Assembly (NCBI GenBank): GCA_900095875.1
Contig: LT608311.1
Span: 868,001-932,000 of the forward strand
Length of the DNA stretch: 64,000 nt
Source of the DNA: Caecibacter massiliensis
GTDB lineage: Bacteria > Bacillota > Negativicutes > Veillonellales > Megasphaeraceae
Direction of reading: 5' to 3'
Positions 1-64,000 of the stretch are shown piece by piece; the first letter of the stretch is position 1; every line of letters starts with the position of its first letter. Under the pieces are notes generated by a model. The model made no database searches. It saw only the letters and a program-made list of their open reading frames with translations, and was not told the origin of the DNA. The position numbers and the translations under genes were made by a program.

Positions 1-1815
1 GCAATAGCCGTTACCACTTCTTCGGTAACCTTTTCATCAAAGCAGGCAATCAGATAGCCGTTTTCTACAGAAAAGACTTTTTTACCAGCTATTTCCTTCT
101 CCTCGATTTTTGACGAAAGGAGTACGCCTAAATCAAGCATCACCTGGATGAGCAAATCTTCTGGCGTACGGTCCTCCTTGATATTATCGGCAAAAAGGTC
201 CATTTCTGCTTGTTTAATGTCCGCCGGCTTGTAATAGACATCCTTCATGTTGGAAGAGTCCACCCTGAAACAGCGGAAGCCGTAGTCAATATCAGCCCCC
301 GTTTCCTCTTTGATTTTCTTGCCGGCACGTCGTATGCGTTCTTCACCGATATCACAGATAGTCCTATAGCCCGCTTTATAAGCTTCTGATTTTTTGTCTG
401 TTAACTCCGGCAATTGCACGAGAATAAACTTAAGATTACTGCTTTTGCTTGAATTTATTTGCATAATAGCGTGTGCCGTAGTGGCAGATCCTGAAAAAAA
501 GTCCAAAATTATATCATGTTTTTTGGTATTTGCCAGATCAATCAGTTTATATAATAATGTTGTAGGCTTTGGCTTATCGAAATATGATTTTCCGCCAAAT
601 AGAGACATGACTTCCTTTGTTCCATTTGTGGTCGTACCTATTCGATCTGCGCTGAACCATGAATTATCTACTGAACCAAATTCCTTCTTTTCTTCATAAA
701 ATGATTTTAATTGCGGACGTCCTTTCCCATCTTTCCCAAAAATAATTCTCCCATCCGCTAAGGCACTGGAGAATTTATCCGGAGAAATTCTCCAGTGCCT
801 CCCACTTGGTGGGAGGTGCTTCTCTCCAGTAACAGGATTAGTAACAATATAGGTAAGGTTTGGCCTTACATTAGGGGCATCAAACGGATCTGCTTTCCAT
901 GGGCCTCTTGAATCATTATCTGGATTATCAAATTTCCCTTTATCAAGAGGTAATGGTCTACATACAAAACTATCATTGCGATGCCATTCCATATAATTAC
1001 TTTCTTTAAGCCTTCTGTTTTCTTGTCTTCTTTTTTTTGCATAAACGCATATATATTCATGGTTCACACTGAAGTCTGTATCATTTTGTATTGATGCCCG
1101 TGATTGCCATGGTATCTCAGCGACAAGATTTCGTCTCCCAAATAATTCATTGCATATATTTTTTAAAGAATCTATTTCATTGTCATCAATCGATATAAAA
1201 ATTACTCCATCTTCTGACAAAAGATCCTTTGCAAGCTTTAATCTCGGATACAACATATTCAACCAATCCGTATGAAATCTTCCGTTGCTTTCGCTATTCT
1301 GTACCAGTCGATTTCCCTCTTCATCGGTCTGCCCACTGTTATCTACATAATCCTCAGCCTTCTGCGAAAAATCATCTTCGTAAATGAAGTCATTTCCCGT
1401 GTTATAGGGCGGATCAATATAAATCATCTTTACTTTTCCCAGATATGTTTCCCGCAGGATTTTTAAGGCATCGAGGTTATCACCCTCAATGTATATATTT
1501 TCGCTATCGATGTCCCCCCCCCTGTGTACCATCGCGACTGACCGATTTCTCTCTATCAAGTCTCAGTGTTTTGGCAATGGGCTGATTTGCAAGCATGATG
1601 GTTTTCCGCTTATCCGGCCAGGTAAACTGATAACGTTCCTGCCCATCATCTACGACCTGCGTATTGATTTCCTGCATAAGCACATCTTTATCGATGGCAC
1701 GAACCACATGTCCCTCTTCATCGACGGTTTCTGTGACCGCATTGGGAAACAAGGCCGCCAGTTTTTCGTAATTTTCTTTTGCTAAATCAGCCGTATGCAT
1801 TTCAAGCTTTTCCAT
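1..1815 (-). CDS. mod: Type III-like adenine-specific DNA methyltransferase (Mod), phase-variable, OFF frame, partial
   Basis: N6-adenine DNA methyltransferase of the beta class. The catalytic DPPY motif (IDPPYNTGND, about 1404-1415) comes before the SAM-binding FFSGSATTAH motif (about 474-500). The start is ATG 1815, with GGAGGAAA a few bases upstream and a 14-bp overlap with the preceding DUF4391 stop. About 100 residues are read before a run of nine G (minus strand, 1514-1522); in the present frame translation then stops at TAG 1504-1506. I read the other frame by hand from 1512 down to base 3 and found no stop codon. It encodes the remainder of a normal Mod protein: IYIEGDNLDAL, DPPY, a target-recognition region and FxGxG. 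Eight or eleven G would restore the full protein, so the gene is intact except for tract length. It runs off the left edge; a Res partner, if present, lies outside. A sequencing error in the homopolymer is the alternative. Confidence 0.88.
761..816. repeat. Two adjacent perfect inverted repeats inside mod target-recognition region
   Basis: Arms 761-776 and 785-800 are a perfect 16-bp inverted repeat with an 8-nt loop. Directly beside it, 798-805 and 809-816 form a perfect 8-bp inverted repeat with a 3-nt loop. Both lie within the open mod frame, between the two catalytic motifs. The protein they encode (EKHLPPSGRHWRIS) is conserved-looking Mod sequence, so the palindromes may be chance or may cause mRNA folding or recombination. 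Confidence 0.7.
1514..1522 (-). repeat. Poly-G (9 nt) slippage tract in mod
   Basis: Nine consecutive C on the plus strand, G on the mod sense strand, about 100 codons into mod. This is the only point where the two open parts of mod change frame. Homopolymeric G tracts in mod genes are a known phase-variation device (established for type III mod genes of several host-adapted bacteria). Nine G gives OFF; eight or eleven G would give ON. Confidence 0.8.
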
Positions 1816-2434
1816 GAGTGATTTCCTCCAATTGTTTTTTATAGTCTTGCATCCGGGTATATATTTCAAACCGCTTTTTCGGCTGTTGTTCTTTCCAGGC
1901 AGCGGCTTCTGTCTTGTGAATCAGCTTATTCAGCCGGTTGATTTCATCCTGCCGCTTTAACTGTTCATCTATAGGGAGTTCTTGTCTCTGTAGCACCTCT
2001 TCTGAAGAAATGGCAATTTGCCGTACCAGATTATCCCATATTTCGTCCAATGTATTTCCTTGAAGTACCAGGGAAAGGTCATTTTTCTTCATCCAGGCCG
2101 TGCGATAGAGTTTGCGGTGATACACAGCTAGCTGGCAACATTCTCCGTACATAAGCAAAAAAATGAGCTTATGAGGATTCTGTCTGGCAATAGCCTCCGC
2201 GATTTTCCCATCAAAGTCCTGCTGTTTAAGACGCAGAGATAAGAGCAGGATTTCCTTTATATCACTTTTATTTTCCAGATTCAGATTGCGCTGAGTCAGA
2301 CTGTTTTCGACTTGAATCTGCTCTACGTCAGACACAAATCGGGCTTTCAGCGCTGCCGTAAGTGATAGATGCTGATAAAACGCTTCTTTCGGAAGTCTCC
2401 GACGAATGACCGTGCTTTTCGGAAAGTCAATCAT
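1802..2434 (-). CDS. DUF4391 domain-containing protein
   Basis: A 210-residue cytoplasmic protein that I recognise as the DUF4391 family (starts MIDFPKSTVIRRRLPKE), whose members sit next to helicases and type III-like methyltransferases. The function is unknown. A central hydrophobic stretch (KLIFLLMYGECCQLAVYHRK) is followed by a charged helical C-terminus. The ATG directly abuts the TAA of the upstream helicase gene, and its own end overlaps the start of mod, so the three genes are almost certainly co-transcribed and translationally coupled. The context suggests a specificity or adaptor subunit of the restriction or defence complex (inference). Confidence 0.82.
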   Translation of the reverse strand: MIDFPKSTVIRRRLPKEAFYQHLSLTAALKARFVSDVEQIQVENSLTQRNLNLENKSDIKEILLLSLRLKQQDFDGKIAEAIARQNPHKLIFLLMYGECCQLAVYHRKLYRTAWMKKNDLSLVLQGNTLDEIWDNLVRQIAISSEEVLQRQELPIDEQLKRQDEINRLNKLIHKTEAAAWKEQQPKKRFEIYTRMQDYKKQLEEITHGKA

Positions 2435-5400
2435 TTATTTCACCACCATAAAACAAATCAGTTCAAAATCATCCAGCCCAGAGAATCCCATATCCTGAAA
2501 CGTAGTCTCTCCCGAAGAAAAAAAGCTGTCAATATCCTCTTCCTCTTTCGTTTCAATAATCGATTCGATAGCCGCTTCAAGGAGTTTGGAAACATTTCCC
2601 ATGTTTCGGCCATCTCTCGTCTTTTTATTAAAGATATGGCACAGTTCCTGAATGGGAACCTTCTTCCCTTTAGCTATATACCGCATTTCGTCCAGCGTAT
2701 CTTTTGGCTGCAAGTGGTGGGTAATAATCTCACCATCACTGCCAACATATACCATATAGAATGGATGGAGCCGGTTCTGATTCTTGATGTTGATTTTCGG
2801 GTTTACATTCTTTAATACGAATATCACGCCCGGCTTATTTCCCTTTGCCACAGCATGGATGCCAAGTGGTATATGCTCTATATCTGGATGGTCCTTCATA
2901 TAGGCGAGCAAATCCATGCGGAAGTCATTGAGTCCTAAATCGGTAATAGAGACACCACTTGTCATGTCTTCCAAGTCCACGACTTCTTCCTGCAGCTTTT
3001 TCAGCTGTTCCTTACGGTAGGCTAAATCGCCTTTTTCATCCTGATTGATCAGGTCATCGTCACCGGTTGAAGTCATGACAGAAATCCTCATCCTCGTTTC
3101 GACTCTCGCCTTCAGGTTGATATATTCGTCCAGCGTCAAGTCGGGCCAGAAATTCACCAGCTGAATGACCTTGTTCTGACTGCCGATACGGTCGATTCGC
3201 CCGAACCGTTGAATGATACGGACGGGATTCCAATGAATGTCATAATTGATGCAATAATCACAATCTTGCAGATTCTGTCCCTCGGAAATGCAGTCCGTGC
3301 CAATCAAGATATCAATATTTGTATCTCTATCTGCTGGATAGAGAATATCCCTGTCTTTTGATATGGGAGAAAAGCAGGACAATACATGATTCATATCTGC
3401 TTTGAAATGGGGAATCGTCGTCCTGCCTTCAATGCTGCCAGTGACAAGCGCCGTATGAAGGCCAATCTCTTTGGCTTTAGGCGCTATATTTTCGTAAAGG
3501 TATTCTGCTGTATCGGCAAAAGCCGTAAAAATAAGGATTTTCCGATTGCCCAGGTTAATGGGATCCGCTTCCTTTTTCTGAATGACTCGAATCAGTTGAT
3601 TCAGCTTATAATCGTATTCCGGCGTAATATCTTTCACCATGCCGATGAGCAGGGAAAGGGTTTCCAAGTCTGCTTTGATGTCACGCTGCCATGAAATATA
3701 ATCCATATCACGTAAATCAATCTGTATCTTTTTCCCTACAGAAAAGAAATCTGTGTTCTGATCGTCTTCATCAAAATCTGCGGCTGCTCCAGACAAATCA
3801 TCCATTTCGCTTAGATTTCCCTGCCCATTCTTTATAAAGGTATCGACAATCTGGTCCGTTTCATACAGATACTGGTATACCCTTTGTACCGTCAGCAGGA
3901 AAGAATGAACAGAGCTTTCCATACGCTTTAAGAGGTTGATGCTCATGAGGCGCTGGATACCTGTTTCACGACCTTTTCGGAAGTTCTCCGTTTCCTCTTT
4001 CGACAGATACTTGGACAGCTTGCTCGGCAAAATGAACTGCGTAGGCGTATAAATGGTAAGATTCAATTCAGACAGACATTCGTAGACTTCTTTATAATTG
4101 ATAGCCCCTTTCCGGTCCGTCAATTTAGGATACAAGGAAATGGGCTTATTTCTTGTCGGGAATGTTCCGATATCCGTTGTATCATAATAGGTCTGTATAT
4201 GGTGACGGGACCTGGCAATGGTAACAGAGTCCAGAACTTCAAAGAAGTCAAAATCCAATTGGGAAAGCAAAGCTTTCGTAGTTCTTTCTTTTGCCGGGAG
4301 CTTGCACCATGCATTATAGACGCGTTGAGCCTGGCGGAAAATCATGTCGATATCTGACTGTATCTTTAATTTTTCATTGATTTCTTCCGGGTTACCTTCG
4401 TAGGCAAGGGCCAGCTGGTTCCGTAAATCATAAAATCGGTTATTGACGGGTGTAGCAGAGAGCATAAGTACTTTGGTGCGGACTCCCGGCCTGATTACAC
4501 GGTTCATAAGGCGCATGTAGCGGTTTTCTTTTTCACCACCATGCGTATTGGTACCATTACCATTCCGGAAGTTATGGCTTTCGTCAATGACTACTAAATC
4601 ATAATTACCCCAATTGATTCGGTCGATGGGAAGGCCAATAGATGTCATCCCACGGTTACGGGAAAGATCTGTATGATAGAGCACATCGTAACGGAAACGG
4701 TCTGCTGCCAATGGATTGTTCACCAGATTACCACGATAAGTCATCCAGTTCTCAGAGAGTTTTTTCGGGCAGAGGACGAGCACATTTTTATTACGGCCTT
4801 CGTAATACTTGATTACGGCCAGTGCAGTAAATGTTTTTCCCAGCCCTACGCTGTCGGCCAGAATACAGCCATTGTATTGTTCCAATTTATTAATAATGCC
4901 AAGGACCGCATCCTTCTGGAAATGATAAAGCTTGTTCCATATTACACTATTCTTGAACCCCGTAGCTTCATTGGGAAGGACGTCTTCCGAAATATCATCG
5001 AGAAATTCACTGAAAATATGATACAACGTCATGAAATATATAAGTTCCGGCGCATTTTCCTGATAGACTGTAGAAATCATATCGATAACTTCGCTTGTCA
5101 CATCGGTAAGTTTTTCTTTATCATTCCATAGGGTATTAAAAAGATTCAACAGTTCCTTGCTTGCCGGGTTCTCAAAGCGAGTTACAATATTGCTGATGTT
5201 ATTTCCTCGTTCACAACCCATATCTACTGTTGTAAAAGAATTCACCGGCATATAGGTATAGGTGTCTTCTGGATTTTCTACGACGAGAAAATTGTTCATG
5301 CCTTCCCAGGTCTTATTGGAGCGAAATGTCGCCTTCTTGCGCATCCATTCTGCACATTCCTTGGCTACCGCTTTCTGTTTCAGTTCATTCCTGAGGCGGA

Positions 5401-5665
5401 CTTCAAATTCCGTCCCATACAGCCCCTTTTCGCGATTCAGTCTCGGAATATAGAATTCTCGTCTTTCCTTGGGCGTTTTTTCTGCAATGAAAGTGGGAGA
5501 CGTAAAAATGAACCGGAATTCATCACAATGTTCCAGCTCATGTTTAAGTGCCTGATATGCATAAATAGAAAAACATGCCGCTGCCACAGACACCTTGCTT
5601 CCAGATTGTATTATCTTGACTAGATCATCTTTTACGACCTTAGTAGTGTTATTGAATATTTCCAT
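2435..5665 (-). CDS. SNF2/DEAD-type helicase with PLD-like N-terminus (defence operon)
   Basis: A 1076-residue superfamily 2 helicase. The N-terminal ~60 residues resemble the phospholipase D-like fold found in front of such helicases, but I see no HxK catalytic motif. Helicase motifs: Walker A DSVGLGKT (271-278), motif II DESH (361-364), motif III SAT (403-405), then motifs V/VI in the C-terminal lobe (GTDCISEGQNLQ and IIQRFGRIDRIGS). It is the first gene of an operon with DUF4391 and Mod, and is likely the ATP-driven translocase of a restriction or defence system. It could be the Res-like subunit itself or an extra module beside a Res outside the window. No endonuclease PD-(D/E)xK motif is evident, so cleavage activity is uncertain. 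Confidence 0.87.
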   Translation of the reverse strand: MEIFNNTTKVVKDDLVKIIQSGSKVSVAAACFSIYAYQALKHELEHCDEFRFIFTSPTFIAEKTPKERREFYIPRLNREKGLYGTEFEVRLRNELKQKAVAKECAEWMRKKATFRSNKTWEGMNNFLVVENPEDTYTYMPVNSFTTVDMGCERGNNISNIVTRFENPASKELLNLFNTLWNDKEKLTDVTSEVIDMISTVYQENAPELIYFMTLYHIFSEFLDDISEDVLPNEATGFKNSVIWNKLYHFQKDAVLGIINKLEQYNGCILADSVGLGKTFTALAVIKYYEGRNKNVLVLCPKKLSENWMTYRGNLVNNPLAADRFRYDVLYHTDLSRNRGMTSIGLPIDRINWGNYDLVVIDESHNFRNGNGTNTHGGEKENRYMRLMNRVIRPGVRTKVLMLSATPVNNRFYDLRNQLALAYEGNPEEINEKLKIQSDIDMIFRQAQRVYNAWCKLPAKERTTKALLSQLDFDFFEVLDSVTIARSRHHIQTYYDTTDIGTFPTRNKPISLYPKLTDRKGAINYKEVYECLSELNLTIYTPTQFILPSKLSKYLSKEETENFRKGRETGIQRLMSINLLKRMESSVHSFLLTVQRVYQYLYETDQIVDTFIKNGQGNLSEMDDLSGAAADFDEDDQNTDFFSVGKKIQIDLRDMDYISWQRDIKADLETLSLLIGMVKDITPEYDYKLNQLIRVIQKKEADPINLGNRKILIFTAFADTAEYLYENIAPKAKEIGLHTALVTGSIEGRTTIPHFKADMNHVLSCFSPISKDRDILYPADRDTNIDILIGTDCISEGQNLQDCDYCINYDIHWNPVRIIQRFGRIDRIGSQNKVIQLVNFWPDLTLDEYINLKARVETRMRISVMTSTGDDDLINQDEKGDLAYRKEQLKKLQEEVVDLEDMTSGVSITDLGLNDFRMDLLAYMKDHPDIEHIPLGIHAVAKGNKPGVIFVLKNVNPKINIKNQNRLHPFYMVYVGSDGEIITHHLQPKDTLDEMRYIAKGKKVPIQELCHIFNKKTRDGRNMGNVSKLLEAAIESIIETKEEEDIDSFFSSGETTFQDMGFSGLDDFELICFMVVK

Positions 5666-6018
5666 TTATTTGCTCCAGTATCTTTATCCATAAATTCTTT
5701 AAATACACATCATATTACAGCTTTTTATCTCCGAAGTTAATATTTCCCATTTTAACCAATATAACACAATTATAAATCCTATAGTTGCTATATACAAGCA
5801 ACCCGCTTCAAAATGAACAGTCGGAGTTTGGCAACTATACCAGCAGGCCCTACGTAACGAAACTATCTATCACAAATGATTATATTCTTTCTTACAAACG
5901 GACACAGCTCATCGATGAGCTGCATGAATTATCCGGATTCAAGACAAACTATAAATTCATGACCAAAGTAATAATATGAACCATCGTAAAGAATTCAAAA
6001 CCATTAACTAAAAAAAAT
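5666..6018. other. Intergenic, AT-rich; helicase promoter region and a short coding-like remnant
   Basis: Upstream of the helicase start on the minus strand, with no sharp promoter that I can defend. On the plus strand 5785-5979 is a 64-codon open frame whose C-terminal part (SITNDYILSYKRTQLIDEL) has natural-looking composition. It has no ribosome binding site and no recognisable family, so it is probably the 3' remnant of a lost gene. The stretch ends in the A7T target site of the ISL3 element. Confidence 0.4.
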
Positions 6019-6140
6019 GGGTCTAGTCCAACTTTGGTGGTTGGGCTAGACCTTTTTTTGTGGTCACGCTGTTTACAGTTTTGTGGTTTTGCTGGATACA
6101 TTTTGTGGTTGACTAGACCATGTTTGTGGTCAAAAGGTAT
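6019..6140. repeat. Left end of ISL3 element with subterminal TTTGTGGT repeats
   Basis: After the terminal inverted repeat there are about four further TTTGTGGT-type motifs before the transposase stop codon, plus a local hairpin made from GGTCTAGTCC and GGGCTAGACC. The matching array at the other end suggests that these are transposase-binding sites. Confidence 0.6.
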
Positions 6141-7184
6141 ATGTGTCTTCTTTATTTAGGTAGTATAAAATACGATTTCTGGTCCTCTTGAAATTACAGA
6201 ATCCATTGGCATTGTTTAATAAACGCTGTACTTGACGGTTTTTTGATTCGATATAGCTATTGTTGATACGGCGGCCATTTACAATGGTAAATGAATTTAC
6301 GATTTCTTGTTTCCAGTTGGAAAGTACAGTCAACCGTTTGTTGTATCTAGCGACGTTATCCAGCTGTACATTATAGTTCAGTACCACTTTAAATTTCATC
6401 AATACATATGCCAGGACAGGGTCTGGTGTTTCCCTGCTACATTTCAGTCGGACCGCATTGAAATCTTTGGTGAGATGTTGTAAGACATGGAAACTATCGG
6501 CACAGATGATGGCTTGGGAACAGTACGATTGGAAGACGGAGCGAAATGATTCAGACATGTCGATGGAAACATATTGAATACGACCCAACTCACTTGTGTG
6601 AGTTTCATAGGAATACGTCTCGTGTTTAATATGGCTGAGATAATAAAGAAGATAAGATTTCTTGCGGTCGGGAAGTATATCGATAATGACATCCGTAACA
6701 AAATCCATCAAGAGACAGCAGTAAAAAGAATCATAGTCGGAGTCTGGCAGATAATGCTCATCGAGAGATAAAATTGGGGGGGGCAATAGTTTGCGTGCGA
6801 TATGGACATACCTGTCGAAAATACGGAGAACCATAGCTTTAGATATGTAGTTCCTCTTGGCCGCGAGGGTGTAGGTGATTTCCGGATGTTTAAGATTCTG
6901 TAATATGTTGATCTTAGTTTCATGAGTAATGCTTTCATGAGAATGCGTGAAGGGATTCGGTTCGTTGAATGTAATCTGGCAGGTGTTGCAACGATACCTG
7001 CGTTGGAGATGCAGGATGATGCATGCTCTGTTGATGAATGTGGAATGAGTAAGTTTGCGTGGGTAATATCCATGAATATGCGTCTGGCCGCTGCAATACG
7101 GGCAGCTACAGTGAGCGTCAACAAGACGGATTTTAATGACCATAGAACCGTCGGATTGATTGAGGGTAAGTAAATCCTGGATTT

Positions 7185-8500
7185 CTTAGTGTAAAATAGT
7201 TCTCGGTAAGACTTGTCAAAAAGAAAGAAGACCCTGATAATAATGAGAGGTCACCACACCAATCTCATCAAACCGAGGTCTTCTATGGAAACTATTGTAA
7301 CAGAAATCATAAAAACAATAAAGGATTCCGATACAGTTATTGAACGGGATATGAAATTATTGGCCCTGTTTTTCGAATTATTCCGAACGGCCCTAGGGAT
7401 AGCATTAGAGCAGCTCGACCGTGAATTAGCAACGGAATATAAAAAGCAGGGATATATCGTAGAGCGCCAGGATGGACGGACAGTGCAATGCCTGTGTGGT
7501 ACCGTATCGTTTGTCCGCCGGCGGATGAAAAAGCCGGGAAAGAAAGGCATCTATCCACTGGATAAGCAGCTACGATTGAAACCCTACCAACGGTTTTCCG
7601 CTTTGCTGATGAAGAAAGTGGCAGAAACGGCTACCAGCTGTGTATATCGAAAAACGGCCGATATCGTGAACCGGTTTACCCTGACGACCCTGAGTCATCA
7701 AACGGTGAAGCATATTGTGATGCAATCGGGGACATTGTGTCAGGAATGGCAGGACATTCAGCGTCAGGAAAGTCCCGCAGAAGAAACGGAAGCCCCGGTT
7801 GTGTACATAGAAGGAGACGGTCTGGTCTTGCGGGGACAGCATAAGAAGCAGTTGGAAATACACCGGATGCAGGTGTATGAAGGACGGGAAAAAGAAGGGA
7901 AACGGACCCGGCTGATTCATGCGTATCACATGGCTTCTACGGAATATGAAAAGACATGGGAACGAGCAGGGTGGTACATGCACCGGCAGTATGGATTAAG
8001 CCATACGATAGTGATCAGCAACGGGGATGGCGGAACGGGATATGGCTATGAGGCCTTTCAGGAACTGGCAGCAGGGTGCAAGTGGCATGGGCACCAGCGG
8101 GATGTATATCATGTACACCGCAAGGTGAAAGAACGGTTGCATTTTGCTGCACCGAAGGTACAGGAAGGAATCCGGCAGAGTATCTGGAACCATGATAAAA
8201 CGAGTCTGGCGCTCTGGCTGGATACAGCTGAATCGGAGGCAGAAGGAAACGATGAATTACAAGACGTGGAACGGTTACGAAAGCGATTTAAGAACATCAT
8301 GAGGAAAGTGATGAAACGGGTCCCTATGCAGCCTCACAAGGGCGTGCATCAAGGAAGTATAGGAACGTACAGCTCAGCAAGCAGTCTTAGGAAAGCTGGC
8401 AAAAGGGCTGCAAATGGCATATATTTTGTAAAAATGTGGAAATAAGACCCCGCTTATTACCTAGGTCTAAAGGAAAGACCGAAAACTTCTTGACACTAAC
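7185..8500 (+). mobile_element. ISLre2-family insertion sequence nested in ISL3 transposase
   Basis: Flanked by a 9-bp direct repeat CCTGGATTT at 7176-7184 and 8501-8509. The ends are imperfect inverted repeats, about 18 of the first 22 inner positions matching: TTAGTGTAAAATAGTTCTCG at the left and TTAGTGTCAAGAAGTTTTCG at the right, read inward. The length is 1316 bp, somewhat short for the family. It carries one transposase gene on the plus strand, opposite to its host gene. Confidence 0.85.
7285..8445 (+). CDS. ISLre2-family (UPF0236) transposase
   Basis: About 386 residues from ATG 7285, where GAGG precedes by seven bases; in-frame starts at 7243 and TTG 7213 are possible. The N-terminus begins METIVTEIIKTIKDSD. 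Recognisable family parts are a zinc-finger-like segment (VQCLCGTVSFVRRRM), a helical domain with SHQTVKHIV, and the catalytic region (VYIEGDGLVL, ISNGDGGTGYG, HQRDVYHVHRKV). The last ~35 residues (GSIGTYSSASSLRKAG onward) do not match the expected family C-terminus that I remember, so the gene may be truncated or altered there. Confidence 0.8.
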   Translation: METIVTEIIKTIKDSDTVIERDMKLLALFFELFRTALGIALEQLDRELATEYKKQGYIVERQDGRTVQCLCGTVSFVRRRMKKPGKKGIYPLDKQLRLKPYQRFSALLMKKVAETATSCVYRKTADIVNRFTLTTLSHQTVKHIVMQSGTLCQEWQDIQRQESPAEETEAPVVYIEGDGLVLRGQHKKQLEIHRMQVYEGREKEGKRTRLIHAYHMASTEYEKTWERAGWYMHRQYGLSHTIVISNGDGGTGYGYEAFQELAAGCKWHGHQRDVYHVHRKVKERLHFAAPKVQEGIRQSIWNHDKTSLALWLDTAESEAEGNDELQDVERLRKRFKNIMRKVMKRVPMQPHKGVHQGSIGTYSSASSLRKAGKRAANGIYFVKMWK

Positions 8501-8635
8501 CCTGGATTTGTTCGGGTTTGATGTTCAAAATATTTGTGATAAACTGATGTAAAGACATATTGTCTTGCCTCCTTCTTAGAAATGAATGGGTGATGCTTTC
8601 ATTTTAAGAAGGAGTTTTTTTATTGCAAGGGGCAG

Positions 8636-8758
8636 ACCACAAAGTGTAAACAGCCCCACCACAAAGTGTGACTAGGATGACCACATAAAATGGACTAGAA
8701 AAATAGACCACAAAAATTGGACTAGGGGTGACCACACCACAAAATCTGGACTAATACC
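8636..8758. repeat. Right end of ISL3 element with subterminal TTTGTGGT repeats
   Basis: Five ACCACAAA-type motifs (TTTGTGGT on the other strand), several preceded by a CTAGTC-like hexamer, run up to the terminal GGACTAATACC. The array mirrors that at the left end, including a shared TGTTTAC next to one copy, and lies upstream of the transposase start at 8558. Confidence 0.6.
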
Positions 8759-8786
8759 AAAAAAATAGCATGTATGGAGACTAAAC

Positions 8787-8833
8787 AAAAATACTCGCAA
8801 AGCCCATTACCACAGGCCTTGCGAGTATTTTTG
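8787..8833. terminator. Bidirectional rho-independent terminator
   Basis: The hairpin is AAAAATACTCGCAA paired with TTGCGAGTATTTTT, extended by GCC/GGC near the loop, with A-rich and T-rich flanks, so it can act on both strands. It lies just outside the ISL3 element and probably ended genes present before the insertion. Confidence 0.75.
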
Positions 8834-8935
8834 TTATTTTAAAAGTATCAAAGATAGTATAGCAACAAAATAAGTATTTTTTACCAGAGTACCAGAATCC
8901 AATATAGAATTTATCGATATTCGAAATTGATAACA

Positions 8936-9488
8936 TCATTTAAAGCGTAAAATCTTATATTTCAGCCCATTAAACAAAATGACATCATCAACATGTGCCT
9001 GGATACAAGCCTTTGCAAATGTTGTAGGATGACCTGTGCCTGGTTTTTCCAAATAAAAAACTTTTTGAATGCTATCGCCATTATTGGAAATTTCTAAAAC
9101 GACCACTGATTTACACCCTGTCCAATTTTTTTTATTGATGTGAGAATTGATTATTGGCTGGCTTGTCTTTTTCTGTTTTTTCTTTTTTTTATTTTTATTT
9201 TTATCATTCTTGTTCCATACAGGCATAGTAGTAATGTTTTTCTGTATCAACATTTGTTGAGGAATCTTATATGTTTTTTCAGAAACGGGCTTTCCGTATT
9301 CATAGTAGCCACAATAACCTGGATTGCATCCGACTGAAAAATCAGGAGCAGCCACATTACAACAACACTTTTTATCCATATCATAAAATTTACATGTTTT
9401 TTTTTCTACGTCCCGGAGTATACATATTAGGGTCATATTCAATATGCCAATTTCCTTCCAACTTTCCTTTAGGGTGTCGATTGCTCAT
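8936..9488 (-). pseudogene. Cys-rich hypothetical protein, frameshifted in an A9 tract
   Basis: From ATG 9488 the frame reads MSNRHPKGKLEGNWHIEYD...YTPGRRKK, then meets a run of nine A (9397-9405) and stops at once. Dropping one A continues into TCKFYDMDKKCCCN and an open frame to 8936, about 183 residues in total. Features are a Cys-rich segment (CKFY, CCCN, CNPGYCGYY), a lysine-rich linker of about 17 residues, and a C-terminal part resembling a small alpha/beta domain. I do not recognise the family. The frame change falls exactly at the homopolymer, so slippage (phase-variable or corrected at transcription), a real mutation, or a sequencing error are all possible. There are no transmembrane segments and no signal peptide. 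Confidence 0.6.
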
Positions 9489-9935
9489 AAAATTTCACTT
9501 CGCTTCTTTGTTGATTTCCGCATTTCTTTCTAAATACATTCGTCAAAGCATAGGAAAATTCCTGCAATCCGGATAATCAGCATCCAGGTTAGAACGCTTT
9601 GCCCGTTCAAAAAGTAAAAAACGCTACACCATGTGAAATGTAAAACTAGGAATTTTTCATCCACAGTCCATCCGGAATACTATTATTTCAGCCGGTAATA
9701 ACGGGAACGTTTTCCCAGCCCTTTTCTCTTCAGTTTACCAGAAGCTATCAGCTTTCGCAAAGCCTCTTCTATCGAACTGACACTAAGCGATAGACAAAGT
9801 TCCCAGCTATCCTGTTAGGTAAAACGACCGATTTCGTTCTGTACAGTCTGTCTTGTGAAGCAACCAATGCTTCATAAGACAAATCCTTACCCCATGTTTC
9901 CCTTTTCATACCCCCACAGCCTTATGCGTACGCAA
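9489..9935 (-). pseudogene. Decayed gene fragments (winged-helix C-terminus and unknown remnant)
   Basis: This stretch holds no intact gene. On the minus strand 9686 to about 9830 encodes a run (ALRKLIASGKLKRKGLGKRS, then RYYRLK and stop) typical of the C-terminal winged helix of AlbA/Fic-type or ATP-binding DNA-binding proteins; an in-frame stop precedes it. A second coding-like piece at about 9490-9640 (FERAKRSNLDADYPDC) also contains a stop. Both look like remains of accessory genes. Confidence 0.45.
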
Positions 9936-9975
9936 ACAAAAAAATAACCACGCGGCTCGTAAACCGCGTGGTTAT
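9936..9975 (-). terminator. Rho-independent terminator after tRNA-Ala
   Basis: A strong stem ATAACCACGCGG paired with CCGCGTGGTTAT, followed on the minus strand by a T-rich run (complement of the A-rich 9936-9944). It starts about 12 bases past the tRNA 3' end. Confidence 0.85.
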
Positions 9976-9986
9976 CATATTCTTTA

Positions 9987-10062
<76 letters not shown>

Positions 10063-10143
10063 ATGTCGTGACTACAAGGGAGATTATAGCATTTACTGAT
10101 TTCCTTGTCAAGGCAAATTTTGAATCCGCCGGGAACTTCCCGT

Positions 10144-11718
10144 TCAGTCTTTCCAGTCTTCTGACAGGGTCGGAAGAGAAATAGGCTCATTCATTCCGCG
10201 TCCGTCTCTTTTTTCTGCCGTCAGTCCCAGATCGTGCCGTATCCGGTCCCGAAGATCGTTCCAATTGGCCCAGTACTGGCGCTTTTCTCCTTCCAGAGCC
10301 TTGGTAATATCGGCCAGGGCCGTCCTGTTTTTGTGACTTTTCCATTCACACCAGGCCTTCTGGGCATAGAGCTGGCTGCGAAAGGCCTGCTGCAGAGATC
10401 CGTGTCCCTCTGTATTCAGATACTGCAATGCTTTCCCCAGGCAGGAAGCCGCTTCTTCATATCGTCCGGCCTGTATGAGCAGCAGGGCATAGTCCGTATT
10501 TCCCCTGGCCAGATTCGTATCCTTAGCCAGCCAGGCTGCATAGCGTGCCAGCCCTTCTTGTACTTTTCCACCATAGATAGAAAGCCAGCTGGCGTAATAG
10601 GCTTGTTCCCGGGCCGGGATATACGTCCGGTCGGCTTGTTCCAGCCAGTGAGCCGCTTCCAGAGGACGCCCCTGATTATATTCCAGCAAGGCCAGATTCC
10701 AGCAGAGCCCCGCATCATGAGGCGACAGCAAAACGGCTTTTTTTAATTCATCCCGAGCTTTTCGTTCATTTCCCTGCAGGAGCCAATTATACGCCCGCAG
10801 CGCATGAAGATGGGCATTATCCGGTTTCAATCGCAACGCTTCCTCACAGGCGGCAGCCGCCCGTACATAGTCCTGCTGTTGATCCGCCCAGGCAGCTTCC
10901 ATGACTGGGCGATACAGCACCGGATCTTGTGCTGCCTGATTGGCCGCTCCATAGGTCAGGTCTTTCAATATACCATCCCGCCACACGGTGGCAACCTGCA
11001 CCATTTTCGGCCAGGCTTCAGGCAGATGCAGTTCTTTATGCATTTCCTGCCGTTGAATTCTTTCTGTCAGAAGGTGTTCCTGCCGTTCCCCTGCATCCGC
11101 CGGAAGGGGCGTAGTCATGACTTCTTTCAGCATATGTTCCAATACCTGGTTTCCCATTCCCCAGGTATTCATGGCATACCGGACATAGCCGTCGCGATCG
11201 ATAAAAATCAATTGCTCCATCCGGCCCAGTTTACTATATGAGGCCTGGTCGGTATAGAGTTTGGGTAAAGAAATATCCCAGTCCCGCAGTTCCTGAAAAC
11301 GGGACTGATTGGGCGTGGCCGGAAAAACGATGTAGAAATCGGCCCGCCCTTTGTATTTCTTCTGCATTTCCTGCACAAATTGCAATTTCTTATCCAGCTG
11401 GATGCTGTGAGGAATGGACTGTGCCATGTACAATAATGCAGCCCGATGATTCTGTCCGATATTCGACACCATCTTTTGTGTTCCCATATCATACAGCGCC
11501 ACAGACGGCATCCTGTCTCCCGGTCGGTCGCCACTTTCCATCGCTTTTCCAGACTGCCAGTGTACTGTCCCAGATGAACTCATACCGATACGTTGTCTGG
11601 CAGCTGGTGTCTCTGTCTGCGTTCCCGCCTCCGTGGCAGCACACAGGCTTCCCACATACAGCGCCAATGTCACCGTCAGTATCGTCATTCTGATTGACCA
11701 TTTCCCCACGTTTCTCAT
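10144..11718 (-). CDS. Secreted thioredoxin-fold/TPR protein
   Basis: A 524-residue protein with an N-terminal signal peptide (hydrophobic ILTVTLALYVGSLCAATE). Residues of about 70-190 look like a thioredoxin/TlpA-type fold (AALLYMAQSIPHSIQLDKKL, FIDRDGYVRYAM), but the usual CxxC redox pair is missing, so dithiol chemistry is unlikely. Residues of about 270-470 contain several TPR-like helical pairs (AAAACEEALRLKPDNAHLHA, ARDELKKAVLLSPHDAGLCW). It is probably a periplasmic or surface binding scaffold. The start is ambiguous: ATG 11718 has AGGGGAG almost touching it, while GTG 11709 (MGKWSIRM) has better spacing. It stands alone between two tRNA genes. Confidence 0.75.
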   Translation of the reverse strand: MRNVGKWSIRMTILTVTLALYVGSLCAATEAGTQTETPAARQRIGMSSSGTVHWQSGKAMESGDRPGDRMPSVALYDMGTQKMVSNIGQNHRAALLYMAQSIPHSIQLDKKLQFVQEMQKKYKGRADFYIVFPATPNQSRFQELRDWDISLPKLYTDQASYSKLGRMEQLIFIDRDGYVRYAMNTWGMGNQVLEHMLKEVMTTPLPADAGERQEHLLTERIQRQEMHKELHLPEAWPKMVQVATVWRDGILKDLTYGAANQAAQDPVLYRPVMEAAWADQQQDYVRAAAACEEALRLKPDNAHLHALRAYNWLLQGNERKARDELKKAVLLSPHDAGLCWNLALLEYNQGRPLEAAHWLEQADRTYIPAREQAYYASWLSIYGGKVQEGLARYAAWLAKDTNLARGNTDYALLLIQAGRYEEAASCLGKALQYLNTEGHGSLQQAFRSQLYAQKAWCEWKSHKNRTALADITKALEGEKRQYWANWNDLRDRIRHDLGLTAEKRDGRGMNEPISLPTLSEDWKD

Positions 11719-11827
11719 CTCCCCTGAATCATGCAGATACTATTTTATATGATATTCAGAGTATACCATAATCACTTAAACTATGGCTATATGTTATTCG
11801 TATCCCTTATTTTTTTCACAGTGAGAC

Positions 11828-11855
11828 TTGAAAAATCATGGTAAACGATTATAAT
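11828..11855 (+). promoter_or_regulatory. Promoter of tRNA-Val
   Basis: TTGAAA at 11828-11833, a 16-nt spacer, and TATAAT at 11850-11855, ending 15 nt before the tRNA. Confidence 0.75.
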
Positions 11856-11870
11856 ATAACTATGTTTCAC

Positions 11871-11947
11871 GGGATTATAGCTCAGCTGGTTAGAGCGCTA
11901 CGCTCACATCGTAGAGGTCGAGGGTTCGAGTCCCCCTAATCCCACCA
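11871..11947 (+). tRNA. tRNA-Val (CAC)
   Basis: A 77-nt cloverleaf with encoded CCA. The acceptor GGGATTA pairs with TAATCCC. The anticodon stem CTACG/CGTAG encloses CTCACAT, giving anticodon CAC (reads GUG). The T-arm is GGGTTCGAGTCCC. The promoter is directly upstream and a terminator follows. Confidence 0.93.
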
Positions 11948-11961
11948 TAAGAATAAATATG

Positions 11962-11994
11962 CAGCTTCTGTCAAAAGGCAGGAGCTGTTTTTTT
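11962..11994 (+). terminator. Rho-independent terminator after tRNA-Val
   Basis: The stem CAGCTTCTG pairs with CAGGAGCTG and is followed by seven T. Confidence 0.85.
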
Positions 11995-12072
11995 GTCGCT
12001 CTGCAGCCGGGCAAGATCATGCACAAAAGCTATGTAAATTATAGCCATATTATATTTTATTTTCATGAAAAA

Positions 12073-12086
12073 GTATTGTACAATAC
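12073..12086. promoter_or_regulatory. 14-bp perfect palindrome, possible operator
   Basis: GTATTGTACAATAC is fully self-complementary. It lies about 45 bp upstream of the small exported protein gene, in its likely promoter region. A related half, TTATTGTATTTATA, follows at 12102-12115. No cognate regulator is adjacent, so its role is a guess. Confidence 0.4.
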
Positions 12087-12130
12087 AATCACTCAAAGGG
12101 TTATTGTATTTATAAAGGAGCTAATTCATC

Positions 12131-12301
12131 ATGAAAAGCGTAAAAGTCTGTGTTATTGCCTGCATCATTGCCGTTGCCGCTGTCGCTGGTACTGCTTTTG
12201 CCAACTATGGCAATGCTACAAATGAAAATTTCAGCAGCCAGGTCGTATATAACTACACTGCCTATGGCAAAATGATTACAGAAGCTGCATTGAATAGATA
12301 A
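12131..12301 (+). CDS. Small exported protein, 56 residues
   Basis: The start is ATG 12131 with AAGGAG upstream (AAGGAGCTAATTCATC then ATG). The N-terminus is a clear Sec signal: positive MKSVK, hydrophobic core VCVIACIIAVAAVAG, and a likely cleavage after TAFA. The mature part is only about 30 residues (NYGNATNENFSSQVVYNYTA and on), Asn/Tyr-rich and without Cys. It is flanked by its own promoter region and a strong terminator, so it is a single-gene transcript. I do not recognise a family. Confidence 0.72.
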   Translation: MKSVKVCVIACIIAVAAVAGTAFANYGNATNENFSSQVVYNYTAYGKMITEAALNR

Positions 12302-12320
12302 GAAACACTTTTGTGAGTAA

Positions 12321-12359
12321 AGGGACGCCAATTCAGGATTACTGATGGCGTCCCTTTTT
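12321..12359 (+). terminator. Rho-independent terminator
   Basis: The stem AGGGACGCCA pairs with TGGCGTCCCT and is followed by five T; it ends the small exported protein transcript. Confidence 0.87.
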
Positions 12360-12443
12360 CGTGCTCATCTGTACAAGGAAGCATAAAACGTCTACAATAA
12401 GGATATCTGCCATATTTCTTCATGACAGGAAGGAGCGTTTATC

Positions 12444-13346
12444 ATGAGTTTAGCCGCAAATACCGCTGATACGGCCCAGACTGCAGCCTCTGCCGTAAAG
12501 GCAGATGTGCAGAACCAGGTCACCCAGAGTGTCTCCGCTTTGGATCAGTTAAAAGAATTTTTATTGAACCACGGTCCCGATGTCATCTATGCCATCATCA
12601 TCTTTATTATTGGCCGCTATATCGCCAAAGGATTCAAAAACGTAGCCATCCGTATGATGACCCATGCCAATTACGATCATACGGTCATTACCTTTGTCAG
12701 CCAGATGATTTATTATGCCATCATGGCTCTGGTCATCCTTTCGGCTCTCAATAAAGCGGGAATCCCGACCAATTCGTTTTTAGCTGCATTTGGTGCCTTC
12801 GGTCTCGCCGTTGGTCTGGCCTTGCAGAATAATCTGTCCAATTTTGCTTCTGGCCTGCTCATCCTGATTTTCAAGCCGTTCAAAGCCGGTGACTGGGTAT
12901 CGATTGGCGGCGTCGAAGGCAGTATCAAAGGAATCCAGATGCTAAATACGGCCATTATCACGAAAGACAACAAAACCGTATTCATTCCCAATTCTATCAT
13001 CACCTCCAATCAGGTCATCAATAGTTCCTATCAGGATGAACGGTATATTTCTTTCTTGTTCGACATCGGCTACGACAATGATCACCATAAAGCGATCGCT
13101 ATCCTGAAAGACATTTTCCAATCAGACAAGCGGATTCTGAACGCCGATACGATGGAAATCGGCATCAAGGAATTTGCTGACAATTCCGTGCGTATCGCCG
13201 CGTATCCTAAAGTAGCCAATGCCGATTATCTGCCCGTATTCTATGATACCATGTCCCGTGTCAAAGACGCCTTTGATGCCGGTGGCATCGATATTCCCTT
13301 CCCACAGCGCGTCGTCTATGTGCGGGAAGAAAAGAAAGAAAATTAG
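12444..13346 (+). CDS. Small-conductance mechanosensitive channel (MscS family)
   Basis: A 300-residue inner-membrane channel that opens under membrane tension to release solutes in osmotic downshock. Three hydrophobic segments occur: residues of about 45-65 (VIYAIIIFIIGRYIAKG), 85-110 and 115-140. The last is the Gly/Ala-rich pore helix (LAAFGAFGLAVGLALQNNLS), followed by the beta-domain signature (FKAGDWVSIGGVEGSIKGIQ). The size is typical of MscS. The start is ATG 12444 with GGAAGGAG upstream. The next gene (SGNH hydrolase) begins 20 bp later and may be co-transcribed. Confidence 0.93.
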   Translation: MSLAANTADTAQTAASAVKADVQNQVTQSVSALDQLKEFLLNHGPDVIYAIIIFIIGRYIAKGFKNVAIRMMTHANYDHTVITFVSQMIYYAIMALVILSALNKAGIPTNSFLAAFGAFGLAVGLALQNNLSNFASGLLILIFKPFKAGDWVSIGGVEGSIKGIQMLNTAIITKDNKTVFIPNSIITSNQVINSSYQDERYISFLFDIGYDNDHHKAIAILKDIFQSDKRILNADTMEIGIKEFADNSVRIAAYPKVANADYLPVFYDTMSRVKDAFDAGGIDIPFPQRVVYVREEKKEN

Positions 13347-13366
13347 TATATAAAAAGAGGTATATT

Positions 13367-14761
13367 ATGTCTGTATTCCGCACAGTATCTGTCTTTATCC
13401 TGATTGCCCTTTCCTGTACCCCGGCACTGGCCCGTACGCCGGCAACTCCCGTGAATGCATCCCATGCCACGCGGACCGCAGTCCATGCCAAAGCGGCTGC
13501 ATCCGAGCTTCCCATGGTTCAGGGCATTCCCCTTGACCAGGTCCGGGAATTGTATGATCAGGAGCCGCCCCATATTCTATCTCATTACACGGAAGAACAA
13601 CCGGCTTCCCTGCGGCCAGTCCTGCGTTGGGACAAAGTAAAAGGAGCCGTATCCTATGAAGTAGAAATCACGCCGCCTCAGATGCCTTCTCAGACGATAC
13701 GTCATATTTTCGTTCCCGGATATAATGCCGTTCTCCCGGCCAATACGCAAAAAGGGACGGCAACCTGGCGCGTCCGTGCCCTTGATTTCGACTACAATCC
13801 TATCACAGCCTATTCACCGGAAGAACCGATGTACGTAGACCCGCAGCAGCAGCCTGCGCTCTACCCTCATCCGCTCAGCAAATTTAACACGGGGAATGGT
13901 GCAACACTGCTTTATCCAGTATACAACTGGGTTCCCGTGACCGGGGCCGCATCCTATAAAGTAGAAATTCTCACATCCCCCGACGTAATGCCGGATCAGG
14001 ATGCACCGGACAATCTGGTTATGGGCCGCGGCACATCTCATTGGTTCGACTGGTATGACGACAGCCCCCGTATGTCCACCCAGACTTTGTACTGGCGCGT
14101 CCGTGCTTACACCAAAGACAACCAGCCTCTGGGTGTATTCTGCCCGCCCCAGCCAATGATGATTAATCCGGATAAACCGTATATTATAGGCACGCTGGGT
14201 GACAGCATTACCCACGGCGGCGGAGACCTGTCCTATTCACCATCAGACTGGGAATTCAGTTATCAGCATTACCTCGATTTTGATACCATTAACCTGGGAG
14301 AAAGCGGCGATACCAGTGAGATGACACGGGAACGCTTTGAAAAGGATGTCCTTCCCTTTCATCTGAAATACCTGATTATTATGACCGGCAGCAACAGTCT
14401 TCGCGGCTGGACCAGTGCCGACGATGTCATCAGCGACCTGGCTGCCATCAAAGAAAAATGCCTCGACCATGACATCCAGCCCATTTTCCTCACCCTGCCG
14501 CCCATCAATCCGGCCAATATCAAAAAAGCCTTTGACGAACCGACAGCGGAAGACTGGCGGGAACGTTTTCAGAAGGTCAATGCATGGATACGCCAGCAGA
14601 CCCATATTGATCTGTCTGCCAAAATCCCGGAAGACCAGGAATTACCGACTGCACTGGGTATCGATGGCATCCATCTGAACAGTACGGGCAAACAGCTCAT
14701 GGCCGAAGCCATCAATGAACAATGGGCTTCGGTGACAGGAGAAACTCAAGAAACTCGATAA
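13367..14761 (+). CDS. Secreted SGNH/GDSL hydrolase with two Fn3-like repeats
   Basis: 464 residues. A signal peptide (VSVFILIALSCTPALARTP) precedes two related ~110-residue beta-domains; each ends in a TWRVRA/YWRVRAY motif typical of Fn3-like folds. From about residue 275 comes an SGNH hydrolase: block I GTLGDSITHGGG (nucleophile Ser), NLGESGD, block III MTGSNSL (Asn), and block V DGIHLNSTGK (Asp/His). It is likely an extracytoplasmic esterase or deacetylase on cell-envelope or dietary polysaccharide (inference). It follows the MscS gene at 20 bp and is closed by a terminator. Confidence 0.85.
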   Translation: MSVFRTVSVFILIALSCTPALARTPATPVNASHATRTAVHAKAAASELPMVQGIPLDQVRELYDQEPPHILSHYTEEQPASLRPVLRWDKVKGAVSYEVEITPPQMPSQTIRHIFVPGYNAVLPANTQKGTATWRVRALDFDYNPITAYSPEEPMYVDPQQQPALYPHPLSKFNTGNGATLLYPVYNWVPVTGAASYKVEILTSPDVMPDQDAPDNLVMGRGTSHWFDWYDDSPRMSTQTLYWRVRAYTKDNQPLGVFCPPQPMMINPDKPYIIGTLGDSITHGGGDLSYSPSDWEFSYQHYLDFDTINLGESGDTSEMTRERFEKDVLPFHLKYLIIMTGSNSLRGWTSADDVISDLAAIKEKCLDHDIQPIFLTLPPINPANIKKAFDEPTAEDWRERFQKVNAWIRQQTHIDLSAKIPEDQELPTALGIDGIHLNSTGKQLMAEAINEQWASVTGETQETR

Positions 14762-14769
14762 AAACAACG

Positions 14770-14815
14770 AACCGGCTTTTTTCTATACATATCATGTACG
14801 GAAAAAAGCCGGTTT
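14770..14815. terminator. Bidirectional terminator between convergent genes
   Basis: The stem AACCGGCTTTTTTC pairs with GAAAAAAGCCGGTT. It serves the SGNH hydrolase on the plus strand and the AAA+ operon on the minus strand. Confidence 0.85.
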
Positions 14816-14844
14816 GTCATGCAATATCCACGGAATAATCAGAG

Positions 14845-15348
14845 TTATGCCTCATCCATGATGACGGCCACCGAACCATCTTCGCTTATGGCACGGCAGG
14901 CATTTTCATAGACTTCGACAAATGCATAATTACCGTGCAGGGCCAGTCCCCTGGCCTTTTCCATATATTCCGGCAGCGATTCGCCCCGCTTGTAATGTTC
15001 GATGATGTCCCCCGTTAAATCCAGCGTATGGACTTCATAGGGATCACCCAGGTAACACCGGGATACGATGCCAATCAGCGTGCCCCGGATGGCGATTTCC
15101 GGAAATTCCTCTTCTATGATTTTCATAAATTTATCGAGCAATTCCGGGCTGAGATGAGCACCTCCGGCATCGAGCCGGCGCAGTGCTTCACAGTATTCCC
15201 GTGAGCGTGGCCTGCGCAGCAGGAGAGCCAGTTTTCCCGTATCCATCTGCATTTTTCCCCGCTGGCGGCGCGGTGCCACCGAAAGCCGCGTATGGTTTTC
15301 GGTTTTCGTATCGGCCTGCGTCCGGGGACGCAAAATAAAACGTGCCAT
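14845..15348 (-). CDS. Hypothetical protein, last gene of the AAA+ operon
   Basis: 167 residues from ATG 15348 (MARFILRPRTQ), chosen because AAGGAG lies eight bases upstream; an in-frame ATG at 15357 would touch the ribosome binding site. The N-terminal ~40 residues are basic and disordered-looking. The rest is helical and acidic (KFMKIIEEEFPEIAIRGTLI, YEVHTLDLTGDIIEHYKRGE). No signal peptide, membrane segment or family is recognised. It is separated by 18 bp from the AAA+ ATPase gene and presumably works with it. Confidence 0.7.
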   Translation of the reverse strand: MARFILRPRTQADTKTENHTRLSVAPRRQRGKMQMDTGKLALLLRRPRSREYCEALRRLDAGGAHLSPELLDKFMKIIEEEFPEIAIRGTLIGIVSRCYLGDPYEVHTLDLTGDIIEHYKRGESLPEYMEKARGLALHGNYAFVEVYENACRAISEDGSVAVIMDEA

Positions 15349-15366
15349 TCCTATCATCTCCTTACG

Positions 15367-16980
15367 TTAGTGGCGTGTCAGGACGCGCCGTACATGGAGA
15401 CGGTCCGCCTGTGGCAGTGTTTCTTCTCCGATTGGACGGCCAGAAGCCGGAACGGCCCGTTCTCTGCCCCAATCGCGGATAGCTTCGATTTTCTCCGGAC
15501 TGGTTTTCGACAGGGGAACGACATTTTCAAAGGTCGAAATCACATCGTCATCGCTCAGTTTCCCGTTTTCATCAGCCAGGCGGTGATAGGCCAGTTCCCG
15601 GACAGTAGATTCCAGATCGGCACCGGTAAACCCATCGCTCAGTTCTATCAGTTTATCGGCAAACGCCGGAACGGCAGCCAGCCGGGCATGGAGATATCTG
15701 GCAAAATAGAGCGCCAGGATTTCCCTGCGCTCTTCCGCCGTCGGCAAATCGACAAAAAAGAGTTCATCAAACCGGCCGCGGCGCAGCAATTCACTGGGAA
15801 GCATGGAGACATCATTGGCCGTAGCTACGACAAAGACCTGTTTTTTACATTCCTGCAGCCAGAACAAAAACTGCCCCACCATGCGGGTCGATACGCCTCC
15901 ATCATTGGACGAGCCGGCGCCGGAAAGGCCTTTTTCGATTTCGTCGATCCAAAGGATACACGGCGACACATTTTCCGCCGTCGTGAGCGCATCTTTCAGC
16001 TGCTGTTCCGACTGACCCACATAGCTGCCCTGGACCGTAGCGAAATCGAGGCGGTACAAGGGTAACTGCCAATTTGCTGAAATAGACTTGGCCGACATAG
16101 ATTTGCCGCAGCCGGGTACCCCGACGAGGAGAATGCCCCGTGGCGGCTGCAGATGAAGCTGGCGCATCTGTTCCCGTTTTTCCGGCCGCAGCAGTTCTTT
16201 CTTTTCATCGAGCCAGTTGCGCAGGCCCTGAAGGCCTCCGACGTTTTTCATATCAGGATCGACATCGATTTTTTCCAGGCCGGAAATATTGGAAAAAAGG
16301 CGGTTTTTAGCCGAACGCACTTCGGCCATGTCTTCATTGCGTATCTGTCCATTGGCGACGAGAGCGGCCATGACATTTTCCGCTTCAATCTGGGTAACAC
16401 CAGCCAGTGTTGCCGCGGCATCGCGCATTTCTTCTTCGCCCCATTCGATGGGCATTTCCTGACGGTAGTCGTCGATGAACCGCCTGATGATGTCGTACAT
16501 TTCTTCTTCCCCGGGAAGGTCCAGACTGACGATGAGGCCATGGCGCTGCAGCGTGTTCCAGACGGGTTTATTGGTCAGGACGATCAGGCAGGTACCGTGT
16601 TCGACTGCCAGATTGACTACATCGAGGAGGCGTTGGGCATCGGACGTATCACTGCTGATATCCGAAACTTCTGTCAGTACCAGCGTCTGATTGTCCCGGT
16701 GCTGGGTCCGCATCATATCGGCCGCGAAATCAAGCGCTGACACAAAAGACACCGCACCTTCATCGACCGCATCACCGGTGCGGATATCGTAAATGCCACG
16801 GGAAAAGGTATGGACGAAGAAACTGCCCTCTTCTATCATCGTATCCTTTACCATCTCTTCGGCAATATCCCGCAACAGCCCCAGTATACGGCTGCGTTCG
16901 ATCGTATTCACGACAATCAGGGGAATACGGGCAATGAGGTACCGTTTCAATTGCTTTTTACATTCACTTTTATTGCTCAT
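15367..16980 (-). CDS. Ycf46-like AAA+ ATPase
   Basis: 537 residues. The N-terminal ~230 residues are a degenerate nucleotide-binding-like domain without Walker A. A classical AAA module follows: Walker A GVPGCGKS (287-294), Walker B CILWIDEIEK (341-350), sensor 1 ATAND, and the arginine-finger region LLRRGRFDE (399-407). The layout matches Ycf46-type AAA proteins, whose role is unclear; AAA modules of this kind remodel or disassemble protein complexes. It starts five bases after the preceding gene, with AAGGGAG upstream. Neighbours are three small uncharacterised proteins and a membrane protein, suggesting an ATP-driven membrane-linked assembly (inference). Confidence 0.85.
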   Translation of the reverse strand: MSNKSECKKQLKRYLIARIPLIVVNTIERSRILGLLRDIAEEMVKDTMIEEGSFFVHTFSRGIYDIRTGDAVDEGAVSFVSALDFAADMMRTQHRDNQTLVLTEVSDISSDTSDAQRLLDVVNLAVEHGTCLIVLTNKPVWNTLQRHGLIVSLDLPGEEEMYDIIRRFIDDYRQEMPIEWGEEEMRDAAATLAGVTQIEAENVMAALVANGQIRNEDMAEVRSAKNRLFSNISGLEKIDVDPDMKNVGGLQGLRNWLDEKKELLRPEKREQMRQLHLQPPRGILLVGVPGCGKSMSAKSISANWQLPLYRLDFATVQGSYVGQSEQQLKDALTTAENVSPCILWIDEIEKGLSGAGSSNDGGVSTRMVGQFLFWLQECKKQVFVVATANDVSMLPSELLRRGRFDELFFVDLPTAEERREILALYFARYLHARLAAVPAFADKLIELSDGFTGADLESTVRELAYHRLADENGKLSDDDVISTFENVVPLSKTSPEKIEAIRDWGRERAVPASGRPIGEETLPQADRLHVRRVLTRH

Positions 16981-16985
16981 TTCGT

Positions 16986-17423
16986 TTATCTGCTCCCTTT
17001 ATTCCGGCGCCGCAAAAGTACGTCCAGTTCACCACTCGGGTCCTGCCGGGCCGACTCTTCAAGGGCGTCGTCCATATCCTGGCGTGTTTTCTGCAATTCG
17101 TCCTGCAACATCTGCTTTTCTTTTTCGGGCAGACACCGCATCTGACTGGCCTGAAACAGCAAATCGAGATCCCGGTCCAGCTGCTTTAAAGCCTGTTCTA
17201 TAGGAATTCCATCGTCCTGGGCCTTACGGAAACGTTCTCCTATATAGTCAAACCGGGCGTTAAAGGCTGCCATGAGGCGGCTGGCAAACCGGCCGGCAAC
17301 AATATCACACCAATGGAGCCGTCCCTGCTGCATGGCCGGTATGGTTTCCTCATCATTCCGGCCGGCTGCAAATTCCTTCAGAACAGGGATCCATTCTGCA
17401 TAAATACCTGGTACCCTGCTCAT
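16986..17423 (-). CDS. Hypothetical helical protein of the AAA+ operon
   Basis: 145 residues from ATG 17423 (MSRVPGIYAEWIPVLKEF). This start is set by GGAGGT nine bases upstream and by an ATGA overlap with the stop of the preceding small gene; a longer open frame to 17489 would overlap that gene and is rejected. It is almost wholly alpha-helical and charged, with coiled-coil-like stretches (KQLDRDLDLLFQASQ, EKEKQMLQDELQKTRQD). No recognised family. It is probably a structural partner of the AAA+ ATPase encoded immediately downstream. Confidence 0.75.
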   Translation of the reverse strand: MSRVPGIYAEWIPVLKEFAAGRNDEETIPAMQQGRLHWCDIVAGRFASRLMAAFNARFDYIGERFRKAQDDGIPIEQALKQLDRDLDLLFQASQMRCLPEKEKQMLQDELQKTRQDMDDALEESARQDPSGELDVLLRRRNKGSR

Positions 17424-17635
17424 TCCCGATACCTCCGTACGACACCGCGGGGAGGGAGAAGATCCCAGTCCGGAAGTCCAGTGATACACTGGGAATGTAC
17501 CGTTTTATCCCCTGCCGGCCTGCTCTGCGCCGGTTCAGCTAATTCCGATGCCGGCTGTGGTGTCTCTTCCTGCGGGCGCCTGATCTGTATATGCCTGCGC
17601 CCAGACGGACGCTTTACATCTTGTCCTGTTTCCAT
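17420..17635 (-). CDS. Small Pro/Arg-rich protein, 71 residues
   Basis: ATG 17635 with AGGAGGT well placed upstream, 12 bp after the membrane-protein gene, and ATGA overlap with the next gene: strong signs of a real translated operon member despite its size. It is low-complexity and basic (RPSGRRHIQIRRPQ), with a conserved-looking C-terminal motif GLPDWDLLPPR. It probably acts as a short docking peptide or linker for a partner in the operon (inference). No homologue recognised. Confidence 0.65.
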   Translation of the reverse strand: METGQDVKRPSGRRHIQIRRPQEETPQPASELAEPAQSRPAGDKTVHSQCITGLPDWDLLPPRGVVRRYRE

Positions 17636-17647
17636 GGATAGTACCTC

Positions 17648-19237
17648 CTATATGCGGATCCGCCGCGCACTTCCCTGATTGCGGCGGACATAGTCCGATG
17701 CCGAAAGGCCATCGAGAAATGCATGCAAATCCTGCTGCCGTTCCATACCTTTCGTATAGTAATCGTAGAAATCAGCTGTTTCCGCCATGCAGCGGCAGAT
17801 ACAGTTTTCTTCTTCCCAGGCGTATTGTTTGAATTGTTTCTCCAGTTTCCGCCGTATGCCAAAGGTTGCATAGTATACTTTAAAGGACAGCCCTGCCAGA
17901 ATCAATACACAGGCGGTAATGAAAATATACTGATGGCTGGCATAGGCCGCCGTGATTGCGTTCATCAAAAAAGCCGTAATCCCTGCCAGGATTACCGTCA
18001 CAATCAGGCCCCCTATCGGACCGGCAAAGGCCATGCAAAGCAGGGCCACACCTGCCAGCAGCATAAAGGGATGATTATCCAGAACCCAGCCGCCGCCATA
18101 GTACAGAAGCGCCCCGCCGCCGATGATGCAGAACAGCATGGCGACCACAGTCCATCCCGGCCGGTGCTTGCTAAGTTCTTCCTTCTGCCAGGCATCAATA
18201 ATGGTATGCAGGGCCGAGAGATGATCCCGTTCATTTCTCCCATCTATGGAATAGAATGTCAGTTTATCCACATGGCCCTCATAGGACAGATTAGAAAAAA
18301 ATTCAAAGGAATCGGGGAGTTTCTGGACCGTTTCCCCCTGCGCATCGTCAGCGGCGCTGCGAATCCAGTCTTTCGATGACGCTATCGCATACTGCCGCAG
18401 GGATATGACTGCCTTTTCTCCGTCATCGAGGCACCAGTCCGTAAGCCAGGAAATATACGGCTTATATACAGACGGCTGTTCTTCTTCAGAACGGTCGGCT
18501 TCAATGAATCGTTCCAATAAAACACTCTTGGCCTGTTCCTTTGCTACGGACGCTTCATCATCGTCCATGAGTTTCTGCAGGTCATCCAGCGCCTTCCCAG
18601 GCAGATGCGCACCTTGCAGCAATTCTTCTACACTGGCCTTGGGAGCCTTTTTCAACAGTTTAAACTGTTCGTCTTCATTCAGAGTAACGGAACTGCGCTC
18701 CTTATCAAACCAGTCATGCCAGGTCTGGATCTGCTGCTGTATCAGCCGGGCATCCTGGCATTGCTCACTTTTCCAGTCATTCAACCTGCCTTCTACATGG
18801 CGAGATCCGGACATGTTCATCAGCCCGTCGGTATACGCTTCCATACAGTACTGGAAATGCTCTGCCAGCGATGAACCATCCTGCTGTCCCAGATACCGTG
18901 CCAGCCAGACATCTGCCGCATGGTCCCGTTCTTCCCGCAGGGAAAGGAGGAAAAAGAACAACGATGTCTTCTGGTCATCGGCCTGCAGTGCCCGTTGCAG
19001 AGCCTGCTGTGCTTTCACCCGGTCATCGGCAAGCCAGCAGATAAGTGCTGCCAATCCATATGCCATCCAGTAATCATCTGCCGAAACGAGCAGTTCTTCT
19101 GCTTTCTTTTGCAGCGTTTCTTTCGTTAGCAGCCCTGTATCCATATTTTTCAGTATGCCCTGGGTCATTACCCGGACATCACGGCTGGACAATAATGCCG
19201 TCCGCGATGCGTACTCTGATTGTCCATATGCTGTCAC
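17648..19237 (-). CDS. Membrane protein with helical-repeat N-terminus, first gene of AAA+ operon
   Basis: 529 residues from GTG 19237 (MTAYGQSEYASR). The N-terminal ~120 residues look like TPR/SEL1-type helical repeats (WMAYGLAALICWLADDRVKA), followed by an acidic helical middle. Residues of about 355-455 contain four or more hydrophobic segments (AMLFCIIGGGALLYYGGGW, MLLAGVALLCMAFAGPIGG, LIVTVILAGITAFLMNAIT, YIFITACVLILAGLSF). The C-terminus is soluble. No family is recognised. As first gene it probably anchors the complex formed with the AAA+ ATPase and the small proteins. A TATAAT at 19281-19276 lies about 40 bp upstream. Confidence 0.75.
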   Translation of the reverse strand: MTAYGQSEYASRTALLSSRDVRVMTQGILKNMDTGLLTKETLQKKAEELLVSADDYWMAYGLAALICWLADDRVKAQQALQRALQADDQKTSLFFFLLSLREERDHAADVWLARYLGQQDGSSLAEHFQYCMEAYTDGLMNMSGSRHVEGRLNDWKSEQCQDARLIQQQIQTWHDWFDKERSSVTLNEDEQFKLLKKAPKASVEELLQGAHLPGKALDDLQKLMDDDEASVAKEQAKSVLLERFIEADRSEEEQPSVYKPYISWLTDWCLDDGEKAVISLRQYAIASSKDWIRSAADDAQGETVQKLPDSFEFFSNLSYEGHVDKLTFYSIDGRNERDHLSALHTIIDAWQKEELSKHRPGWTVVAMLFCIIGGGALLYYGGGWVLDNHPFMLLAGVALLCMAFAGPIGGLIVTVILAGITAFLMNAITAAYASHQYIFITACVLILAGLSFKVYYATFGIRRKLEKQFKQYAWEEENCICRCMAETADFYDYYTKGMERQQDLHAFLDGLSASDYVRRNQGSARRIRI

Positions 19238-19275
19238 ACCTACGCGCCCCCTGAACTATGATATAACTATGTTAT

Positions 19276-19281
19276 ATTATA
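19276..19281 (-). promoter_or_regulatory. -10 box for AAA+ operon
   Basis: TATAAT on the minus strand, about 38 bp before the GTG start. No good -35 box is seen at 17 bp (only T-rich sequence), so this is tentative. Confidence 0.45.
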
Positions 19282-19426
19282 CAAGATGTTCTTCTGCAAA
19301 AAAAGTGCCTTTCTCCCATTCGGTCTGCAATTTCCCCTGCCATTTCTATTCTTCATACTACAAAGGTGTCAAAATATGCTATAATGCTTATTATTCATTT
19401 TTAATTATTCCCATCGAGGTGAAACC

Positions 19427-20752
19427 ATGGACTCTCACTCCACTTCTGCAACCATTCATCCTGTAGATGAAATGCTGCCATACGGCAAGCTCTTTGCGTT
19501 CGGTCTCCAACACGTCCTGGCCATGTATTCCGGAGCAGTTGCCGTACCGATTATCCTGGCCCAGGCCATGCACCTGCCGCCGGAACAACTGATTCATCTG
19601 ATCAACGCCGACCTTTTTACCTGCGGCATCGCTACCATTATCCAGACGCTGGGCTTCTGGAAAGTAGGTGCACGTATTCCCATGATTCAGGGTGTTACCT
19701 TCGCTGCCGTCACACCGATGTGTCTCATCGGTGTCCAGCACGGTCTGCCCGTCATGTATGGTGCCATCATCGCCGCCGGTCTGGTGACTTTTCTCATCGC
19801 TCCGTTTTTCAGCCGCTTCATCCGCTTTTTCCCGCCCGTCGTGACCGGTACAATCATCATGATCATCGGGATCACCCTCCTGCCTGTCTCCGTCATCTGG
19901 ATTGGTGGCGGCGGCAATACCAGTGACCCTGCCTTTGCCGGTCCTATGAACCTGTTTCTTGCCTTTATCACCCTGGCTATTGTCATCGTACTCTACCGCT
20001 ATGGCAAGGGATTTGTCAGTAATATTGCCGTTCTTCTCGGTCTGATTGGCGGTACGATCATCGCTACTGTTCTGGGTCAGACGAATTTTGCCGAAGTCGG
20101 CCGCGCCAGCTGGGTCGGTATCGTCACTCCTTTTTCTTTCGGTTTCCCTGCCTTTGATATTGGCTCGATTTTATCGATGATTGTCGTCATGTTCGTCACC
20201 ATGGTCGAAACGACCGGGGACTGCATTGCTATCGGGGAAATCGTCGATAAACCTATTGGCCGCAAAGATTTGGCCCGTTGTCTCCGCGCCGATGGCCTGT
20301 CTACGGTAATCGGAGGTATCTTCAACAGCTTCCCCTATACAGCGTTTGCCCAGAACGTCGGCCTTATCGCCCTGACCCGTGTCAAAAGCCGTTTTGTCGT
20401 CACCGCTTCCGGCATCATCCTCATCGGTCTTGGCCTGCTTCCCAAAATGGCCGCCATCGTCGCCTGTATCCCCAACTCCGTACTGGGCGGTGCCGGTATT
20501 GCCATGTTCGGCATGATCATCGCCAGCGGTGTCCGTTCCTTATCGAAAGTAAAATTTGAAGGCACTTCCAACCTGATGCTTGTCGCCATCAGCATCGGTG
20601 TCAGCATGATTACCCTTACCGTTCCCAATTTCTTCCACGCCTTCCCTTCCTGGTCCCAGATTGTTCTGCACAGTGGCATCACACTGGGCAGCATCACCGC
20701 CGTCGTCCTCAATATCATCTTTAACGGTATAGGTAAACAAGAGGAATCGTAA
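19427..20752 (+). CDS. Nucleobase:cation symporter-2 (xanthine/uracil permease family)
   Basis: A 441-residue polytopic transporter with about 12-14 hydrophobic segments. Family signatures are FVTMVETTGDC (the substrate-contacting VETTGD block) and the QNVGLIALTRVKSR motif, which favours the xanthine/urate branch over uracil. It imports purine or pyrimidine bases with a cation. GAGGTG precedes the ATG. It stands alone, divergent from the AAA+ operon. TATAAT at 19380-19385 is a plausible -10. I see no purine riboswitch in the ~180-bp leader. Confidence 0.92.
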   Translation: MDSHSTSATIHPVDEMLPYGKLFAFGLQHVLAMYSGAVAVPIILAQAMHLPPEQLIHLINADLFTCGIATIIQTLGFWKVGARIPMIQGVTFAAVTPMCLIGVQHGLPVMYGAIIAAGLVTFLIAPFFSRFIRFFPPVVTGTIIMIIGITLLPVSVIWIGGGGNTSDPAFAGPMNLFLAFITLAIVIVLYRYGKGFVSNIAVLLGLIGGTIIATVLGQTNFAEVGRASWVGIVTPFSFGFPAFDIGSILSMIVVMFVTMVETTGDCIAIGEIVDKPIGRKDLARCLRADGLSTVIGGIFNSFPYTAFAQNVGLIALTRVKSRFVVTASGIILIGLGLLPKMAAIVACIPNSVLGGAGIAMFGMIIASGVRSLSKVKFEGTSNLMLVAISIGVSMITLTVPNFFHAFPSWSQIVLHSGITLGSITAVVLNIIFNGIGKQEES

Positions 20753-20771
20753 TCTGCTTTTCGTTTCTCAC

Positions 20772-20816
20772 AAAAGGAGCATTCTCTGACAGCTCGTTCT
20801 TCAGAGAATGCTCCTT
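20772..20816. terminator. Bidirectional terminator
   Basis: A long perfect stem AAAGGAGCATTCTCTGA paired with TCAGAGAATGCTCCTTT, between the convergent permease and aminotransferase genes. Confidence 0.87.
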
Positions 20817-20846
20817 TATGTCTATCCGTATACTGCGTGTCCCCTC

Positions 20847-22007
20847 TTACAGCGATTTAATAAATTCCCGGATTCGTTTTAGTCCTTCCCGGATATTGGC
20901 TTCACTCGTTGCGTAAGACAGGCGGATGAATCCTTCGCCATTGCTGCCAAATCCCGTTCCCGGAACGGTGACAACGTGTTTTTCATCAAGCAGCCGGTTG
21001 CTGAATTCTTCTGATGAAAGGCCGGTACCGGTAATATTGGGGAACATATAGAAAGCGCCTTTTGGTTCCCGGCAGGTAATCTTGCCGTGCATCATCGTAT
21101 TCAGCCCTTCGAGCATCAACTGCCGCCGTGCCCGGTACTGTTCCAGCATATCCGCTACAGGCTGCTGACTTCCCGTGAGCGCTGCCAGAGCGGCCCGCTG
21201 CACCGGTTCGAAGACGCTGGATACGGCATTTTCCTGCATCTTTATCATGCCTTTGATGATTTCTTCATTAGCTACGGCAAACCCGATGCGCCACCCCGTC
21301 ATGGCATAGGCTTTGGAGAAGCCATCGACGATGATGGTCCGTTCTTTCATGCCCGGGATTTCTGCTATGGATACGAATTCTTCGTCCGTATAGATAAGGC
21401 GGCGGTACATTTCATCGGTAATGACATACAGGTCATACTGTATCGCCAGCTGTGCAATAGCTTCCAAGTTTTCCCTTGTCGCCAGTCCACCTGTCGGGTT
21501 GGAAGGGAAATTCATGAGGATAGCCTTTGTCTTCGGTGTAATCGCCTTTTTGATATCATCGGGATCAAACATGAAATCATTTTTTTCATATACATCGACC
21601 AACACAGGCTTGGCATACATTTCCGATACAAATCCGTTATAATTTGCCCAGTAGGGATTGGATATGATGACTTCATCTCCCGGATCCAGAAGCGTCAGAA
21701 CCGACAAAAGCAATGCTTCACAGCCGCCAACCGTAACAATGACATTATCCCGGCTGTACGCCATCCCCCGTGGCCCGTACGATGCCGCAATGGCATCGCG
21801 CAGTTCAGGAATCCCCGCATTGGGTGTATAAAAGGTCCGGCCGTCCTGTAAAGCCCGGACTCCCGCCTCAATGATGTGTTCCGGTGTGATAAAATCTGGT
21901 TCTCCAAAAGCAAAACTGATGACATTGTCGAGTCCGTAGGACTTACCAACCATGCGGCGGATTGCAGAGCCTTCCACACTGGAAATACGTTTGGCTAATG
22001 GTTTCAT
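20847..22007 (-). CDS. PLP-dependent aminotransferase, class I/II
   Basis: 386 residues from ATG 22007 (MKPLAKRISSVEGS), preferred because AGGGGGAA lies at proper distance; an ATG at 22025 has none. Fold-type I aminotransferase. Landmarks: FGEPDFITPEH, YTPNAGIPELRDAIA, the NPYWANY and NFPSNPTGG substrate/PLP motifs, and the PLP lysine in DGFSKAYAMTGWRIG. It is closest to the aspartate/alanine-aminotransferase-like Iγ group; the true amino donor is not fixed. It lies downstream of a Na+/alanine symporter gene on the same strand, so alanine or a related amino acid is a reasonable substrate (inference). A LysR gene sits divergently beyond the symporter. Confidence 0.9.
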   Translation of the reverse strand: MKPLAKRISSVEGSAIRRMVGKSYGLDNVISFAFGEPDFITPEHIIEAGVRALQDGRTFYTPNAGIPELRDAIAASYGPRGMAYSRDNVIVTVGGCEALLLSVLTLLDPGDEVIISNPYWANYNGFVSEMYAKPVLVDVYEKNDFMFDPDDIKKAITPKTKAILMNFPSNPTGGLATRENLEAIAQLAIQYDLYVITDEMYRRLIYTDEEFVSIAEIPGMKERTIIVDGFSKAYAMTGWRIGFAVANEEIIKGMIKMQENAVSSVFEPVQRAALAALTGSQQPVADMLEQYRARRQLMLEGLNTMMHGKITCREPKGAFYMFPNITGTGLSSEEFSNRLLDEKHVVTVPGTGFGSNGEGFIRLSYATSEANIREGLKRIREFIKSL

Positions 22008-22097
22008 ACAAATTCCCCCTGACACATAAATATATATTTAAAATTTTAATGATAAACATTAAATTACCTCTGTATTTTCCCGATTTTGGGTCAAATA

Positions 22098-22130
22098 TAA
22101 CGAGCACCGCGAAAACAGCTGTGCTCGTTA
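22098..22130 (-). terminator. Hairpin between symporter and aminotransferase genes
   Basis: The stem TAACGAGCAC pairs with GTGCTCGTTA. The T-run on the minus side is poor (TATATTTG), so it may be a partial terminator or mRNA-processing hairpin inside an operon. Confidence 0.55.
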
Positions 22131-22150
22131 AAAATGTTAAGTTATGAATG

Positions 22151-23620
22151 TTATTTATGTTCTGCTTCTTTTTCTGCAGCCAGAGTGACTTCGTCGCGCC
22201 AGATGCCCAGGCGTGCCACGCAGTCAGCAGCCGATGCATCCCATTTTCCATCTTGGAGGCGCTGTTTGTAATCATCCACCAGAATCTTGACTTTGCCACT
22301 CAGGAGGAATACGACAATGAGGTTGCAGATGACACACGTACCATAGAAGAAGTCAAAGGTAGACCACAGGGTCTTTGCTGCGCCGATAGCTCCGACGACG
22401 GCCCAGGCACAACCGATGGCATAGTAAATCTTAATCCAGATGCCTTCCAGCCCCAGTGAATTGAGGCAGATGCCGCCGTAATAAATATTGACAACACAGG
22501 TCGTAAAGGCAAAGAAGGTAATAATAACCGAAATAAATACAGCCCCGACGGCTACACTGCCAAAGGCAGAGGAAAAACCGGCTGTCGTAAGGGCAGCACC
22601 GGAAATACCCGTATTCCACAGGCCCGATGTCATGACGACCATAGCCGTCATGGTGCAGACGACGATGGTGTCAAAGAACACTTCAAAAATTCCCCACAGG
22701 CCCTGTTTGACCGGATGGTTGACCGATGCTGACGAGTGAGCCAGAGGCGCCGTACCTGTACCGGCTTCGTTGGAATAAATACCACGGGCCAGACCCCAGC
22801 GGACGGCCAACATGACCGTACTGCCAGCAAAGCCGCCCGAAGCAGCCGTACCGGTGAAAGCATCTTCAAAAATCATGGCAAAGGCCGCTGGAATCATGCT
22901 GGCATTGGTAATCATGACGAAGATAGCGCCGATGATGTAGATGACAGCCATGAAGGGAACGACGAGATTGGCAAAGTTAGCTATACTCTTGAGACCACCC
23001 AGGAGTACTGCTGCCATGAGAATTGCAACAGTAATGCCGACGACATAGGGATTAATGGCAAAAGCCGTATTGACAGCATTAGAGATTTCTGCCGCCTGGA
23101 TAGACGGGGCAAACATCATGCCCGCAGCCATGACAACTGCCCAGAGGACGGACAGCCAACGCCAATTTTTCCCGAGGGCATTCTTGACATACCAGGGAAA
23201 ACCACCATGCCAGACCCCGCTTACAGGGTCTTTTTCACGATAAGCCAGTCCCAACGTAACTTCCGAGAACTTGACGATGAGGCCCAGCATGGCGATGAAC
23301 CACATCCAGAAGACGGCACCAGGACCGCCCGTTGCGATAGCGACGGAAACGCCGGCGATATTGCCGACACCCAGTGTCGATGCCAGAGCCGTACAGGCCG
23401 CCTTAAACGGCTTGATATTGCCGTCACCAGAACCTTTGTCAAAGATTTTGCCAAAGGTATTCTTCATGACATGCCCAAAATACGTAAACTGAAAGAATCC
23501 CAGCCGGACCGACATAAAAACAGCCACAAAAGACGTGCCGATGAGCAGCGGCCAGCCCCAGACAAAGTCGGCATAAGCCATCATACCTTTTGCAATCAAA
23601 CCAAAAAATTCCATACGCAT
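22151..23620 (-). CDS. Sodium:alanine symporter family protein (AGCS)
   Basis: A 489-residue Na+-coupled amino acid importer of the inner membrane. Family marks: an N-terminal WGWPLLIGTSF helix, FKAACTALASTLGVGNIAGV and GGPGAVFWMW (Na+/substrate region), KYSEVTLGL-like KFSEVTLGLAYRE, and GLARGIYSNEAGTGTAPLAH. Length and about 11 hydrophobic segments are typical. GGGGGTG precedes the ATG. It is probably co-transcribed with the downstream aminotransferase and controlled by the divergent LysR regulator at 24115. Confidence 0.92.
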   Translation of the reverse strand: MRMEFFGLIAKGMMAYADFVWGWPLLIGTSFVAVFMSVRLGFFQFTYFGHVMKNTFGKIFDKGSGDGNIKPFKAACTALASTLGVGNIAGVSVAIATGGPGAVFWMWFIAMLGLIVKFSEVTLGLAYREKDPVSGVWHGGFPWYVKNALGKNWRWLSVLWAVVMAAGMMFAPSIQAAEISNAVNTAFAINPYVVGITVAILMAAVLLGGLKSIANFANLVVPFMAVIYIIGAIFVMITNASMIPAAFAMIFEDAFTGTAASGGFAGSTVMLAVRWGLARGIYSNEAGTGTAPLAHSSASVNHPVKQGLWGIFEVFFDTIVVCTMTAMVVMTSGLWNTGISGAALTTAGFSSAFGSVAVGAVFISVIITFFAFTTCVVNIYYGGICLNSLGLEGIWIKIYYAIGCAWAVVGAIGAAKTLWSTFDFFYGTCVICNLIVVFLLSGKVKILVDDYKQRLQDGKWDASAADCVARLGIWRDEVTLAAEKEAEHK

Positions 23621-24114
23621 TACACCCCCACAAAATATATAACTTCCCTCTGAAATAATATAAGGATAATATCAATGAGAGCATTATGATGGGGAAGTCA
23701 GAAACCATCCTGCTCTTTACATCCCTATCCATCATACCGAATCTATATTTGTTTTCCGAATGAACATCTGTCTACATTGTACAGACTGTACAGCCTGTTG
23801 TAAAATTCAAAATTCCGAAAAAAATATTATGAAAACTAGATATTCAGCTGTATCTTAAAAATATTAGGCATAAAATACCAAACTATCTCTATCTTTTTTA
23901 ATAAAAATAGGATATATTAAGGAAAGTCCTATTTTGAATCACGTATTATTTTTCGAATTGTATCTTTTATATATAATTTTTCATTTTTTCTATCCATTGT
24001 TCCATAAAATTTATAGAATAGTTTAAACATTTTTAGTTCAGATGATTTGTCAGTATACTTGCAGACGATTATAATAGTGGCGTACATTTTCCGTATCATA
24101 GGGGGACTGTCATC
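23621..24114. other. Divergent intergenic region between AGCS symporter and LysR genes
   Basis: About 490 bp, strongly AT-rich, with no coding sequence I can support. It must contain the promoters of both divergent genes and probably LysR binding sites. I found no unambiguous palindromic T-N11-A array by eye. Confidence 0.5.
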
Positions 24115-25020
24115 ATGACGAATCTGGAAATTGAAACGTTTCTGACTATTTGCTGGCACAAAAGTATTTCTAAGGCGGCTGAAACACTGTATATCAGTCA
24201 GTCTTCTCTGAGTACGCGCCTGAAAAAGCTGGAACAAGAAATCGGATGTCAACTCGTCGCCCGACGCAACGGGGCCCGTTCATTGGAACTGACTCCGGAA
24301 GGAGCGAAATTTTACGAATATGCCTGTCAGTACCGGGAACTGACCCGGCAGATGCTGGCCGTATCTCATAGCAAAGGGCCAGAACAGTTGCGTATTTCCG
24401 TCGTCAACAGTATCGGGGCGTTCCTGTTCCCTCCCGTTTACGGGCAATTTCTCCGTCAGTACCCCCAGTACCGGCTGGAAATACAGGAGGCCGATAATGT
24501 ACCGGCCCTTGCCAACAAAAAAATGAACAGCGGCCTGGTAGACCTCATGTTTCACAGCGACATCCAGCCATCAGAAACGCTGCATATCTTTCCCGTCTTT
24601 AGTGAACCCATGGTGCTGATCTGCTCGACCGATTCGCCGTACCCCGAACTGGTAAACAGGGAAGAGCTCCTCATAGACAGGGAAATTTTCACAAAATGGA
24701 GCGACACCCAGTACGAATGGCACCAGAATATGTTCGGCCAGGATACCCGGCCGCTCGTCCATTTAGAAATCATGAGCAACTTCCGGATTTTCACATCCCA
24801 GCCCAATTGCTGGGCCATAGTCCCCCTGAGCGTTGCCGAAGGAATTGCCGACAACGCTTCCATCAAAATATGCCGGACTGAATTCAAAATACCCAAGCGT
24901 GTCACCTACTGTGTCGCTACCCAGGCAGCCCGGACCATGCCGAGTACCCAGGCCTTTCTGGCCTGTCTCCATGAAGAATTGGAAAAAAAGCCGCCCTATC
25001 AGCTGGATATCTTGTATTGA
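24115..25020 (+). CDS. LysR-family transcriptional regulator
   Basis: 301 residues. The N-terminal winged HTH (LEIETFLTICWHKSISKAAE, LYISQSSLSTRLKKLEQEIG) is followed by a type 2 periplasmic-binding-protein-like effector domain. It is divergent from the AGCS symporter and aminotransferase genes, the usual arrangement for a LysR controlling its neighbours, so it probably senses an amino acid or its keto acid (inference). It ends in a strong terminator. Confidence 0.9.
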   Translation: MTNLEIETFLTICWHKSISKAAETLYISQSSLSTRLKKLEQEIGCQLVARRNGARSLELTPEGAKFYEYACQYRELTRQMLAVSHSKGPEQLRISVVNSIGAFLFPPVYGQFLRQYPQYRLEIQEADNVPALANKKMNSGLVDLMFHSDIQPSETLHIFPVFSEPMVLICSTDSPYPELVNREELLIDREIFTKWSDTQYEWHQNMFGQDTRPLVHLEIMSNFRIFTSQPNCWAIVPLSVAEGIADNASIKICRTEFKIPKRVTYCVATQAARTMPSTQAFLACLHEELEKKPPYQLDILY

Positions 25021-25070
25021 TTTGTAACCGGTCTATGCTTCGGTGAATACCTTATTGATATTCAAAATAA

Positions 25071-25124
25071 AAACACGCAGCAAAAACAGGCTCTATACCC
25101 GTCTGTTTTGCTGCGTGTTTTTTT
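25071..25124 (+). terminator. Rho-independent terminator
   Basis: The stem AAACACGCAGCAAAAACAG pairs with CTGTTTTGCTGCGTGTTT and is followed by a T-run. Confidence 0.87.
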
Positions 25125-25130
25125 CATTTT

Positions 25131-25242
25131 CTCATGAAATGTGTGTACTTACCTTAATATTCCCTCATGAAATGTGCGATATAATCCAAATATTCGCTCA
25201 TAAAATGTGTGAAATCGTCTGATATTCGCTCATGTTTTGTTG
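25131..25242. repeat. Four direct repeats on a 32-33 bp period upstream of the DUF4143 ATPase
   Basis: CTCATGAAATGTGTG at 25131, CTCATGAAATGTGCG at 25164, CTCATAAAATGTGTG at 25197, and a diverged CTCATGTTTTGTTG at 25229. The starts are 33, 33 and 32 bp apart, close to three helical turns, so all copies face the same side of DNA. Copies 2-4 are preceded by ATATTC-like bases. The array ends about 60 bp before the ATPase start, over its promoter region; an autoregulatory operator is the simplest reading. The variable stretches (about 13 bp) are too short for CRISPR spacers. Confidence 0.8.
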
Positions 25243-25300
25243 CAGCCATTGCAGAATATCGGTATAATATACAGTAGGAATACAGGAAGGAGGCCGGTTT

Positions 25301-26662
25301 ATGTTATATTTAGAACGTAAAATTGACACCTTTTTAATACATTGGAAGGAAACCAAAAACAAAAGCCCTCTTATTGTCAAGGGAGCCCGACAAGTAGGAA
25401 AAACAGAATCCATCCTTCGATTTGCCCGCCAACAATACGCCAGCGTTATTTATATCAATTTCGTAGAAGAACCAAAATATAAAACCATAACGGAAAATGG
25501 CTATAGCGCAAAAGAAATCATCAAAATGATTTCCCTTTTGGACCCATCCAAACGATTTATTCCCGGCAATACGGTCATCATTTTTGATGAATTACAGGAA
25601 TTTCCAGACATTGCAACTTCCTTAAAATTTTTTAAGATAGATAACAGATTCGACGTAATCTGCAGTGGCTCCATGCTGGGAATACAATACAAAAAAATTG
25701 AAAGTAACAGCGTTGGATACAAAACAGATTATGAAATGCACTCTCTGGATTTTGAAGAGTTTCTCTGGGCCCGCGGTTATGATCATTCTATCCGCACCAC
25801 ACTGCTCAATCACATGGTCACGCAAACCCCATTCAGTCCAGGAATCTTATCTACCTTCTTTTCTCTTTTTATGGATTTCTGCATTCTGGGCGGTATGCCA
25901 GCCGTCGTACGGGATTACATTGCAAATCAGACATTTGAAGGCTCTTTGAATACACAAAGGCAATTATTAGCCGATTATAGGGAAGATGTCCGCAAATATG
26001 CCAGTGGTGTTGATCAGACCAGAATTTTAAATGTTTTCGAACATATACCCGTCCAATTGGCCAAGGACAATAAAAAATTTCAAATCTCCAAAGTAGCTCC
26101 CAACGCCCGTTTTAAGGACTATAGAGGATGCATAGAATGGCTGCATGACGCGGGTATTATAAATATATGCTACTGTTTGTCTTTTCCAGAACTCCCACTA
26201 AAAGGTAATTATGAAAGTACAAAATACAAAATTTATATGAAGGATACCGGCCTGCTCGTGGCCATGCTGGATGAAGAAGCACAGGATGATTTAAGGGTAA
26301 ATAAAAATCTGGGAGTGTATAAAGGCGCTCTATATGAAAATATCGTAGCCGAAGCTTTGGTAAAATCCGGCTACGATCTGTATTATTACAAAAAAGAGAA
26401 CGCCACATTGGAAGAAGATTTCTTCGTCCGCACAAAAAACAGTCTTGTACCCGTAGAAGTAAAATCAACCAATAACAAATCAAAATCACTGCATACCCTG
26501 CTCAACAGCAGAACATATCCCGATATCCGGTTTGGCATAAAATTGATTCGCGGAAACATCGGTCATGCAGAACAAATTTTAACCTTTCCCTATTTCTGCA
26601 CCTTCCTGCTCAAAGAATACTTACAAGCATCAGCTGGCAGTCCATCCACCATCGATGCATAA
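25301..26662 (+). CDS. AAA family ATPase with DUF4143 C-terminal domain
   Basis: 453 residues. Walker A GARQVGKT (28-35), Walker [10 protein letters not shown] (92-100), a sensor-like SGSML, then the DUF4143 domain ending with [14 protein letters not shown], which resembles the E-x-K core of a PD-(D/E)xK nuclease fold. This COG1373 family is widespread, often multi-copy and horizontally moved; its function is unsettled. The last ~11 codons ([11 protein letters not shown]) are read through the 3' end of an oppositely oriented SDR gene, so the ATPase gene was apparently inserted there. Four phased repeats lie over its promoter. AGGAGG precedes the ATG. Confidence 0.88.
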
Positions 26663-26963
26663 ATCGGCACCAGTAATATAGCTGGCTTTTGATAAAGCCA
26701 GGAACAACACGGCGTCGGCAACTTTGTTTCACCGTATCAGCCACCAGATTCTTTATTTGCACCACCTTTCTGACATCACAAGCTAAGACATTGACCGTCA
26801 TGCCAGCAGCCTTCAACTCATCGGCCAGCACCTGGTATTCATCGGGATGACGACTGACAATCACACAACGCGCTCCCGCTTTCCAAAACCTGCGTACAAT
26901 CGATTCGCCAATCCTTTTGCTGCCACCAGTAACCACGACAATCTTTCCAGCAAACTCACCCAT
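26630..26963 (-). pseudogene. Short-chain dehydrogenase/reductase with internal deletion
   Basis: It opens with a normal Rossmann start, MGEFAGKIVVVTGGSKRIGE, and the NVLACDVRK motif, up to about residue 75. After a junction near 26735 the reading frame shifts into the canonical C-terminus ([20 protein letters not shown], then [10 protein letters not shown] and stop at 26630). About 110-150 residues, including the SYK catalytic region, are gone. The gene cannot make an active enzyme. Its 3' end is overlapped by the convergent DUF4143 ATPase gene. Confidence 0.8.
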
Positions 26964-26972
26964 CCTGTCATT

Positions 26973-27019
26973 CTCCCTCATGTATAATAGTAAAAATATT
27001 TTACATATACATGAGGGAG
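26973..27019. repeat. Perfect 14-bp inverted repeat upstream of SDR pseudogene
   Basis: Arms CTCCCTCATGTATA (26973-26986) and TATACATGAGGGAG (27006-27019), with a 19-bp AT-rich centre that is itself nearly palindromic (TAAAAATATTTTA). It overlaps the likely ribosome binding region of the deleted SDR gene and sits between it and the formamidase gene. It could be an operator, or a terminator for the formamidase transcript arriving from the right. Confidence 0.6.
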
Positions 27020-27063
27020 GATGCGGAAAAATCTTTTAGGGAATTGTGAAAAATATTTTTGCT

Positions 27064-28353
27064 CTACAAACTATACTGTTCTTTGATCATATCCCATAGC
27101 CCCAACTTTTTCAGTTTTTCTATAGGAGCTCTGAATGTAGCCGTCACGGTTCCCGGAGCCCGGCCAATTTCTAATCCGCCACTAATAGTAATGCGATTCA
27201 TGACCTGAGGCACTGTCATATCAAGTAAATCTGCCGCACGTTGCATGGCACATTCAATAGCAATATTCAAATTAGCTCCTGTCCCTATAAAAGAAATAGG
27301 AGCAGCTTCTTCAAGTTTCACCCCCCATTTATCAGCCTCTTGTTGTGCCAGTATCCTTTCTGTATCGGTAAGCGGCTTAGCAAGATACGGCAAATCTTCC
27401 AACAGAGGCAGCAAGATTGGACCATCAAGAGTCAATCCTTTGATGACCGAAACCTGCAAAATCACAATACCCGATACATCACAGGTATGACCGGCAATTT
27501 CTCCGTCTCCCTGCAATGCGTGCATATCACCTACGTAAACACCGCCACCGGGAACACGAACTGGTGCAATGAGTACAGATCCTGCCCTGACTCTGTTAAT
27601 ATCCATATGCCCATCGGTGACAGTTTTCAATTCTTCTTCACTTTGCGCATATTCATGAGGAGCGCTTACAAGAAATTGTCCAAAATCACGGGCATTATGA
27701 GAATCCGGAGTATTGACAGGCGGCGTCGTTCCTAATTGCCCTAAAAAAGGTCTCAATCGTGTAGCTATACCTGGCAAATCATGTGGGGCCAGTGTTACCA
27801 CAGGATTCTGAATAGAATTATCTGGCGTCTGCATAAATGTACGACCAGAATGAGCTGCCGCTTCAGCTCCTTTTTGATCAAGTGTGACCCCGATTGTGTG
27901 ATTATCATCGAATGCAATCGTATATCCACTGGTGAAAGCGAAAGGCGCTACAGGAGCATCACAGTTTTTGCAACGAATAGCATCCTGTCCAATTCCCTTA
28001 ATGACCGTCTCCTCATATAAAGTGCCACACTGAGGACATTTCCCAGCAACAAATGGATCCCCCAGACACCTGTCAGGAAAGACTTTATCATTACCTGACG
28101 CCGTACCATGCGATGTAATTTGAACCGAAACAATCTTAATCGCAATTGCATCTCCAACCTCAGCATTTTCTACTTTCACAGGTGTTGTCACTTCGTGACC
28201 CCCACGGATAGCAGGGGTTAACATTGGTCCCCAACAGCCCGGTGCCGTGTTAGCAACAATATATCCTCCATCCGCTACCGGGCCTGTCATAGGAACATCT
28301 GGTCCTAAAATACCGTTTGTAAATGTGTTGACAAAAATTGTACGTTTAGCCAT
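27064..28353 (-). CDS. Acetamidase/formamidase family protein
   Basis: 429 residues of the FmdA/AmdA family, which hydrolyses formamide or short amides to ammonia and the acid. Family parts: DVPMTGPVADGGYIVANTAPG, IKIVSVQITSHGTASG, SAPHEY, RVPGGGVYVGDMHALQGDGE, and ISFIGTGANLNIA. A four-Cys insert, CPQC and CKNC (residues of about 103-136), resembles a zinc ribbon, a feature of part of this family. AGGAGGTGG precedes the ATG. An IS3 element lies 245 bp upstream and a truncated sigma-54 regulator beyond it, so its original regulation may be lost. Confidence 0.9.
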   Translation of the reverse strand: MAKRTIFVNTFTNGILGPDVPMTGPVADGGYIVANTAPGCWGPMLTPAIRGGHEVTTPVKVENAEVGDAIAIKIVSVQITSHGTASGNDKVFPDRCLGDPFVAGKCPQCGTLYEETVIKGIGQDAIRCKNCDAPVAPFAFTSGYTIAFDDNHTIGVTLDQKGAEAAAHSGRTFMQTPDNSIQNPVVTLAPHDLPGIATRLRPFLGQLGTTPPVNTPDSHNARDFGQFLVSAPHEYAQSEEELKTVTDGHMDINRVRAGSVLIAPVRVPGGGVYVGDMHALQGDGEIAGHTCDVSGIVILQVSVIKGLTLDGPILLPLLEDLPYLAKPLTDTERILAQQEADKWGVKLEEAAPISFIGTGANLNIAIECAMQRAADLLDMTVPQVMNRITISGGLEIGRAPGTVTATFRAPIEKLKKLGLWDMIKEQYSL

Positions 28354-28506
28354 ATTGCCACCTCCTCACAGAATATCTGTTTTTATATTGCCTATATATA
28401 ATTTATTCTCCTAATCAACGCAATTTCCTTTTTAACATTTTTCCAATTCTCATATATTGCATAAAGAATATTGGCGACACGATAAATTTCTTTGTACGTG
28501 TATCAT

Positions 28507-28560
28507 AAAAAAAGCCCCTACCAGCTATGTAATTCTTCATATTACACAGCTGGCAGGGAC
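28507..28560 (-). terminator. Terminator-like hairpin beside the IS3 element
   Basis: An imperfect stem (GCCCCTACCAGCTATGTAAT with ATTACACAGCTGGCAGGGAC) is followed on the minus strand by a T-run. It would end transcripts coming leftward from the IS side; its original gene is no longer visible. A related hairpin lies at 30737-30780. Confidence 0.6.
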
Positions 28561-28598
28561 CTTGTATCAAGGCCGGACTATAATTGACCTAAAGGAAG

Positions 28599-30235
28599 TG
28601 CGGACGAAATCTTGGACCTGATTTAGGATAAATCAGGAGGTTCAAGCGTAATGTATTCATACGATGATCGCATGAGGGCTGTCAAACTATATATTCAGTA
28701 TGATTATAGTCTTTCGTCTGTCCAGCATGAATTAGGATATCCCAAAAATCGAAAGACTCTGAAGGCATGGTATAAAGAATTTGAGGAAACGAAAGGATTG
28801 CATAAAAAATCTTCAAGAAGGCTTAAATATTCTCATGAACAGAAGCAACTGGCAATCAACTACTATTATGAACATGGGCGGTGTCTTGCTAGAACGGTTC
28901 GCAAACTTGGCTTCCCAAGCCGCACCGTATTAGGCGAATGGCTGCAAGAAATACATCCAGAAGATTTTCCCTATTGTACGCAAAGCACATCTTTAGTAAA
29001 ATTAACAAAAGCCCAAAAAGAGCAAGCTGTATTGGATTTATGCTCACGTACTGGATCTGCCAAGGATGTTGCTGACCAATATGATGTCAGTCGAATTTCA
29101 CTTTATGCCTGGAAGCACAAGCTTTTTCCCGATTGGAGACCTACCCAGATGACGAAAGATAAGGCGGAATATCACTCTACATCTAAAAATATAGAAATTC
29201 TAAAATGCGAAGTAAAAACATTAACGGATGAGGCAAACCAGCTAAGACAGCAGGTCCATCGGTTGAAATTAGAAAAAGAAGCACTTGAGATAGCAGCAAA
29301 ATTAATAAAAAAAGACCAGGGCATCAGTCTTGATACTCTATCGAACAGAGAAAAGGCTATAGTGATTGGTGTCCTTAGAAATAGATATAGCCTTAAGGAG
29401 TTATTGATAATATGCCACCTTTCAAAAAGCAGTTACTGTTATCAGAAGAAGGTACTCTCTGAACCGGATAAATACAAAGAAGCTCGGGAACAACTTCGGT
29501 CAATCTTTACGGAAACTTACGAAAGCTACGGTTATCGCCGTATGCATCTATGTTTGAAGAAACCAGATGGCAGTAATTATTCAGAAAAGGTCATTCGTCG
29601 CTTAATGCGGGAAGAAGGACTTATTGTTAAATGCATAAAGCACAAGAAATATAGTTCTTATCAGGGTGAAATCAGCCCAGCAGTAGAAAATTTACTGCAA
29701 CGAGACTTCCATTCAGAAAAGCCAAATGAGAAGTGGCTGACCGATATCACAGAATTCCGTATTCCTGATGGGAAAGTCTATCTTTCTCCTGTCATTGATT
29801 GTTTTGACGGTCTTCCTGTAGCATGGACCATAGGAACTTCTCCCAACGCAGAGCTTGTTAACACCATGTTGGACACCGCCATTACTACCTTAAAGAATGG
29901 TGAACGGCCAATAGTGCATTCCGATTGGGGGGCACATTATCGTTGGCCAGGGTGGATTGAACGAATAGAAAATTCAGGTCTGATCCGTTCTATGTCCAAG
30001 AAGGGGTGTTCTCCAGACAACTCAGCTTGTGAGGGCTTTTTCGGACGTCTCAAGAATGAATTATTTTACAATCGTTCTTGGTCAACGGTAACTATACAAG
30101 AGTTCATGGATATACTGGATCAATATATCCACTGGTATGCTGAAAAAAGGATTAAAGTTTCACTTGGCGGTATGAGTCCAATACAATATAGGAAGATGCA
30201 GGGCATTGCGGTGTAGGTCCAAAAAAATATCCGCA
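28599..30235 (+). mobile_element. IS3-family insertion sequence
   Basis: Carries one transposase gene. The ends form an imperfect inverted repeat: TGCGGACGAAATCTTGGACCT at 28599-28619, against TGCGGATATTTTTTTGGACCT read inward from 30235. I see no clear target duplication (AAG at the left, CCC at the right), consistent with a deletion next to the element. The right end abuts a sigma-54 regulator in mid-gene. Confidence 0.8.
28651..30216 (+). CDS. IS3-family transposase (single fused frame)
   Basis: 521 residues. The N-terminal half carries several HTH units of the helix-turn-helix 28/29 type (RAVKLYIQYDYSLSSVQHEL, AKDVADQYDVSRISLYAWKH) and a leucine-zipper-like coiled coil (LTDEANQLRQQVHRLKLEKE). 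The C-terminal half is the rve integrase: HTH_21 (YESYGYRRMHLCL), then D (WLTDITEF), D (IVHSDWG) and E (SACEGFFGRLKNE). In most IS3 elements these halves are two frames joined by -1 frameshifting; here they are one continuous frame. It appears intact. Confidence 0.9.
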   Translation: MYSYDDRMRAVKLYIQYDYSLSSVQHELGYPKNRKTLKAWYKEFEETKGLHKKSSRRLKYSHEQKQLAINYYYEHGRCLARTVRKLGFPSRTVLGEWLQEIHPEDFPYCTQSTSLVKLTKAQKEQAVLDLCSRTGSAKDVADQYDVSRISLYAWKHKLFPDWRPTQMTKDKAEYHSTSKNIEILKCEVKTLTDEANQLRQQVHRLKLEKEALEIAAKLIKKDQGISLDTLSNREKAIVIGVLRNRYSLKELLIICHLSKSSYCYQKKVLSEPDKYKEAREQLRSIFTETYESYGYRRMHLCLKKPDGSNYSEKVIRRLMREEGLIVKCIKHKKYSSYQGEISPAVENLLQRDFHSEKPNEKWLTDITEFRIPDGKVYLSPVIDCFDGLPVAWTIGTSPNAELVNTMLDTAITTLKNGERPIVHSDWGAHYRWPGWIERIENSGLIRSMSKKGCSPDNSACEGFFGRLKNELFYNRSWSTVTIQEFMDILDQYIHWYAEKRIKVSLGGMSPIQYRKMQGIAV

Positions 30236-30240
30236 CCCCC

Positions 30241-30732
30241 GTCCTGACATTAAAAATACCAGCCTTACACGACCGTCCTGAAGATATCAAAGGCTTAATC
30301 TGTTTCTTTTTACAGAAATATAATGTCCAATACAGCCGGAATATACTGATGTTTTCGCCCTTAGTATTATCTATATTAAAAAAATATCCCTGGCCTGGAA
30401 ACATCAGAGAATTAGAGACCTTTATTGAGAAAATTGTAATCACAGCCGATTCTGACACCATCGACGAAACATTTATCAAAAATACACTAGAAGAATATAC
30501 AGGAAATCACTTTAGCCTGGATAACTCAAAGCCTGATACGACTGTAATTCCTAAAGGCAATTTTTCCGAAGATCAAAGTCATATCGTTGTGAAGATTAAT
30601 ACATTAGAGAAAATGGAGGAAGAAATAATCAGACTGCTTCTGCAAAAAGAAAACGGAAACAAACAGAGTTTAGCTACCAAATTAGGGATTAGTCGTGCCA
30701 CAATCTGGAATAAATTAAAAGAAAAAAAGTAA
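30241..30732 (+). pseudogene. Sigma-54-dependent regulator, C-terminal remnant cut by IS3
   Basis: The open frame enters directly from the IS3 end as VLTLKIPALHDRPEDIKGL, the end of the sigma-54 AAA+ domain, followed by KYPWPGNIRELETFIEK and a C-terminal Fis-type HTH (EIIRLLLQKENGNKQSLATK). The upstream two thirds, including Walker motifs, is absent from both sides of the IS. It resembles PrpR-type activators like the one at 34579. It may once have controlled nearby amide or acyl-amino-acid genes. Confidence 0.8.
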
Positions 30733-30736
30733 TAAA

Positions 30737-30780
30737 AAGAACCCTGTCAGCAGTTCCCCTATTTGCTGGCAGGGTTCTTT
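30737..30780. terminator. Bidirectional terminator
   Basis: The stem AAGAACCCTGTCAGCA pairs with TGCTGGCAGGGTTCTT, between the convergent regulator remnant and XRE gene. Confidence 0.82.
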
Positions 30781-30984
30781 CTATTCATCTTTCAGGCCTG
30801 TAATGTAATCCAGGGACACGTTATAAAAACGTGCTAATATAATCAACTTCTCCACAGAAATTTTTCGTTTTCCTAATTCATACATACCGTATGCTTCCTG
30901 TGTGCAATTTAAAAGTTTAGCAACTTCTCGTTGAGATAATTTTCGTTCCCGCCGCAATATTCGCAGTCGAGCATAGTATTCCAT
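30781..30984 (-). CDS. XRE-family helix-turn-helix regulator
   Basis: 67 residues, essentially a single Cro/CI-type HTH domain: LRILRRERKLSQREVAKLLN, then a recognition helix (TQEAYGMYELGKRKIS) and the usual VEKLIILARFYNVSLDYI tail. It binds DNA as a dimer. No adjacent toxin or prophage gene shows its target, and its promoter lies in the AT-rich gap to the right. Confidence 0.88.
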   Translation of the reverse strand: MEYYARLRILRRERKLSQREVAKLLNCTQEAYGMYELGKRKISVEKLIILARFYNVSLDYITGLKDE

Positions 30985-31590
30985 ATATCTTTCCCCACCC
31001 TCCTATAATTATCTTAATTTAGTATAATACACTTTGCATAGTTTTGCAAAAACATTATCTATACGTTTTTCTTATTGCTTTAGGAGGTTTAATTTTTCTC
31101 ACTTATATTAATAAAGATATCCTATTTTTTATTATAAATATTTAAGTGTTGTGTCGCATTTTTTCTTCTCAACATATAGACAAAATACATATTTTCGCCA
31201 TATAATCTATGTGTTATAATCATTTTCTGTAAAGTGCAGTATTATATTATGTTTATTTATGCTAATTAATATTAATATTTATATATTTTTAAAACAAATA
31301 CTAGATACAAATCTATTTCATCCGATGTTTATTTCGGTGATTTATCAATCAAAATATAATTATATTATCATCGCAATTCATTGATATCCGGAAAGACATT
31401 CAAAGTTTTTATACACGAATGAGTTCCGATAAATATTTCTAAAATAAATGATAAAAAAATCATCCATTTGTTTTCTCTTTACTTTGATATATACCGTGAT
31501 ATAATGAAGTTGCCTATAGCAAAACAAATATTTTATTTAAAAATCTTTGCTAAAAGTCTGAAAATATTTCGAGAGGGGCTGTCTTTTCCA
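30985..31590. other. AT-rich intergenic region with M20 gene promoter
   Basis: About 600 bp of very AT-rich DNA with no supported gene. Near its right end TTTACT (31478-31483), a 16-bp spacer and TATAAT (31500-31505) form a convincing promoter for the M20 amidohydrolase. This placement rules out a start at 31468 for that gene. The XRE promoter lies near the left end. Confidence 0.65.
31478..31505 (+). promoter_or_regulatory. Promoter of M20 amidohydrolase gene
   Basis: TTTACT, a 16-bp spacer, then TATAAT, giving a transcript start near 31512 and an ~80-nt leader before ATG 31591. Confidence 0.65.
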
Positions 31591-32838
31591 ATGATTAATG
31601 TAAAAGCGTTAGCAGATGCTCACTATGATGAATTAGTTAAATTACGTCGTTATTTTCATGAACATCCGGAATTGTCCAACATAGAAGATGCGACATGCGA
31701 TACAATCCAAAAAAAGTTGGAAGAATATGGAATCCGCACCGAAGTCGTGGAACACGGTGGCGTTTTCGGTTTTATTGACAATGGCCCTGGTAAAACTGTT
31801 CTGATGCGTGCCGATATTGATGGTCTTCCTATTCAGGAAACAGAAACCAATCTGAATCAGAAACGTGTATGTGTTTCCAAAAATCCTGGTGTAATGCACG
31901 CCTGCGGTCATGACGGCCATATTTCCATGCTGCTCACAGAAGCTAAAATCCTGCAGGAAATCAAAGACCAGTGGTCCGGACGCGTCATTTTCATGTTTGA
32001 ACGAGCCGAAGAAGGCTCCGATGCGACACAGCACCTCATGCCGTACCTGCTCAAACAGAATATCGACTACTGTTACGGTACCCATGTCCGCTGGGATGTA
32101 CCGGCTGGTAAAATCAATGTAGAACAGGGAGCAGCCATGGCCGGCGGTTTTGCCTTCCAGATTAAAATCAAAGGTCACGGCGGTCATGGTTCTCGTCCAG
32201 ACCTGTCCCAGAGCCCTATTGACTGTTTCCATGCATTCTATGGCAATCTGCAGGCACTGCGCATGCGCGATGTCAATCCATTGGAATGTCTGACTCTTTC
32301 TATCGGTACAGTCCAGGCCGGCTCTGCCTATAACGTCATCCCGAATGAACTCTTCTTCGGTGGTTCATCCCGTTTCTTCAGTTATGAACATGCTGGCAAA
32401 AAATTCTACGATGACTTCCTCAAACTTCTCAAAAACGAATGCGACAACTACGATTGCACTTATGAACTGGTCCGCATGAAACAACCGCTGCTGGAAGTAC
32501 GCAACAATCCTGTCTGCGGAGATTATGCCCGCAAAGCTGTTGCCAAATATCTCGGCGAAGACGCCCTGTACGATGTAGAACCTTGGATGGCTTCCGAAAC
32601 CTTTGGTCTGACTTTGTCCCTCTTCCCGGGAGTCTTTACGTTTACCGGCATTGCCAATAAAGAAAAAGGCTGCGGCGGAAACCATCATACCCCCCAGTTT
32701 GATATTGATGAAGAAGGCCTGCGTGCCGGTGTCGTTGCCGGTGTCGGTTATACTCTTGAAATGCTCGCTGCCAAACCGGAAATCGAATTCAAACAGAATA
32801 CAGAAGATCCGGTACAGCTCGGCCTGCGTGGTATGTAA
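31591..32838 (+). CDS. M20-family amidohydrolase/carboxypeptidase
   Basis: 415 residues from ATG 31591 (MINVKALADAHYDELVKLRR), with GAGAGGGG upstream. A longer frame to 31468 starts before the promoter and encodes an unrelated AT-rich tail. Family M20D (hippurate / N-acyl-amino-acid hydrolase type), dinuclear zinc: RRYFHEHPELS, MHACGHDGHIS (first metal site), FERAEEGSD (catalytic Glu and metal), a GHGGHGSRPD dimerisation-domain motif, and GGNHHTPQFDID near the C-terminus. It likely releases amino acids from N-acyl conjugates in the cytoplasm. A terminator follows. Confidence 0.9.
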   Translation: MINVKALADAHYDELVKLRRYFHEHPELSNIEDATCDTIQKKLEEYGIRTEVVEHGGVFGFIDNGPGKTVLMRADIDGLPIQETETNLNQKRVCVSKNPGVMHACGHDGHISMLLTEAKILQEIKDQWSGRVIFMFERAEEGSDATQHLMPYLLKQNIDYCYGTHVRWDVPAGKINVEQGAAMAGGFAFQIKIKGHGGHGSRPDLSQSPIDCFHAFYGNLQALRMRDVNPLECLTLSIGTVQAGSAYNVIPNELFFGGSSRFFSYEHAGKKFYDDFLKLLKNECDNYDCTYELVRMKQPLLEVRNNPVCGDYARKAVAKYLGEDALYDVEPWMASETFGLTLSLFPGVFTFTGIANKEKGCGGNHHTPQFDIDEEGLRAGVVAGVGYTLEMLAAKPEIEFKQNTEDPVQLGLRGM

Positions 32839-32866
32839 GTCACGGCGAATCACCATAAAAAAAGTG

Positions 32867-32918
32867 GGGCTGTAACAAAATGAGCTTTATGAGCTCATTT
32901 TGTTACAGCCCTCTTTTA
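32867..32918 (+). terminator. Rho-independent terminator with GCTGTAACAAAA stem
   Basis: The stem GGGCTGTAACAAAATGAGCT is a perfect match to its partner AGCTCATTTTGTTACAGCCC, and T-rich sequence follows. The GCTGTAACAAAA stem recurs at 56398. Confidence 0.87.
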
Positions 32919-32974
32919 GTTTTCAGTTTGTAGTGGATAGTTTGTAAAAAGGATACGATAAAATAAAAGTTTTT

Positions 32975-33007
32975 CTTCAAACTTCAAACATCAAACTTCA
33001 AACTTTT
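32975..33007. repeat. Short imperfect tandem repeat of TTCAAAC
   Basis: Four TTCAAAC-like units (one ATCAAAC variant) run between the terminator and the toxin gene. No function is evident. Confidence 0.55.
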
Positions 33008-33068
33008 CAATAAACAAGATGGCATATGTTTGCAAATGGTATTATGTTACAGCCAGTTCCTGTCTGAT

Positions 33069-33329
33069 TTATTTTTTATAATGGTAACGACAGGCTAGAA
33101 TATTAATAGTTTCCTCTTCTATGTTATAAATTAACCGATCTTTTTCATTGATCCGGCGACTCCAAAAACCTGCCAGCGGTCCTACCAGTGGTTCTGGCTT
33201 ACCAATCCCCGTATTGCCATTGCGGCTGATATCCTGAATCAACTGATTGATCCGTTTTAGCGTTTTCCTGTCTTCTTTCTGCCAATACAAATAGTCCTGC
33301 CAAGCATTATCCGTAAAGGGTTTATTCAT
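33069..33329 (-). CDS. yoeB: YoeB/Txe-family toxin (mRNA interferase)
   Basis: 86 residues from ATG 33329 (MNKPFTDNAWQDYLYW), overlapping the antitoxin stop. YoeB cleaves mRNA in the ribosomal A site. Landmarks: KPEPLVGPLAGFWSRRINEK with the catalytic Glu/Arg region, DRLIYNIEEE, and the C-terminal ACRYHYKK carrying the His-Tyr catalytic pair. It is second gene of a type II toxin-antitoxin operon, with typical size and order (antitoxin first). Confidence 0.93.
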   Translation of the reverse strand: MNKPFTDNAWQDYLYWQKEDRKTLKRINQLIQDISRNGNTGIGKPEPLVGPLAGFWSRRINEKDRLIYNIEEETINILACRYHYKK

Positions 33330-33585
33330 CATCAGGCTCCAGCAATTCATGCATCCGGCTCTTTCCCGTTTCTAACTGCTGTTTTGATTCCATCAGCCAG
33401 CGATAGTTTTCTTTATTTCCCAGAACATGAATATTTTCCATCAGATTATTATACATATCTTCAGACAGGACAATGACATTCTTATTTTCCTTGCGCGTTA
33501 CAACGAGCGGTTCATAATCTTCCACGATTCGATCCATATGCGCCTTCATGTGGTCACGGAATTGAGTATAATTGACAGCCATCAT
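33322..33585 (-). CDS. yefM: YefM/Phd-family antitoxin
   Basis: 87 residues from ATG 33585 (MMAVNYTQFRDHMKAHMDRI), with GGGAG eight bases upstream. The N-terminal Phd/YefM DNA-binding fold is followed by an acidic toxin-binding tail (MHELLEPDDE). It neutralises YoeB and represses the operon. Its stop overlaps the toxin start by 8 bp, giving coupled translation. Confidence 0.93.
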   Translation of the reverse strand: MMAVNYTQFRDHMKAHMDRIVEDYEPLVVTRKENKNVIVLSEDMYNNLMENIHVLGNKENYRWLMESKQQLETGKSRMHELLEPDDE

Positions 33586-33607
33586 TTCAATCACTCCCTT
33601 TAATTTG

Positions 33608-33636
33608 ATTATAACGTACGAATTTCTGTACGTCAA
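33608..33636 (-). promoter_or_regulatory. yefM-yoeB promoter with palindromic operator
   Basis: TTGACG (33636-33631), a 17-bp spacer, TATAAT (33613-33608). Between the boxes lie the inverted hexamers GTACGT/ACGTAC (33628-33633 and 33614-33619), close to the TGTACA half-sites known for YefM operators; bound YefM would block polymerase. Confidence 0.7.
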
Positions 33637-33655
33637 TAAATAGGAATATATCATG

Positions 33656-33692
33656 AAAAATCCCCTCTTACAGGAAAATCTATAAGAGGGGA
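33656..33692 (-). terminator. Rho-independent terminator of NAD(P)-binding protein gene
   Basis: The stem TCCCCTCTTA pairs with TAAGAGGGGA (one T:T-free long stem) and is followed on the minus strand by ATTTTTC. Confidence 0.75.
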
Positions 33693-33737
33693 GGGTAAGG
33701 AGCAGAATGGCTATTCCTGCGTTATATTCAAAATGTC

Positions 33738-34370
33738 TCAGGCACGAACGACGGAGATGCGCTGCTTAATATGCTGGCCCTTTTCGATTTCATCGACCAT
33801 GGCAATAGCATAATCAGCATAGGAAATAATCGATTCCTGCTTGCTATTCAGGGTGAATTCTTCACCGGCCAGGAGGTACTTACCTGTCCGCTGACCATCG
33901 GCCTGAAAATCAGCAGCCGGGCTGATATAGGTCCATTTCACATCGTTTCTCTGGCGTAATTCAGCCAGGGCTTTGCCCATGGCATTGGCCAGCGGTTTGA
34001 AAGCATCGGGGAAATCCGGCGTATTAACGAGCTGGGTCGTATGGTCTGGGTCAACATAGAGCGAACCAGCACCACCGACGATGAGCAGCCGGACATTCGT
34101 CCCGGAAAGGATATCGGCCAGATGAGCGGTCGTCGTCGAATGTCCCGGCAGTGCTTCCGGCGTCCAGGCCCCAAAGGCGTCGACGACGGCATCGAAGCCC
34201 TGCAGGTCTTCTTTCGTCAAAGCAAGGATATCTTTCTTAATATACGTTTTGGCTGGCGTTTCATTGATATCATGACGACCAAAGGCAACTACTTCATGAC
34301 CTCTCTGTAAGGCTTCGGCAATAACTTTTTTGGCAACGCGGCCATCGGCTGCTACAACTGCAATTTTCAT
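33738..34370 (-). CDS. NAD(P)-binding Rossmann-fold protein (NmrA/atypical SDR-like)
   Basis: 210 residues from ATG 34370 (MKIAVVAADGRVAKKVIAEA), with AAGGGAG upstream; an earlier in-frame start at 34406 lacks one. It has an atypical SDR nucleotide-binding loop (AADGRVAKKV instead of GATGxxG), VVAFGRHD, FDAVVDAFGAWTPE, and VRLLIVGGAGSLYVDPDH. Such proteins bind NADPH and act as reductases or redox sensors. It is monocistronic; the substrate is unknown. Confidence 0.85.
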   Translation of the reverse strand: MKIAVVAADGRVAKKVIAEALQRGHEVVAFGRHDINETPAKTYIKKDILALTKEDLQGFDAVVDAFGAWTPEALPGHSTTTAHLADILSGTNVRLLIVGGAGSLYVDPDHTTQLVNTPDFPDAFKPLANAMGKALAELRQRNDVKWTYISPAADFQADGQRTGKYLLAGEEFTLNSKQESIISYADYAIAMVDEIEKGQHIKQRISVVRA

Positions 34371-34578
34371 AGTATGTGCTCCCTTCTGAGAAGCCTGGCT
34401 TCTCACGACCTAATGCATTTGATGTAATATTTTTAATTACTTTTCATAAGTGATACTATACCAGGTTCTCTGATTAATGTCAACTTTTTCATTACATTTA
34501 ATCCATATTTAATTTTTAGAAGTTTCATGCTATACTACAGGTGTGTGATAAGTCGGAATACAGGGAAAAGAGAATATT

Positions 34579-36257
34579 ATGACACAGATACTTTTAATCT
34601 CCCCGTCAGAAATGCTTGCAGAACAGATGAAAACTATTGCTGAGGAACGCGGCATAGGAATTGAAACTTGTACAGCAATTCTTGAAGAAGCAGAAAGTAT
34701 TGCTATCGATGCAATAAAAAGAGGCATCAAGGTTATCATCAGTCGTAGTGGCATGGCCTTTTTATTAAAACAGAAATGCCATATTCCCGTTGTAGATACA
34801 AAGCTGACCAGCGGCAGTTATATCAATGCGTTTGAAAAAATCCGTATGGTCAATGGTCCAGTAGCATTTTTCTCTATCGATAAAATTCAAGATAACGTTC
34901 GATCTCTTTGCTATTTTCTTCATGTGGACGCCAACTACTACTATTTCAAGGATACGGAAGGTGCCCAGGCCGCCGTTAAGCAGGCCATAAAAGACGGTAA
35001 TATCTTCGGTGTTGGCGGCGTCCTGACAAAAAAATTTGCAGAGAAATTGCAACTGGATTACTATACGTTGGAAAATACGCGGGAAGACATTGAAACGGCT
35101 TTGGATACGGCTCAGCAAATTCTACAATCCGTTTTTCAGTCCTGCAAAATGGCAATAAAGAATTAGATGAACTGATGAAAATCGGCAACGTGATCATCAA
35201 CACCAACCGTGTTCCTATTATTGTCGATGGAGAAATAGAAGGCGTCGTCGCTACCTTCCGGGACATAGAATCTATCAAAAACAGCGAACAGAAAATCCGC
35301 AGCAGCCTCCATCGCAAAGGGTTGGCTTCCCGCTATCGTTTTGCCGATATGATTGGAGAATCCCGCGCTATCCGCCGTGCCATCCGCATCGCCAAAAGCT
35401 ATGCCCATACGAATTCCAATATTTTAATATCTGGTGAAATCGGAACAGGAAAAGAAATGTTCGCTCATGCGATTCACCATGAAAGCAACCGCCGCAATAA
35501 GCCATTTGTTACCATCAACTGTACTAATTATTCATCACAAGCGTTACAAGCCGATCTCCTCGGGTATGAAAACGGTTTTTCCCCCTTTGGTATCAAAGGG
35601 AGTAAAGAAGGGGCATTTGAACTGGCTCATGGAGGTACGTTGTTTCTTGATAAAATAGGAGATTCCCCACTAGAAGTCCAGTCCTTATTGGCCCGAATTA
35701 TTGATGCCAAAGAGGTACGACGGATTGGCGGCGACAAGGTCATCCCCATTGATGTCCGCATCATTGCTTCCACCAGTCATAATCTGACTAAAGATGCCAG
35801 CCAGGGCCACTTCCTAGAAGAACTCATGTATTCACTCAGTGTGCTTACTTTGCACATTCCTTCTCTTCATGAAAGGGACATGGATTATGTACTATTTTGT
35901 GATACCTGGTTTCATCGCAATTTTGGAGCCGATTACGTTCTATACAAAAAAAAGATTGATATTATCGTTCACTATTTCCAAGGATATGAGTGGAAAGGAA
36001 ACATCCGCCAACTATCGAATATAATAGAACGGATCAGTGTCTTGTTAAAAAATGATATGACCGTAGAGGAAATCATATCCACTCTGCCCCATGGAGGAAA
36101 CGAACTGATTCGGAATCAGAATGTAACATTAGGCAAATGGACTCGCTCATCTATTGTCGAAGCATTGACAGCCAGTCATCTTAATATATCCAGAACTGCC
36201 CGAATGTTGAATTGCAGCCGCAGTACATTATATAAAAAGATGAAGGATATAAATTAA
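34579..36257 (+). pseudogene. PrpR-type sigma-54 regulator, broken by PAS deletion and degenerate motor
   Basis: The N-terminal 195-codon frame (34579-35166) is a PrpR_N sensor domain (DTKLTSGSYINAFEKIRMVN, GVGGVLTKKFAEKL). At about 35140 the frame changes into the end of a PAS domain (VLQNGNKELDELMKIGNVII, then EGVVATFRDIE) and the AAA+ motor to 36257; most of the PAS domain is missing. In the motor, Walker A is GEIGTGKE, the GAFTGA loop that contacts sigma-54 is replaced (YENGFSPFGIKG), and Walker B reads FLDKIGDS instead of FLDEIGE. The Fis-type HTH at the end is intact (LNISRTARMLNCSRSTLYKK). It cannot be a working sigma-54 activator; a DNA-binding remnant from the second frame is conceivable. 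Confidence 0.82.
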
Positions 36258-36274
36258 AAGCCCCAAAACAAAAT

Positions 36275-36934
36275 TTGACAGATACAAAATTGCCCTCTTT
36301 CACCAGAGACCAAATTTTATCCTTGCTAGGAATCCCACTCATGTTATTACTTATGATTGGGTTCAAAGTAAATATCGGTCTGGCTGCATTCTTTGCTTCT
36401 GCTATTCTCGTTTTATGTGGCGTAGCTAAAGATGGAGAAGCCCTGAAAGCACTGCCATGGAGCACAATTATCATGGTTGTTGCCGTCGGTGCCCTACTTG
36501 GAGTAGTTAACAAAGTAGGCGGTATCAAGCTTATGAGTTCTGCTATTTCTTCTATTATGACCAGCAGTACAGCTGTACCTCTCATGGGTATCTCTGCTGG
36601 TTTGCTCAGCCTGGTCAGTTCGGCACTGGCCGTTGTCTACCCGACCATGATGCCTATGTGTCCTGATATTGCCGCCCAGGTAGGTGGAGTCAGTCCTGTT
36701 GCACTAATGGCGGCTGTTGGTGGCGGCGGTTCACTCGCCGGTCTTTCTCCTATGTCAACAGGCGGTGCCTTGATTCTGGCAGCATTAGGAACAAACTTAG
36801 ACAATTTCACCTCTACGCAGCAAACAAAGGTATTTGTCAAATTGTTAATTTTTGCCGGCGGTGCCTTAGTCCTGCTTGCTATTATATCAGGTCTGACCTA
36901 TGGTCCTATTGCCGACATGCTATATCACAGCTAA
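36275..36934 (+). pseudogene. C-terminal half of a dicarboxylate-type permease (MatC/SLC13-like)
   Basis: 219 residues from TTG 36275, all membrane: VNIGLAAFFASAILVLCGVA, IIMVVAVGALLGVVNKVGGI, LMGISAGLLSLVSSALAVVY, LMAAVGGGGSLAGLSPMSTG, and a final hydrophobic helix. This matches the second half of ~430-residue MatC/SLC13-type carriers; the first half is absent. The frame runs open into the end of the regulator gene just upstream, which marks a deletion junction. It may be non-functional. PrpR-type regulators often control neighbouring organic-acid transporters, so these two probably belonged together. Confidence 0.7.
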
Positions 36935-36970
36935 CTTCCTATGCATGCATCCCATACGCTGTACACACAT

Positions 36971-37018
36971 TAACGAAAAACGCGTATCAGTCAATGGCTG
37001 GTACGCGTTTTTCCGTTA
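36971..37018. terminator. Bidirectional terminator
   Basis: The stem TAACGAAAAACGCGTA pairs with TACGCGTTTTTCCGTTA (near perfect), between the convergent permease remnant and the antiporter gene. Confidence 0.82.
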
Positions 37019-37031
37019 GTATATATTCTTC

Positions 37032-38447
37032 TTACATGATGAATCCGCAGACAACATATAATACCATAGAGACGCAGGCAAAGCCTAATACATAAGGCAT
37101 CTGTGTCTTGATATGGTCCATGATGTTACAGCCCGATGTAGCGCAGGACATGATGGTCGTATCAGAAATAGGCGAGGCATGGTCACCAAAAATGGATCCG
37201 CCAAACATGGCTCCTGCCGTAAGAGGAATGCTTACACCCATATTAATCGCCATAGGGAGGGCAATAACGGCCATGATAGCCATTGTCCCCATGGATGTCC
37301 CCGTTGCAAAAGACAAAATCATGGCGATGATGAATGTCAGAAGCGGCAGGAGAGACGGTGTAAGGAACTGCATAAAGATAGACGACAAGTAGGCACCGGT
37401 TCCCAGCTGTTTTACCAGAGGGCCCAATGTAAAAGCCAGGCACAGGATGGTGGCAATGCCAAACATGGTGCACATGCCTTTCAGTATTTCACTGGTCAAT
37501 TCTTCCAGAGTAAATACTTTTTCCACAAGGCACATGACGGAAATAGAAAGTACGGATAAGACCGATCCCCAGAGCAATGCCTGCATGCCAGCGCCTTTGG
37601 TGAGGTTGCCCGAACCGGTTACGTAGAGGACACCGATAATGGTCACAATCATGACGACAATGGGCACAATCATGTTGGCCAGATGCGGTTTTGCTTTAGG
37701 CGCCAATTTAGTCGCATCCTGGGAAGCATTGGCAGCTACATGGGACGGATCATCAAGAGAGCCCGTCTGAGACGCCCGTTCTTCCGCTTTTTTCATCGGT
37801 CCGAAATCGACAGGAGCCAGGCAGGAAATCAGGGCAAAAACGACAGCTATAATACAATAAAAATTCAAAGGAATGGACTGAAACAGAACAGTAATGGCCT
37901 GATCGGCAGGAACGCCGCCCGATGTCAGATAGCCTGTCATCGCTCCAAGCCAGCCACTGAGTGGCAGCAATACGCACCAAGGTGTCGATGTGGTATGAAT
38001 GAGAAATGCCGCTTTTTCATGAGACACTTTCATGCTGTCATTGAGGGGTCGGGCAATAGACCCTGTGACCATACAGCTCAGCGAGCCGGACGTGAAGATG
38101 ACAATCCCCAGAAGCCAGGTAAAAAAGGCTGCCGCTTTTTTGGAACGGATGATGCTCTTTTTGCGGACCATAATATCGACGAAACCTTCGATACCGCCGG
38201 ACCGTTCAATGAGATAGAGCATCGCCCCAATCAGGAGCAGGGACATGATAACAATCGTATTGCCATTGCTGGCAAAGGTCTTTACGACATTATAAAAGGT
38301 TGCATTAATCCCCGTAAAAATATCCGGACTGAGCGTCATGCTTGCCATGAAAATCCCGACCAGGAGAGCGATAAACACATTTCGTATAGCCAGAGCCAGT
38401 ACAATTGTCACTAGCGGTGGTATAACTGATAGAAAACCATATTCCAT
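37032..38447 (-). CDS. Na+/H+ antiporter NhaC family protein
   Basis: A 471-residue inner-membrane protein with about 11-12 hydrophobic segments. Family marks: SVIPPLVTIVLALAIRNVFI, LIGAMLYLIERSGGIEGF, FTSGSLSCMVTGSIARPLND, and GAMFGGSIFGDHASPISDTT, the last typical of NhaC. Members exchange Na+ for H+ or, in some cases, amino acids. It follows an acyl-amino-acid deacylase gene at 19 bp in the same orientation, so the pair is an operon; transport of the deacylase substrate or product is possible (inference). Confidence 0.9.
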   Translation of the reverse strand: MEYGFLSVIPPLVTIVLALAIRNVFIALLVGIFMASMTLSPDIFTGINATFYNVVKTFASNGNTIVIMSLLLIGAMLYLIERSGGIEGFVDIMVRKKSIIRSKKAAAFFTWLLGIVIFTSGSLSCMVTGSIARPLNDSMKVSHEKAAFLIHTTSTPWCVLLPLSGWLGAMTGYLTSGGVPADQAITVLFQSIPLNFYCIIAVVFALISCLAPVDFGPMKKAEERASQTGSLDDPSHVAANASQDATKLAPKAKPHLANMIVPIVVMIVTIIGVLYVTGSGNLTKGAGMQALLWGSVLSVLSISVMCLVEKVFTLEELTSEILKGMCTMFGIATILCLAFTLGPLVKQLGTGAYLSSIFMQFLTPSLLPLLTFIIAMILSFATGTSMGTMAIMAVIALPMAINMGVSIPLTAGAMFGGSIFGDHASPISDTTIMSCATSGCNIMDHIKTQMPYVLGFACVSMVLYVVCGFIM

Positions 38448-38466
38448 ACTATATTTCCCCCTTAAA

Positions 38467-39828
38467 TTATTTACGGACGGAACGTCCCAGATGCCACTGG
38501 GTCACCTGACAATCCTGGGCTGCCACCTGGCCGCCGAGCAGGACATGTGAAATCCCCCTGCCCGGCAGAACCGGATTCTCAAAGGTCGCTCCGTCGGCAA
38601 TGACGTGAGGATTAAAAATGACAACATCGGCATCAGATCCGGCTGCCAGATTTCCCTTGTGGGAAATACCCATGCGCGCCGCCGGCATAGCCGTCATTTT
38701 GCGGACGGCTTCGTACAAGGAGAGTTTTCCTGTGCGGACAAACTGGCTGAATACGCGGGGAAATGCTCCGGCTGCACGGGGATGGCCCTGCCCATGATTC
38801 AGAATACCATCGCTGCCAATCATGACACCGGGATTGCAAAGTGCCATATCAACTTCCTGCTCTTTCATGACATAACAGACGGTGAGATATTCCGGGTGGG
38901 TCCGGCGCACTTCTTCAAACATCGCCTTCGTACAGCGCCGTCCCTGATAAGTTCCTTCACAAATCTGCACCACATCATAATCGCAATGGTATCTCTGAAG
39001 CCACCCATCATCATACGTCGTCGAACCGATTGCCGTAGAAAAGGCATAATAGGGATAGCAGTCACAGGTCACGTCGAGACCGTTCAGGCGATAGGTATCG
39101 ATCATCTGCAAAAACTCTTCCATCTGACCGAATGCCGCCATGGATCCGATGTGGGACACTTCCGCCGGCAGTCCCAGTTCGCAGGCCACATCAAGAAATT
39201 CCCGGCCCGCTGCAAATATGCCTGCCGCATCATCCCGGACATGGGCTGCGATAAGTCGCCGGTCTGACACGCAGGTCCGGGCCGTCGTCACAAATTCCCG
39301 GCGGTCGATTCCTGGCACATAGCGCATCCCATAGGAAATACCAAAGCAGCCAGCATCCAGTGCCTGCCGACAAAGCGGCACCATGGCCTGCAGTTCATCA
39401 TCTGTCACATGACTGTACTTATCCGTATGACCGACAGCTTCCCGGAGCCAGCTGTGCCCGACCAGGAGAGCCACATTAACGGGAGCTCCATCGCGGTCCA
39501 CGATATCCAGATACTGTATAGGATTATAGCGGTTAACACCACATTCACCGCCCAGGACCGTCGTCACACCCATGCGCAGCATACAGCCGAAAATGGCGTT
39601 GTTTTCGTTCTGTTCCAGAGTGCCCTGGGGCGTTACAAAATCTTCATGCATGTGGATGTCGATAAAGCCCGGAGATACGACCTGACCTGCCGCATCAATG
39701 ATCGTATCGGCTTCCGGTTCCTCCGTTGTCACACCCAGCACGTGATCATCCTCCAGCACTAGATTCAGTTTCGCCTGTACCGCATTAGCCGGATCAATGA
39801 GAAGGCCATTTTTAATCAGGGTTTTCAA
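38467..39828 (-). CDS. N-acyl-D-amino-acid deacylase-like amidohydrolase
   Basis: 453 residues from TTG 39828 (MKTLIKNGLLIDPANAVQ), which aligns with the family start and has GGGAAAGAA upstream; ATG 39864 is the alternative. Amidohydrolase TIM barrel with an N-terminal beta-sandwich: GFIDIHMHEDF (metal His pair), GECGVNRYNP, ISYGMRYVPG, HVRDDAAG, EVSHIGSMAAFG, and MIGSDGILNHGQGHPRAAGA. The D-aminoacylase / dihydroorotase-like group removes acyl groups from N-acyl amino acids or related imides. First gene of an operon with the NhaC-type antiporter. Confidence 0.85.
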   Translation of the reverse strand: MKTLIKNGLLIDPANAVQAKLNLVLEDDHVLGVTTEEPEADTIIDAAGQVVSPGFIDIHMHEDFVTPQGTLEQNENNAIFGCMLRMGVTTVLGGECGVNRYNPIQYLDIVDRDGAPVNVALLVGHSWLREAVGHTDKYSHVTDDELQAMVPLCRQALDAGCFGISYGMRYVPGIDRREFVTTARTCVSDRRLIAAHVRDDAAGIFAAGREFLDVACELGLPAEVSHIGSMAAFGQMEEFLQMIDTYRLNGLDVTCDCYPYYAFSTAIGSTTYDDGWLQRYHCDYDVVQICEGTYQGRRCTKAMFEEVRRTHPEYLTVCYVMKEQEVDMALCNPGVMIGSDGILNHGQGHPRAAGAFPRVFSQFVRTGKLSLYEAVRKMTAMPAARMGISHKGNLAAGSDADVVIFNPHVIADGATFENPVLPGRGISHVLLGGQVAAQDCQVTQWHLGRSVRK

Positions 39829-40062
39829 AAAATCACATTCTTTCCCAGAAAACACGATGCGCATTAAAAACGATAATGATTCAATCGTGTTTATATATAT
39901 TTTTTCATTTATAAGCCTTGAAATTATTTTTATCTTAGCACGTATCACGTTTTATGACAATAAAAAATGCCCCCCAATGGCGATAAAAAAATACGATGCA
40001 CTCAATCAAAAAACTGAATGAATATAATTCCTGGCAGAAGCAGATTATTCCACATACACAAT

Positions 40063-40096
40063 AAAAAAGGTTTCCAGTAAATCTACTGAAAACCTT
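40063..40096 (-). terminator. Rho-independent terminator of tRNA cluster
   Basis: The stem AAGGTTTCCAGTA pairs with TACTGAAAACCTT and is followed on the minus strand by a T-run, 11 bp after tRNA-Leu. Confidence 0.82.
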
Positions 40097-40106
40097 CGCT
40101 ATCTGT

Positions 40107-40192
40107 TGGTGCGGTCGATGGGACTTGAACCCATATGAACTTACGTTCACTACCCCCTCAAAGTAGCGCGTCTGCCATTCCGCCACGACCGC
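40107..40192 (-). tRNA. tRNA-Leu (GAG)
   Basis: An 86-nt class II tRNA with a long variable arm and encoded CCA. The acceptor GCGGTCG pairs with CGACCGC. The anticodon loop TTGAGGG gives GAG (reads CUC/CUU). The T-arm is GGGTTCAAGTCCC. Confidence 0.92.
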
Positions 40193-40207
40193 ATATGAAA
40201 TTGTTTG

Positions 40208-40283
40208 TGGTGCTCAGGGACGGAATTGAACCGCCGACACGGGGATTTTCAGTCCCCTGCTCTACCGACTGAGCTACCTGAGC
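40208..40283 (-). tRNA. tRNA-Phe (GAA)
   Basis: A 76-nt cloverleaf with encoded CCA. The acceptor GCTCAGG pairs with CCTGAGC; the anticodon stem-loop GGGGACTGAAAATCCCC gives GAA; the T-arm carries GGTTCAATTCC. Middle gene of a three-tRNA transcript. Confidence 0.94.
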
Positions 40284-40288
40284 GAATA

Positions 40289-40365
40289 TGGCGACCTCGA
40301 TCGGATTTGAACCGACGATCTTCGCCGTGACAGGGCGACATGTTAAACCGCTACACCACGAGGCC
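40289..40365 (-). tRNA. tRNA-Asp (GTC)
   Basis: A 77-nt cloverleaf with encoded CCA. The acceptor GGCCTCG pairs with CGAGGTC (one G:T). The anticodon stem-loop TCGCCCTGTCACGGCGA gives GTC; the T-arm is CGGTTCAAATCCG. First gene of the tRNA cluster. Confidence 0.94.
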
Positions 40366-40410
40366 GTTTCCACTTCCAGTTCCGAGGCCTGAGTGCCTCG
40401 AACAAAAAGA

Positions 40411-40439
40411 ATTGTATCATGTATCGCGCACTTTGGCAA
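40411..40439 (-). promoter_or_regulatory. Promoter of tRNA-Asp/Phe/Leu cluster
   Basis: TTGCCA (40439-40434), a 17-bp spacer, TACAAT (40416-40411). A small perfect hairpin CGAGGC/GCCTCG lies in the leader (40384-40401). Confidence 0.75.
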
Positions 40440-40608
40440 GTACTTTTTTTAGTTTTTTTCATTTTTTTGGTGAAAAGAACCATTTTTCCTCTAGGTAAAG
40501 AACTTATAATGATGTATAATAAGGACGGTCCGCTATTTACAGGATTCTTACATGAAGTACCCGGACTTTTTACAAATAGATATTACGTCAGAAAGGCAGC
40601 GTCATCCT

Positions 40609-42471
40609 ATGTTAGGTTTTCACAAAAAACGTCCTGCACCTTCATGCAGGAAAAATCAGGATTCTTCAATGGCCAGGGGCAATACCGGACGCCAGATTTT
40701 CTACCTTATTTGTATCTTTGCCGTCATATATGCATTATGCTTCCAATGGGAGCTTCTCGTGTCACTAGGCCTGGGTGAAGATAACATCGAAGATATGACC
40801 TTCGGCCTCATACCGGCCGTTGCCGCCGTTACGTTATCGTTGGCTTTATACTGGAAACACCTGACTCTTTCAGCCATCCTCCCCAATGCCATCATTGGCA
40901 TTTCCTGGATTATAACAGGTCCCGTACTGAGTTATAATACATTATTAAATAGTAATACCGTCTATTTAAACAATATTTATGACATTTATGTGGGGCTGTA
41001 TTTTTTTGCTATTTTGTTTTGCCTTTCTATGGCATTGCGCCAATATGCCCCACCAAAAGTGCAGATGGTTCTCATGACACTGATCCAGCTTTTGGCCATT
41101 TCGGTCATCGTCCTGCAATGGGGATATTATTATCTTTATCATTCCTCCATCACCACATCGGGCGCCCTTCTGATTTTTCAGACCGGCCCTGCGGAAGTAA
41201 AGGAATATTTCGGTTCCCTCGGTTTGGGTAATATGCTGCTCGCTCTTTTCTTTGTAGCAGCCCTGATTGCCTTTTTTGTCATCTGCCAGTATCTGCAGCA
41301 GCCATTACCTCGCACGACGTTATACCGCAAAGTATTGCCACTGCTCTCACTGGTCATTGTGCTGCCTTCCATCGGCGCCCTGGGAGAAGAAATTTTTCCG
41401 GAATGCTTCCCCATCCGTACCTTCCTGGATACTCATGATTATATGGAACGGTCCGCACTCTATGCCGAGAACCACTCCAGCAAATTTGCCAATCTCCAGG
41501 CAGTCCAACTGAGTCCGGCGCAGTATCCCGATACAATCATCGTCGTCATCGGTGAATCGGAAACGCGGACACTCATGAATGCCTATAATCCGGATCATGT
41601 TCCCAACACGCCCTGGCTGACGTCAGAAAAAAGCAATCCCCGTTTTACCTTGTTTAACAACGCTTACGCCTGTGTCTGGTATACCGTCCCCGTTCTGGAA
41701 CATGCCCTGACAGAATCTAATTTCTATAATAATAAGGAATTTAACCAGTCTATTTCTATCATTGACATGGCAAAAAAAGCCGGGTATAAAACGTACTGGT
41801 TCAGCAACCAGGGATCTGTCGGCGTCGCCGATACGCCCATCACCCTGGTTGCCAATACAGCCGACGTATCCGAATGGGTAGACCGGGATCTCAAAGAATC
41901 GACCCATGACGAAGCCCTGCTGAAATTCCTCAATCAGGTAAATCCCGATGAAAAGAATTTCATTGTCCTCCACATTATGGGCAGCCATATCGAATACCGC
42001 AACCGGTACCCGGCAGAATTCCAGCACTTCAACGATGGTAAGATCAATGAAGAAGCCGATTTTGACAACACCGTTCTCTATACGGACTGGATTCTCCAGC
42101 AGATTTATGATTATGGCCGTCAGAATCTGAACCTCGATGCCATGATTTACTTCTCCGACCACGGTTCCGATCCGGACGTAGCCCGTGCCCCGGACGGCTC
42201 CAGCTTTAAAGTCCTCCGCATCCCTATGTTCGTCTACTTATCAGACGCTTATACGGCGCGGAATCCGCAAATCACCCGCACCGTCAAAGAGCACCAGAAT
42301 GCGTATTTTACTAATGATCTGGAATATGAATTTATCTGCGGCATCCTCAATATGCAGTCGCCCAGCTACGACCCGTCGTGGAGCCTCGCTTCTGATCAGT
42401 GGCATCTGGAACGTCAGGACCTGCGTACCCGCTTTGGCCGGGACAGCCTGATGGATGATACGGAATATTAG
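40609..42471 (+). CDS. Phosphoethanolamine transferase / sulfatase-family membrane enzyme
   Basis: About 620 residues from ATG 40609 (MLGFHKKRPAPS; GAAAGGC upstream), with ATG 40552 as an alternative. Five hydrophobic segments lie in the first ~240 residues (FYLICIFAVIYALCFQWELL onward), followed by an extracytoplasmic alkaline-phosphatase-fold domain. Catalytic features: VVIGESETR (metal Glu), a Thr nucleophile region ACVWYTVPVLEHALTESN, HIMGSHIEYRNRYP, and YFSDHGSDPD (metal Asp-His). This matches EptA/CptA-type transferases that add phosphoethanolamine to lipid A or other glycans, fitting a diderm Firmicute. TATAAT boxes at 40505 and 40515 lie upstream. Confidence 0.85.
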   Translation: MLGFHKKRPAPSCRKNQDSSMARGNTGRQIFYLICIFAVIYALCFQWELLVSLGLGEDNIEDMTFGLIPAVAAVTLSLALYWKHLTLSAILPNAIIGISWIITGPVLSYNTLLNSNTVYLNNIYDIYVGLYFFAILFCLSMALRQYAPPKVQMVLMTLIQLLAISVIVLQWGYYYLYHSSITTSGALLIFQTGPAEVKEYFGSLGLGNMLLALFFVAALIAFFVICQYLQQPLPRTTLYRKVLPLLSLVIVLPSIGALGEEIFPECFPIRTFLDTHDYMERSALYAENHSSKFANLQAVQLSPAQYPDTIIVVIGESETRTLMNAYNPDHVPNTPWLTSEKSNPRFTLFNNAYACVWYTVPVLEHALTESNFYNNKEFNQSISIIDMAKKAGYKTYWFSNQGSVGVADTPITLVANTADVSEWVDRDLKESTHDEALLKFLNQVNPDEKNFIVLHIMGSHIEYRNRYPAEFQHFNDGKINEEADFDNTVLYTDWILQQIYDYGRQNLNLDAMIYFSDHGSDPDVARAPDGSSFKVLRIPMFVYLSDAYTARNPQITRTVKEHQNAYFTNDLEYEFICGILNMQSPSYDPSWSLASDQWHLERQDLRTRFGRDSLMDDTEY

Positions 42472-42503
42472 AATTCTGGCAGGGTGATGATACAACGCCC
42501 AGT

Positions 42504-42555
42504 TTGACAAAAATCCGAAATCGTATTACTATGATAATAATACGGTTTCGGATTT
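42504..42555 (+). promoter_or_regulatory. Promoter and 17-bp inverted-repeat operator of MarR/MATE operon
   Basis: TTGACA (42504-42509), a 17-bp spacer, TACTAT (42527-42532). The arms 42511-42527 (AAATCCGAAATCGTATT) and 42539-42555 are complementary with one mismatch and cover the spacer and -10, as expected for a MarR autorepressor site. T-rich sequence after the right arm means it might also end transcripts from the upstream transferase gene. Confidence 0.75.
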
Positions 42556-42577
42556 TATTTTTTAGAAAGGATTTATT

Positions 42578-43015
42578 ATGCCCCATCACACAACAGAAAT
42601 GCGCCAGCTTATCCTGGCATTCAACCGGATTGACAATGTCTACTATCAGTTTGCCCGCAACAGTTCCATTGGGGAAAACAAGCTCATCCTGCTTTATGCA
42701 CTGAATGATGGACAGGGCCATTCCCAGAAAGAAATCAGCGAAAACTGGTTACTACCCCGGACTACGGTCAATTCCATCATAAAAGATTTAGAACGGGACG
42801 AGCTGATTACGCAGGCAGCGATTCCCGGCAAACGACGTGAAAAGAAAATCTGGCTTACAGATAAGGGCATCGCTTACGCCAATGAAGCCTTAAAAGTCAT
42901 GTACCAGTGTGAATCCGGGGCTCTGGACGCGGTATTGCAAGTATATCCTTCTTTTGTAAACAGCATGAAGTGTTTCAGCCGGGAGCTGGAACAGCGTTTA
43001 AAAGACATGCCGTAA
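42578..43015 (+). CDS. MarR-family transcriptional regulator
   Basis: A 145-residue winged-HTH repressor: LYALNDGQGHSQKEISENWL, recognition helix region PRTTVNSIIKDLERDELI, and a beta wing with RREKKIWLTDKG. It binds its own promoter as a dimer (see the operator at 42511-42555) and is released by a phenolic or antibiotic ligand in typical family members. The stop lies 11 bp before the MATE gene, which is probably its main target. Confidence 0.92.
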   Translation: MPHHTTEMRQLILAFNRIDNVYYQFARNSSIGENKLILLYALNDGQGHSQKEISENWLLPRTTVNSIIKDLERDELITQAAIPGKRREKKIWLTDKGIAYANEALKVMYQCESGALDAVLQVYPSFVNSMKCFSRELEQRLKDMP

Positions 43016-43026
43016 AGGTATCCCCT

Positions 43027-44361
43027 ATGCGTATTCAGTTATCAGATCACTTCACGTACCGCACGTTGCTGCGCTTTTCTCTCCCGTCTATGATTATGAT
43101 GGTATTCACATCCATCTACGGTGTCGTAGATGGATTGTTCGTTTCCAACTTCGTAGGATCAACTCCTTTCGCTGCTGTCAATCTGGTCATGCCTGTCTTA
43201 TATTTTCTCAGCGGTCCCGGCTATCTCCTGGGGACAGGCGGTACAGCTGTTGTCGCCGCGACGCTGGGCCAGAAGAAACGCCACCTTGCCAACGGATTTT
43301 TTTCCAGTCTGATTCAGACCACTGCTGCAGCCGGTATCATCGTCCTGATACTGGGCCAATGGATGCTGCAGCCGGCTTTACAACTCTTCGGCGCCCAAGG
43401 AACGCTTCTGGCAGAAAGTCTTCACTACGGACGAATCGCCCTGCTGGGCGTTCCGTTCCTGATGCTGCAGGATGCCTTTCAAAGTTTTTTTGCCGCAGCC
43501 GAAAAACCGCGTCTGGGATTGGAAATCATCATTGCTGCCGGCATTACCAACGCCCTTCTCGATGCCCTGTTCATCATCGTTCTGGACTGGGGCCTGACAG
43601 GAGCCGCTGCTGCCACGGTACTCGGCATGGCCGTAGGCGGACTGCTTCCCGTCCTGTATTTCATCCGCCCCAACACGAGTCTCCTCCGCCTGGGCAAAGG
43701 CATTTATTCAGCCCGGATACTGGGTCGTGCCTGCCTAAACGGCTCTTCAGAAATGGTAAACGTCGCCGCCAGTTCTCTCGTCACATTCCTATACAATTAT
43801 CAGCTGCTGAAATGGGCGGGCCCGGACGGGGTTGCCGCCTATGGCGTCGTCATGTACCTCAGCTTCATTTTTGCCGCCGTCTATATCGGATATGCTATGG
43901 GAGCATCGCCAGTCATTGCCTATCATCTGGGAGCGAAAAACCGGGAAGAACTGCACAATTTGTTCCGCCGCAGCATGCATATCCTGGCCGCGTTTAGTCT
44001 CACGACGTTTTCCATCACCCAGCTGTTCGCCTCATCCCTTACCGCTCTGTTCGTCGGTTATGACCAGCACCTGTGGGCTTTTACCCTGCAGGGCATGCGC
44101 TGGTATAGTCTGGCATTTCTGTTCAGTACCTTTAATTATTTCGGCTCCGCCTTTTTCACGGCCCTCAACAACGGCCTCGTTTCAGGACTTCTGGCATTTG
44201 TCCGGACACTCGTACTGGAACCGCTCTGTATCATCATTTTTCCTCTTTTATATGGGACGACCGGTATATGGGCGGCTTTTCCCATAGCCGAAATCTGCAC
44301 CTGTCTGATTACGGTATCCACATTTTACAGACTGGGTTCCCGCTACGGCTATCTCCATTAG
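43027..44361 (+). CDS. MATE-family efflux transporter
   Basis: 444 residues from ATG 43027 (MRIQLSDHFTYRTLLRFSLP), with AAAGGT upstream; an open frame to 42970 overlaps the MarR gene and is rejected. About twelve hydrophobic segments. Family features: SLPSMIMMVFTSIYGVVDGL, VGSTPFAAVNLVMP, LGTGGTAVVAATLGQKKR, and GEPLQSFF-like LQDAFQSFFAA. It expels cationic drugs or metabolites using Na+ or H+. Second gene of the MarR operon. Confidence 0.92.
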   Translation: MRIQLSDHFTYRTLLRFSLPSMIMMVFTSIYGVVDGLFVSNFVGSTPFAAVNLVMPVLYFLSGPGYLLGTGGTAVVAATLGQKKRHLANGFFSSLIQTTAAAGIIVLILGQWMLQPALQLFGAQGTLLAESLHYGRIALLGVPFLMLQDAFQSFFAAAEKPRLGLEIIIAAGITNALLDALFIIVLDWGLTGAAAATVLGMAVGGLLPVLYFIRPNTSLLRLGKGIYSARILGRACLNGSSEMVNVAASSLVTFLYNYQLLKWAGPDGVAAYGVVMYLSFIFAAVYIGYAMGASPVIAYHLGAKNREELHNLFRRSMHILAAFSLTTFSITQLFASSLTALFVGYDQHLWAFTLQGMRWYSLAFLFSTFNYFGSAFFTALNNGLVSGLLAFVRTLVLEPLCIIIFPLLYGTTGIWAAFPIAEICTCLITVSTFYRLGSRYGYLH

Positions 44362-44454
44362 GCATGGACGTCTGTTTTTCTCCTGAAAATAGTGTAGAAT
44401 ATAGTATATAAGAATATATCTGATTTCTATTCCTTCCACAAAGGGGGTTTTCCT

Positions 44455-45816
44455 ATGGATACGACTTGTCTAGGCGCCGCACTGCTGCCACATCCGCCCA
44501 TCATGCTGCCGGAAATCGGCCAGCAGGAACTGAAAAAAATGGAAGCTACTGTAACCGCTGTTTCAACGGCTGCATCGCTTCTGGTGGAACGCCGGCCAGA
44601 AACACTGGTCGTCATTACCCCACATAATTATGTCTTTTCTGACAGCGCGGCTATCTTTCCCGCAGCCCGGATTCACGGGGACCTGGGAAAATTCGGTTTT
44701 CCTGACCTGACCATGAACGTCAACACCGACATGGAACTGGCTGAAGAAATCCTCCGTCAGGCTGATGGTCACACACCTCTATACCGGATTGATGAAGAGT
44801 GGGCCGAAAAATACGGCCATGCCATCTTCCTGGACCAGGGCGCGTTCGTCCCCCTGTATTATATGAAGAAAGCCGGATTTGACGGTCCTGTCGTCCTGTT
44901 GTCGCCCCGTTTTGACGATTATGAAAGCATGACGGAATTAGGTCACCTCGTCGTCCAGTCTGCAGCCAGGACCGGCCGTCGCATTGCTATCATCGCCTCT
45001 GGTGACTTGTCCCACCGCCTTTCTCCCGGATCACCCAATGGGTATTCCCCATCGGGCGCTATCTTCGACAAAACCGTCATGGAAGGATTGAAAAAACAAG
45101 ATCTCTCCGGCATCCGCGCCATGTCATCCCAGCTCATTGAAGAAGCGGGAATGTGCGGCCTCCCCTCGGTCTACTTTCTCTTTGGAGCCCTGCGCTGCAT
45201 GCATCCATCGATGCCTGTATTCTCTTATGAAGGGCCTTTCGGAGTCGGATACGGCGTGGCACTCTATCTTAATGAAAGCGACGGCGCCCAGGTCACAGAC
45301 CGGGCTGTTCCCGATATTCGCGTGCGCCTGGCCCGGGAAAGTATTGCTTATTATCTGGAACATCACAGCGTAATGGCCGTGCCAAAAAATCTTCCGGAAG
45401 GCCTGACAGACCGGGCAGGTGCTTTTGTTTCGCTTCACAAAGGCAGCATGCTCCGCGGTTGCATCGGGACATTTCTTCCCATGCAGATGAACATTGCCAG
45501 TGAAATTATTCATAACGCCGTCTCTGCCGCCACCAGAGACCCCCGTTTCTATCCGGTCCGGCCGGAAGAACTGAATGAATTGTCTATCTCCGTTGACGTA
45601 CTCGGCGCTCCTGAAGCCATCACTTCACCGGACAAACTGGACCCGAAAAAATACGGTGTCATCGTCATGAGCCATGCCCGTACAGGTCTGCTGCTCCCGG
45701 ATCTTCCTGGTGTCGATACGGTACAGCAGCAGATAGACATTGCCAAAGAAAAGGCCGGCATCCCGCCACAGGTCCGCCCTGATTTATACCGCTTTACGGT
45801 AACCCGTTACAAGTAG
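44455..45816 (+). CDS. AmmeMemoRadiSam protein: MEMO-AMMECR1 fusion
   Basis: 453 residues. Residues of about 1-275 are a MEMO/LigB-type domain related to class III extradiol dioxygenases (LGAALLPHPPIMLPEIGQQE, TPHNYVFSD, HAIFLDQGAFVPLYYM, IASGDLSHRLSP, GVGYGVALYL). Residues of about 285-450 are an AMMECR1 domain (GAFVSLHKGSMLRGCIGTF, AAATRDPRF-like SAATRDPRFYPVRPEEL, LSISVDVLGAPE). The two are separate genes in many genomes. Together with the radical SAM enzyme 10 bp downstream they form the conserved AmmeMemoRadiSam system, whose reaction is still not established. AAAGGGGG precedes the ATG. Confidence 0.93.
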   Translation: MDTTCLGAALLPHPPIMLPEIGQQELKKMEATVTAVSTAASLLVERRPETLVVITPHNYVFSDSAAIFPAARIHGDLGKFGFPDLTMNVNTDMELAEEILRQADGHTPLYRIDEEWAEKYGHAIFLDQGAFVPLYYMKKAGFDGPVVLLSPRFDDYESMTELGHLVVQSAARTGRRIAIIASGDLSHRLSPGSPNGYSPSGAIFDKTVMEGLKKQDLSGIRAMSSQLIEEAGMCGLPSVYFLFGALRCMHPSMPVFSYEGPFGVGYGVALYLNESDGAQVTDRAVPDIRVRLARESIAYYLEHHSVMAVPKNLPEGLTDRAGAFVSLHKGSMLRGCIGTFLPMQMNIASEIIHNAVSAATRDPRFYPVRPEELNELSISVDVLGAPEAITSPDKLDPKKYGVIVMSHARTGLLLPDLPGVDTVQQQIDIAKEKAGIPPQVRPDLYRFTVTRYK

Positions 45817-45826
45817 GTGATGCCCC

Positions 45827-46678
45827 ATGGAAGCTGCATATTACAAGCGGGGAAGTGACCAGGTGATTCAATGCCAGCTCTGTCCTCATCACTGTCATAT
45901 ACAGGAAAGAAAAACAGGCTTCTGCCGTACCCGGAAAAATGAAGGCGGAACCCTTCTGGCCCTCAATTACAGCCAGTGTACTTCATTGGCACTGGATCCT
46001 ATCGAGAAAAAGCCGCTCCGGCATTTTCACCCTGGCAGTCAGATTTTATCGACCGGCTCGTGGGGATGCAATCTGACCTGCACATTTTGTCAGAACTGGC
46101 GCATATCCCAGGGCAGCCCTTCCTGGCAGGAATTGTCTCCCCGGAGAGCAGCCCATCTGGCCCGGAGCCTGAAAGAACGGGATAATATTGGTCTTGCCTA
46201 TACATATAATGAACCGTCCGTGACCTATGAATGGATACGGGATACAGCCCCACTGATCCGTGAGGCCAGGCTCTATAATGTGATGGTAACCAATGGATAC
46301 ATAGAAGACTCGCCTCTCCAATCGCTTCTCCCGCTTATCGATGCCTGGAACATCGATTTGAAAAGCTGGAGTGATGATTACTATCGGCGTATCTGTCAGG
46401 GCACATTATCCCCGGTTCTTCATACTATCGAAAAAGCAGCCGCTGTATCTCATGTAGAAGTAACCTGTCTCATTCTTCCCGGGGTCAATGATAATCCGGA
46501 AAATATGGTCTCCCTCGCCTCGTGGCTGGCATCCATCCGTCCGGATATTCCCCTGCATATTACACGATATTTCCCACGATATCACTGCACGCTGCCGCCG
46601 ACTCCCATAGAAACATTGAAAACGCTGCAGCAGATTGCCTGTCAGTACCTGTCCCATGTCCATATGGGAAACGTATAA
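45827..46678 (+). CDS. amrS: AmmeMemoRadiSam system radical SAM enzyme
   Basis: 283 residues. An N-terminal Cys cluster (CQLCPHHCHI, with a further GFC) precedes the radical SAM motif CNLTCTFC (Cys81, 85, 88), which binds the SAM-cleaving 4Fe-4S cluster. Further marks: AYTYNEPSVTYEWIRDTA, VTNGYIEDSPL, IDLKSWSDDYY, and LPGVNDNPENM. It is related to pyruvate formate-lyase activating enzymes. The start lies 10 bp after the MEMO-AMMECR1 gene, with AGGTG upstream, so the two are co-translated. Confidence 0.93.
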   Translation: MEAAYYKRGSDQVIQCQLCPHHCHIQERKTGFCRTRKNEGGTLLALNYSQCTSLALDPIEKKPLRHFHPGSQILSTGSWGCNLTCTFCQNWRISQGSPSWQELSPRRAAHLARSLKERDNIGLAYTYNEPSVTYEWIRDTAPLIREARLYNVMVTNGYIEDSPLQSLLPLIDAWNIDLKSWSDDYYRRICQGTLSPVLHTIEKAAAVSHVEVTCLILPGVNDNPENMVSLASWLASIRPDIPLHITRYFPRYHCTLPPTPIETLKTLQQIACQYLSHVHMGNV

Positions 46679-47008
46679 GGCGTGACATACCGTCGCGTTT
46701 ATTCTACCATGGAATTGTTTTAAATATTTTACATACTCACAGGCTATTATTCCTTGTTTTTTCTCCTGAATATGGTATACTAACAACAGCCTTGCAAGGT
46801 AATTGCAAGGCAAACGGAAAAAGGATACTACCTTCTTTCCCTCTTATTTCCATTCTTTTCAGAATGAATAGTATACCCCAATACGAAACCCAATGAGTTA
46901 CGAAAAAAGCGAGACATTAACCCCCGTCTCGCTTTTTTCATGCAATAATAGAATAGATTTTTCTGTAATTTTTTAATAATCGAATAAGACAAACAGAATA
47001 TGTTATGG
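46679..47008. other. Intergenic region with two hairpins
   Basis: No gene is supported. It contains a perfect 8-bp hairpin (GCCTTGCA/TGCAAGGC, 46789-46811) and a terminator at 46902-46939, beyond which begins the promoter of the candidate RNA. Confidence 0.55.
46902..46939. terminator. Terminator hairpin
   Basis: The stem GAAAAAAGCGAGAC pairs with GTCTCGCTTTTTTC; it works on either strand and separates the AmmeMemoRadiSam genes from the next transcription unit. Confidence 0.82.
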
Positions 47009-47014
47009 TATAAT
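47009..47014 (+). promoter_or_regulatory. -10 box of candidate RNA transcript
   Basis: TATAAT. AGACAA sits 16 bp upstream as a weak -35 (46987-46992). A strong SD-like AAAGGGGTGAG follows at about 47030. Confidence 0.55.
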
Positions 47015-47019
47015 GTAGT

Positions 47020-47536
47020 CAAGAAAGAGAAAGGGGTGAGTCCAATGGGTTCAGAAGAAACAGCAGCCACGTATAGGTCCGACGAAAAGGGAGAAACAAG
47101 TAATACCGTAAGAAACGCAAGCGGAACGACAAGGCACGTAGCCTGGAGAAAGGAAAGACGAATTTCGTTGGACTGTCATGCATTATCAGACAATACAGTG
47201 TTCTGACCAGCCACTCCGACCAGGGAATCAGACGAACAAGGTAATCACTACGCAAAGGCATCCGGACCGTCAAGACGGGAGATGGATACGTACTAACCGG
47301 CGGTGAAGGTATCGGTCGGAAAGCACGGATACGAAGAATCCTGTTTACACTGTCATTGTTCGTTACAAGTACAAAAAGCAGCAGCATCTAAATCTTCGTT
47401 TACATAGATTACAACTGAATCGGTTTATGGTTTATGTAGTAAGCGAATGATTGTGTGTGATTTTTTGCGAGGTTAAAGATACCAGAACCAGAATAACTCA
47501 TATCGACTGCACATAAGAAAGAAACGTAAGAAAACC
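47020..47536 (+). ncRNA. Candidate non-coding or leader-type RNA, unassigned
   Basis: About 500 nt bounded by a TATAAT box and a strong terminator, with no frame I accept as a normal protein. The only frame with a ribosome binding site is 47045-47206 (53 codons, MGSEETAATYRSDEKGETSN and on; polar, no family). Beyond it all plus frames are closed. Several local stems are visible, such as GTATC/GATAC around 47309-47334, CCGT/ACGG near 47270, ACGAA/TTCGT near 47158, and a possible long-range pairing of TCCGACG with CGTTGGA. It does not carry the hallmarks of RNase P RNA, tmRNA, SRP RNA or 6S RNA that I can check. It could also be a decayed gene. Confidence 0.4.
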
Positions 47537-47567
47537 CGGCGGGCATATGTCGTGTGCCCGCCGGGTT
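47532..47567. terminator. Bidirectional terminator of trp operon and candidate RNA
   Basis: A long GC-rich stem AACCCGGCGGGCA paired with TGCCCGCCGGGTT. On the minus strand it is followed by TTTCTTACG, for trpA; on the plus strand by a T-rich stretch. Confidence 0.87.
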
Positions 47568-47599
47568 CATTTTGTCTCTGCAACTCCTGTTTCGTATAT

Positions 47600-48382
47600 T
47601 TATTGTATACCACGCATGGTTGCTTCCTTCATGGCTTTTACATAATCATAAATATGAGGAGCCGCATCATCTCCATATTTGGCAATAATCTTGACGATAG
47701 CGCTGCCGACGATGACACCATCGGCTATGGCACCGATTTTTTCGGCCTGTTCTGTCCTATTGATGCCGAACCCTACTGCCGCCGGCACATTAGTCACATG
47801 TTTTACGACATCGATGATTTCTTTGAGGTCTGTTTTGATTTCCGTACGTGTCCCAGTAACTCCCAAAGAGGAAACGATGTACAAGAACCCTTCTCCCACT
47901 TTTGCTATTTTTTCAATGCGATCTTTCGATGTCGGTGCAATCATAGAAATGATATCGATACCATGCGCTTTAGCTGCCGCCGCACATTCTCCCCTTTCTT
48001 CATAGGGCATGTCGGGAATGATGATGCCATCCATTCCCGTTTCTTCACAACGGGCGAAGAAACGGTCCGGTCCGTAGTGGAAAACGGGATTCAGATACGT
48101 CAGGAATACGAGTGGAATCTGTGTTTCTTTCCGCACTTTTTTTACCAGTTCAAATACGTCATCTATGCGCGTGCCGGCTTCCAGTGCCCGCAAATCAGCT
48201 TCCTGGATAACGACGCCTTCGGCAATCGGATCGGAAAAAGGGATTCCGATTTCTATTAAATCGGCGCCAGCCTTTTCCATGGTCATAATATATTCATAGG
48301 TTTTATCGAGTGACGGATCCCCGGCAGTCAGAAATCCGATAAACGCCTTGCCATCTTTAAATGCGTTGCCAATCTTACTCAT
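47600..48382 (-). CDS. trpA: Tryptophan synthase alpha subunit
   Basis: 260 residues from ATG 48382 ([17 protein letters not shown]), with GGGAGGG upstream, overlapping the trpB stop by 8 bp. It cleaves indole-3-glycerol phosphate to indole and glyceraldehyde-3-phosphate; the indole channels to TrpB. TIM-barrel marks: [30 protein letters not shown] (catalytic Glu), [23 protein letters not shown] (catalytic Asp), and [13 protein letters not shown]. Last gene of trpEGDCFBA. Confidence 0.96.
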
Positions 48383-49559
48383 GGATGTCCCTCCCTTTAT
48401 ATCTTGCAATAGCCGCTACGTCTTTATCTCCCCGACCGGACAGGCAGACGATGATGATATCGTCTTTATTCATCTTCGGTGCTATCTGCATCGCATGGTA
48501 CACGGCATGAGCACTTTCGATAGCGCAGATGATGCCTTCCGTGCGGGCCAGATATTCAAAGGCTTCTACGGCCTGATCATCTTTGACCGGCACATACTGG
48601 GCACGGCCCGTTTCATGCAGGTAAGCGTGTTCCGGTCCGATACCAGGGTAATCGAGGCCAGCCGAAATGGAATATACGGCATCAATCTGCCCATCATCAT
48701 TCTGGCAGAACAGGGACTTCATGCCGTGGAAAATGCCGACTTTGCCTTTGGCAATAGTAGCCGCATGAAGTTTCGTATCGATCCCCTTGCCGGCAGCCTC
48801 ACAGCCAATGAGTTGTACGCCTGTATCAGGGATAAAATGATAGAACATGCCCATGGCGTTCGATCCGCCGCCTACACAAGCCAGAACGGCATTCGGCAGT
48901 TTTCCTTCTTTTTCCAGAATCTGCTGCCGGGCTTCCTCGCTGATGACGGCCTGGAAATCACGGACCATCATCGGGAACGGATGGGGACCCATGGTCGAGC
49001 CGATGACATAGTGCGTATCATCGACACGGCTGACCCATTCGCGCATCGCTTCGTTGACAGCATCCTTGAGAACACGCGACCCCGATGTAACGGCATGGAC
49101 TTTGGCTCCCAGTAATTCCATGCGGTACACATTCAGTGCCTGGCGTATCGTATCTTCTTCCCCCATGAATACTTCACATTCCAATCCCAGGAATGCCGCT
49201 GCCGTAGCCGTAGCTACCCCGTGCTGCCCGGCACCTGTTTCGGCAATGACCCGGGTCTTACCCATCTTTTTTGCCAGCAGGCACTGGCCGAGGGCATTAT
49301 TGATTTTATGGGCACCTGTATGGTTCAGGTCTTCCCGTTTCAGATAAATCTTAGCGCCGCCCAGGTCTTTCGTCATCCGTTCGGCATAATACAAAAGGGA
49401 GGGCCGGTTGGCATAATTATCGAGCAAATCCTTCAGTTCTGCCTGGAACTGAGGGTCTTTTTTATAATACGCATAGGTTTTGTCGAGCCGCTGGATTTCA
49501 TTCATCAGTGTTTCCGGTATATACTGGCCGCCGAAAGGGCCGAATCTTCCTGTTGTCAT
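48375..49559 (-). CDS. trpB: Tryptophan synthase beta subunit
   Basis: 394 residues. PLP enzyme joining indole and serine to tryptophan. Marks: [11 protein letters not shown] at the N-terminus, [19 protein letters not shown] with the PLP lysine, [31 protein letters not shown] (phosphate-binding loop), and CLSGRGDKD at the end. The ATG overlaps the trpF stop (ATGA). It is the TrpB1 type that pairs with TrpA. Confidence 0.97.
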
Positions 49560-50173
49560 CGTTGTTCCTCCTCTACCATGGCACCGCGCAGGCAGGCCAT
49601 GAATCGTTTTATTTTGTCATAATCCTTATATCCGTTCGTTTCGATGCCGCTGCTCACGTCGACGGCAAAAGGCCGGTAGGCAAGGGCTTGTTCGATATTT
49701 TCCGGTGACAGACCGCCAGCCAGAAAATAGGGGCGTTCCAGAAAGCGGAGCAGGTCCCAGTCAAAAGCCTGACCGCTGCCGCCACTGCCGTGGTCGACAA
49801 GCACGTAAGTGACGCTGCTGGTGTTTGCCGCTTTAGCATCTGCTTCAGATTCCAGAGAAAAAGCCTTAATGAGGGGCGCTTTCGTTTGCTGCCGCAAGGC
49901 TTTTATATAAGCCTCATCCTCACTGCCATGGAGCTGTACGACCTGGATGGTGCCAGCCTCTAGCAGCCGCAGGATATGTTCCTGCGGTTCATCGACAAAG
50001 ACGCCGACCGCCGGGATGTCCGACAGCAGATGACTTCTTAAGGCCGCGGCTTGTTCGTCCGTTACGCGCCGTTTTTTACCGGCAAAGACAAAGCCGACGT
50101 AATCGGGCCGGAATTCATTGGCCCAGTCGATGTCACAGAGCCGTTTCAGGCCGCATAATTTAACCCGCGTCAT
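49556..50173 (-). CDS. trpF: Phosphoribosylanthranilate isomerase
   Basis: 205 residues from ATG 50173 ([18 protein letters not shown]), with GGTGAGG upstream and overlapping the trpC 3' end by 14 bp. It isomerises PRA to CdRP. Marks: KLCGLKR with the catalytic Cys, [43 protein letters not shown] (catalytic Asp), and [11 protein letters not shown]. Confidence 0.95.
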
Positions 50174-50954
50174 GGACCTCACCTGCCAGTTCTTGGAGCA
50201 TCGCTTTTTTATCAGCTGCCCGCATCAGCGTTTCGCCAATCAGGACGGCATCGACGCCGTGCTGCCGCAAGACCTTCGTATGCGCTGCCGTCTTGATGCC
50301 GCTTTCGGCTACAAAGAGGACTGACGGCGGTACGAGAGGCCGCAGATTGCAGCTCGTATCCAGAGAGACCGTGAAATCTTTCAGATTGCGGTTATTGACG
50401 CCGATGATACGCGCCCCGGCCGCTATGGCCCGGCGCACCTCCTGCTCATCGTGGGCTTCTACCAGCGCCGACAGTCCCAATGAATCAGCCAGCGCAAAAA
50501 ACCGCCGCAAGGTATCATCGTCGAGAATCGCACAAATAAGAAGAACAGCTGCCGCCCCATTAGCACGGGCTTCATAAATCTGATACTCATCAATGATGAA
50601 ATCTTTGCGCAGGACAGGAATCGAAACCTGGCTGGCAATGTCCTTCAAATAGTCTATGCATCCCTGGAAATAATCCCGTTCGGTCAGGCAGGAAATAGCC
50701 GCTGCCCCGGCTTCTTCGTAGGCTTTCGCAATTGCAATATACGGAAAATCGGGAGCAATCAGCCCTTTCGACGGCGAAGCTCTCTTGACTTCACAAATAA
50801 AGGACAATCCATCTTGTGCCAGTGCCTTTTCAAAGGGGAACCCCTGTTTCTGCCGTGCGGATAAAGCCATTTCTTTCATCATTTCTGGAGAAATCCGTTC
50901 TTTATCAGCCGCCAGCCGTCTGGCTACAGCAGCGGTAATATTATCCAGTATCAT
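50160..50954 (-). CDS. trpC: Indole-3-glycerol phosphate synthase
   Basis: 264 residues from ATG 50954 (MILDNITAAVARRLAADKER), with AAAGGTGGG upstream; an open frame to 50987 overlaps trpD. It converts CdRP to indole-3-glycerol phosphate. Marks: FICEVKRASPSKG (catalytic Glu/Lys), IPVLRKDFIIDEYQI (catalytic Lys), LVEAHDEQE, IIGVNNRNLKDF, and VAESGIKT. Confidence 0.96.
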   Translation of the reverse strand: MILDNITAAVARRLAADKERISPEMMKEMALSARQKQGFPFEKALAQDGLSFICEVKRASPSKGLIAPDFPYIAIAKAYEEAGAAAISCLTERDYFQGCIDYLKDIASQVSIPVLRKDFIIDEYQIYEARANGAAAVLLICAILDDDTLRRFFALADSLGLSALVEAHDEQEVRRAIAAGARIIGVNNRNLKDFTVSLDTSCNLRPLVPPSVLFVAESGIKTAAHTKVLRQHGVDAVLIGETLMRAADKKAMLQELAGEVHDAG

Positions 50955-50967
50955 CGTCTGCCCACCT

Positions 50968-51990
50968 TTACTGATTGCTGACAGCAATGCAGCGATTCAG
51001 TGTTTCCGTCGCCTTACCGCTATCGATGAGCGAAGCAGCCAGTTTGATGCCGTCGGCGATGGAATCAGCCTTGCGGGCTACGAACAGCGCCGCGCCGGCG
51101 TTAAGCAGTACAGCATTTCGTTTTGTTCCTTGAATCTTGCCTGCCAGAAGATCTCTTGTAATCTGTGCGTTTTCTTCCGGTTTACCGCCAATCAGGTCTG
51201 CTTTTTCCCCCGGCATCATACCGAAATCTTCCGGCCGGATGACCGATGTCCGGTAATAACCGTCACGCAATTCACAGATTGTCGTCGGGCCATTCGGCGA
51301 TATTTCATCGAGTTTTTCTTTGCCATAGGCGACAATGGCCCGTTTGACGCCAAGGGAATCGAGGACTTTCACCAGTGGTTCCACCAGGTATTCATCGTAG
51401 ACGCCGAGAAGGAACATTTCCGGTTTTGCCGGGTTGGTCAACGGCCCGAGGATATTGAATACCGTACGGAAGCCCAGTTCTTTGCGGATGGGACCGACGT
51501 ATTTCATGGCGGCGTGATATTTCTGAGCGAACATAAAGCAGAAATTCGTTTCTTTCAGCATGGTCAGAGCCAGCTGCGGATCTTCCTGAATATTGATACC
51601 CAGCGCTTCCAGGCAGTCTGCCGTGCCGCACAGCGACGAGGCAGCGCGATTGCCGTGCTTAGCTACTTTGACGCCCGCTGCGGCAATGACCATGGCGGCC
51701 GTCGTGGAAATATTGAAGGTATGGGCGCCATCACCGCCGGTACCGACGATTTCCAGCACTTCCATGCCCGGATGTGGAACGGGCGTTGCCAGGGATCGCA
51801 TCGCTTCGGCACATCCCGAAATTTCATCAATGGTTTCTGCTTTCGTACTCTTTGTAGAAAGCGCGGAAAGAAAAGCCGCATTCTGCGTCGGCGTCGTTTC
51901 CCCTTTCATGATTTCCAGCATGACCGTTTTGGCTTCATCGTACGTCAGGTCACCTTTGCTGACAATTTTAATAATCGCTTCTTTAATCAT
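50968..51990 (-). CDS. trpD: Anthranilate phosphoribosyltransferase
   Basis: 340 residues. It transfers phosphoribose from PRPP to anthranilate. Marks: [17 protein letters not shown] (PRPP/phosphate loop), [40 protein letters not shown], and the [10 protein letters not shown] region. It stands as a separate protein, not fused to trpG, between trpG and trpC. Confidence 0.96.
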
Positions 51991-52008
51991 GATAAATCCC
52001 CCTCTGTC

Positions 52009-52581
52009 CTATATATGCATATTTAAGAAATTTTGTATCATAATCGGTCCCTGCGGTGTCAGGATAGATTCCGGATGAAACTGCAGGCCATATGTCGGAT
52101 AGTCTTTGTGCCGTACCGCCATGATTTCCCCATCCTCCGTCCGGGCTAGAACCTGTAATTCATCGGGCAGCGTATCCGGATCCAGTGCCAGCGAGTGATA
52201 CCGGCCCACATCGATACGTTTGCCGAGGCCGGAAAACAATGGATCTTCCGTGTCAACTTCCACGATGGACTGCTTGCCATGCATCAATTCTTTGGCGTAG
52301 GTAATCGTACCGCCATAGGCTTCACATAAAGCCTGATGGCCCAGGCAGACGCCGAGGAGTGGCACTTTGCCGGTAAAATAGGTAATGGCCTGTTCACAGA
52401 TTCCTGCATCGGCCGGTCTTCCCGGTCCCGGAGAAATGATGATGTGGTCCGGCTTCATGGCAGCAATCTCTTCTACCGTCTTTTCATCATTGCGGATGGC
52501 CAAAATATCCGGGTCGAATTGTCCCAGGAGCTGATACAAATTATAGGTAAAACTATCATAGTTATCGATGAGTACAATCAT
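52009..52581 (-). CDS. trpG: Anthranilate synthase glutamine amidotransferase component
   Basis: 190 residues. Class I amidotransferase giving ammonia from glutamine to TrpE. Marks: IDNYDSFTYNLYQLLG, IISPGPGRPADAG, LLGVCLGHQALCEAYGG with nucleophile Cys, and QFHPESILTPQG with catalytic His-Glu. The ATG overlaps the trpE stop by 4 bp. It may also serve para-aminobenzoate synthesis, as in some Firmicutes (not testable here). Confidence 0.96.
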   Translation of the reverse strand: MIVLIDNYDSFTYNLYQLLGQFDPDILAIRNDEKTVEEIAAMKPDHIIISPGPGRPADAGICEQAITYFTGKVPLLGVCLGHQALCEAYGGTITYAKELMHGKQSIVEVDTEDPLFSGLGKRIDVGRYHSLALDPDTLPDELQVLARTEDGEIMAVRHKDYPTYGLQFHPESILTPQGPIMIQNFLNMHI

Positions 52582-54062
52582 TGGTCTATCCCTCCATCGG
52601 CCTTTTCCAGTGCGAGTACGACGGCTTTTGCCTTATTGATGCATTCCTGATGTTCTTGTTCCGGAACGCTGTCCGCTACGATGCCGGCACCAGAGCAGAC
52701 GAAGACGTGATTTTTTTTCTTGTACGCCAGGCGGATGCCAATGCAGCAGTCCATGTTTCCCGTAAAATCGATATAGCCGATGGCCCCTCCGTAGACGCCC
52801 CGTTTATGACCTTCCAGTTCATCAATGATTTCACAGGCCCGGATTTTGGGAGCTCCGGAAAGCGTCCCTGCCGGCAGCACGGAAGCAATGGCATCGACAG
52901 CCGTCTTGTCTGGCCGTATCCGGCTGTGCACAGTCGAACCGATATGCATGATATGGGAGAATCGGAGTACGTCGAGATATTTTTCTACGTGGACACTGCC
53001 AAACTCGCTGATGCGTCCCAGATCATTCCGCCCCAGATCGACAAGCATATTATGTTCTGCCAGTTCTTTGGCGTTATGGAGCAATTCCTGTTCCAATGCC
53101 TGATCCTCTTCCTGTGTCTTTCCCCTGGGCCGCGAACCAGCCAGCGGGAAAGTAAATAAGTTGCCATCTTCCAGACGGGTCAGTGTTTCCGGTGATGAGC
53201 CGGCCAGTTCGATTTCATCACCAGAAAAGAAGAACATATACGGCGATGGATTCAGCGTGCGCAATACGCGGTATGTATCGAGCAGGCTGCCTTCGGCTTC
53301 GGCCATCATGCGGTTGGAGAGGACGACCTGGAAAATATCACCTTCCCGGATATATTCCTTTCCTTTTTCCACCATGCGACAGTATTCGTCTTTCGTAAAA
53401 AGAGGCTTAAATTCACTTTTGAGTGTAAGTGGAATATTCCGGGCTTTTTCCCCTTTGCGTATGAGTACTTCCATGCGCTGTAATTCCAGCATAGCCCGAT
53501 TATAATTTTCATCAGCCGATTCCAGCCGTACGTTGACGATAAGGTAAATCTGTTGTTTGAGATTGTCGAAGACGATGACCTTATCAAACAGCATGAGGTC
53601 AAAATCATTAAATCCATCATCATCTTTTGCCTGCAGATTCAGGGATGGTTCGGCGTATTTGATGAAATCATAGGCAAAATATCCGACAAGCCCGCCTGTA
53701 AAGGGCGGCATGCCATCGATACGCGGTGCTTTATTATCATCCAGGATCTGACTGATGAACGTTTCCGGATGCTGCGACCGGACCGTTACTTCTGCCCCGG
53801 TTTTAATATGGACAACGCCATCCTTGCAATAGATGCCCATCTGCGGGTCGTATCCGATAAAACTGTACCGGCCCCAGCGCTGGCTGTCTTCCATACTTTC
53901 CAGCAGGTAGCAGTGAGAACTGACATTCTTGACGATGCGCAGCACTTCGACGGGCGTACGTACATCAGCATATATACTGCGGCACAACGGTACGACTTTA
54001 TATGTGCCGGCATATTGTTTTATTTCTTCCAGGCTCAGCGTTTCCATTTGGACCTCCTCCAT
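52578..54062 (-). CDS. trpE: Anthranilate synthase component I
   Basis: 494 residues (ATG 54062; GGAGGTCC upstream). It converts chorismate and ammonia to anthranilate. The N-terminal part carries the tryptophan feedback motif LLES...RYSFIG. The C-terminal chorismate-binding domain has FQVVLSNRM, SPSPYMFFF-like NPSPYMFFFSGDE, AGSRPRGKTQEED, LVDLGRNDLGRI, and PAGTLSGAPKIRACEI. First gene of the trp operon, controlled by the T-box immediately upstream in addition to feedback inhibition. Confidence 0.96.
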   Translation of the reverse strand: MEEVQMETLSLEEIKQYAGTYKVVPLCRSIYADVRTPVEVLRIVKNVSSHCYLLESMEDSQRWGRYSFIGYDPQMGIYCKDGVVHIKTGAEVTVRSQHPETFISQILDDNKAPRIDGMPPFTGGLVGYFAYDFIKYAEPSLNLQAKDDDGFNDFDLMLFDKVIVFDNLKQQIYLIVNVRLESADENYNRAMLELQRMEVLIRKGEKARNIPLTLKSEFKPLFTKDEYCRMVEKGKEYIREGDIFQVVLSNRMMAEAEGSLLDTYRVLRTLNPSPYMFFFSGDEIELAGSSPETLTRLEDGNLFTFPLAGSRPRGKTQEEDQALEQELLHNAKELAEHNMLVDLGRNDLGRISEFGSVHVEKYLDVLRFSHIMHIGSTVHSRIRPDKTAVDAIASVLPAGTLSGAPKIRACEIIDELEGHKRGVYGGAIGYIDFTGNMDCCIGIRLAYKKKNHVFVCSGAGIVADSVPEQEHQECINKAKAVVLALEKADGGIDQ

Positions 54063-54071
54063 TCAGACACC

Positions 54072-54358
54072 AAAAAACCGCCCCTGACAATTGTATATAT
54101 TGTCAAGGACGGTTAACTTATACCGCGGTGCCACCTTGTTTCAGGATCTGACTCCTGCTCTCGACGGAATACCATCATATTCCCGGCAACTGACGTATGC
54201 CTCCACGTCGCAGAATACTCGGCATCAGCCTTTGACTGCGCCCTCAGCGGTCCATTTAACAAGCTGCTTACGGCCGGCTCTCAGCACCCCGGCTCTCTGT
54301 ACGTGCACGTCATGTTTTTACTTCCGCCTCAAAGGTTTTGGGACGATGTTCATTTGAT
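54072..54358 (-). promoter_or_regulatory. Trp T-box riboswitch with terminator
   Basis: The leader of trpE. The T-box core AGGTGGCACCGCGG (54136-54122) binds the free 3' end of uncharged tRNA. It is followed by the terminator stem AACCGCCCCTGACAA paired with TTGTCAAGGACGGTT (54076-54114) and a T-run. In stem I, AAATGGACC (54257-54249) supplies TGG as specifier codon, so tRNA-Trp is the ligand, matching the downstream genes. Uncharged tRNA-Trp stabilises the antiterminator and switches on trpEGDCFBA. Confidence 0.92.
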
Positions 54359-54365
54359 GTACCAA

Positions 54366-54394
54366 ATCATACACCGGGATACAAGCCTTGTCAA
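54366..54394 (-). promoter_or_regulatory. trp operon promoter
   Basis: TTGACA (54394-54389), a 17-bp spacer, TATGAT (54371-54366), placing the transcript start just at the beginning of the T-box leader. Confidence 0.85.
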
Positions 54395-54586
54395 GTACCA
54401 GAAGACGAAGTAAAACGTGATACGCACAAATTTATTTTTATACGCCACAAAACCGGTATCAGCGATATGAAAAATTGTACGCATGACTATGACAAATTCC
54501 ATTATCACCTCTAATCCGGGCAACTGTGCAAGCCTTATTTTCTGTGCTATACTGAAAAAAATACTACCTGCGAGGAGGGATTTAAT

Positions 54587-55114
54587 ATGGACACAGGACT
54601 CATTCATATTTACTGCGGTGACGGCAAAGGAAAAACGACGGCATCCCTGGGGCTGACGATCCGCTGTGCCGGCCGTGGCGGCAAGGTATTATTCACCCAG
54701 TTCCTCAAAGATATGGAAACAGGAGAACTGGCTTCGCTGGCCCGCATCCCCGGCATCACGGTCATCCGTGGCAAGGGATTTAAAAAATTTACCTTCCAGA
54801 TGACACCAGAAGAATTGGCAGAAGCCAAGAAAATCCAGACACAGATGTTCGATAAAATCGTAGATACGGTACGCAAAGATACGCCGGATATGCTTGTCCT
54901 CGATGAAATACTCGTCACCTGCAGTCTGGGACTGCTCGATGAAGAAAAAGTCCTGCAATTCCTGCACACAAAGCCAGAAAAACTGGAAGTCGTCATGACG
55001 GGCCGCAATCCGTCACAAGCCCTTATCGACATGGCTGATTACGTATCGGAAATCTGTAAGCGCAAACACCCCTTCGATAAGGGGATAGGCGCCCGCGTCG
55101 GTATTGAAGAATAA
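54587..55114 (+). CDS. cobO: Cob(I)alamin adenosyltransferase (CobO/BtuR type)
   Basis: 175 residues. It adenosylates cob(I)alamin or corrinoids using ATP to make coenzyme B12. Marks: the P-loop GDGKGKTTASLG (11-22), GRGGKVLFTQFLKD, LVLDEILV, VVMTGRNPSQAL, and KHPFDKGIGARVGIEE at the end. GAGGAGG precedes the ATG. It stands alone, divergent from trp. TATACT at about 54546 is a plausible -10. I see no cobalamin riboswitch in the short leader. Confidence 0.94.
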   Translation: MDTGLIHIYCGDGKGKTTASLGLTIRCAGRGGKVLFTQFLKDMETGELASLARIPGITVIRGKGFKKFTFQMTPEELAEAKKIQTQMFDKIVDTVRKDTPDMLVLDEILVTCSLGLLDEEKVLQFLHTKPEKLEVVMTGRNPSQALIDMADYVSEICKRKHPFDKGIGARVGIEE

Positions 55115-55152
55115 GCCATCTATTCATGCTGAACCAAAGCTGATATAATGCT

Positions 55153-55189
55153 AAAAACCTGGCATAAACGTTTCCTGGCCAGGTTTTTC
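55153..55189 (+). terminator. Rho-independent terminator
   Basis: The stem AAAAACCTGGC pairs with GCCAGGTTTTT and ends the cobO transcript. Confidence 0.83.
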
Positions 55190-55391
55190 TTTATGACAAA
55201 AGCACTATTTATATGTAATAAACTACATATTATTCCATCACGGTTCCCGTACTTTTTATACTATCTCACTTTGTTCCGCCACTTTTCCTTTAATTTTAGG
55301 AAACACTCTGTTAAAATAATGATATACACTATATGTCGGACACTTTTTAGTTTATGTATATAGATTACCCATATATCAAGGAAGTGGCAGT

Positions 55392-56381
55392 ATGACCTTA
55401 CAACAGCTTCATTACATTGTTGAACTATCAAAGCATAATTCTATTTCAGCGGCCGCCCAGGCTCTGTTCATTGCCCAGCCCAGTCTTAGTACAGCTGTAA
55501 AAGAGCTGGAGAAAGAATTTCACATTACCATTCTGGAACGAAACCGCCATGGCATCAGTTTTACACCGGAAGGACTGGAATTCCTCAATTATGCCAATCA
55601 TATCATCGAGCAGACGACAAGCCTGCGCGAACATTTCAGTCCTCAGCAGGAAGGAGAAAAAAAGCTGCGCCTGTCTATTTCTTCCCAGCATTATATGTTT
55701 GCCGTCGATGCCCTCACCGATTATCTGCAGTCGATTATACGGAATCCCCGGTACACCATCACCTTCCGTGAAGGCCGTACTTCCCAGGTCATTCAGGATG
55801 TCATCACTCAGCGCAGCCAGATTGGCATCATTTTTATTTCCAAAATGACACAAAAATTTATGGAACGGACTCTACGCAAGAACGGACTGGAATTTACAGA
55901 ACTCTTTTCCTATCCGCCTTATGTATTTATGAACACGGCTCATCCATTATCCAAATACGCTTCCCTGTCCATAGAACAGCTGGCACCATATCCCTATATC
56001 CAGTACACTCAGGAAGAAGACTCGTACCAGTTTTCTGAAGAAATCATTATCCCCGATATCAATCCCGAACGGGCCATCAATATCACCGACCGTTCCACCT
56101 TATTCAGTATCATCGCTTCGACCGATGCCTATACAGTCGGTACGGGCATCCTATTCCGCGCATGGGATTATTGGCCTATCGTGTCTATTCCTATGAAAAA
56201 CCCGCTGGATATCATGCGCGTCGGCTGGATAAAATCCCAGACTACAAACTTATCTCCGACAGCCCGGGACTACATCGAACAACTGAAAAATACCCTCATC
56301 AGCCGCGGAGTGACCTTATCGGAATCAGCCGTTCCAAAAACAATTGATTCTGCAAAACCTGATATGCCATCAGAAAGCTAA
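55392..56381 (+). CDS. LysR-family transcriptional regulator
   Basis: 329 residues. HTH: LQQLHYIVELSKHNSISAAA, LFIAQPSLSTAVKELEKEF. The effector domain is of usual size, with a ~20-residue Ser/Pro-rich tail. This CysB/CynR-like layout (MTLQQLHYIVEL) is common in Firmicutes. It is convergent with an NhaC-type antiporter, not divergent from an obvious target, so its regulon is unclear. AAGGAAG precedes the ATG. Confidence 0.9.
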   Translation: MTLQQLHYIVELSKHNSISAAAQALFIAQPSLSTAVKELEKEFHITILERNRHGISFTPEGLEFLNYANHIIEQTTSLREHFSPQQEGEKKLRLSISSQHYMFAVDALTDYLQSIIRNPRYTITFREGRTSQVIQDVITQRSQIGIIFISKMTQKFMERTLRKNGLEFTELFSYPPYVFMNTAHPLSKYASLSIEQLAPYPYIQYTQEEDSYQFSEEIIIPDINPERAINITDRSTLFSIIASTDAYTVGTGILFRAWDYWPIVSIPMKNPLDIMRVGWIKSQTTNLSPTARDYIEQLKNTLISRGVTLSESAVPKTIDSAKPDMPSES

Positions 56382-56397
56382 GCAGATATAGCAAAAC

Positions 56398-56446
56398 AAG
56401 CTGTAACAAAAGGACTTCAAAAGTCCTTTTGTTACAGCTTGTTTTA
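56398..56446. terminator. Bidirectional terminator with GCTGTAACAAAA stem
   Basis: A perfect stem CAAGCTGTAACAAAAGGACTT paired with its complement across a 3-nt loop, followed by GTTTTATT. The stem shares GCTGTAACAAAA with the terminator at 32867. Confidence 0.87.
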
Positions 56447-56463
56447 TTAATACTATTCAGTCC

Positions 56464-56496
56464 GACAGAGGCTTCCGGAATCCAGAAGCCTCTGTC
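56464..56496 (-). terminator. Hairpin at 3' end of the second NhaC gene
   Basis: A perfect 12-bp stem GACAGAGGCTTC/GAAGCCTCTGTC right after the antiporter gene. There is no T-run, so it may protect the mRNA end more than terminate. Confidence 0.55.
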
Positions 56497-56506
56497 AGAT
56501 GAAACC

Positions 56507-57967
56507 CTATGCTGTTATGGAGTTTGTGCTTTTTCCAGCACTACCTTCAACCTGACTCTGCGGTTTCTGTTCGGCAAAGTTCCAGGGATCTTTGCGGATG
56601 AAACCATCGGAGAAAGGAACGAAAACGGAAATGATGGCAGATATGCCGAGGAGGTAAATGAACCAGCAATACGGCAATACTTCCAGCGGAGATACTCTGC
56701 CGTTGGCAAAGCCGACCATGATCAGCATTTGTGCGCCGTATGGGATGAGGCCCTGGAAGATAGAAGAAAATGTACTCAGGAGGGGCGCACTGCGGCGGGG
56801 ATCAACGTGGAACTTATAGCAGATGCGTTTGGCAACTTCGCCGTTGATGATGATGGAAACGGTATTATTGGCCGTAGCAATATCCGTAATGGATACCAGT
56901 GCAGAAATCCCAAGTTCGGCCGAATTCTTGCCTTTGATAAAGCGCTGTACATTGACCAGCAGGTACGAAATCCCACCGGCTTTATTGACCATAGCAGCCA
57001 GGCCGCCAGTCAGCATGGAGAGGAAGAAGATATCCGTCATGCCCAGGAAGCCTTTGTAAATAGCCTGTGCAAAAGTCAGAGCCGTCAGATCTCCATAGAA
57101 GAGCCCGATAATGCCAGCCAGGACGATACCACCGGCCAGGACCATGAATACGTTGGCACCGGCAACGGCCGTAACCAGAACGACTACATAAGGCAGAACT
57201 TTAATCAGATTATAGGGATGGTCCCCTGTGCTGACGGCCGTTTCAGAACCACCGAAAATAATCAGCAATATGACTGTCAGGATGGCCGGAATCAATGTCA
57301 GCCAGAAATTCAGGCGGAATTTATCTTTCATGGCACAGCCCTGTGTACGGGTTGAAGCAATGGTCGTATCAGAAATAATGGAAAGGTTATCGCCGAGCAT
57401 AATCCCACCCATGACACAGCCGATCATGAGAGGCAGGGGAATCCCGGCCTTTTCAGCAACAGCAACAGCGATAGGTCCGACAGCAGCCGCACTGCCAACA
57501 GACGTGCCCGTTGCCGTGGCAATGAAACCAGAAATGACGAATACGCCTGCTGCCAGGTATTCTGGCGGGATATAGGTCAGACCCAGGTTAACCGTCGAAT
57601 CGATACCACCCATGGCTTTACAGGTAGCGGCGAAGCCACCAGCCAGCAGGTAGATGATACACATGATGATGATGTTGGAATCACCACAGCCTGCGACAAA
57701 CGTTTCAAATTTTTCTTCAAAATTACCTTTAATGACAAAAAATGCAGTAATCGCGCCAATAGCGGCTGCCAGCGGAGCCGGGAACTGGTAGAAGGCCATT
57801 TCCATGCCACTCATATCCAGAATAATGCCACTGCCCAGGTATACGGCAACAAAGACGATGAACGGAATGAGAGCAACGGCATTTGGTTTTGCCTGATTCG
57901 TTACTTGTTCCTTCTCCTCCTTGACATCCATCTCGACTTCTTTTTCGAGTTCTTCACGCTCTTTCAT
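56507..57967 (-). CDS. Na+/H+ antiporter NhaC family protein
   Basis: A 486-residue polytopic membrane protein with a charged cytoplasmic N-terminus (KEREELEKEVEMDVKEEKEQ). Hydrophobic segments and family marks: ALIPFIVFVAVYLGSGIIL, AGCGDSNIIIMCIIYLLAGG, ATGTSVGSAAAVGPIAVAVA, and CVMGGIMLGDNLSIISDTTIA. It belongs to a different subgroup from the antiporter at 37032. AAAGGAG precedes the ATG. It is monocistronic. Exchange of Na+/H+ or an amino-acid antiport are both known in the family. Confidence 0.88.
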   Translation of the reverse strand: MKEREELEKEVEMDVKEEKEQVTNQAKPNAVALIPFIVFVAVYLGSGIILDMSGMEMAFYQFPAPLAAAIGAITAFFVIKGNFEEKFETFVAGCGDSNIIIMCIIYLLAGGFAATCKAMGGIDSTVNLGLTYIPPEYLAAGVFVISGFIATATGTSVGSAAAVGPIAVAVAEKAGIPLPLMIGCVMGGIMLGDNLSIISDTTIASTRTQGCAMKDKFRLNFWLTLIPAILTVILLIIFGGSETAVSTGDHPYNLIKVLPYVVVLVTAVAGANVFMVLAGGIVLAGIIGLFYGDLTALTFAQAIYKGFLGMTDIFFLSMLTGGLAAMVNKAGGISYLLVNVQRFIKGKNSAELGISALVSITDIATANNTVSIIINGEVAKRICYKFHVDPRRSAPLLSTFSSIFQGLIPYGAQMLIMVGFANGRVSPLEVLPYCWFIYLLGISAIISVFVPFSDGFIRKDPWNFAEQKPQSQVEGSAGKSTNSITA

Positions 57968-58438
57968 ATGATTTCTCCTTTCAAATATCCCAATGAAATA
58001 ACAGCATCGGATTCTTCTGCTTTATAAAAGATCTGTAGTGGCCACGTATCACAGATTCTTATACATAATTATAGTTTCTAATAATATCAACTCACAAGAT
58101 ATAACATATATCGCATATGTCCCCGTCCATCTATGCTTAATATATTTTTAATAATATTATTGCCATAGATGCATATGCAGTTATTATTTTTCGTATTTCT
58201 TAACTCTGTACTTATTTTACACTATAATGTCGTTTTTGTATAATATATATTCATTTTGGTTTTATATAGTTAAATTTTATATTAACTTTGTGGTGACATG
58301 TAGTTAAATATAATAAACCTCAATATCGTATAAGCGCACAAAAGCACCCCGGACATATATCCAGAGTGCTTTCGTGCGCTTATACATCTATGGTGAAAAT
58401 GGAGGTTGTTAACAGACAGAGGGGAGATACAGGGGGTA
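57968..58438. other. AT-rich intergenic region with nifJ terminator
   Basis: About 470 bp with no gene. It contains the promoter region of the antiporter near 58000-58200 (several AT-rich -10-like hexamers, none decisive) and the terminator of the pyruvate oxidoreductase gene at 58328-58385. Confidence 0.55.
58328..58385 (-). terminator. Rho-independent terminator of nifJ
   Basis: A long stem GTATAAGCGCACAAAAGCAC paired with GTGCTTTCGTGCGCTTATAC (one mismatch), 54 bp past the nifJ stop. Confidence 0.78.
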
Positions 58439-61400
58439 TTACTTTCTGTCTGCCAATTCCTTATAGGAATCGAGTCGGTCTTTCATATCTTTTTCCGTAC
58501 GTTCGTAGAACTGTTCCGCCTGTTCCGGGAAGACTTTCTGCAACGATGCATACCGTACTTCTCCCAGGAGGAAGTCCTTCAGATCGCCCTTGGGATCTTT
58601 CGAATCCAGAGTGAAGCCGTTCTTGCCGGCTGCTTCTACATCCGGATTGTACCGGTAGAGATGCCAGTATCCGTTCTGTACGGCTTTCTTTGCTTCTATC
58701 TGGCTGAAGCCCATGCCCTTCTTGATGCCGTGGTTGATACACGGTGCATAGGCGATAATCAGGCTCGGTCCTTTATAGGCTTCGGCTTCCTTGATGGCCT
58801 TGATGCACTGGTTCATGTCAGCACCGAGGGCTACCTGGGCTACATAGACATAGCCATAGGTCATGGCCATACGGCCTAAGTCCTTCTTCTTCGTCCGTTT
58901 GCCGCCAGCTGCGAATTTTGCAATGGCGCTGGTCGGTGTCGCTTTCGACGACTGGCCGCCTGTATTGGAGTAGACTTCTGTATCCATGACCAGGACATTG
59001 ACATCTTCATCCTGGGCCAGGACGTGGTCCAGGCCGCCGTAGCCGATATCATAGGCCCAGCCGTCGCCGCCGAAGATCCACTGGCTGCGTTTTACCAGAT
59101 AGTCGCGGCGGTCATAAATCCGTCTGCATACCGGGCAGCTGTCCTTTACGCCTTCCAGTGCGGCCGTAACCTTGTCGGCCCGTTCCCGCGTGCCTTCTGT
59201 GTCATCACGGTGATCATACCAGTCCTGCAGAACGGCTTTCACATCGGCCGGTGTCTGGTCGTTGGCCAGTACTTCCGCTACGTCCATGGCTACCTTTTCC
59301 CGTACCTGGCGGACGCCGAGGTACATGCCCAGGCCGTATTCGGCATTATCTTCAAAGAGGCTGTTGCCCCATGCCGGGCCGTGGCCGTCGGCATTGGTCG
59401 TATACGGTGTAGACGGTACGCTGTCGGCCCATACGCAGGAGCAGCCTGTCGCATTGGCAATCATCATGCGGTCGCCGAAGAGCTGGGTAACCAGTTTGGC
59501 ATACGGCGTTTCCCCGCAGCCGGCGCAGGCACCGGAGAATTCCAGCAGCGGCTGTTCGAACTGGCTGCCTTTGACAGTAAACTTGTTCATCGGGTTGGCT
59601 TTCCGGCTGACACTCATGGCATAATCCCACAGGGGAGCTTTCTGTTCCTGTGTGCTGAACGGTTTCATGACCAGGGCCTTTTCTTTTGCCGGGCATACCT
59701 GGGCACAGCTGCCGCAGCCGAGGCAGTCCATGACGGATACCTGCATGGTGAAGTGCAGTCCCTGGGCGCCTGTTGCCGGACGGGAGACAAAACCTTCCGG
59801 TGCGGCTGCCAGTTCTTCATCCGTTGTCAGAATCGGACGGATAGCGGCATGAGGACATACCATGGCGCACTGGTTGCACTGCAGGCAGTTTTCTACCTGC
59901 CATTCCGGTACGTTGATGGCTACGCCGCGTTTTTCATAGGCGGCTGTTCCCTGCGGGAAGGCACCGTCTTCCAGACCGAGGAATGCACTGACCGGCAGGC
60001 TGTCCCCTTCCTGGGCATTGATCGGCTTCTGCAGTTTCGTGATGAATTCCGGTACGTCTTTCTGCGCTTCCGGTGCATCGGTCGCATCGGCCCAGGCTGC
60101 AGGGATATCGATCTTCACAATCTGCGATACGCCTTGGTCGATAGCGGCGTTGTTCATATCGACGACTTTCTGGCCTTTCTTGCCATAGTTGGTGACAACG
60201 GCGTCTTTCAGATATTTCACGGCATCTTCAACGGGGATGATATCGGCCAGTTTGAAGAATGCCGACTGCATGATCATGTTGAACCGGCCGCCCAATCCGA
60301 TGTCCTGGGCAATCTTGACAGCATTGATCGTGTAGAACTGGATATGTTTCTGTGCCAGGGTCCGTTTCATCGATGCCGGCAGGTTCTGTTCCAGTTCGGC
60401 TGCATCCCAGATGGTGTTCAGCAGGAACGTGCCGCCGTCTTTGATACCGGCCAGTACGTCGTATTTGTGTACATACGTCTGCTGCGAGCACGATACGAAG
60501 TTGGCTTTATTGATCAGATAGGAAGACGTAATCGGTGTCTTGCCAAAGCGCAGGTGGGATACGGTGATACCGCCGGATTTCTTCGAGTCGTAGGCAAAGT
60601 ATGCCTGGGCATACATGTTGGTGTGGTTGCCGATGATCTTGACAGCCGACTTGTTGGCGCCGACCGTACCATCACTGCCGAGGCCCCAGAACTTGCAGGC
60701 CGTCGTACCAGCCGGTGTCGTATCGATGTCCTTGGTGACCGGCAGGGACGTATTGGTCACGTCATCGGTAATAGCAACGGTGAAATGGTCTTTCGGCGTA
60801 TCCTGTTTCAGGTTTTCGAAGACGCTGAGGATATGGGTCGGTGTCGTATCCTTGCCGCCGAGGCCGGCACGGCCGCCTACGATGAGCGGTGCGTTTTCTA
60901 CGCCGCTGTAGGCCTGGGTGACATCGAGATAGAGCGGTTCTGCCAGGGAGCCCTGTTCCTTCGTACGGTCCAGGACGGCGATCTTCCGGACCGTTTCCGG
61001 GATATATTTGAAGAAGTATTTGAGCGAGAACGGACGATAGAGATGGACCGAAAGGAGGCCTGTCTTTTCTCCGTGGGCGTTGAGGTAATCCACCGTTTCC
61101 TTCGTCGCATCGCACAGGGAGCCCATGGCGATGATCATGCGGTCGGCATCAGGCGCACCGTAGTAGGTGAATGGGTGATATTCCCGGCCGGTCAGTTCCG
61201 ATACTTTTTCCATGTATTCTTCTACGATGTCCGGCAGGGCCTGGTAATAACGGTTCTGTACTTCCTGCTGCTGGAAATAGATATCGCTGTTTTCCAGGGA
61301 GCCTTTCAGTGTCGGATGGTCCGGGGACGAGCCGCGGTCGCGGAATTTCTTCAGGGCATCCTGGTCTACGAGTTTTGCCAGGTCGTCGTAATCCCAGGCT

Positions 61401-61951
61401 TCGATCTTCTGGATTTCATGGGATGTACGGAAGCCGTCGAAGAAGTTGAGGAACGGCACGCTGCCTTTGATAGCCGAAAGATGAGCAACAGCAGCCAGGT
61501 CCATGACTTCCTGTACGCTGGCTTCTGCGAGCATGGCAAAGCCGGTCTGACGGCAGGCCATGACATCGCGCTGGTCACCGAAGATAGACATGGTATTGGT
61601 GGCCAGAGCACGTGCTGCGACGTGGAAGACGCCCGGCAGGAGTTCACCGGCAATCTTGTACATATTCGGAATCATAAGCAGCAGGCCCTGGGAAGCCGTA
61701 TAAGTCGTGGTCAGGGCACCGGACACGAGAGACCCGTGTACAGCACCGGCAGCGCCGCCTTCGGCCTGCATTTCCTGGATTTTAACAACCTGGCCGAACA
61801 TGTTCTTGACGCCCTGGGTTGCCCATTCATCCATTTTTTCTGCCATAGTCGAGCTCGGCGTAATCGGATAAATGGCTGCTACATCGGTAAATACATAGGA
61901 CACATAGGCGGCAGCCGTGTTGCCGTCCATGGTCATCATTTTCATTGCCAT
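58439..61951 (-). CDS. nifJ: Pyruvate:ferredoxin (flavodoxin) oxidoreductase
   Basis: 1170 residues, the usual single-chain length. It oxidises pyruvate to acetyl-CoA and CO2, reducing ferredoxin; it is central to anaerobic energy metabolism. Domains: N-terminal pyrimidine-binding domain (DGNTAAAYVSYVFTDVAAIY, ITPSSTMAE), EKR domain, a 2x4Fe-4S ferredoxin domain (CNQCAMVCPHAAIRP and CLGCGSCAQVCPAKE), then a C-terminal TPP domain with the third cluster (CAGCGE, ATGCSC) and GDGWAYDIGYGGLDH / EVYSNTGGQSSKATP. AGGAGGAG precedes the ATG. It is monocistronic, with terminators on both sides. Confidence 0.97.
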   Translation of the reverse strand: MAMKMMTMDGNTAAAYVSYVFTDVAAIYPITPSSTMAEKMDEWATQGVKNMFGQVVKIQEMQAEGGAAGAVHGSLVSGALTTTYTASQGLLLMIPNMYKIAGELLPGVFHVAARALATNTMSIFGDQRDVMACRQTGFAMLAEASVQEVMDLAAVAHLSAIKGSVPFLNFFDGFRTSHEIQKIEAWDYDDLAKLVDQDALKKFRDRGSSPDHPTLKGSLENSDIYFQQQEVQNRYYQALPDIVEEYMEKVSELTGREYHPFTYYGAPDADRMIIAMGSLCDATKETVDYLNAHGEKTGLLSVHLYRPFSLKYFFKYIPETVRKIAVLDRTKEQGSLAEPLYLDVTQAYSGVENAPLIVGGRAGLGGKDTTPTHILSVFENLKQDTPKDHFTVAITDDVTNTSLPVTKDIDTTPAGTTACKFWGLGSDGTVGANKSAVKIIGNHTNMYAQAYFAYDSKKSGGITVSHLRFGKTPITSSYLINKANFVSCSQQTYVHKYDVLAGIKDGGTFLLNTIWDAAELEQNLPASMKRTLAQKHIQFYTINAVKIAQDIGLGGRFNMIMQSAFFKLADIIPVEDAVKYLKDAVVTNYGKKGQKVVDMNNAAIDQGVSQIVKIDIPAAWADATDAPEAQKDVPEFITKLQKPINAQEGDSLPVSAFLGLEDGAFPQGTAAYEKRGVAINVPEWQVENCLQCNQCAMVCPHAAIRPILTTDEELAAAPEGFVSRPATGAQGLHFTMQVSVMDCLGCGSCAQVCPAKEKALVMKPFSTQEQKAPLWDYAMSVSRKANPMNKFTVKGSQFEQPLLEFSGACAGCGETPYAKLVTQLFGDRMMIANATGCSCVWADSVPSTPYTTNADGHGPAWGNSLFEDNAEYGLGMYLGVRQVREKVAMDVAEVLANDQTPADVKAVLQDWYDHRDDTEGTRERADKVTAALEGVKDSCPVCRRIYDRRDYLVKRSQWIFGGDGWAYDIGYGGLDHVLAQDEDVNVLVMDTEVYSNTGGQSSKATPTSAIAKFAAGGKRTKKKDLGRMAMTYGYVYVAQVALGADMNQCIKAIKEAEAYKGPSLIIAYAPCINHGIKKGMGFSQIEAKKAVQNGYWHLYRYNPDVEAAGKNGFTLDSKDPKGDLKDFLLGEVRYASLQKVFPEQAEQFYERTEKDMKDRLDSYKELADRK

Positions 61952-62021
61952 TGGAAACTCCTCCTAAAACGTAACTAAATGTTAAGGCGTAAATATAATG
62001 TTTCGTTATCCATAAGAGAGC

Positions 62022-62072
62022 TAAAAAGAGACTGCAGCAACATAATTCTATATGTATTTTGCTGCAGCCTCC
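62022..62072 (-). terminator. Rho-independent terminator of methionine gamma-lyase gene
   Basis: The stem AGACTGCAGCAA pairs with TTGCTGCAGCCT (near perfect) and is followed on the minus strand by CTTTTTAGC. Confidence 0.78.
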
Positions 62073-62122
62073 CTTAGCGTTATGCAATTAATCAGAGTGG
62101 GATTCTGTCTGCATTACCAATA

Positions 62123-63322
62123 TTATTTAATCAGATCGAGAGCCTGTTTGAGATCAGCGATGATATCATCAGCATCTTCCAGACCTACGGAGAGACGTAC
62201 CAGACCTTCGCTGATGCCGGCAGCTTTCAGTTCTTCCGGTGTATATGTGGAGTGTGTCATGGAAGCAGCATGTTCGATCAATGTTTCAGCATCGCCGAGA
62301 GATACAGCCAGGCTGCACAGTTTGACGTTGTTCATGACGATAGCGCCTTCTTCTCTGCCACCTTTGAGTTCGAAGGAAATCATGCCGCCGGGCAGACGCA
62401 TCTGTTTTTTAGCCAGTTCATACTGCGGGAAGCTCTTCAGGCCAGGATAGTTGACTTTTGCAACGGCCGGATGGCTTTCGAGGAATTCAGCAACCTTCAT
62501 GGCGTTAGCCGAATGTTTTTCCATACGCAGAGCCAGTGTCTTCATGCCGCGGGCGATGAGGAATGCATCAAACGGGCTGAGTACAGAACCCGTCATATCT
62601 TTGATACCGAAGAGACGTACGTTGTTGATGTATTCCTGAGTACCAACTACGAAGCCGGCAATAACGTCGCCATGGCCGTTCAGATATTTAGTAGCAGAAT
62701 GAACAACTACGTCAGCACCAAGGGATAACGGTTTCTGGATGTACGGCGAGCAGAAGGTGTTATCAACTACGACGGTGATATCGCCCATTTCGTGAGCCAT
62801 CTTGCTGATGCCTTCGATATCGGAAATCTTCAGTGTCGGGTTAGCCGGTGTTTCGAGGTAAATAACACGGGTGTTCGGTTTGATAGCTTTTTTAACAGCG
62901 TCCATATCAGTGATATCGACGAAGGATACTTCTACACCATAGCGGGTCATGCCGTGGTTCAGGAGAGCGAATGTGCAGCCATAGAGCGTATCGCTGGCTA
63001 CTACATGATCACCTGCATGGAGCAGTGTCCAGAGAGCGGAAGAAATAGCGCCCATACCAGAAGCTGCAGAGCAGCAGGCTTCGCCGCCTTCGAGCATGGC
63101 AACTTTTTCTTCAACCTGCGTATCGGAAGGATTGCCAAGACGGGAATAAATGTAGCCCGGTTCTTTTAAAGCAAAGCGATTACCGCCCTGTTCAGCCGAA
63201 TCAAATACGAATGTAGAAGACTGATAAATCGGGTTGGTCAGAGCACCGAATTCATTTTTCATAGCACCTGCATGAATAGCCTGTGTAGCAAAACCCATTT
63301 TCTTCAACATTTCTTTTTCCAT
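62123..63322 (-). CDS. megL: Methionine gamma-lyase / transsulfuration PLP enzyme
   Basis: 399 residues of the Cys/Met metabolism PLP family. Marks: TNPIYQSSTFVFDSAEQG, GYIYSRLGNPSDTQVE, SAASGMGAISSALWTLL, DTLYGCTFALLNHG with the Cys that distinguishes methionine gamma-lyases from cystathionine enzymes, YLETPANPTLK, and SATKYLNGHGDVIAG with the PLP lysine. It splits methionine to methanethiol, ammonia and 2-oxobutyrate. A cystathionine gamma-lyase role is the alternative. AAGGAGG precedes the ATG. It lies upstream of nifJ, but a terminator separates them. Confidence 0.88.
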   Translation of the reverse strand: MEKEMLKKMGFATQAIHAGAMKNEFGALTNPIYQSSTFVFDSAEQGGNRFALKEPGYIYSRLGNPSDTQVEEKVAMLEGGEACCSAASGMGAISSALWTLLHAGDHVVASDTLYGCTFALLNHGMTRYGVEVSFVDITDMDAVKKAIKPNTRVIYLETPANPTLKISDIEGISKMAHEMGDITVVVDNTFCSPYIQKPLSLGADVVVHSATKYLNGHGDVIAGFVVGTQEYINNVRLFGIKDMTGSVLSPFDAFLIARGMKTLALRMEKHSANAMKVAEFLESHPAVAKVNYPGLKSFPQYELAKKQMRLPGGMISFELKGGREEGAIVMNNVKLCSLAVSLGDAETLIEHAASMTHSTYTPEELKAAGISEGLVRLSVGLEDADDIIADLKQALDLIK

Positions 63323-63526
63323 TACAATTTCCTCCTTAAATTATATAGAATGATAATATATAACACTATTCAAAAGCTATGCAGCTTTTAATAAACAAAG
63401 TATGTTTTCTTGTTTTTATTTCGTTTCCTCTTGACAATGTAAGTGTAACATAATGATCATCCTTTGTATAATACGTATCAATCGTGCTATTACATAGTTT
63501 AAAACTATATAAATCCAAGACAAAAA

Positions 63527-63556
63527 ACTGCACTCTCTCATGGCAGAGTGCAGTTA
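63527..63556 (-). terminator. Rho-independent terminator of MBL-fold gene
   Basis: The stem AACTGCACTCT pairs with AGAGTGCAGTT (perfect), just after the metallo-beta-lactamase-fold gene. Confidence 0.78.
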
Positions 63557-63572
63557 ATAGTTGTTTATTACA

Positions 63573-64000
63573 TTATACGGTATAATACCGGTACGTACCA
63601 TCAATTTCCCGACGAATCAGTTGCCCGTGGTGGAGCAGGTATTCAATATGAGCCAGCGTTTCTCCCATGGCAAACCACTTCTGGGTCGGTGGGAATTCGG
63701 CCCACGACCTGCCCCGCATAGACCAGGAAAGGCAGGGGGCTAGTTCAAAGGCCGTCGCTCCTGGATGCGCGGCGGCCGCCTGCAGCACTTCATCGAGACG
63801 GCTGGCATGATGTCTCCTTAGCGCATCGATACGGCTGGCAATAGACGTATCTCCTTTGCGATGTCCCGGCAAGGCCAGCCGTACAGGCAGATCATATACC
63901 TTATCCAGGCTCTGCAGATACCGTTCCAGCGCATCAGGCATATGATACCAGTATTGAATATTCGGCGTAATATCAAAGAGAATATGGTCACTGGTAAATA
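63573..64000 (-). CDS. MBL-fold metallo-hydrolase, C-terminal part (5' end outside)
   Basis: The frame is open from the stop at 63573 to the window edge; the ATG at 63941 is internal. Visible parts: TSDHILFDITPNIQYW, the beginning of a typical C-terminal region of metallo-beta-lactamase-fold hydrolases, then VRLALPGHRKGDTSIASRID with the metal-binding His of the GH motif, and a C-terminal winged-helix-like tail (TLAHIEYLLHHGQLIRREID). This matches the MBL plus BLACT_WH architecture. The substrate is unknown; the N-terminal HxHxDH motif lies beyond the window. Confidence 0.8.
   Translation of the reverse strand, partial: FTSDHILFDITPNIQYWYHMPDALERYLQSLDKVYDLPVRLALPGHRKGDTSIASRIDALRRHHASRLDEVLQAAAAHPGATAFELAPCLSWSMRGRSWAEFPPTQKWFAMGETLAHIEYLLHHGQLIRREIDGTYRYYTV

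Follow-up and report, generated by a model that had tools for sequence, protein, structure and literature searches.

The five-gene locus

The window, by which we mean the whole 64,000-nucleotide stretch of Caecibacter massiliensis DNA that was analysed, contains five intact open reading frames that form one tight unit on the minus strand in the order A-B-C-AAA-E. Gene A (17648..19237, 529 aa) begins with a GTG codon, a start that is less certain than those of the other genes. It is followed by gene B (17420..17635, 71 aa), gene C (16986..17423, 145 aa), the AAA gene (15367..16980, 537 aa) and gene E (14845..15348, 167 aa). A and B are separated by 12 bp, B and C overlap by 4 bp (ATGA), and 5 bp lie between C and the AAA gene. 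The gap between the AAA gene and E is 9 bp when measured from the longest E start (15357, giving 170 aa). With the ATG at 15348 as the start it is 18 bp, and since this second start is the one favoured by the family alignment, the 18-bp gap is the right one. Shine-Dalgarno-like sequences, recognized by eye, lie upstream of B, C, AAA and E. A hairpin at 14764..14820 (-29 kcal/mol, z -6.38; none of 200 shuffles equally stable), positioned between E and a convergent plus-strand SGNH-like gene, is read as a strong terminator serving both genes. A sequence-only reading had proposed a tight operon with these four junctions and a ribosome binding site at each, and this description is borne out. The palindrome ATATAAC-TAT-GTTATAT (19261..19277), upstream of A, is a possible operator; it is not common to other module loci, and a search for CIRCE, CtsR, LexA and sigma-32-like sites upstream of the module returned one LexA-like match among 78 loci.

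The AAA protein is the only one of the five with a Pfam match above a curated cut-off (PF00004, 101.6 bits against 21.2); its matches to NCBIfam AAA models all fall below cut-off. The C-terminal AAA domain contains a Walker A motif (GVPGCGKS), a Walker B motif (LWIDE), sensor 1 (ATAND) and an arginine finger (RRGRFDE), and residues G287-K293, D346-E347, N389 and R400/R403 are invariant in 13 of 13 aligned proteins. The Pfam match and the intact catalytic motifs uphold the original call of an AAA+ ATPase, and the motifs indicate that this domain is active. The N-terminal part of the protein has no Walker A motif and looks AAA-like by eye. The ATPase may be of the Ycf46 type. As in Ycf46-type and Cdc48/Vps4-like ATPases, its active AAA domain follows one that has no Walker A motif, whereas the module ATPases form a clade separate from 16 outgroup rows that have no A, B, C or E. 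Identity to plasmid and phage relatives is 28-35% over most of the length. Pfam gives no match in this protein to the M41 peptidase domain, a feature of FtsH, nor to the MIT domain up to E 1.

The other four proteins are poorly represented in the libraries. In Pfam the scores of the window's A, C and E (17.2, 11.0 and 13.3 bits) stay below cut-off and B has no match at all, in agreement with the initial view that the three small proteins belong to no recognised family. None of these four window proteins is matched in PADLOC or PHROGs; the Streptococcus oralis module gives weak PHROGs matches for A, E and C (E 4e-5, 0.0017 and 0.0081). A is predicted to have an N-terminal TPR-like domain (approximately residues 14-140), a helical middle that includes a β-hairpin (311-330), and a long C-terminal helix (AF2 pLDDT 84). 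Its fold matches are TPR chains (best Z 9.2, rmsd 4.6, 96 aligned), a level, below a Z of about 13, at which a match may reflect only a common arrangement. A had been described as multi-pass. This stands for the window protein, where hydropathy places three hydrophobic segments at approximately 361-455, but not for the family: among A proteins longer than 500 aa, one such segment occurs in 41 of 76 and two in 32, together 73 of 76. A is predicted to carry a TPR-like domain plus membrane-like hydrophobic segments.

B is the 71-residue protein with the DWDLLPPR motif that had been singled out at the start; it ends in LPDWDLLPPRGVVRRYRE. The W-D-L-P motif of its family is present in 69 of 69 B proteins and in 1 of 24,761 other open reading frames, and its composition suggests that B is probably disordered. 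C, which has no curated family, is probably a helical protein; its only matches, to helical chains, are at chance level. E is an α/β protein (AF2 pLDDT 81) with four invariant residues, C101, H110, H121 and E148 (numbered from 15357; 39-row alignment). It has no fold match of note, the best being E 0.17 in Foldseek, Z 2.8 in VIA-align and E 0.078 in a viral library.

Conservation and genomic context

The genes beside the ATPase are conserved in its relatives. In a genome scan with the ATPase, 63 of the best 64 rows (L083-L146, E ≤9e-101) have at least one of A, B, C and E; at the single exception the ATPase starts 26 bp from a contig end. None of the remaining 16 rows (E 2e-87 or weaker) has any of the four, and the module ATPases form one clade in the tree (SH-aLRT 100). 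The module spans seven phyla, from Actinomycetota to Bacteroidota, with A-B-C-ATPase-E and E-A-B-C-ATPase as the prevailing orders. At three Negativicutes loci A occurs but the ATPase, C and E do not (L072, A broken; L073, A alone; L078, A and B only), which counts against strict linkage, and G029 and G151 have an A gene that is split into two open reading frames. Among 80 viral-contig loci, two have all five genes and 78 none; when A by itself was used for a viral scan, no relative was confirmed. The five genes form a real, stable genetic module across seven phyla, and because the set is conserved across phyla its arrangement is not due to chance. Profile libraries assign the genes to no known pathway, and those parts of the literature on AAA/Ycf46, SPFH/TPR and rpsD/Javan368 satellites that were available to us contain no account of this gene set. 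The sequence-only reading had named unconserved neighbours, or assignment of all genes to a known pathway, as refuting its proposal of one uncharacterised five-gene machine; neither was found, and the proposal is retained, with the single machine inferred from the conservation of the partners. A five-gene unit found from Actinomycetota to Bacteroidota, with four families missing from the searched libraries, marks a gap in knowledge of bacterial AAA+ proteins.

The module is rare and patchy in distribution, and it spreads horizontally. Of the five Streptococcus genomes that contain it, four have it 0.8-0.9 kb from rpsD, with an integrase remnant between the two in three of these four; two of five module-free relatives have an integrase at the rpsD site. 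In group B Streptococcus, rpsD has been described as an integration site of phage-inducible islands (PMC7487436). Attachment repeats of at least 12 bp flanking the streptococcal module were not found in the two loci tried. A complete module is present within the record of satellite Javan368, which may overreach at its boundaries and has an integrase remnant between the satellite genes and the module, and in three plasmid-collection records. An ATPase match above 60% identity occurs in 1 of 50,697 phage records, the next among the matches listed being 28%; the plasmid records give 1692 matches, of which the best four reach 51-64% (one of the four records is 2.1 Mb) and the next listed is 35%. 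In streptococci at least, mobile or once-mobile elements carry the module.

This mobility bears on the idea that the module is an anti-phage defence, which the sequence-only reading had offered as a class together with secretion and assembly, and in which the AAA+ complex would sense infection at the membrane and block the phage or kill the cell, and would therefore be carried by islands, satellites and plasmids. The patchy distribution, the sideways transfer, the rpsD location with its integrases and the satellite and plasmid records are in keeping with such a role, as are neighbours that strongly match models such as PD-Lambda-1, JetC/JetD, PD-T4-6, SspH and AbiD. However, the drop to 28 and 35% identity in phage and plasmid records and the doubtful extent of the Javan368 record speak against it, and PADLOC 2.0.0 has no family that matches any of the four partner proteins at E 1 or better. 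There is also no sign of defence-gene enrichment around the module: PADLOC yields 95 and 27 families for 256 neighbours (from 52 module loci below 58% GC) and 106 for 132 control genes, a small set taken from 189 listed genes in the wider flanks of other ATPase loci, in a comparison that counts families rather than proteins. Strong matches, among those listed, are also given by the control genes. The best PADLOC match of the module ATPase is to the IetA models (98.8 bits), and an AAA ATPase is common to the module and IetAS, where the protease partner is IetS; in contrast, the module ATPase scores 76.2 bits against an NCBIfam IetA cut-off of 510, and Pfam gives no peptidase match among A, B, C and E up to E 1. 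We regard a defence role as unlikely.

Across 88 loci, every neighbour family is confined to 9 loci or fewer, and the context therefore gives no pathway. Relatives of the permease gene adjoining A (76-80%) have other neighbours in the four such loci examined, and the SGNH-like gene has relatives elsewhere at only 42-46%; there is thus no clean empty site in the window's genus. In L064 the module lies downstream of genes identified by eye as hrcA-grpE-dnaK-dnaJ; a heat-shock link was rejected because the two are separated by a long inverted repeat with a T run. The combination of an AAA protein, a membrane protein and small proteins could also describe a secretion or surface-assembly machine, with the ATPase driving a product's assembly or its export by way of A, and a related ATPase (35% identity) lies within a contractile-injection cluster in Treponema. 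This reading is improbable: the lack of a recurrent neighbour family means that no cargo gene stands out by recurrence, A mostly has one or two hydrophobic segments, and the module is found in Gram-positive and Gram-negative hosts alike.

A triple-A variant of the module has three upstream genes in common in four of its five loci. In one locus the first of these encodes a zinc-ribbon SPFH/Band-7 protein (PF13421, 119 bits), which is again membrane biology. Such a partner fits a PSP/SPFH-type envelope-stress module, analogous to ESCRT-III/Vps4, with A or C in place of PspA. Ravi et al. 2024 (PMC11237479) describe Vps4-like ATPases of bacteria that adjoin a TPR + 6TM protein; they also describe PspA next to an ATPase with an inactive first AAA domain. 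These pairs resemble the module in having an AAA+ protein beside a TPR membrane protein, or an inactive first AAA domain, and a membrane-proximal role is proposed for them too; they differ in that the text consulted mentions no B-, C- or E-like partners, and in that no PspA homology was found in the module. The Ydj-type PspA/band-7/zinc-ribbon loci of Bacillota, as outlined there (PMC11237479), share the PF13421 protein with the triple-A variant, whereas the window module has no SPFH or PspA gene. One genome has a PspA-family gene, with an in-frame stop, approximately 2 kb from the ATPase. Fold searches with A and E gave no clear match. However, hhalign against a five-sequence PspA alignment gives probabilities of 1.0% for C and 0.3% for A, PspA is absent from five of nine module genomes (the window's own among them), and the AAA protein lacks an MIT match. 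An envelope-stress module of this kind is unlikely.

Terminal basic-hydrophobic tags

A basic-hydrophobic tag recurs at the termini of AAA, A, E and, in the E-first order, C. In the window it is represented by the C-termini of the AAA protein (RRVLTRH) and A (ARRIRI) and by the N-terminus of E (MARFIL). The tag is found in E-first loci on AAA (33/33), C (26/33), A (19/33), E (18/33) and the start of B (12/26), and in E-last loci on AAA (25/29), A (22/26) and E (25/29). It is largely missing from C (4/28) and the start of B (3/26) in E-last loci and from the end of B (3/26 and 1/26). The background in 805 neighbour genes is 14.3% at the C-terminus and 19.1% at the N-terminus; the pattern was picked after the tails had been seen and was loosened once, and the loci are related to each other. 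The locus set for the tag and hydropathy counts omits L061, L068, L069, L076, L090 and L163 (identical or nearly identical to a kept locus), L072, L073 and L078 (no ATPase) and L080 (short contig, overlapping open reading frames).

The ATPase tail is missing from the 11 complete loci without E, where the pattern finds one instance that we judged spurious. In the six single-A loci among them, A retains an RNIxI-like or VRTVIR tail (by eye). The tree, from which L099, L116, L141 and L143 were also left out, requires E to change once and the tail twice, which leaves a single event behind the co-loss; E was scored as unknown for the contig-cut loci L112, L138 and L145, and L139 was manually scored as lacking the tail. 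Tags at unrelated subunits suggest a shared docking site. The C-terminal motif of the MuA type recognized by ClpX has basic residues ahead of hydrophobic ones, and tails such as TRKVLV and GRKIIF are found at many C-termini; the tags could be degradation signals and the module a regulated, short-lived protein set. In one locus (L083) a fusion of AAA_2, AAA and M41 peptidase domains follows the module by 15 bp. This is a single case of a protease beside the module, and on E the tag is N-terminal; degradation signals are a very improbable explanation.

A possible membrane-tethered AAA+ complex

We narrowly favour as probable the reading that the five genes together specify a single accessory AAA+ remodelling complex tethered to the membrane. 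The tight operon with its terminator, the conserved set, the fold and hydrophobic segments of A and the tag frequencies favour it, as do the SPFH/Band-7 protein of the triple-A variant and the M41 fusion beside the module in L083. A would provide the membrane anchor and hold partners through its TPR domain, while the ATPase ring would pull on or take apart a substrate there, as Cdc48/Vps4-type ATPases do. B and C may be adaptors, and E may be a sensor, cap or enzyme. The tags would be copies of one docking peptide, allowing several subunits to use the same site, with E or the TPR domain of A as candidate receptors. Since the module is mobile-element cargo, the cell can presumably do without its service, for instance help against envelope damage or an invader. 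The subunit contacts, the substrate and the role in this picture are all putative. The fuller picture, of a new horizontally spread, membrane-anchored AAA+ machine whose unrelated subunits carry one tag for a common receptor and which acts as an optional envelope-surveillance or invader-response device, is put forward tentatively and is possible rather than probable.

The common terminal tag provides a concrete and cheap hypothesis on how such complexes hold together. Cultured hosts of the module include Streptococcus oralis, Paenibacillus, Chryseobacterium and Comamonas; with these hosts, defined borders and conserved motifs, the function of the module is testable.

The five-gene module and its conservation

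The module consists of five minus-strand ORFs at window positions 14845–19237, in the order A–B–C–AAA–E, encoding a predicted TPR-like membrane protein (A, 529 aa), a short W-D-L-P motif protein (B, 71 aa), a probably helical protein (C, 145 aa), the ATPase (AAA, 537 aa) and an α/β protein (E, 167–170 aa). The ORFs form a single apparent transcription unit. The close junctions first noticed in the sequence-only reading are borne out at 12 bp (A–B), a 4-bp ATGA overlap (B–C), 5 bp (C–AAA) and 18 bp (AAA–E), the last with E starting at ATG 15348, the position favoured by the E family alignment. A hairpin (−29 kcal/mol, z −6.38) separates E from the convergent gene. The AAA protein matches PF00004 at 101.6 bits and is the sole module protein of the window over a curated family cut-off; A, B, C and E reach none, which for B, C and E agrees with their earlier description as small proteins of no recognised family. 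Searches of NCBIfam, PADLOC and PHROGs with these four proteins returned no match except two NCBIfam matches for C far under the cut-off. NCBIfam also gave zero matches for ten more proteins, taken from the longer variant or from members of other phyla.

The five genes are a real module. An ATPase-alignment scan of one genome per species gave at least 557 relatives, of which the best 80 were taken further. The neighbours grouped with the ATPase at the outset are kept beside it: at least one of A, B, C and E is present in 63 of the 64 top-ranked loci (L083–L146, E 9e-101 or better), the single exception (L145) starting 26 bp from a contig end. None was found beside the remaining 16 of the best 80 (E 2e-87 or weaker). 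The A protein occurs in 17 of 380 Negativicutes genomes, including that of the window, which is the only carrier among the 17 genomes of its own family. In 17 stretches read from the 16 other A-bearing genomes, C, the ATPase and E accompany A in 14 genomes; the exceptions carry a broken A alone (G146) or A and B (G304), and one genome (G140) has the complete set plus a lone A at a second place. Among 80 viral-contig ATPase loci, all five genes are present in two and none of the partners in 78.

In the ATPase tree, 74 module ATPases form one clade against 16 others (SH-aLRT 100), from records, many of them metagenome bins, titled Bacillota, Mycoplasmatota, Fusobacteriota, Pseudomonadota, Bacteroidota, Actinomycetota and Vulcanimicrobiota. 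The 78 dereplicated loci are arranged as E-A-B-C-AAA (26), A-B-C-AAA-E (25), E-A-C-AAA (6), A-B-C-AAA (5) and A-A-B-C-AAA-A (5, the triple-A variant), with 11 other, partial or cut.

Component proteins and the terminal tag

The N-terminal domain of the A model (pLDDT 84) is TPR-like. VIA-align matched it to TPR proteins over ~100 residues with Z no higher than 9.2, possibly just a common arrangement according to the tool's note. Foldseek returned peptide-binding TPR domains, CHIP and PEX5 among them, at E values no better than 0.18; nothing reached 0.001. Hydropathy indicates one or two hydrophobic segments in 73 of 76 A proteins longer than 500 aa. The motif [FLI]-[PAS]-x-W-[DNS]-[LIV]-x-P is present in all 69 detected B proteins and in 1 of 24,761 other ORFs, the latter being the informative figure since the pattern was itself derived from B. 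A CxxC-CxxC pair also occurs in 12 of the 69 B ORFs. Of the 78 loci, 16 yielded no B, though several of these are cut; one (L133) of nine such loci checked has a short B-like stretch, and in L123 A appears by eye to be fused to a B-like end. E has invariant C, H, H and E residues, and fold searches with its model gave no match of note. In the ATPase, the N-terminal part lacks Walker A by eye and the C-terminal AAA domain has complete motifs.

Several module proteins carry a similar-looking, short basic-hydrophobic terminal stretch, or tag: TRKVLV (ATPase), RRIKI (A) and GRKIIF (C) at the end, and MPRPML or MARIIL at the start of E. The pattern [RK].?[IVLM].?[IVLMF] within the last 8 or first 9 residues was found in E-first loci at AAA 33/33, C 26/33, A 19/33, E 18/33, B start 12/26 and B end 3/26; in E-last loci at AAA 25/29, A 22/26, E 25/29, C 4/28, B start 3/26 and B end 1/26; and in E-less loci, cut ones counted, at AAA 5/16, A 4/13, C 4/14, B start 4/10 and B end 1/10. 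The background in 805 neighbour genes is 14.3% (C-terminus) and 19.1% (N-terminus). Under a stricter version used before, the rates were AAA 63/78, C 30/75, A 25/72, E 30/62, B start 16/62 and B end 6/62, against 12% in controls. Both the post hoc choice of pattern and the relatedness of the loci make these rates descriptive and no proof. The ATPase tail is absent in 11 complete E-less loci, one pattern match (L139) being judged spurious; the tree shows one loss of E and two changes of tail, so their co-loss counts as one independent pair.

Four of the five triple-A loci (L137, L139, L140, L142) share three genes before A. The first (scanned in L140) matches PF13421 at 119 bits and encodes an SPFH/Band-7 protein that bears zinc ribbons, so the variant backs a membrane link. 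The second encodes a ~240-aa protein with a membrane-spanning look by eye and the third a 660–670-aa protein with a zinc-ribbon-like start; neither, scanned in one example each, matched a Pfam family over cut-off. Just upstream of another triple-A module, L136:2508–5195 encodes an 895-aa protein with a long PELPIE-type repeat run.

Function and published likenesses

The genetic unit and catalytic motifs are established. We favour a membrane-tethered AAA+ remodeller, for which we infer contacts, substrate and role: A, with membrane segments predicted by hydropathy, would be anchor and scaffold at the membrane, the ATPase the motor, B and C adaptors, and E a cap, sensor or enzyme, while the tag might act as a shared docking element holding the subunits together.

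Some of the evidence speaks against a defence system. Although single neighbours match models such as PD-Lambda-1, JetC/JetD, PD-T4-6, SspH and AbiD well, the 256 neighbours match 95 and 27 PADLOC families, no more than the 106 matched by 132 control genes. Some likewise speaks against a module of the PSP kind: five of the nine module genomes lack PspA, and in a profile comparison against five PspA sequences C scored 1.0% and A 0.3%. In Shimazuella kribbensis alone, a gene of the PspA family, interrupted by an in-frame stop (L114:13490–14119), lies ~2 kb beyond the ATPase. The nearest published likenesses found are in Ravi et al. 2024 (PMC11237479): in one, a Vps4-like ATPase accompanies a TPR plus 6TM protein, and in the other, PspA accompanies an ATPase having an inactive first AAA domain; the present module may be among the cases in its supplement.

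Other associations were noted. A second, related ATPase in the window's genome (L002, G000:C2:2475087–2476100, 35% identity) adjoins what looks by eye like a WYL-type regulator, with no partner gene apparent by eye in the 4-kb locus; another (L063, 35%), on a Treponema succinifaciens plasmid, lies within a contractile-injection-type cluster. At L083:6758–10156, 15 bp after E, is a 1132-aa fusion of AAA_2, AAA and FtsH-type M41 peptidase domains.

Mobility and rarity

The module moves between lineages. In the ATPase tree, Streptococcus, Enterococcus and one Fusobacterium sit among Clostridia and Negativicutes, and the Pseudomonadota group includes Paenibacillus, Planococcus and Shimazuella (support 96). 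The module occurs in 5 of 197 Streptococcus genomes, search centre counted, and in 1 of 200 of the Comamonas denitrificans family, the search centre itself. A phylum-level search of 398 genomes gave two clear cases, one being the window's genome; the other six matches are short and weak.

In four of the five module-bearing streptococci, rpsD lies 0.8–0.9 kb from the start of A, with an integrase remnant between them in three; in the fifth (G553) the module is elsewhere, with an integrase-like gene ~4 kb away. At the rpsD site of five module-free relatives, two have a 389-aa integrase that is 96% like one of the remnants, a third has two small ORFs ahead of a conserved 60-aa gene (rpmF by eye), a fourth a row of small ORFs, and the fifth unrelated genes. 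In group B Streptococcus, rpsD is described as an integration site for phage-inducible islands (PMC7487436). The module is present in the satellite record Javan368, whose border may be too wide, since an integrase remnant precedes the module.

Among 1692 matching records of a plasmid collection, the best four have 51–64% identity (one chromosome-sized) and the next among the matches listed 35%; among 136 matching phage records, one is at 65% and the next among those listed at 28%. A 2.1-Mb Fusobacterium vincentii record filed as a plasmid (L058, NZ_CP084075.1) is suggested by its size and, by eye, its genes to be a chromosome. Elsewhere in the window, a minus-strand ORF of 1076 aa (2435–5665) is accompanied by an ORF that looks transposase-like by eye (6130–7143).
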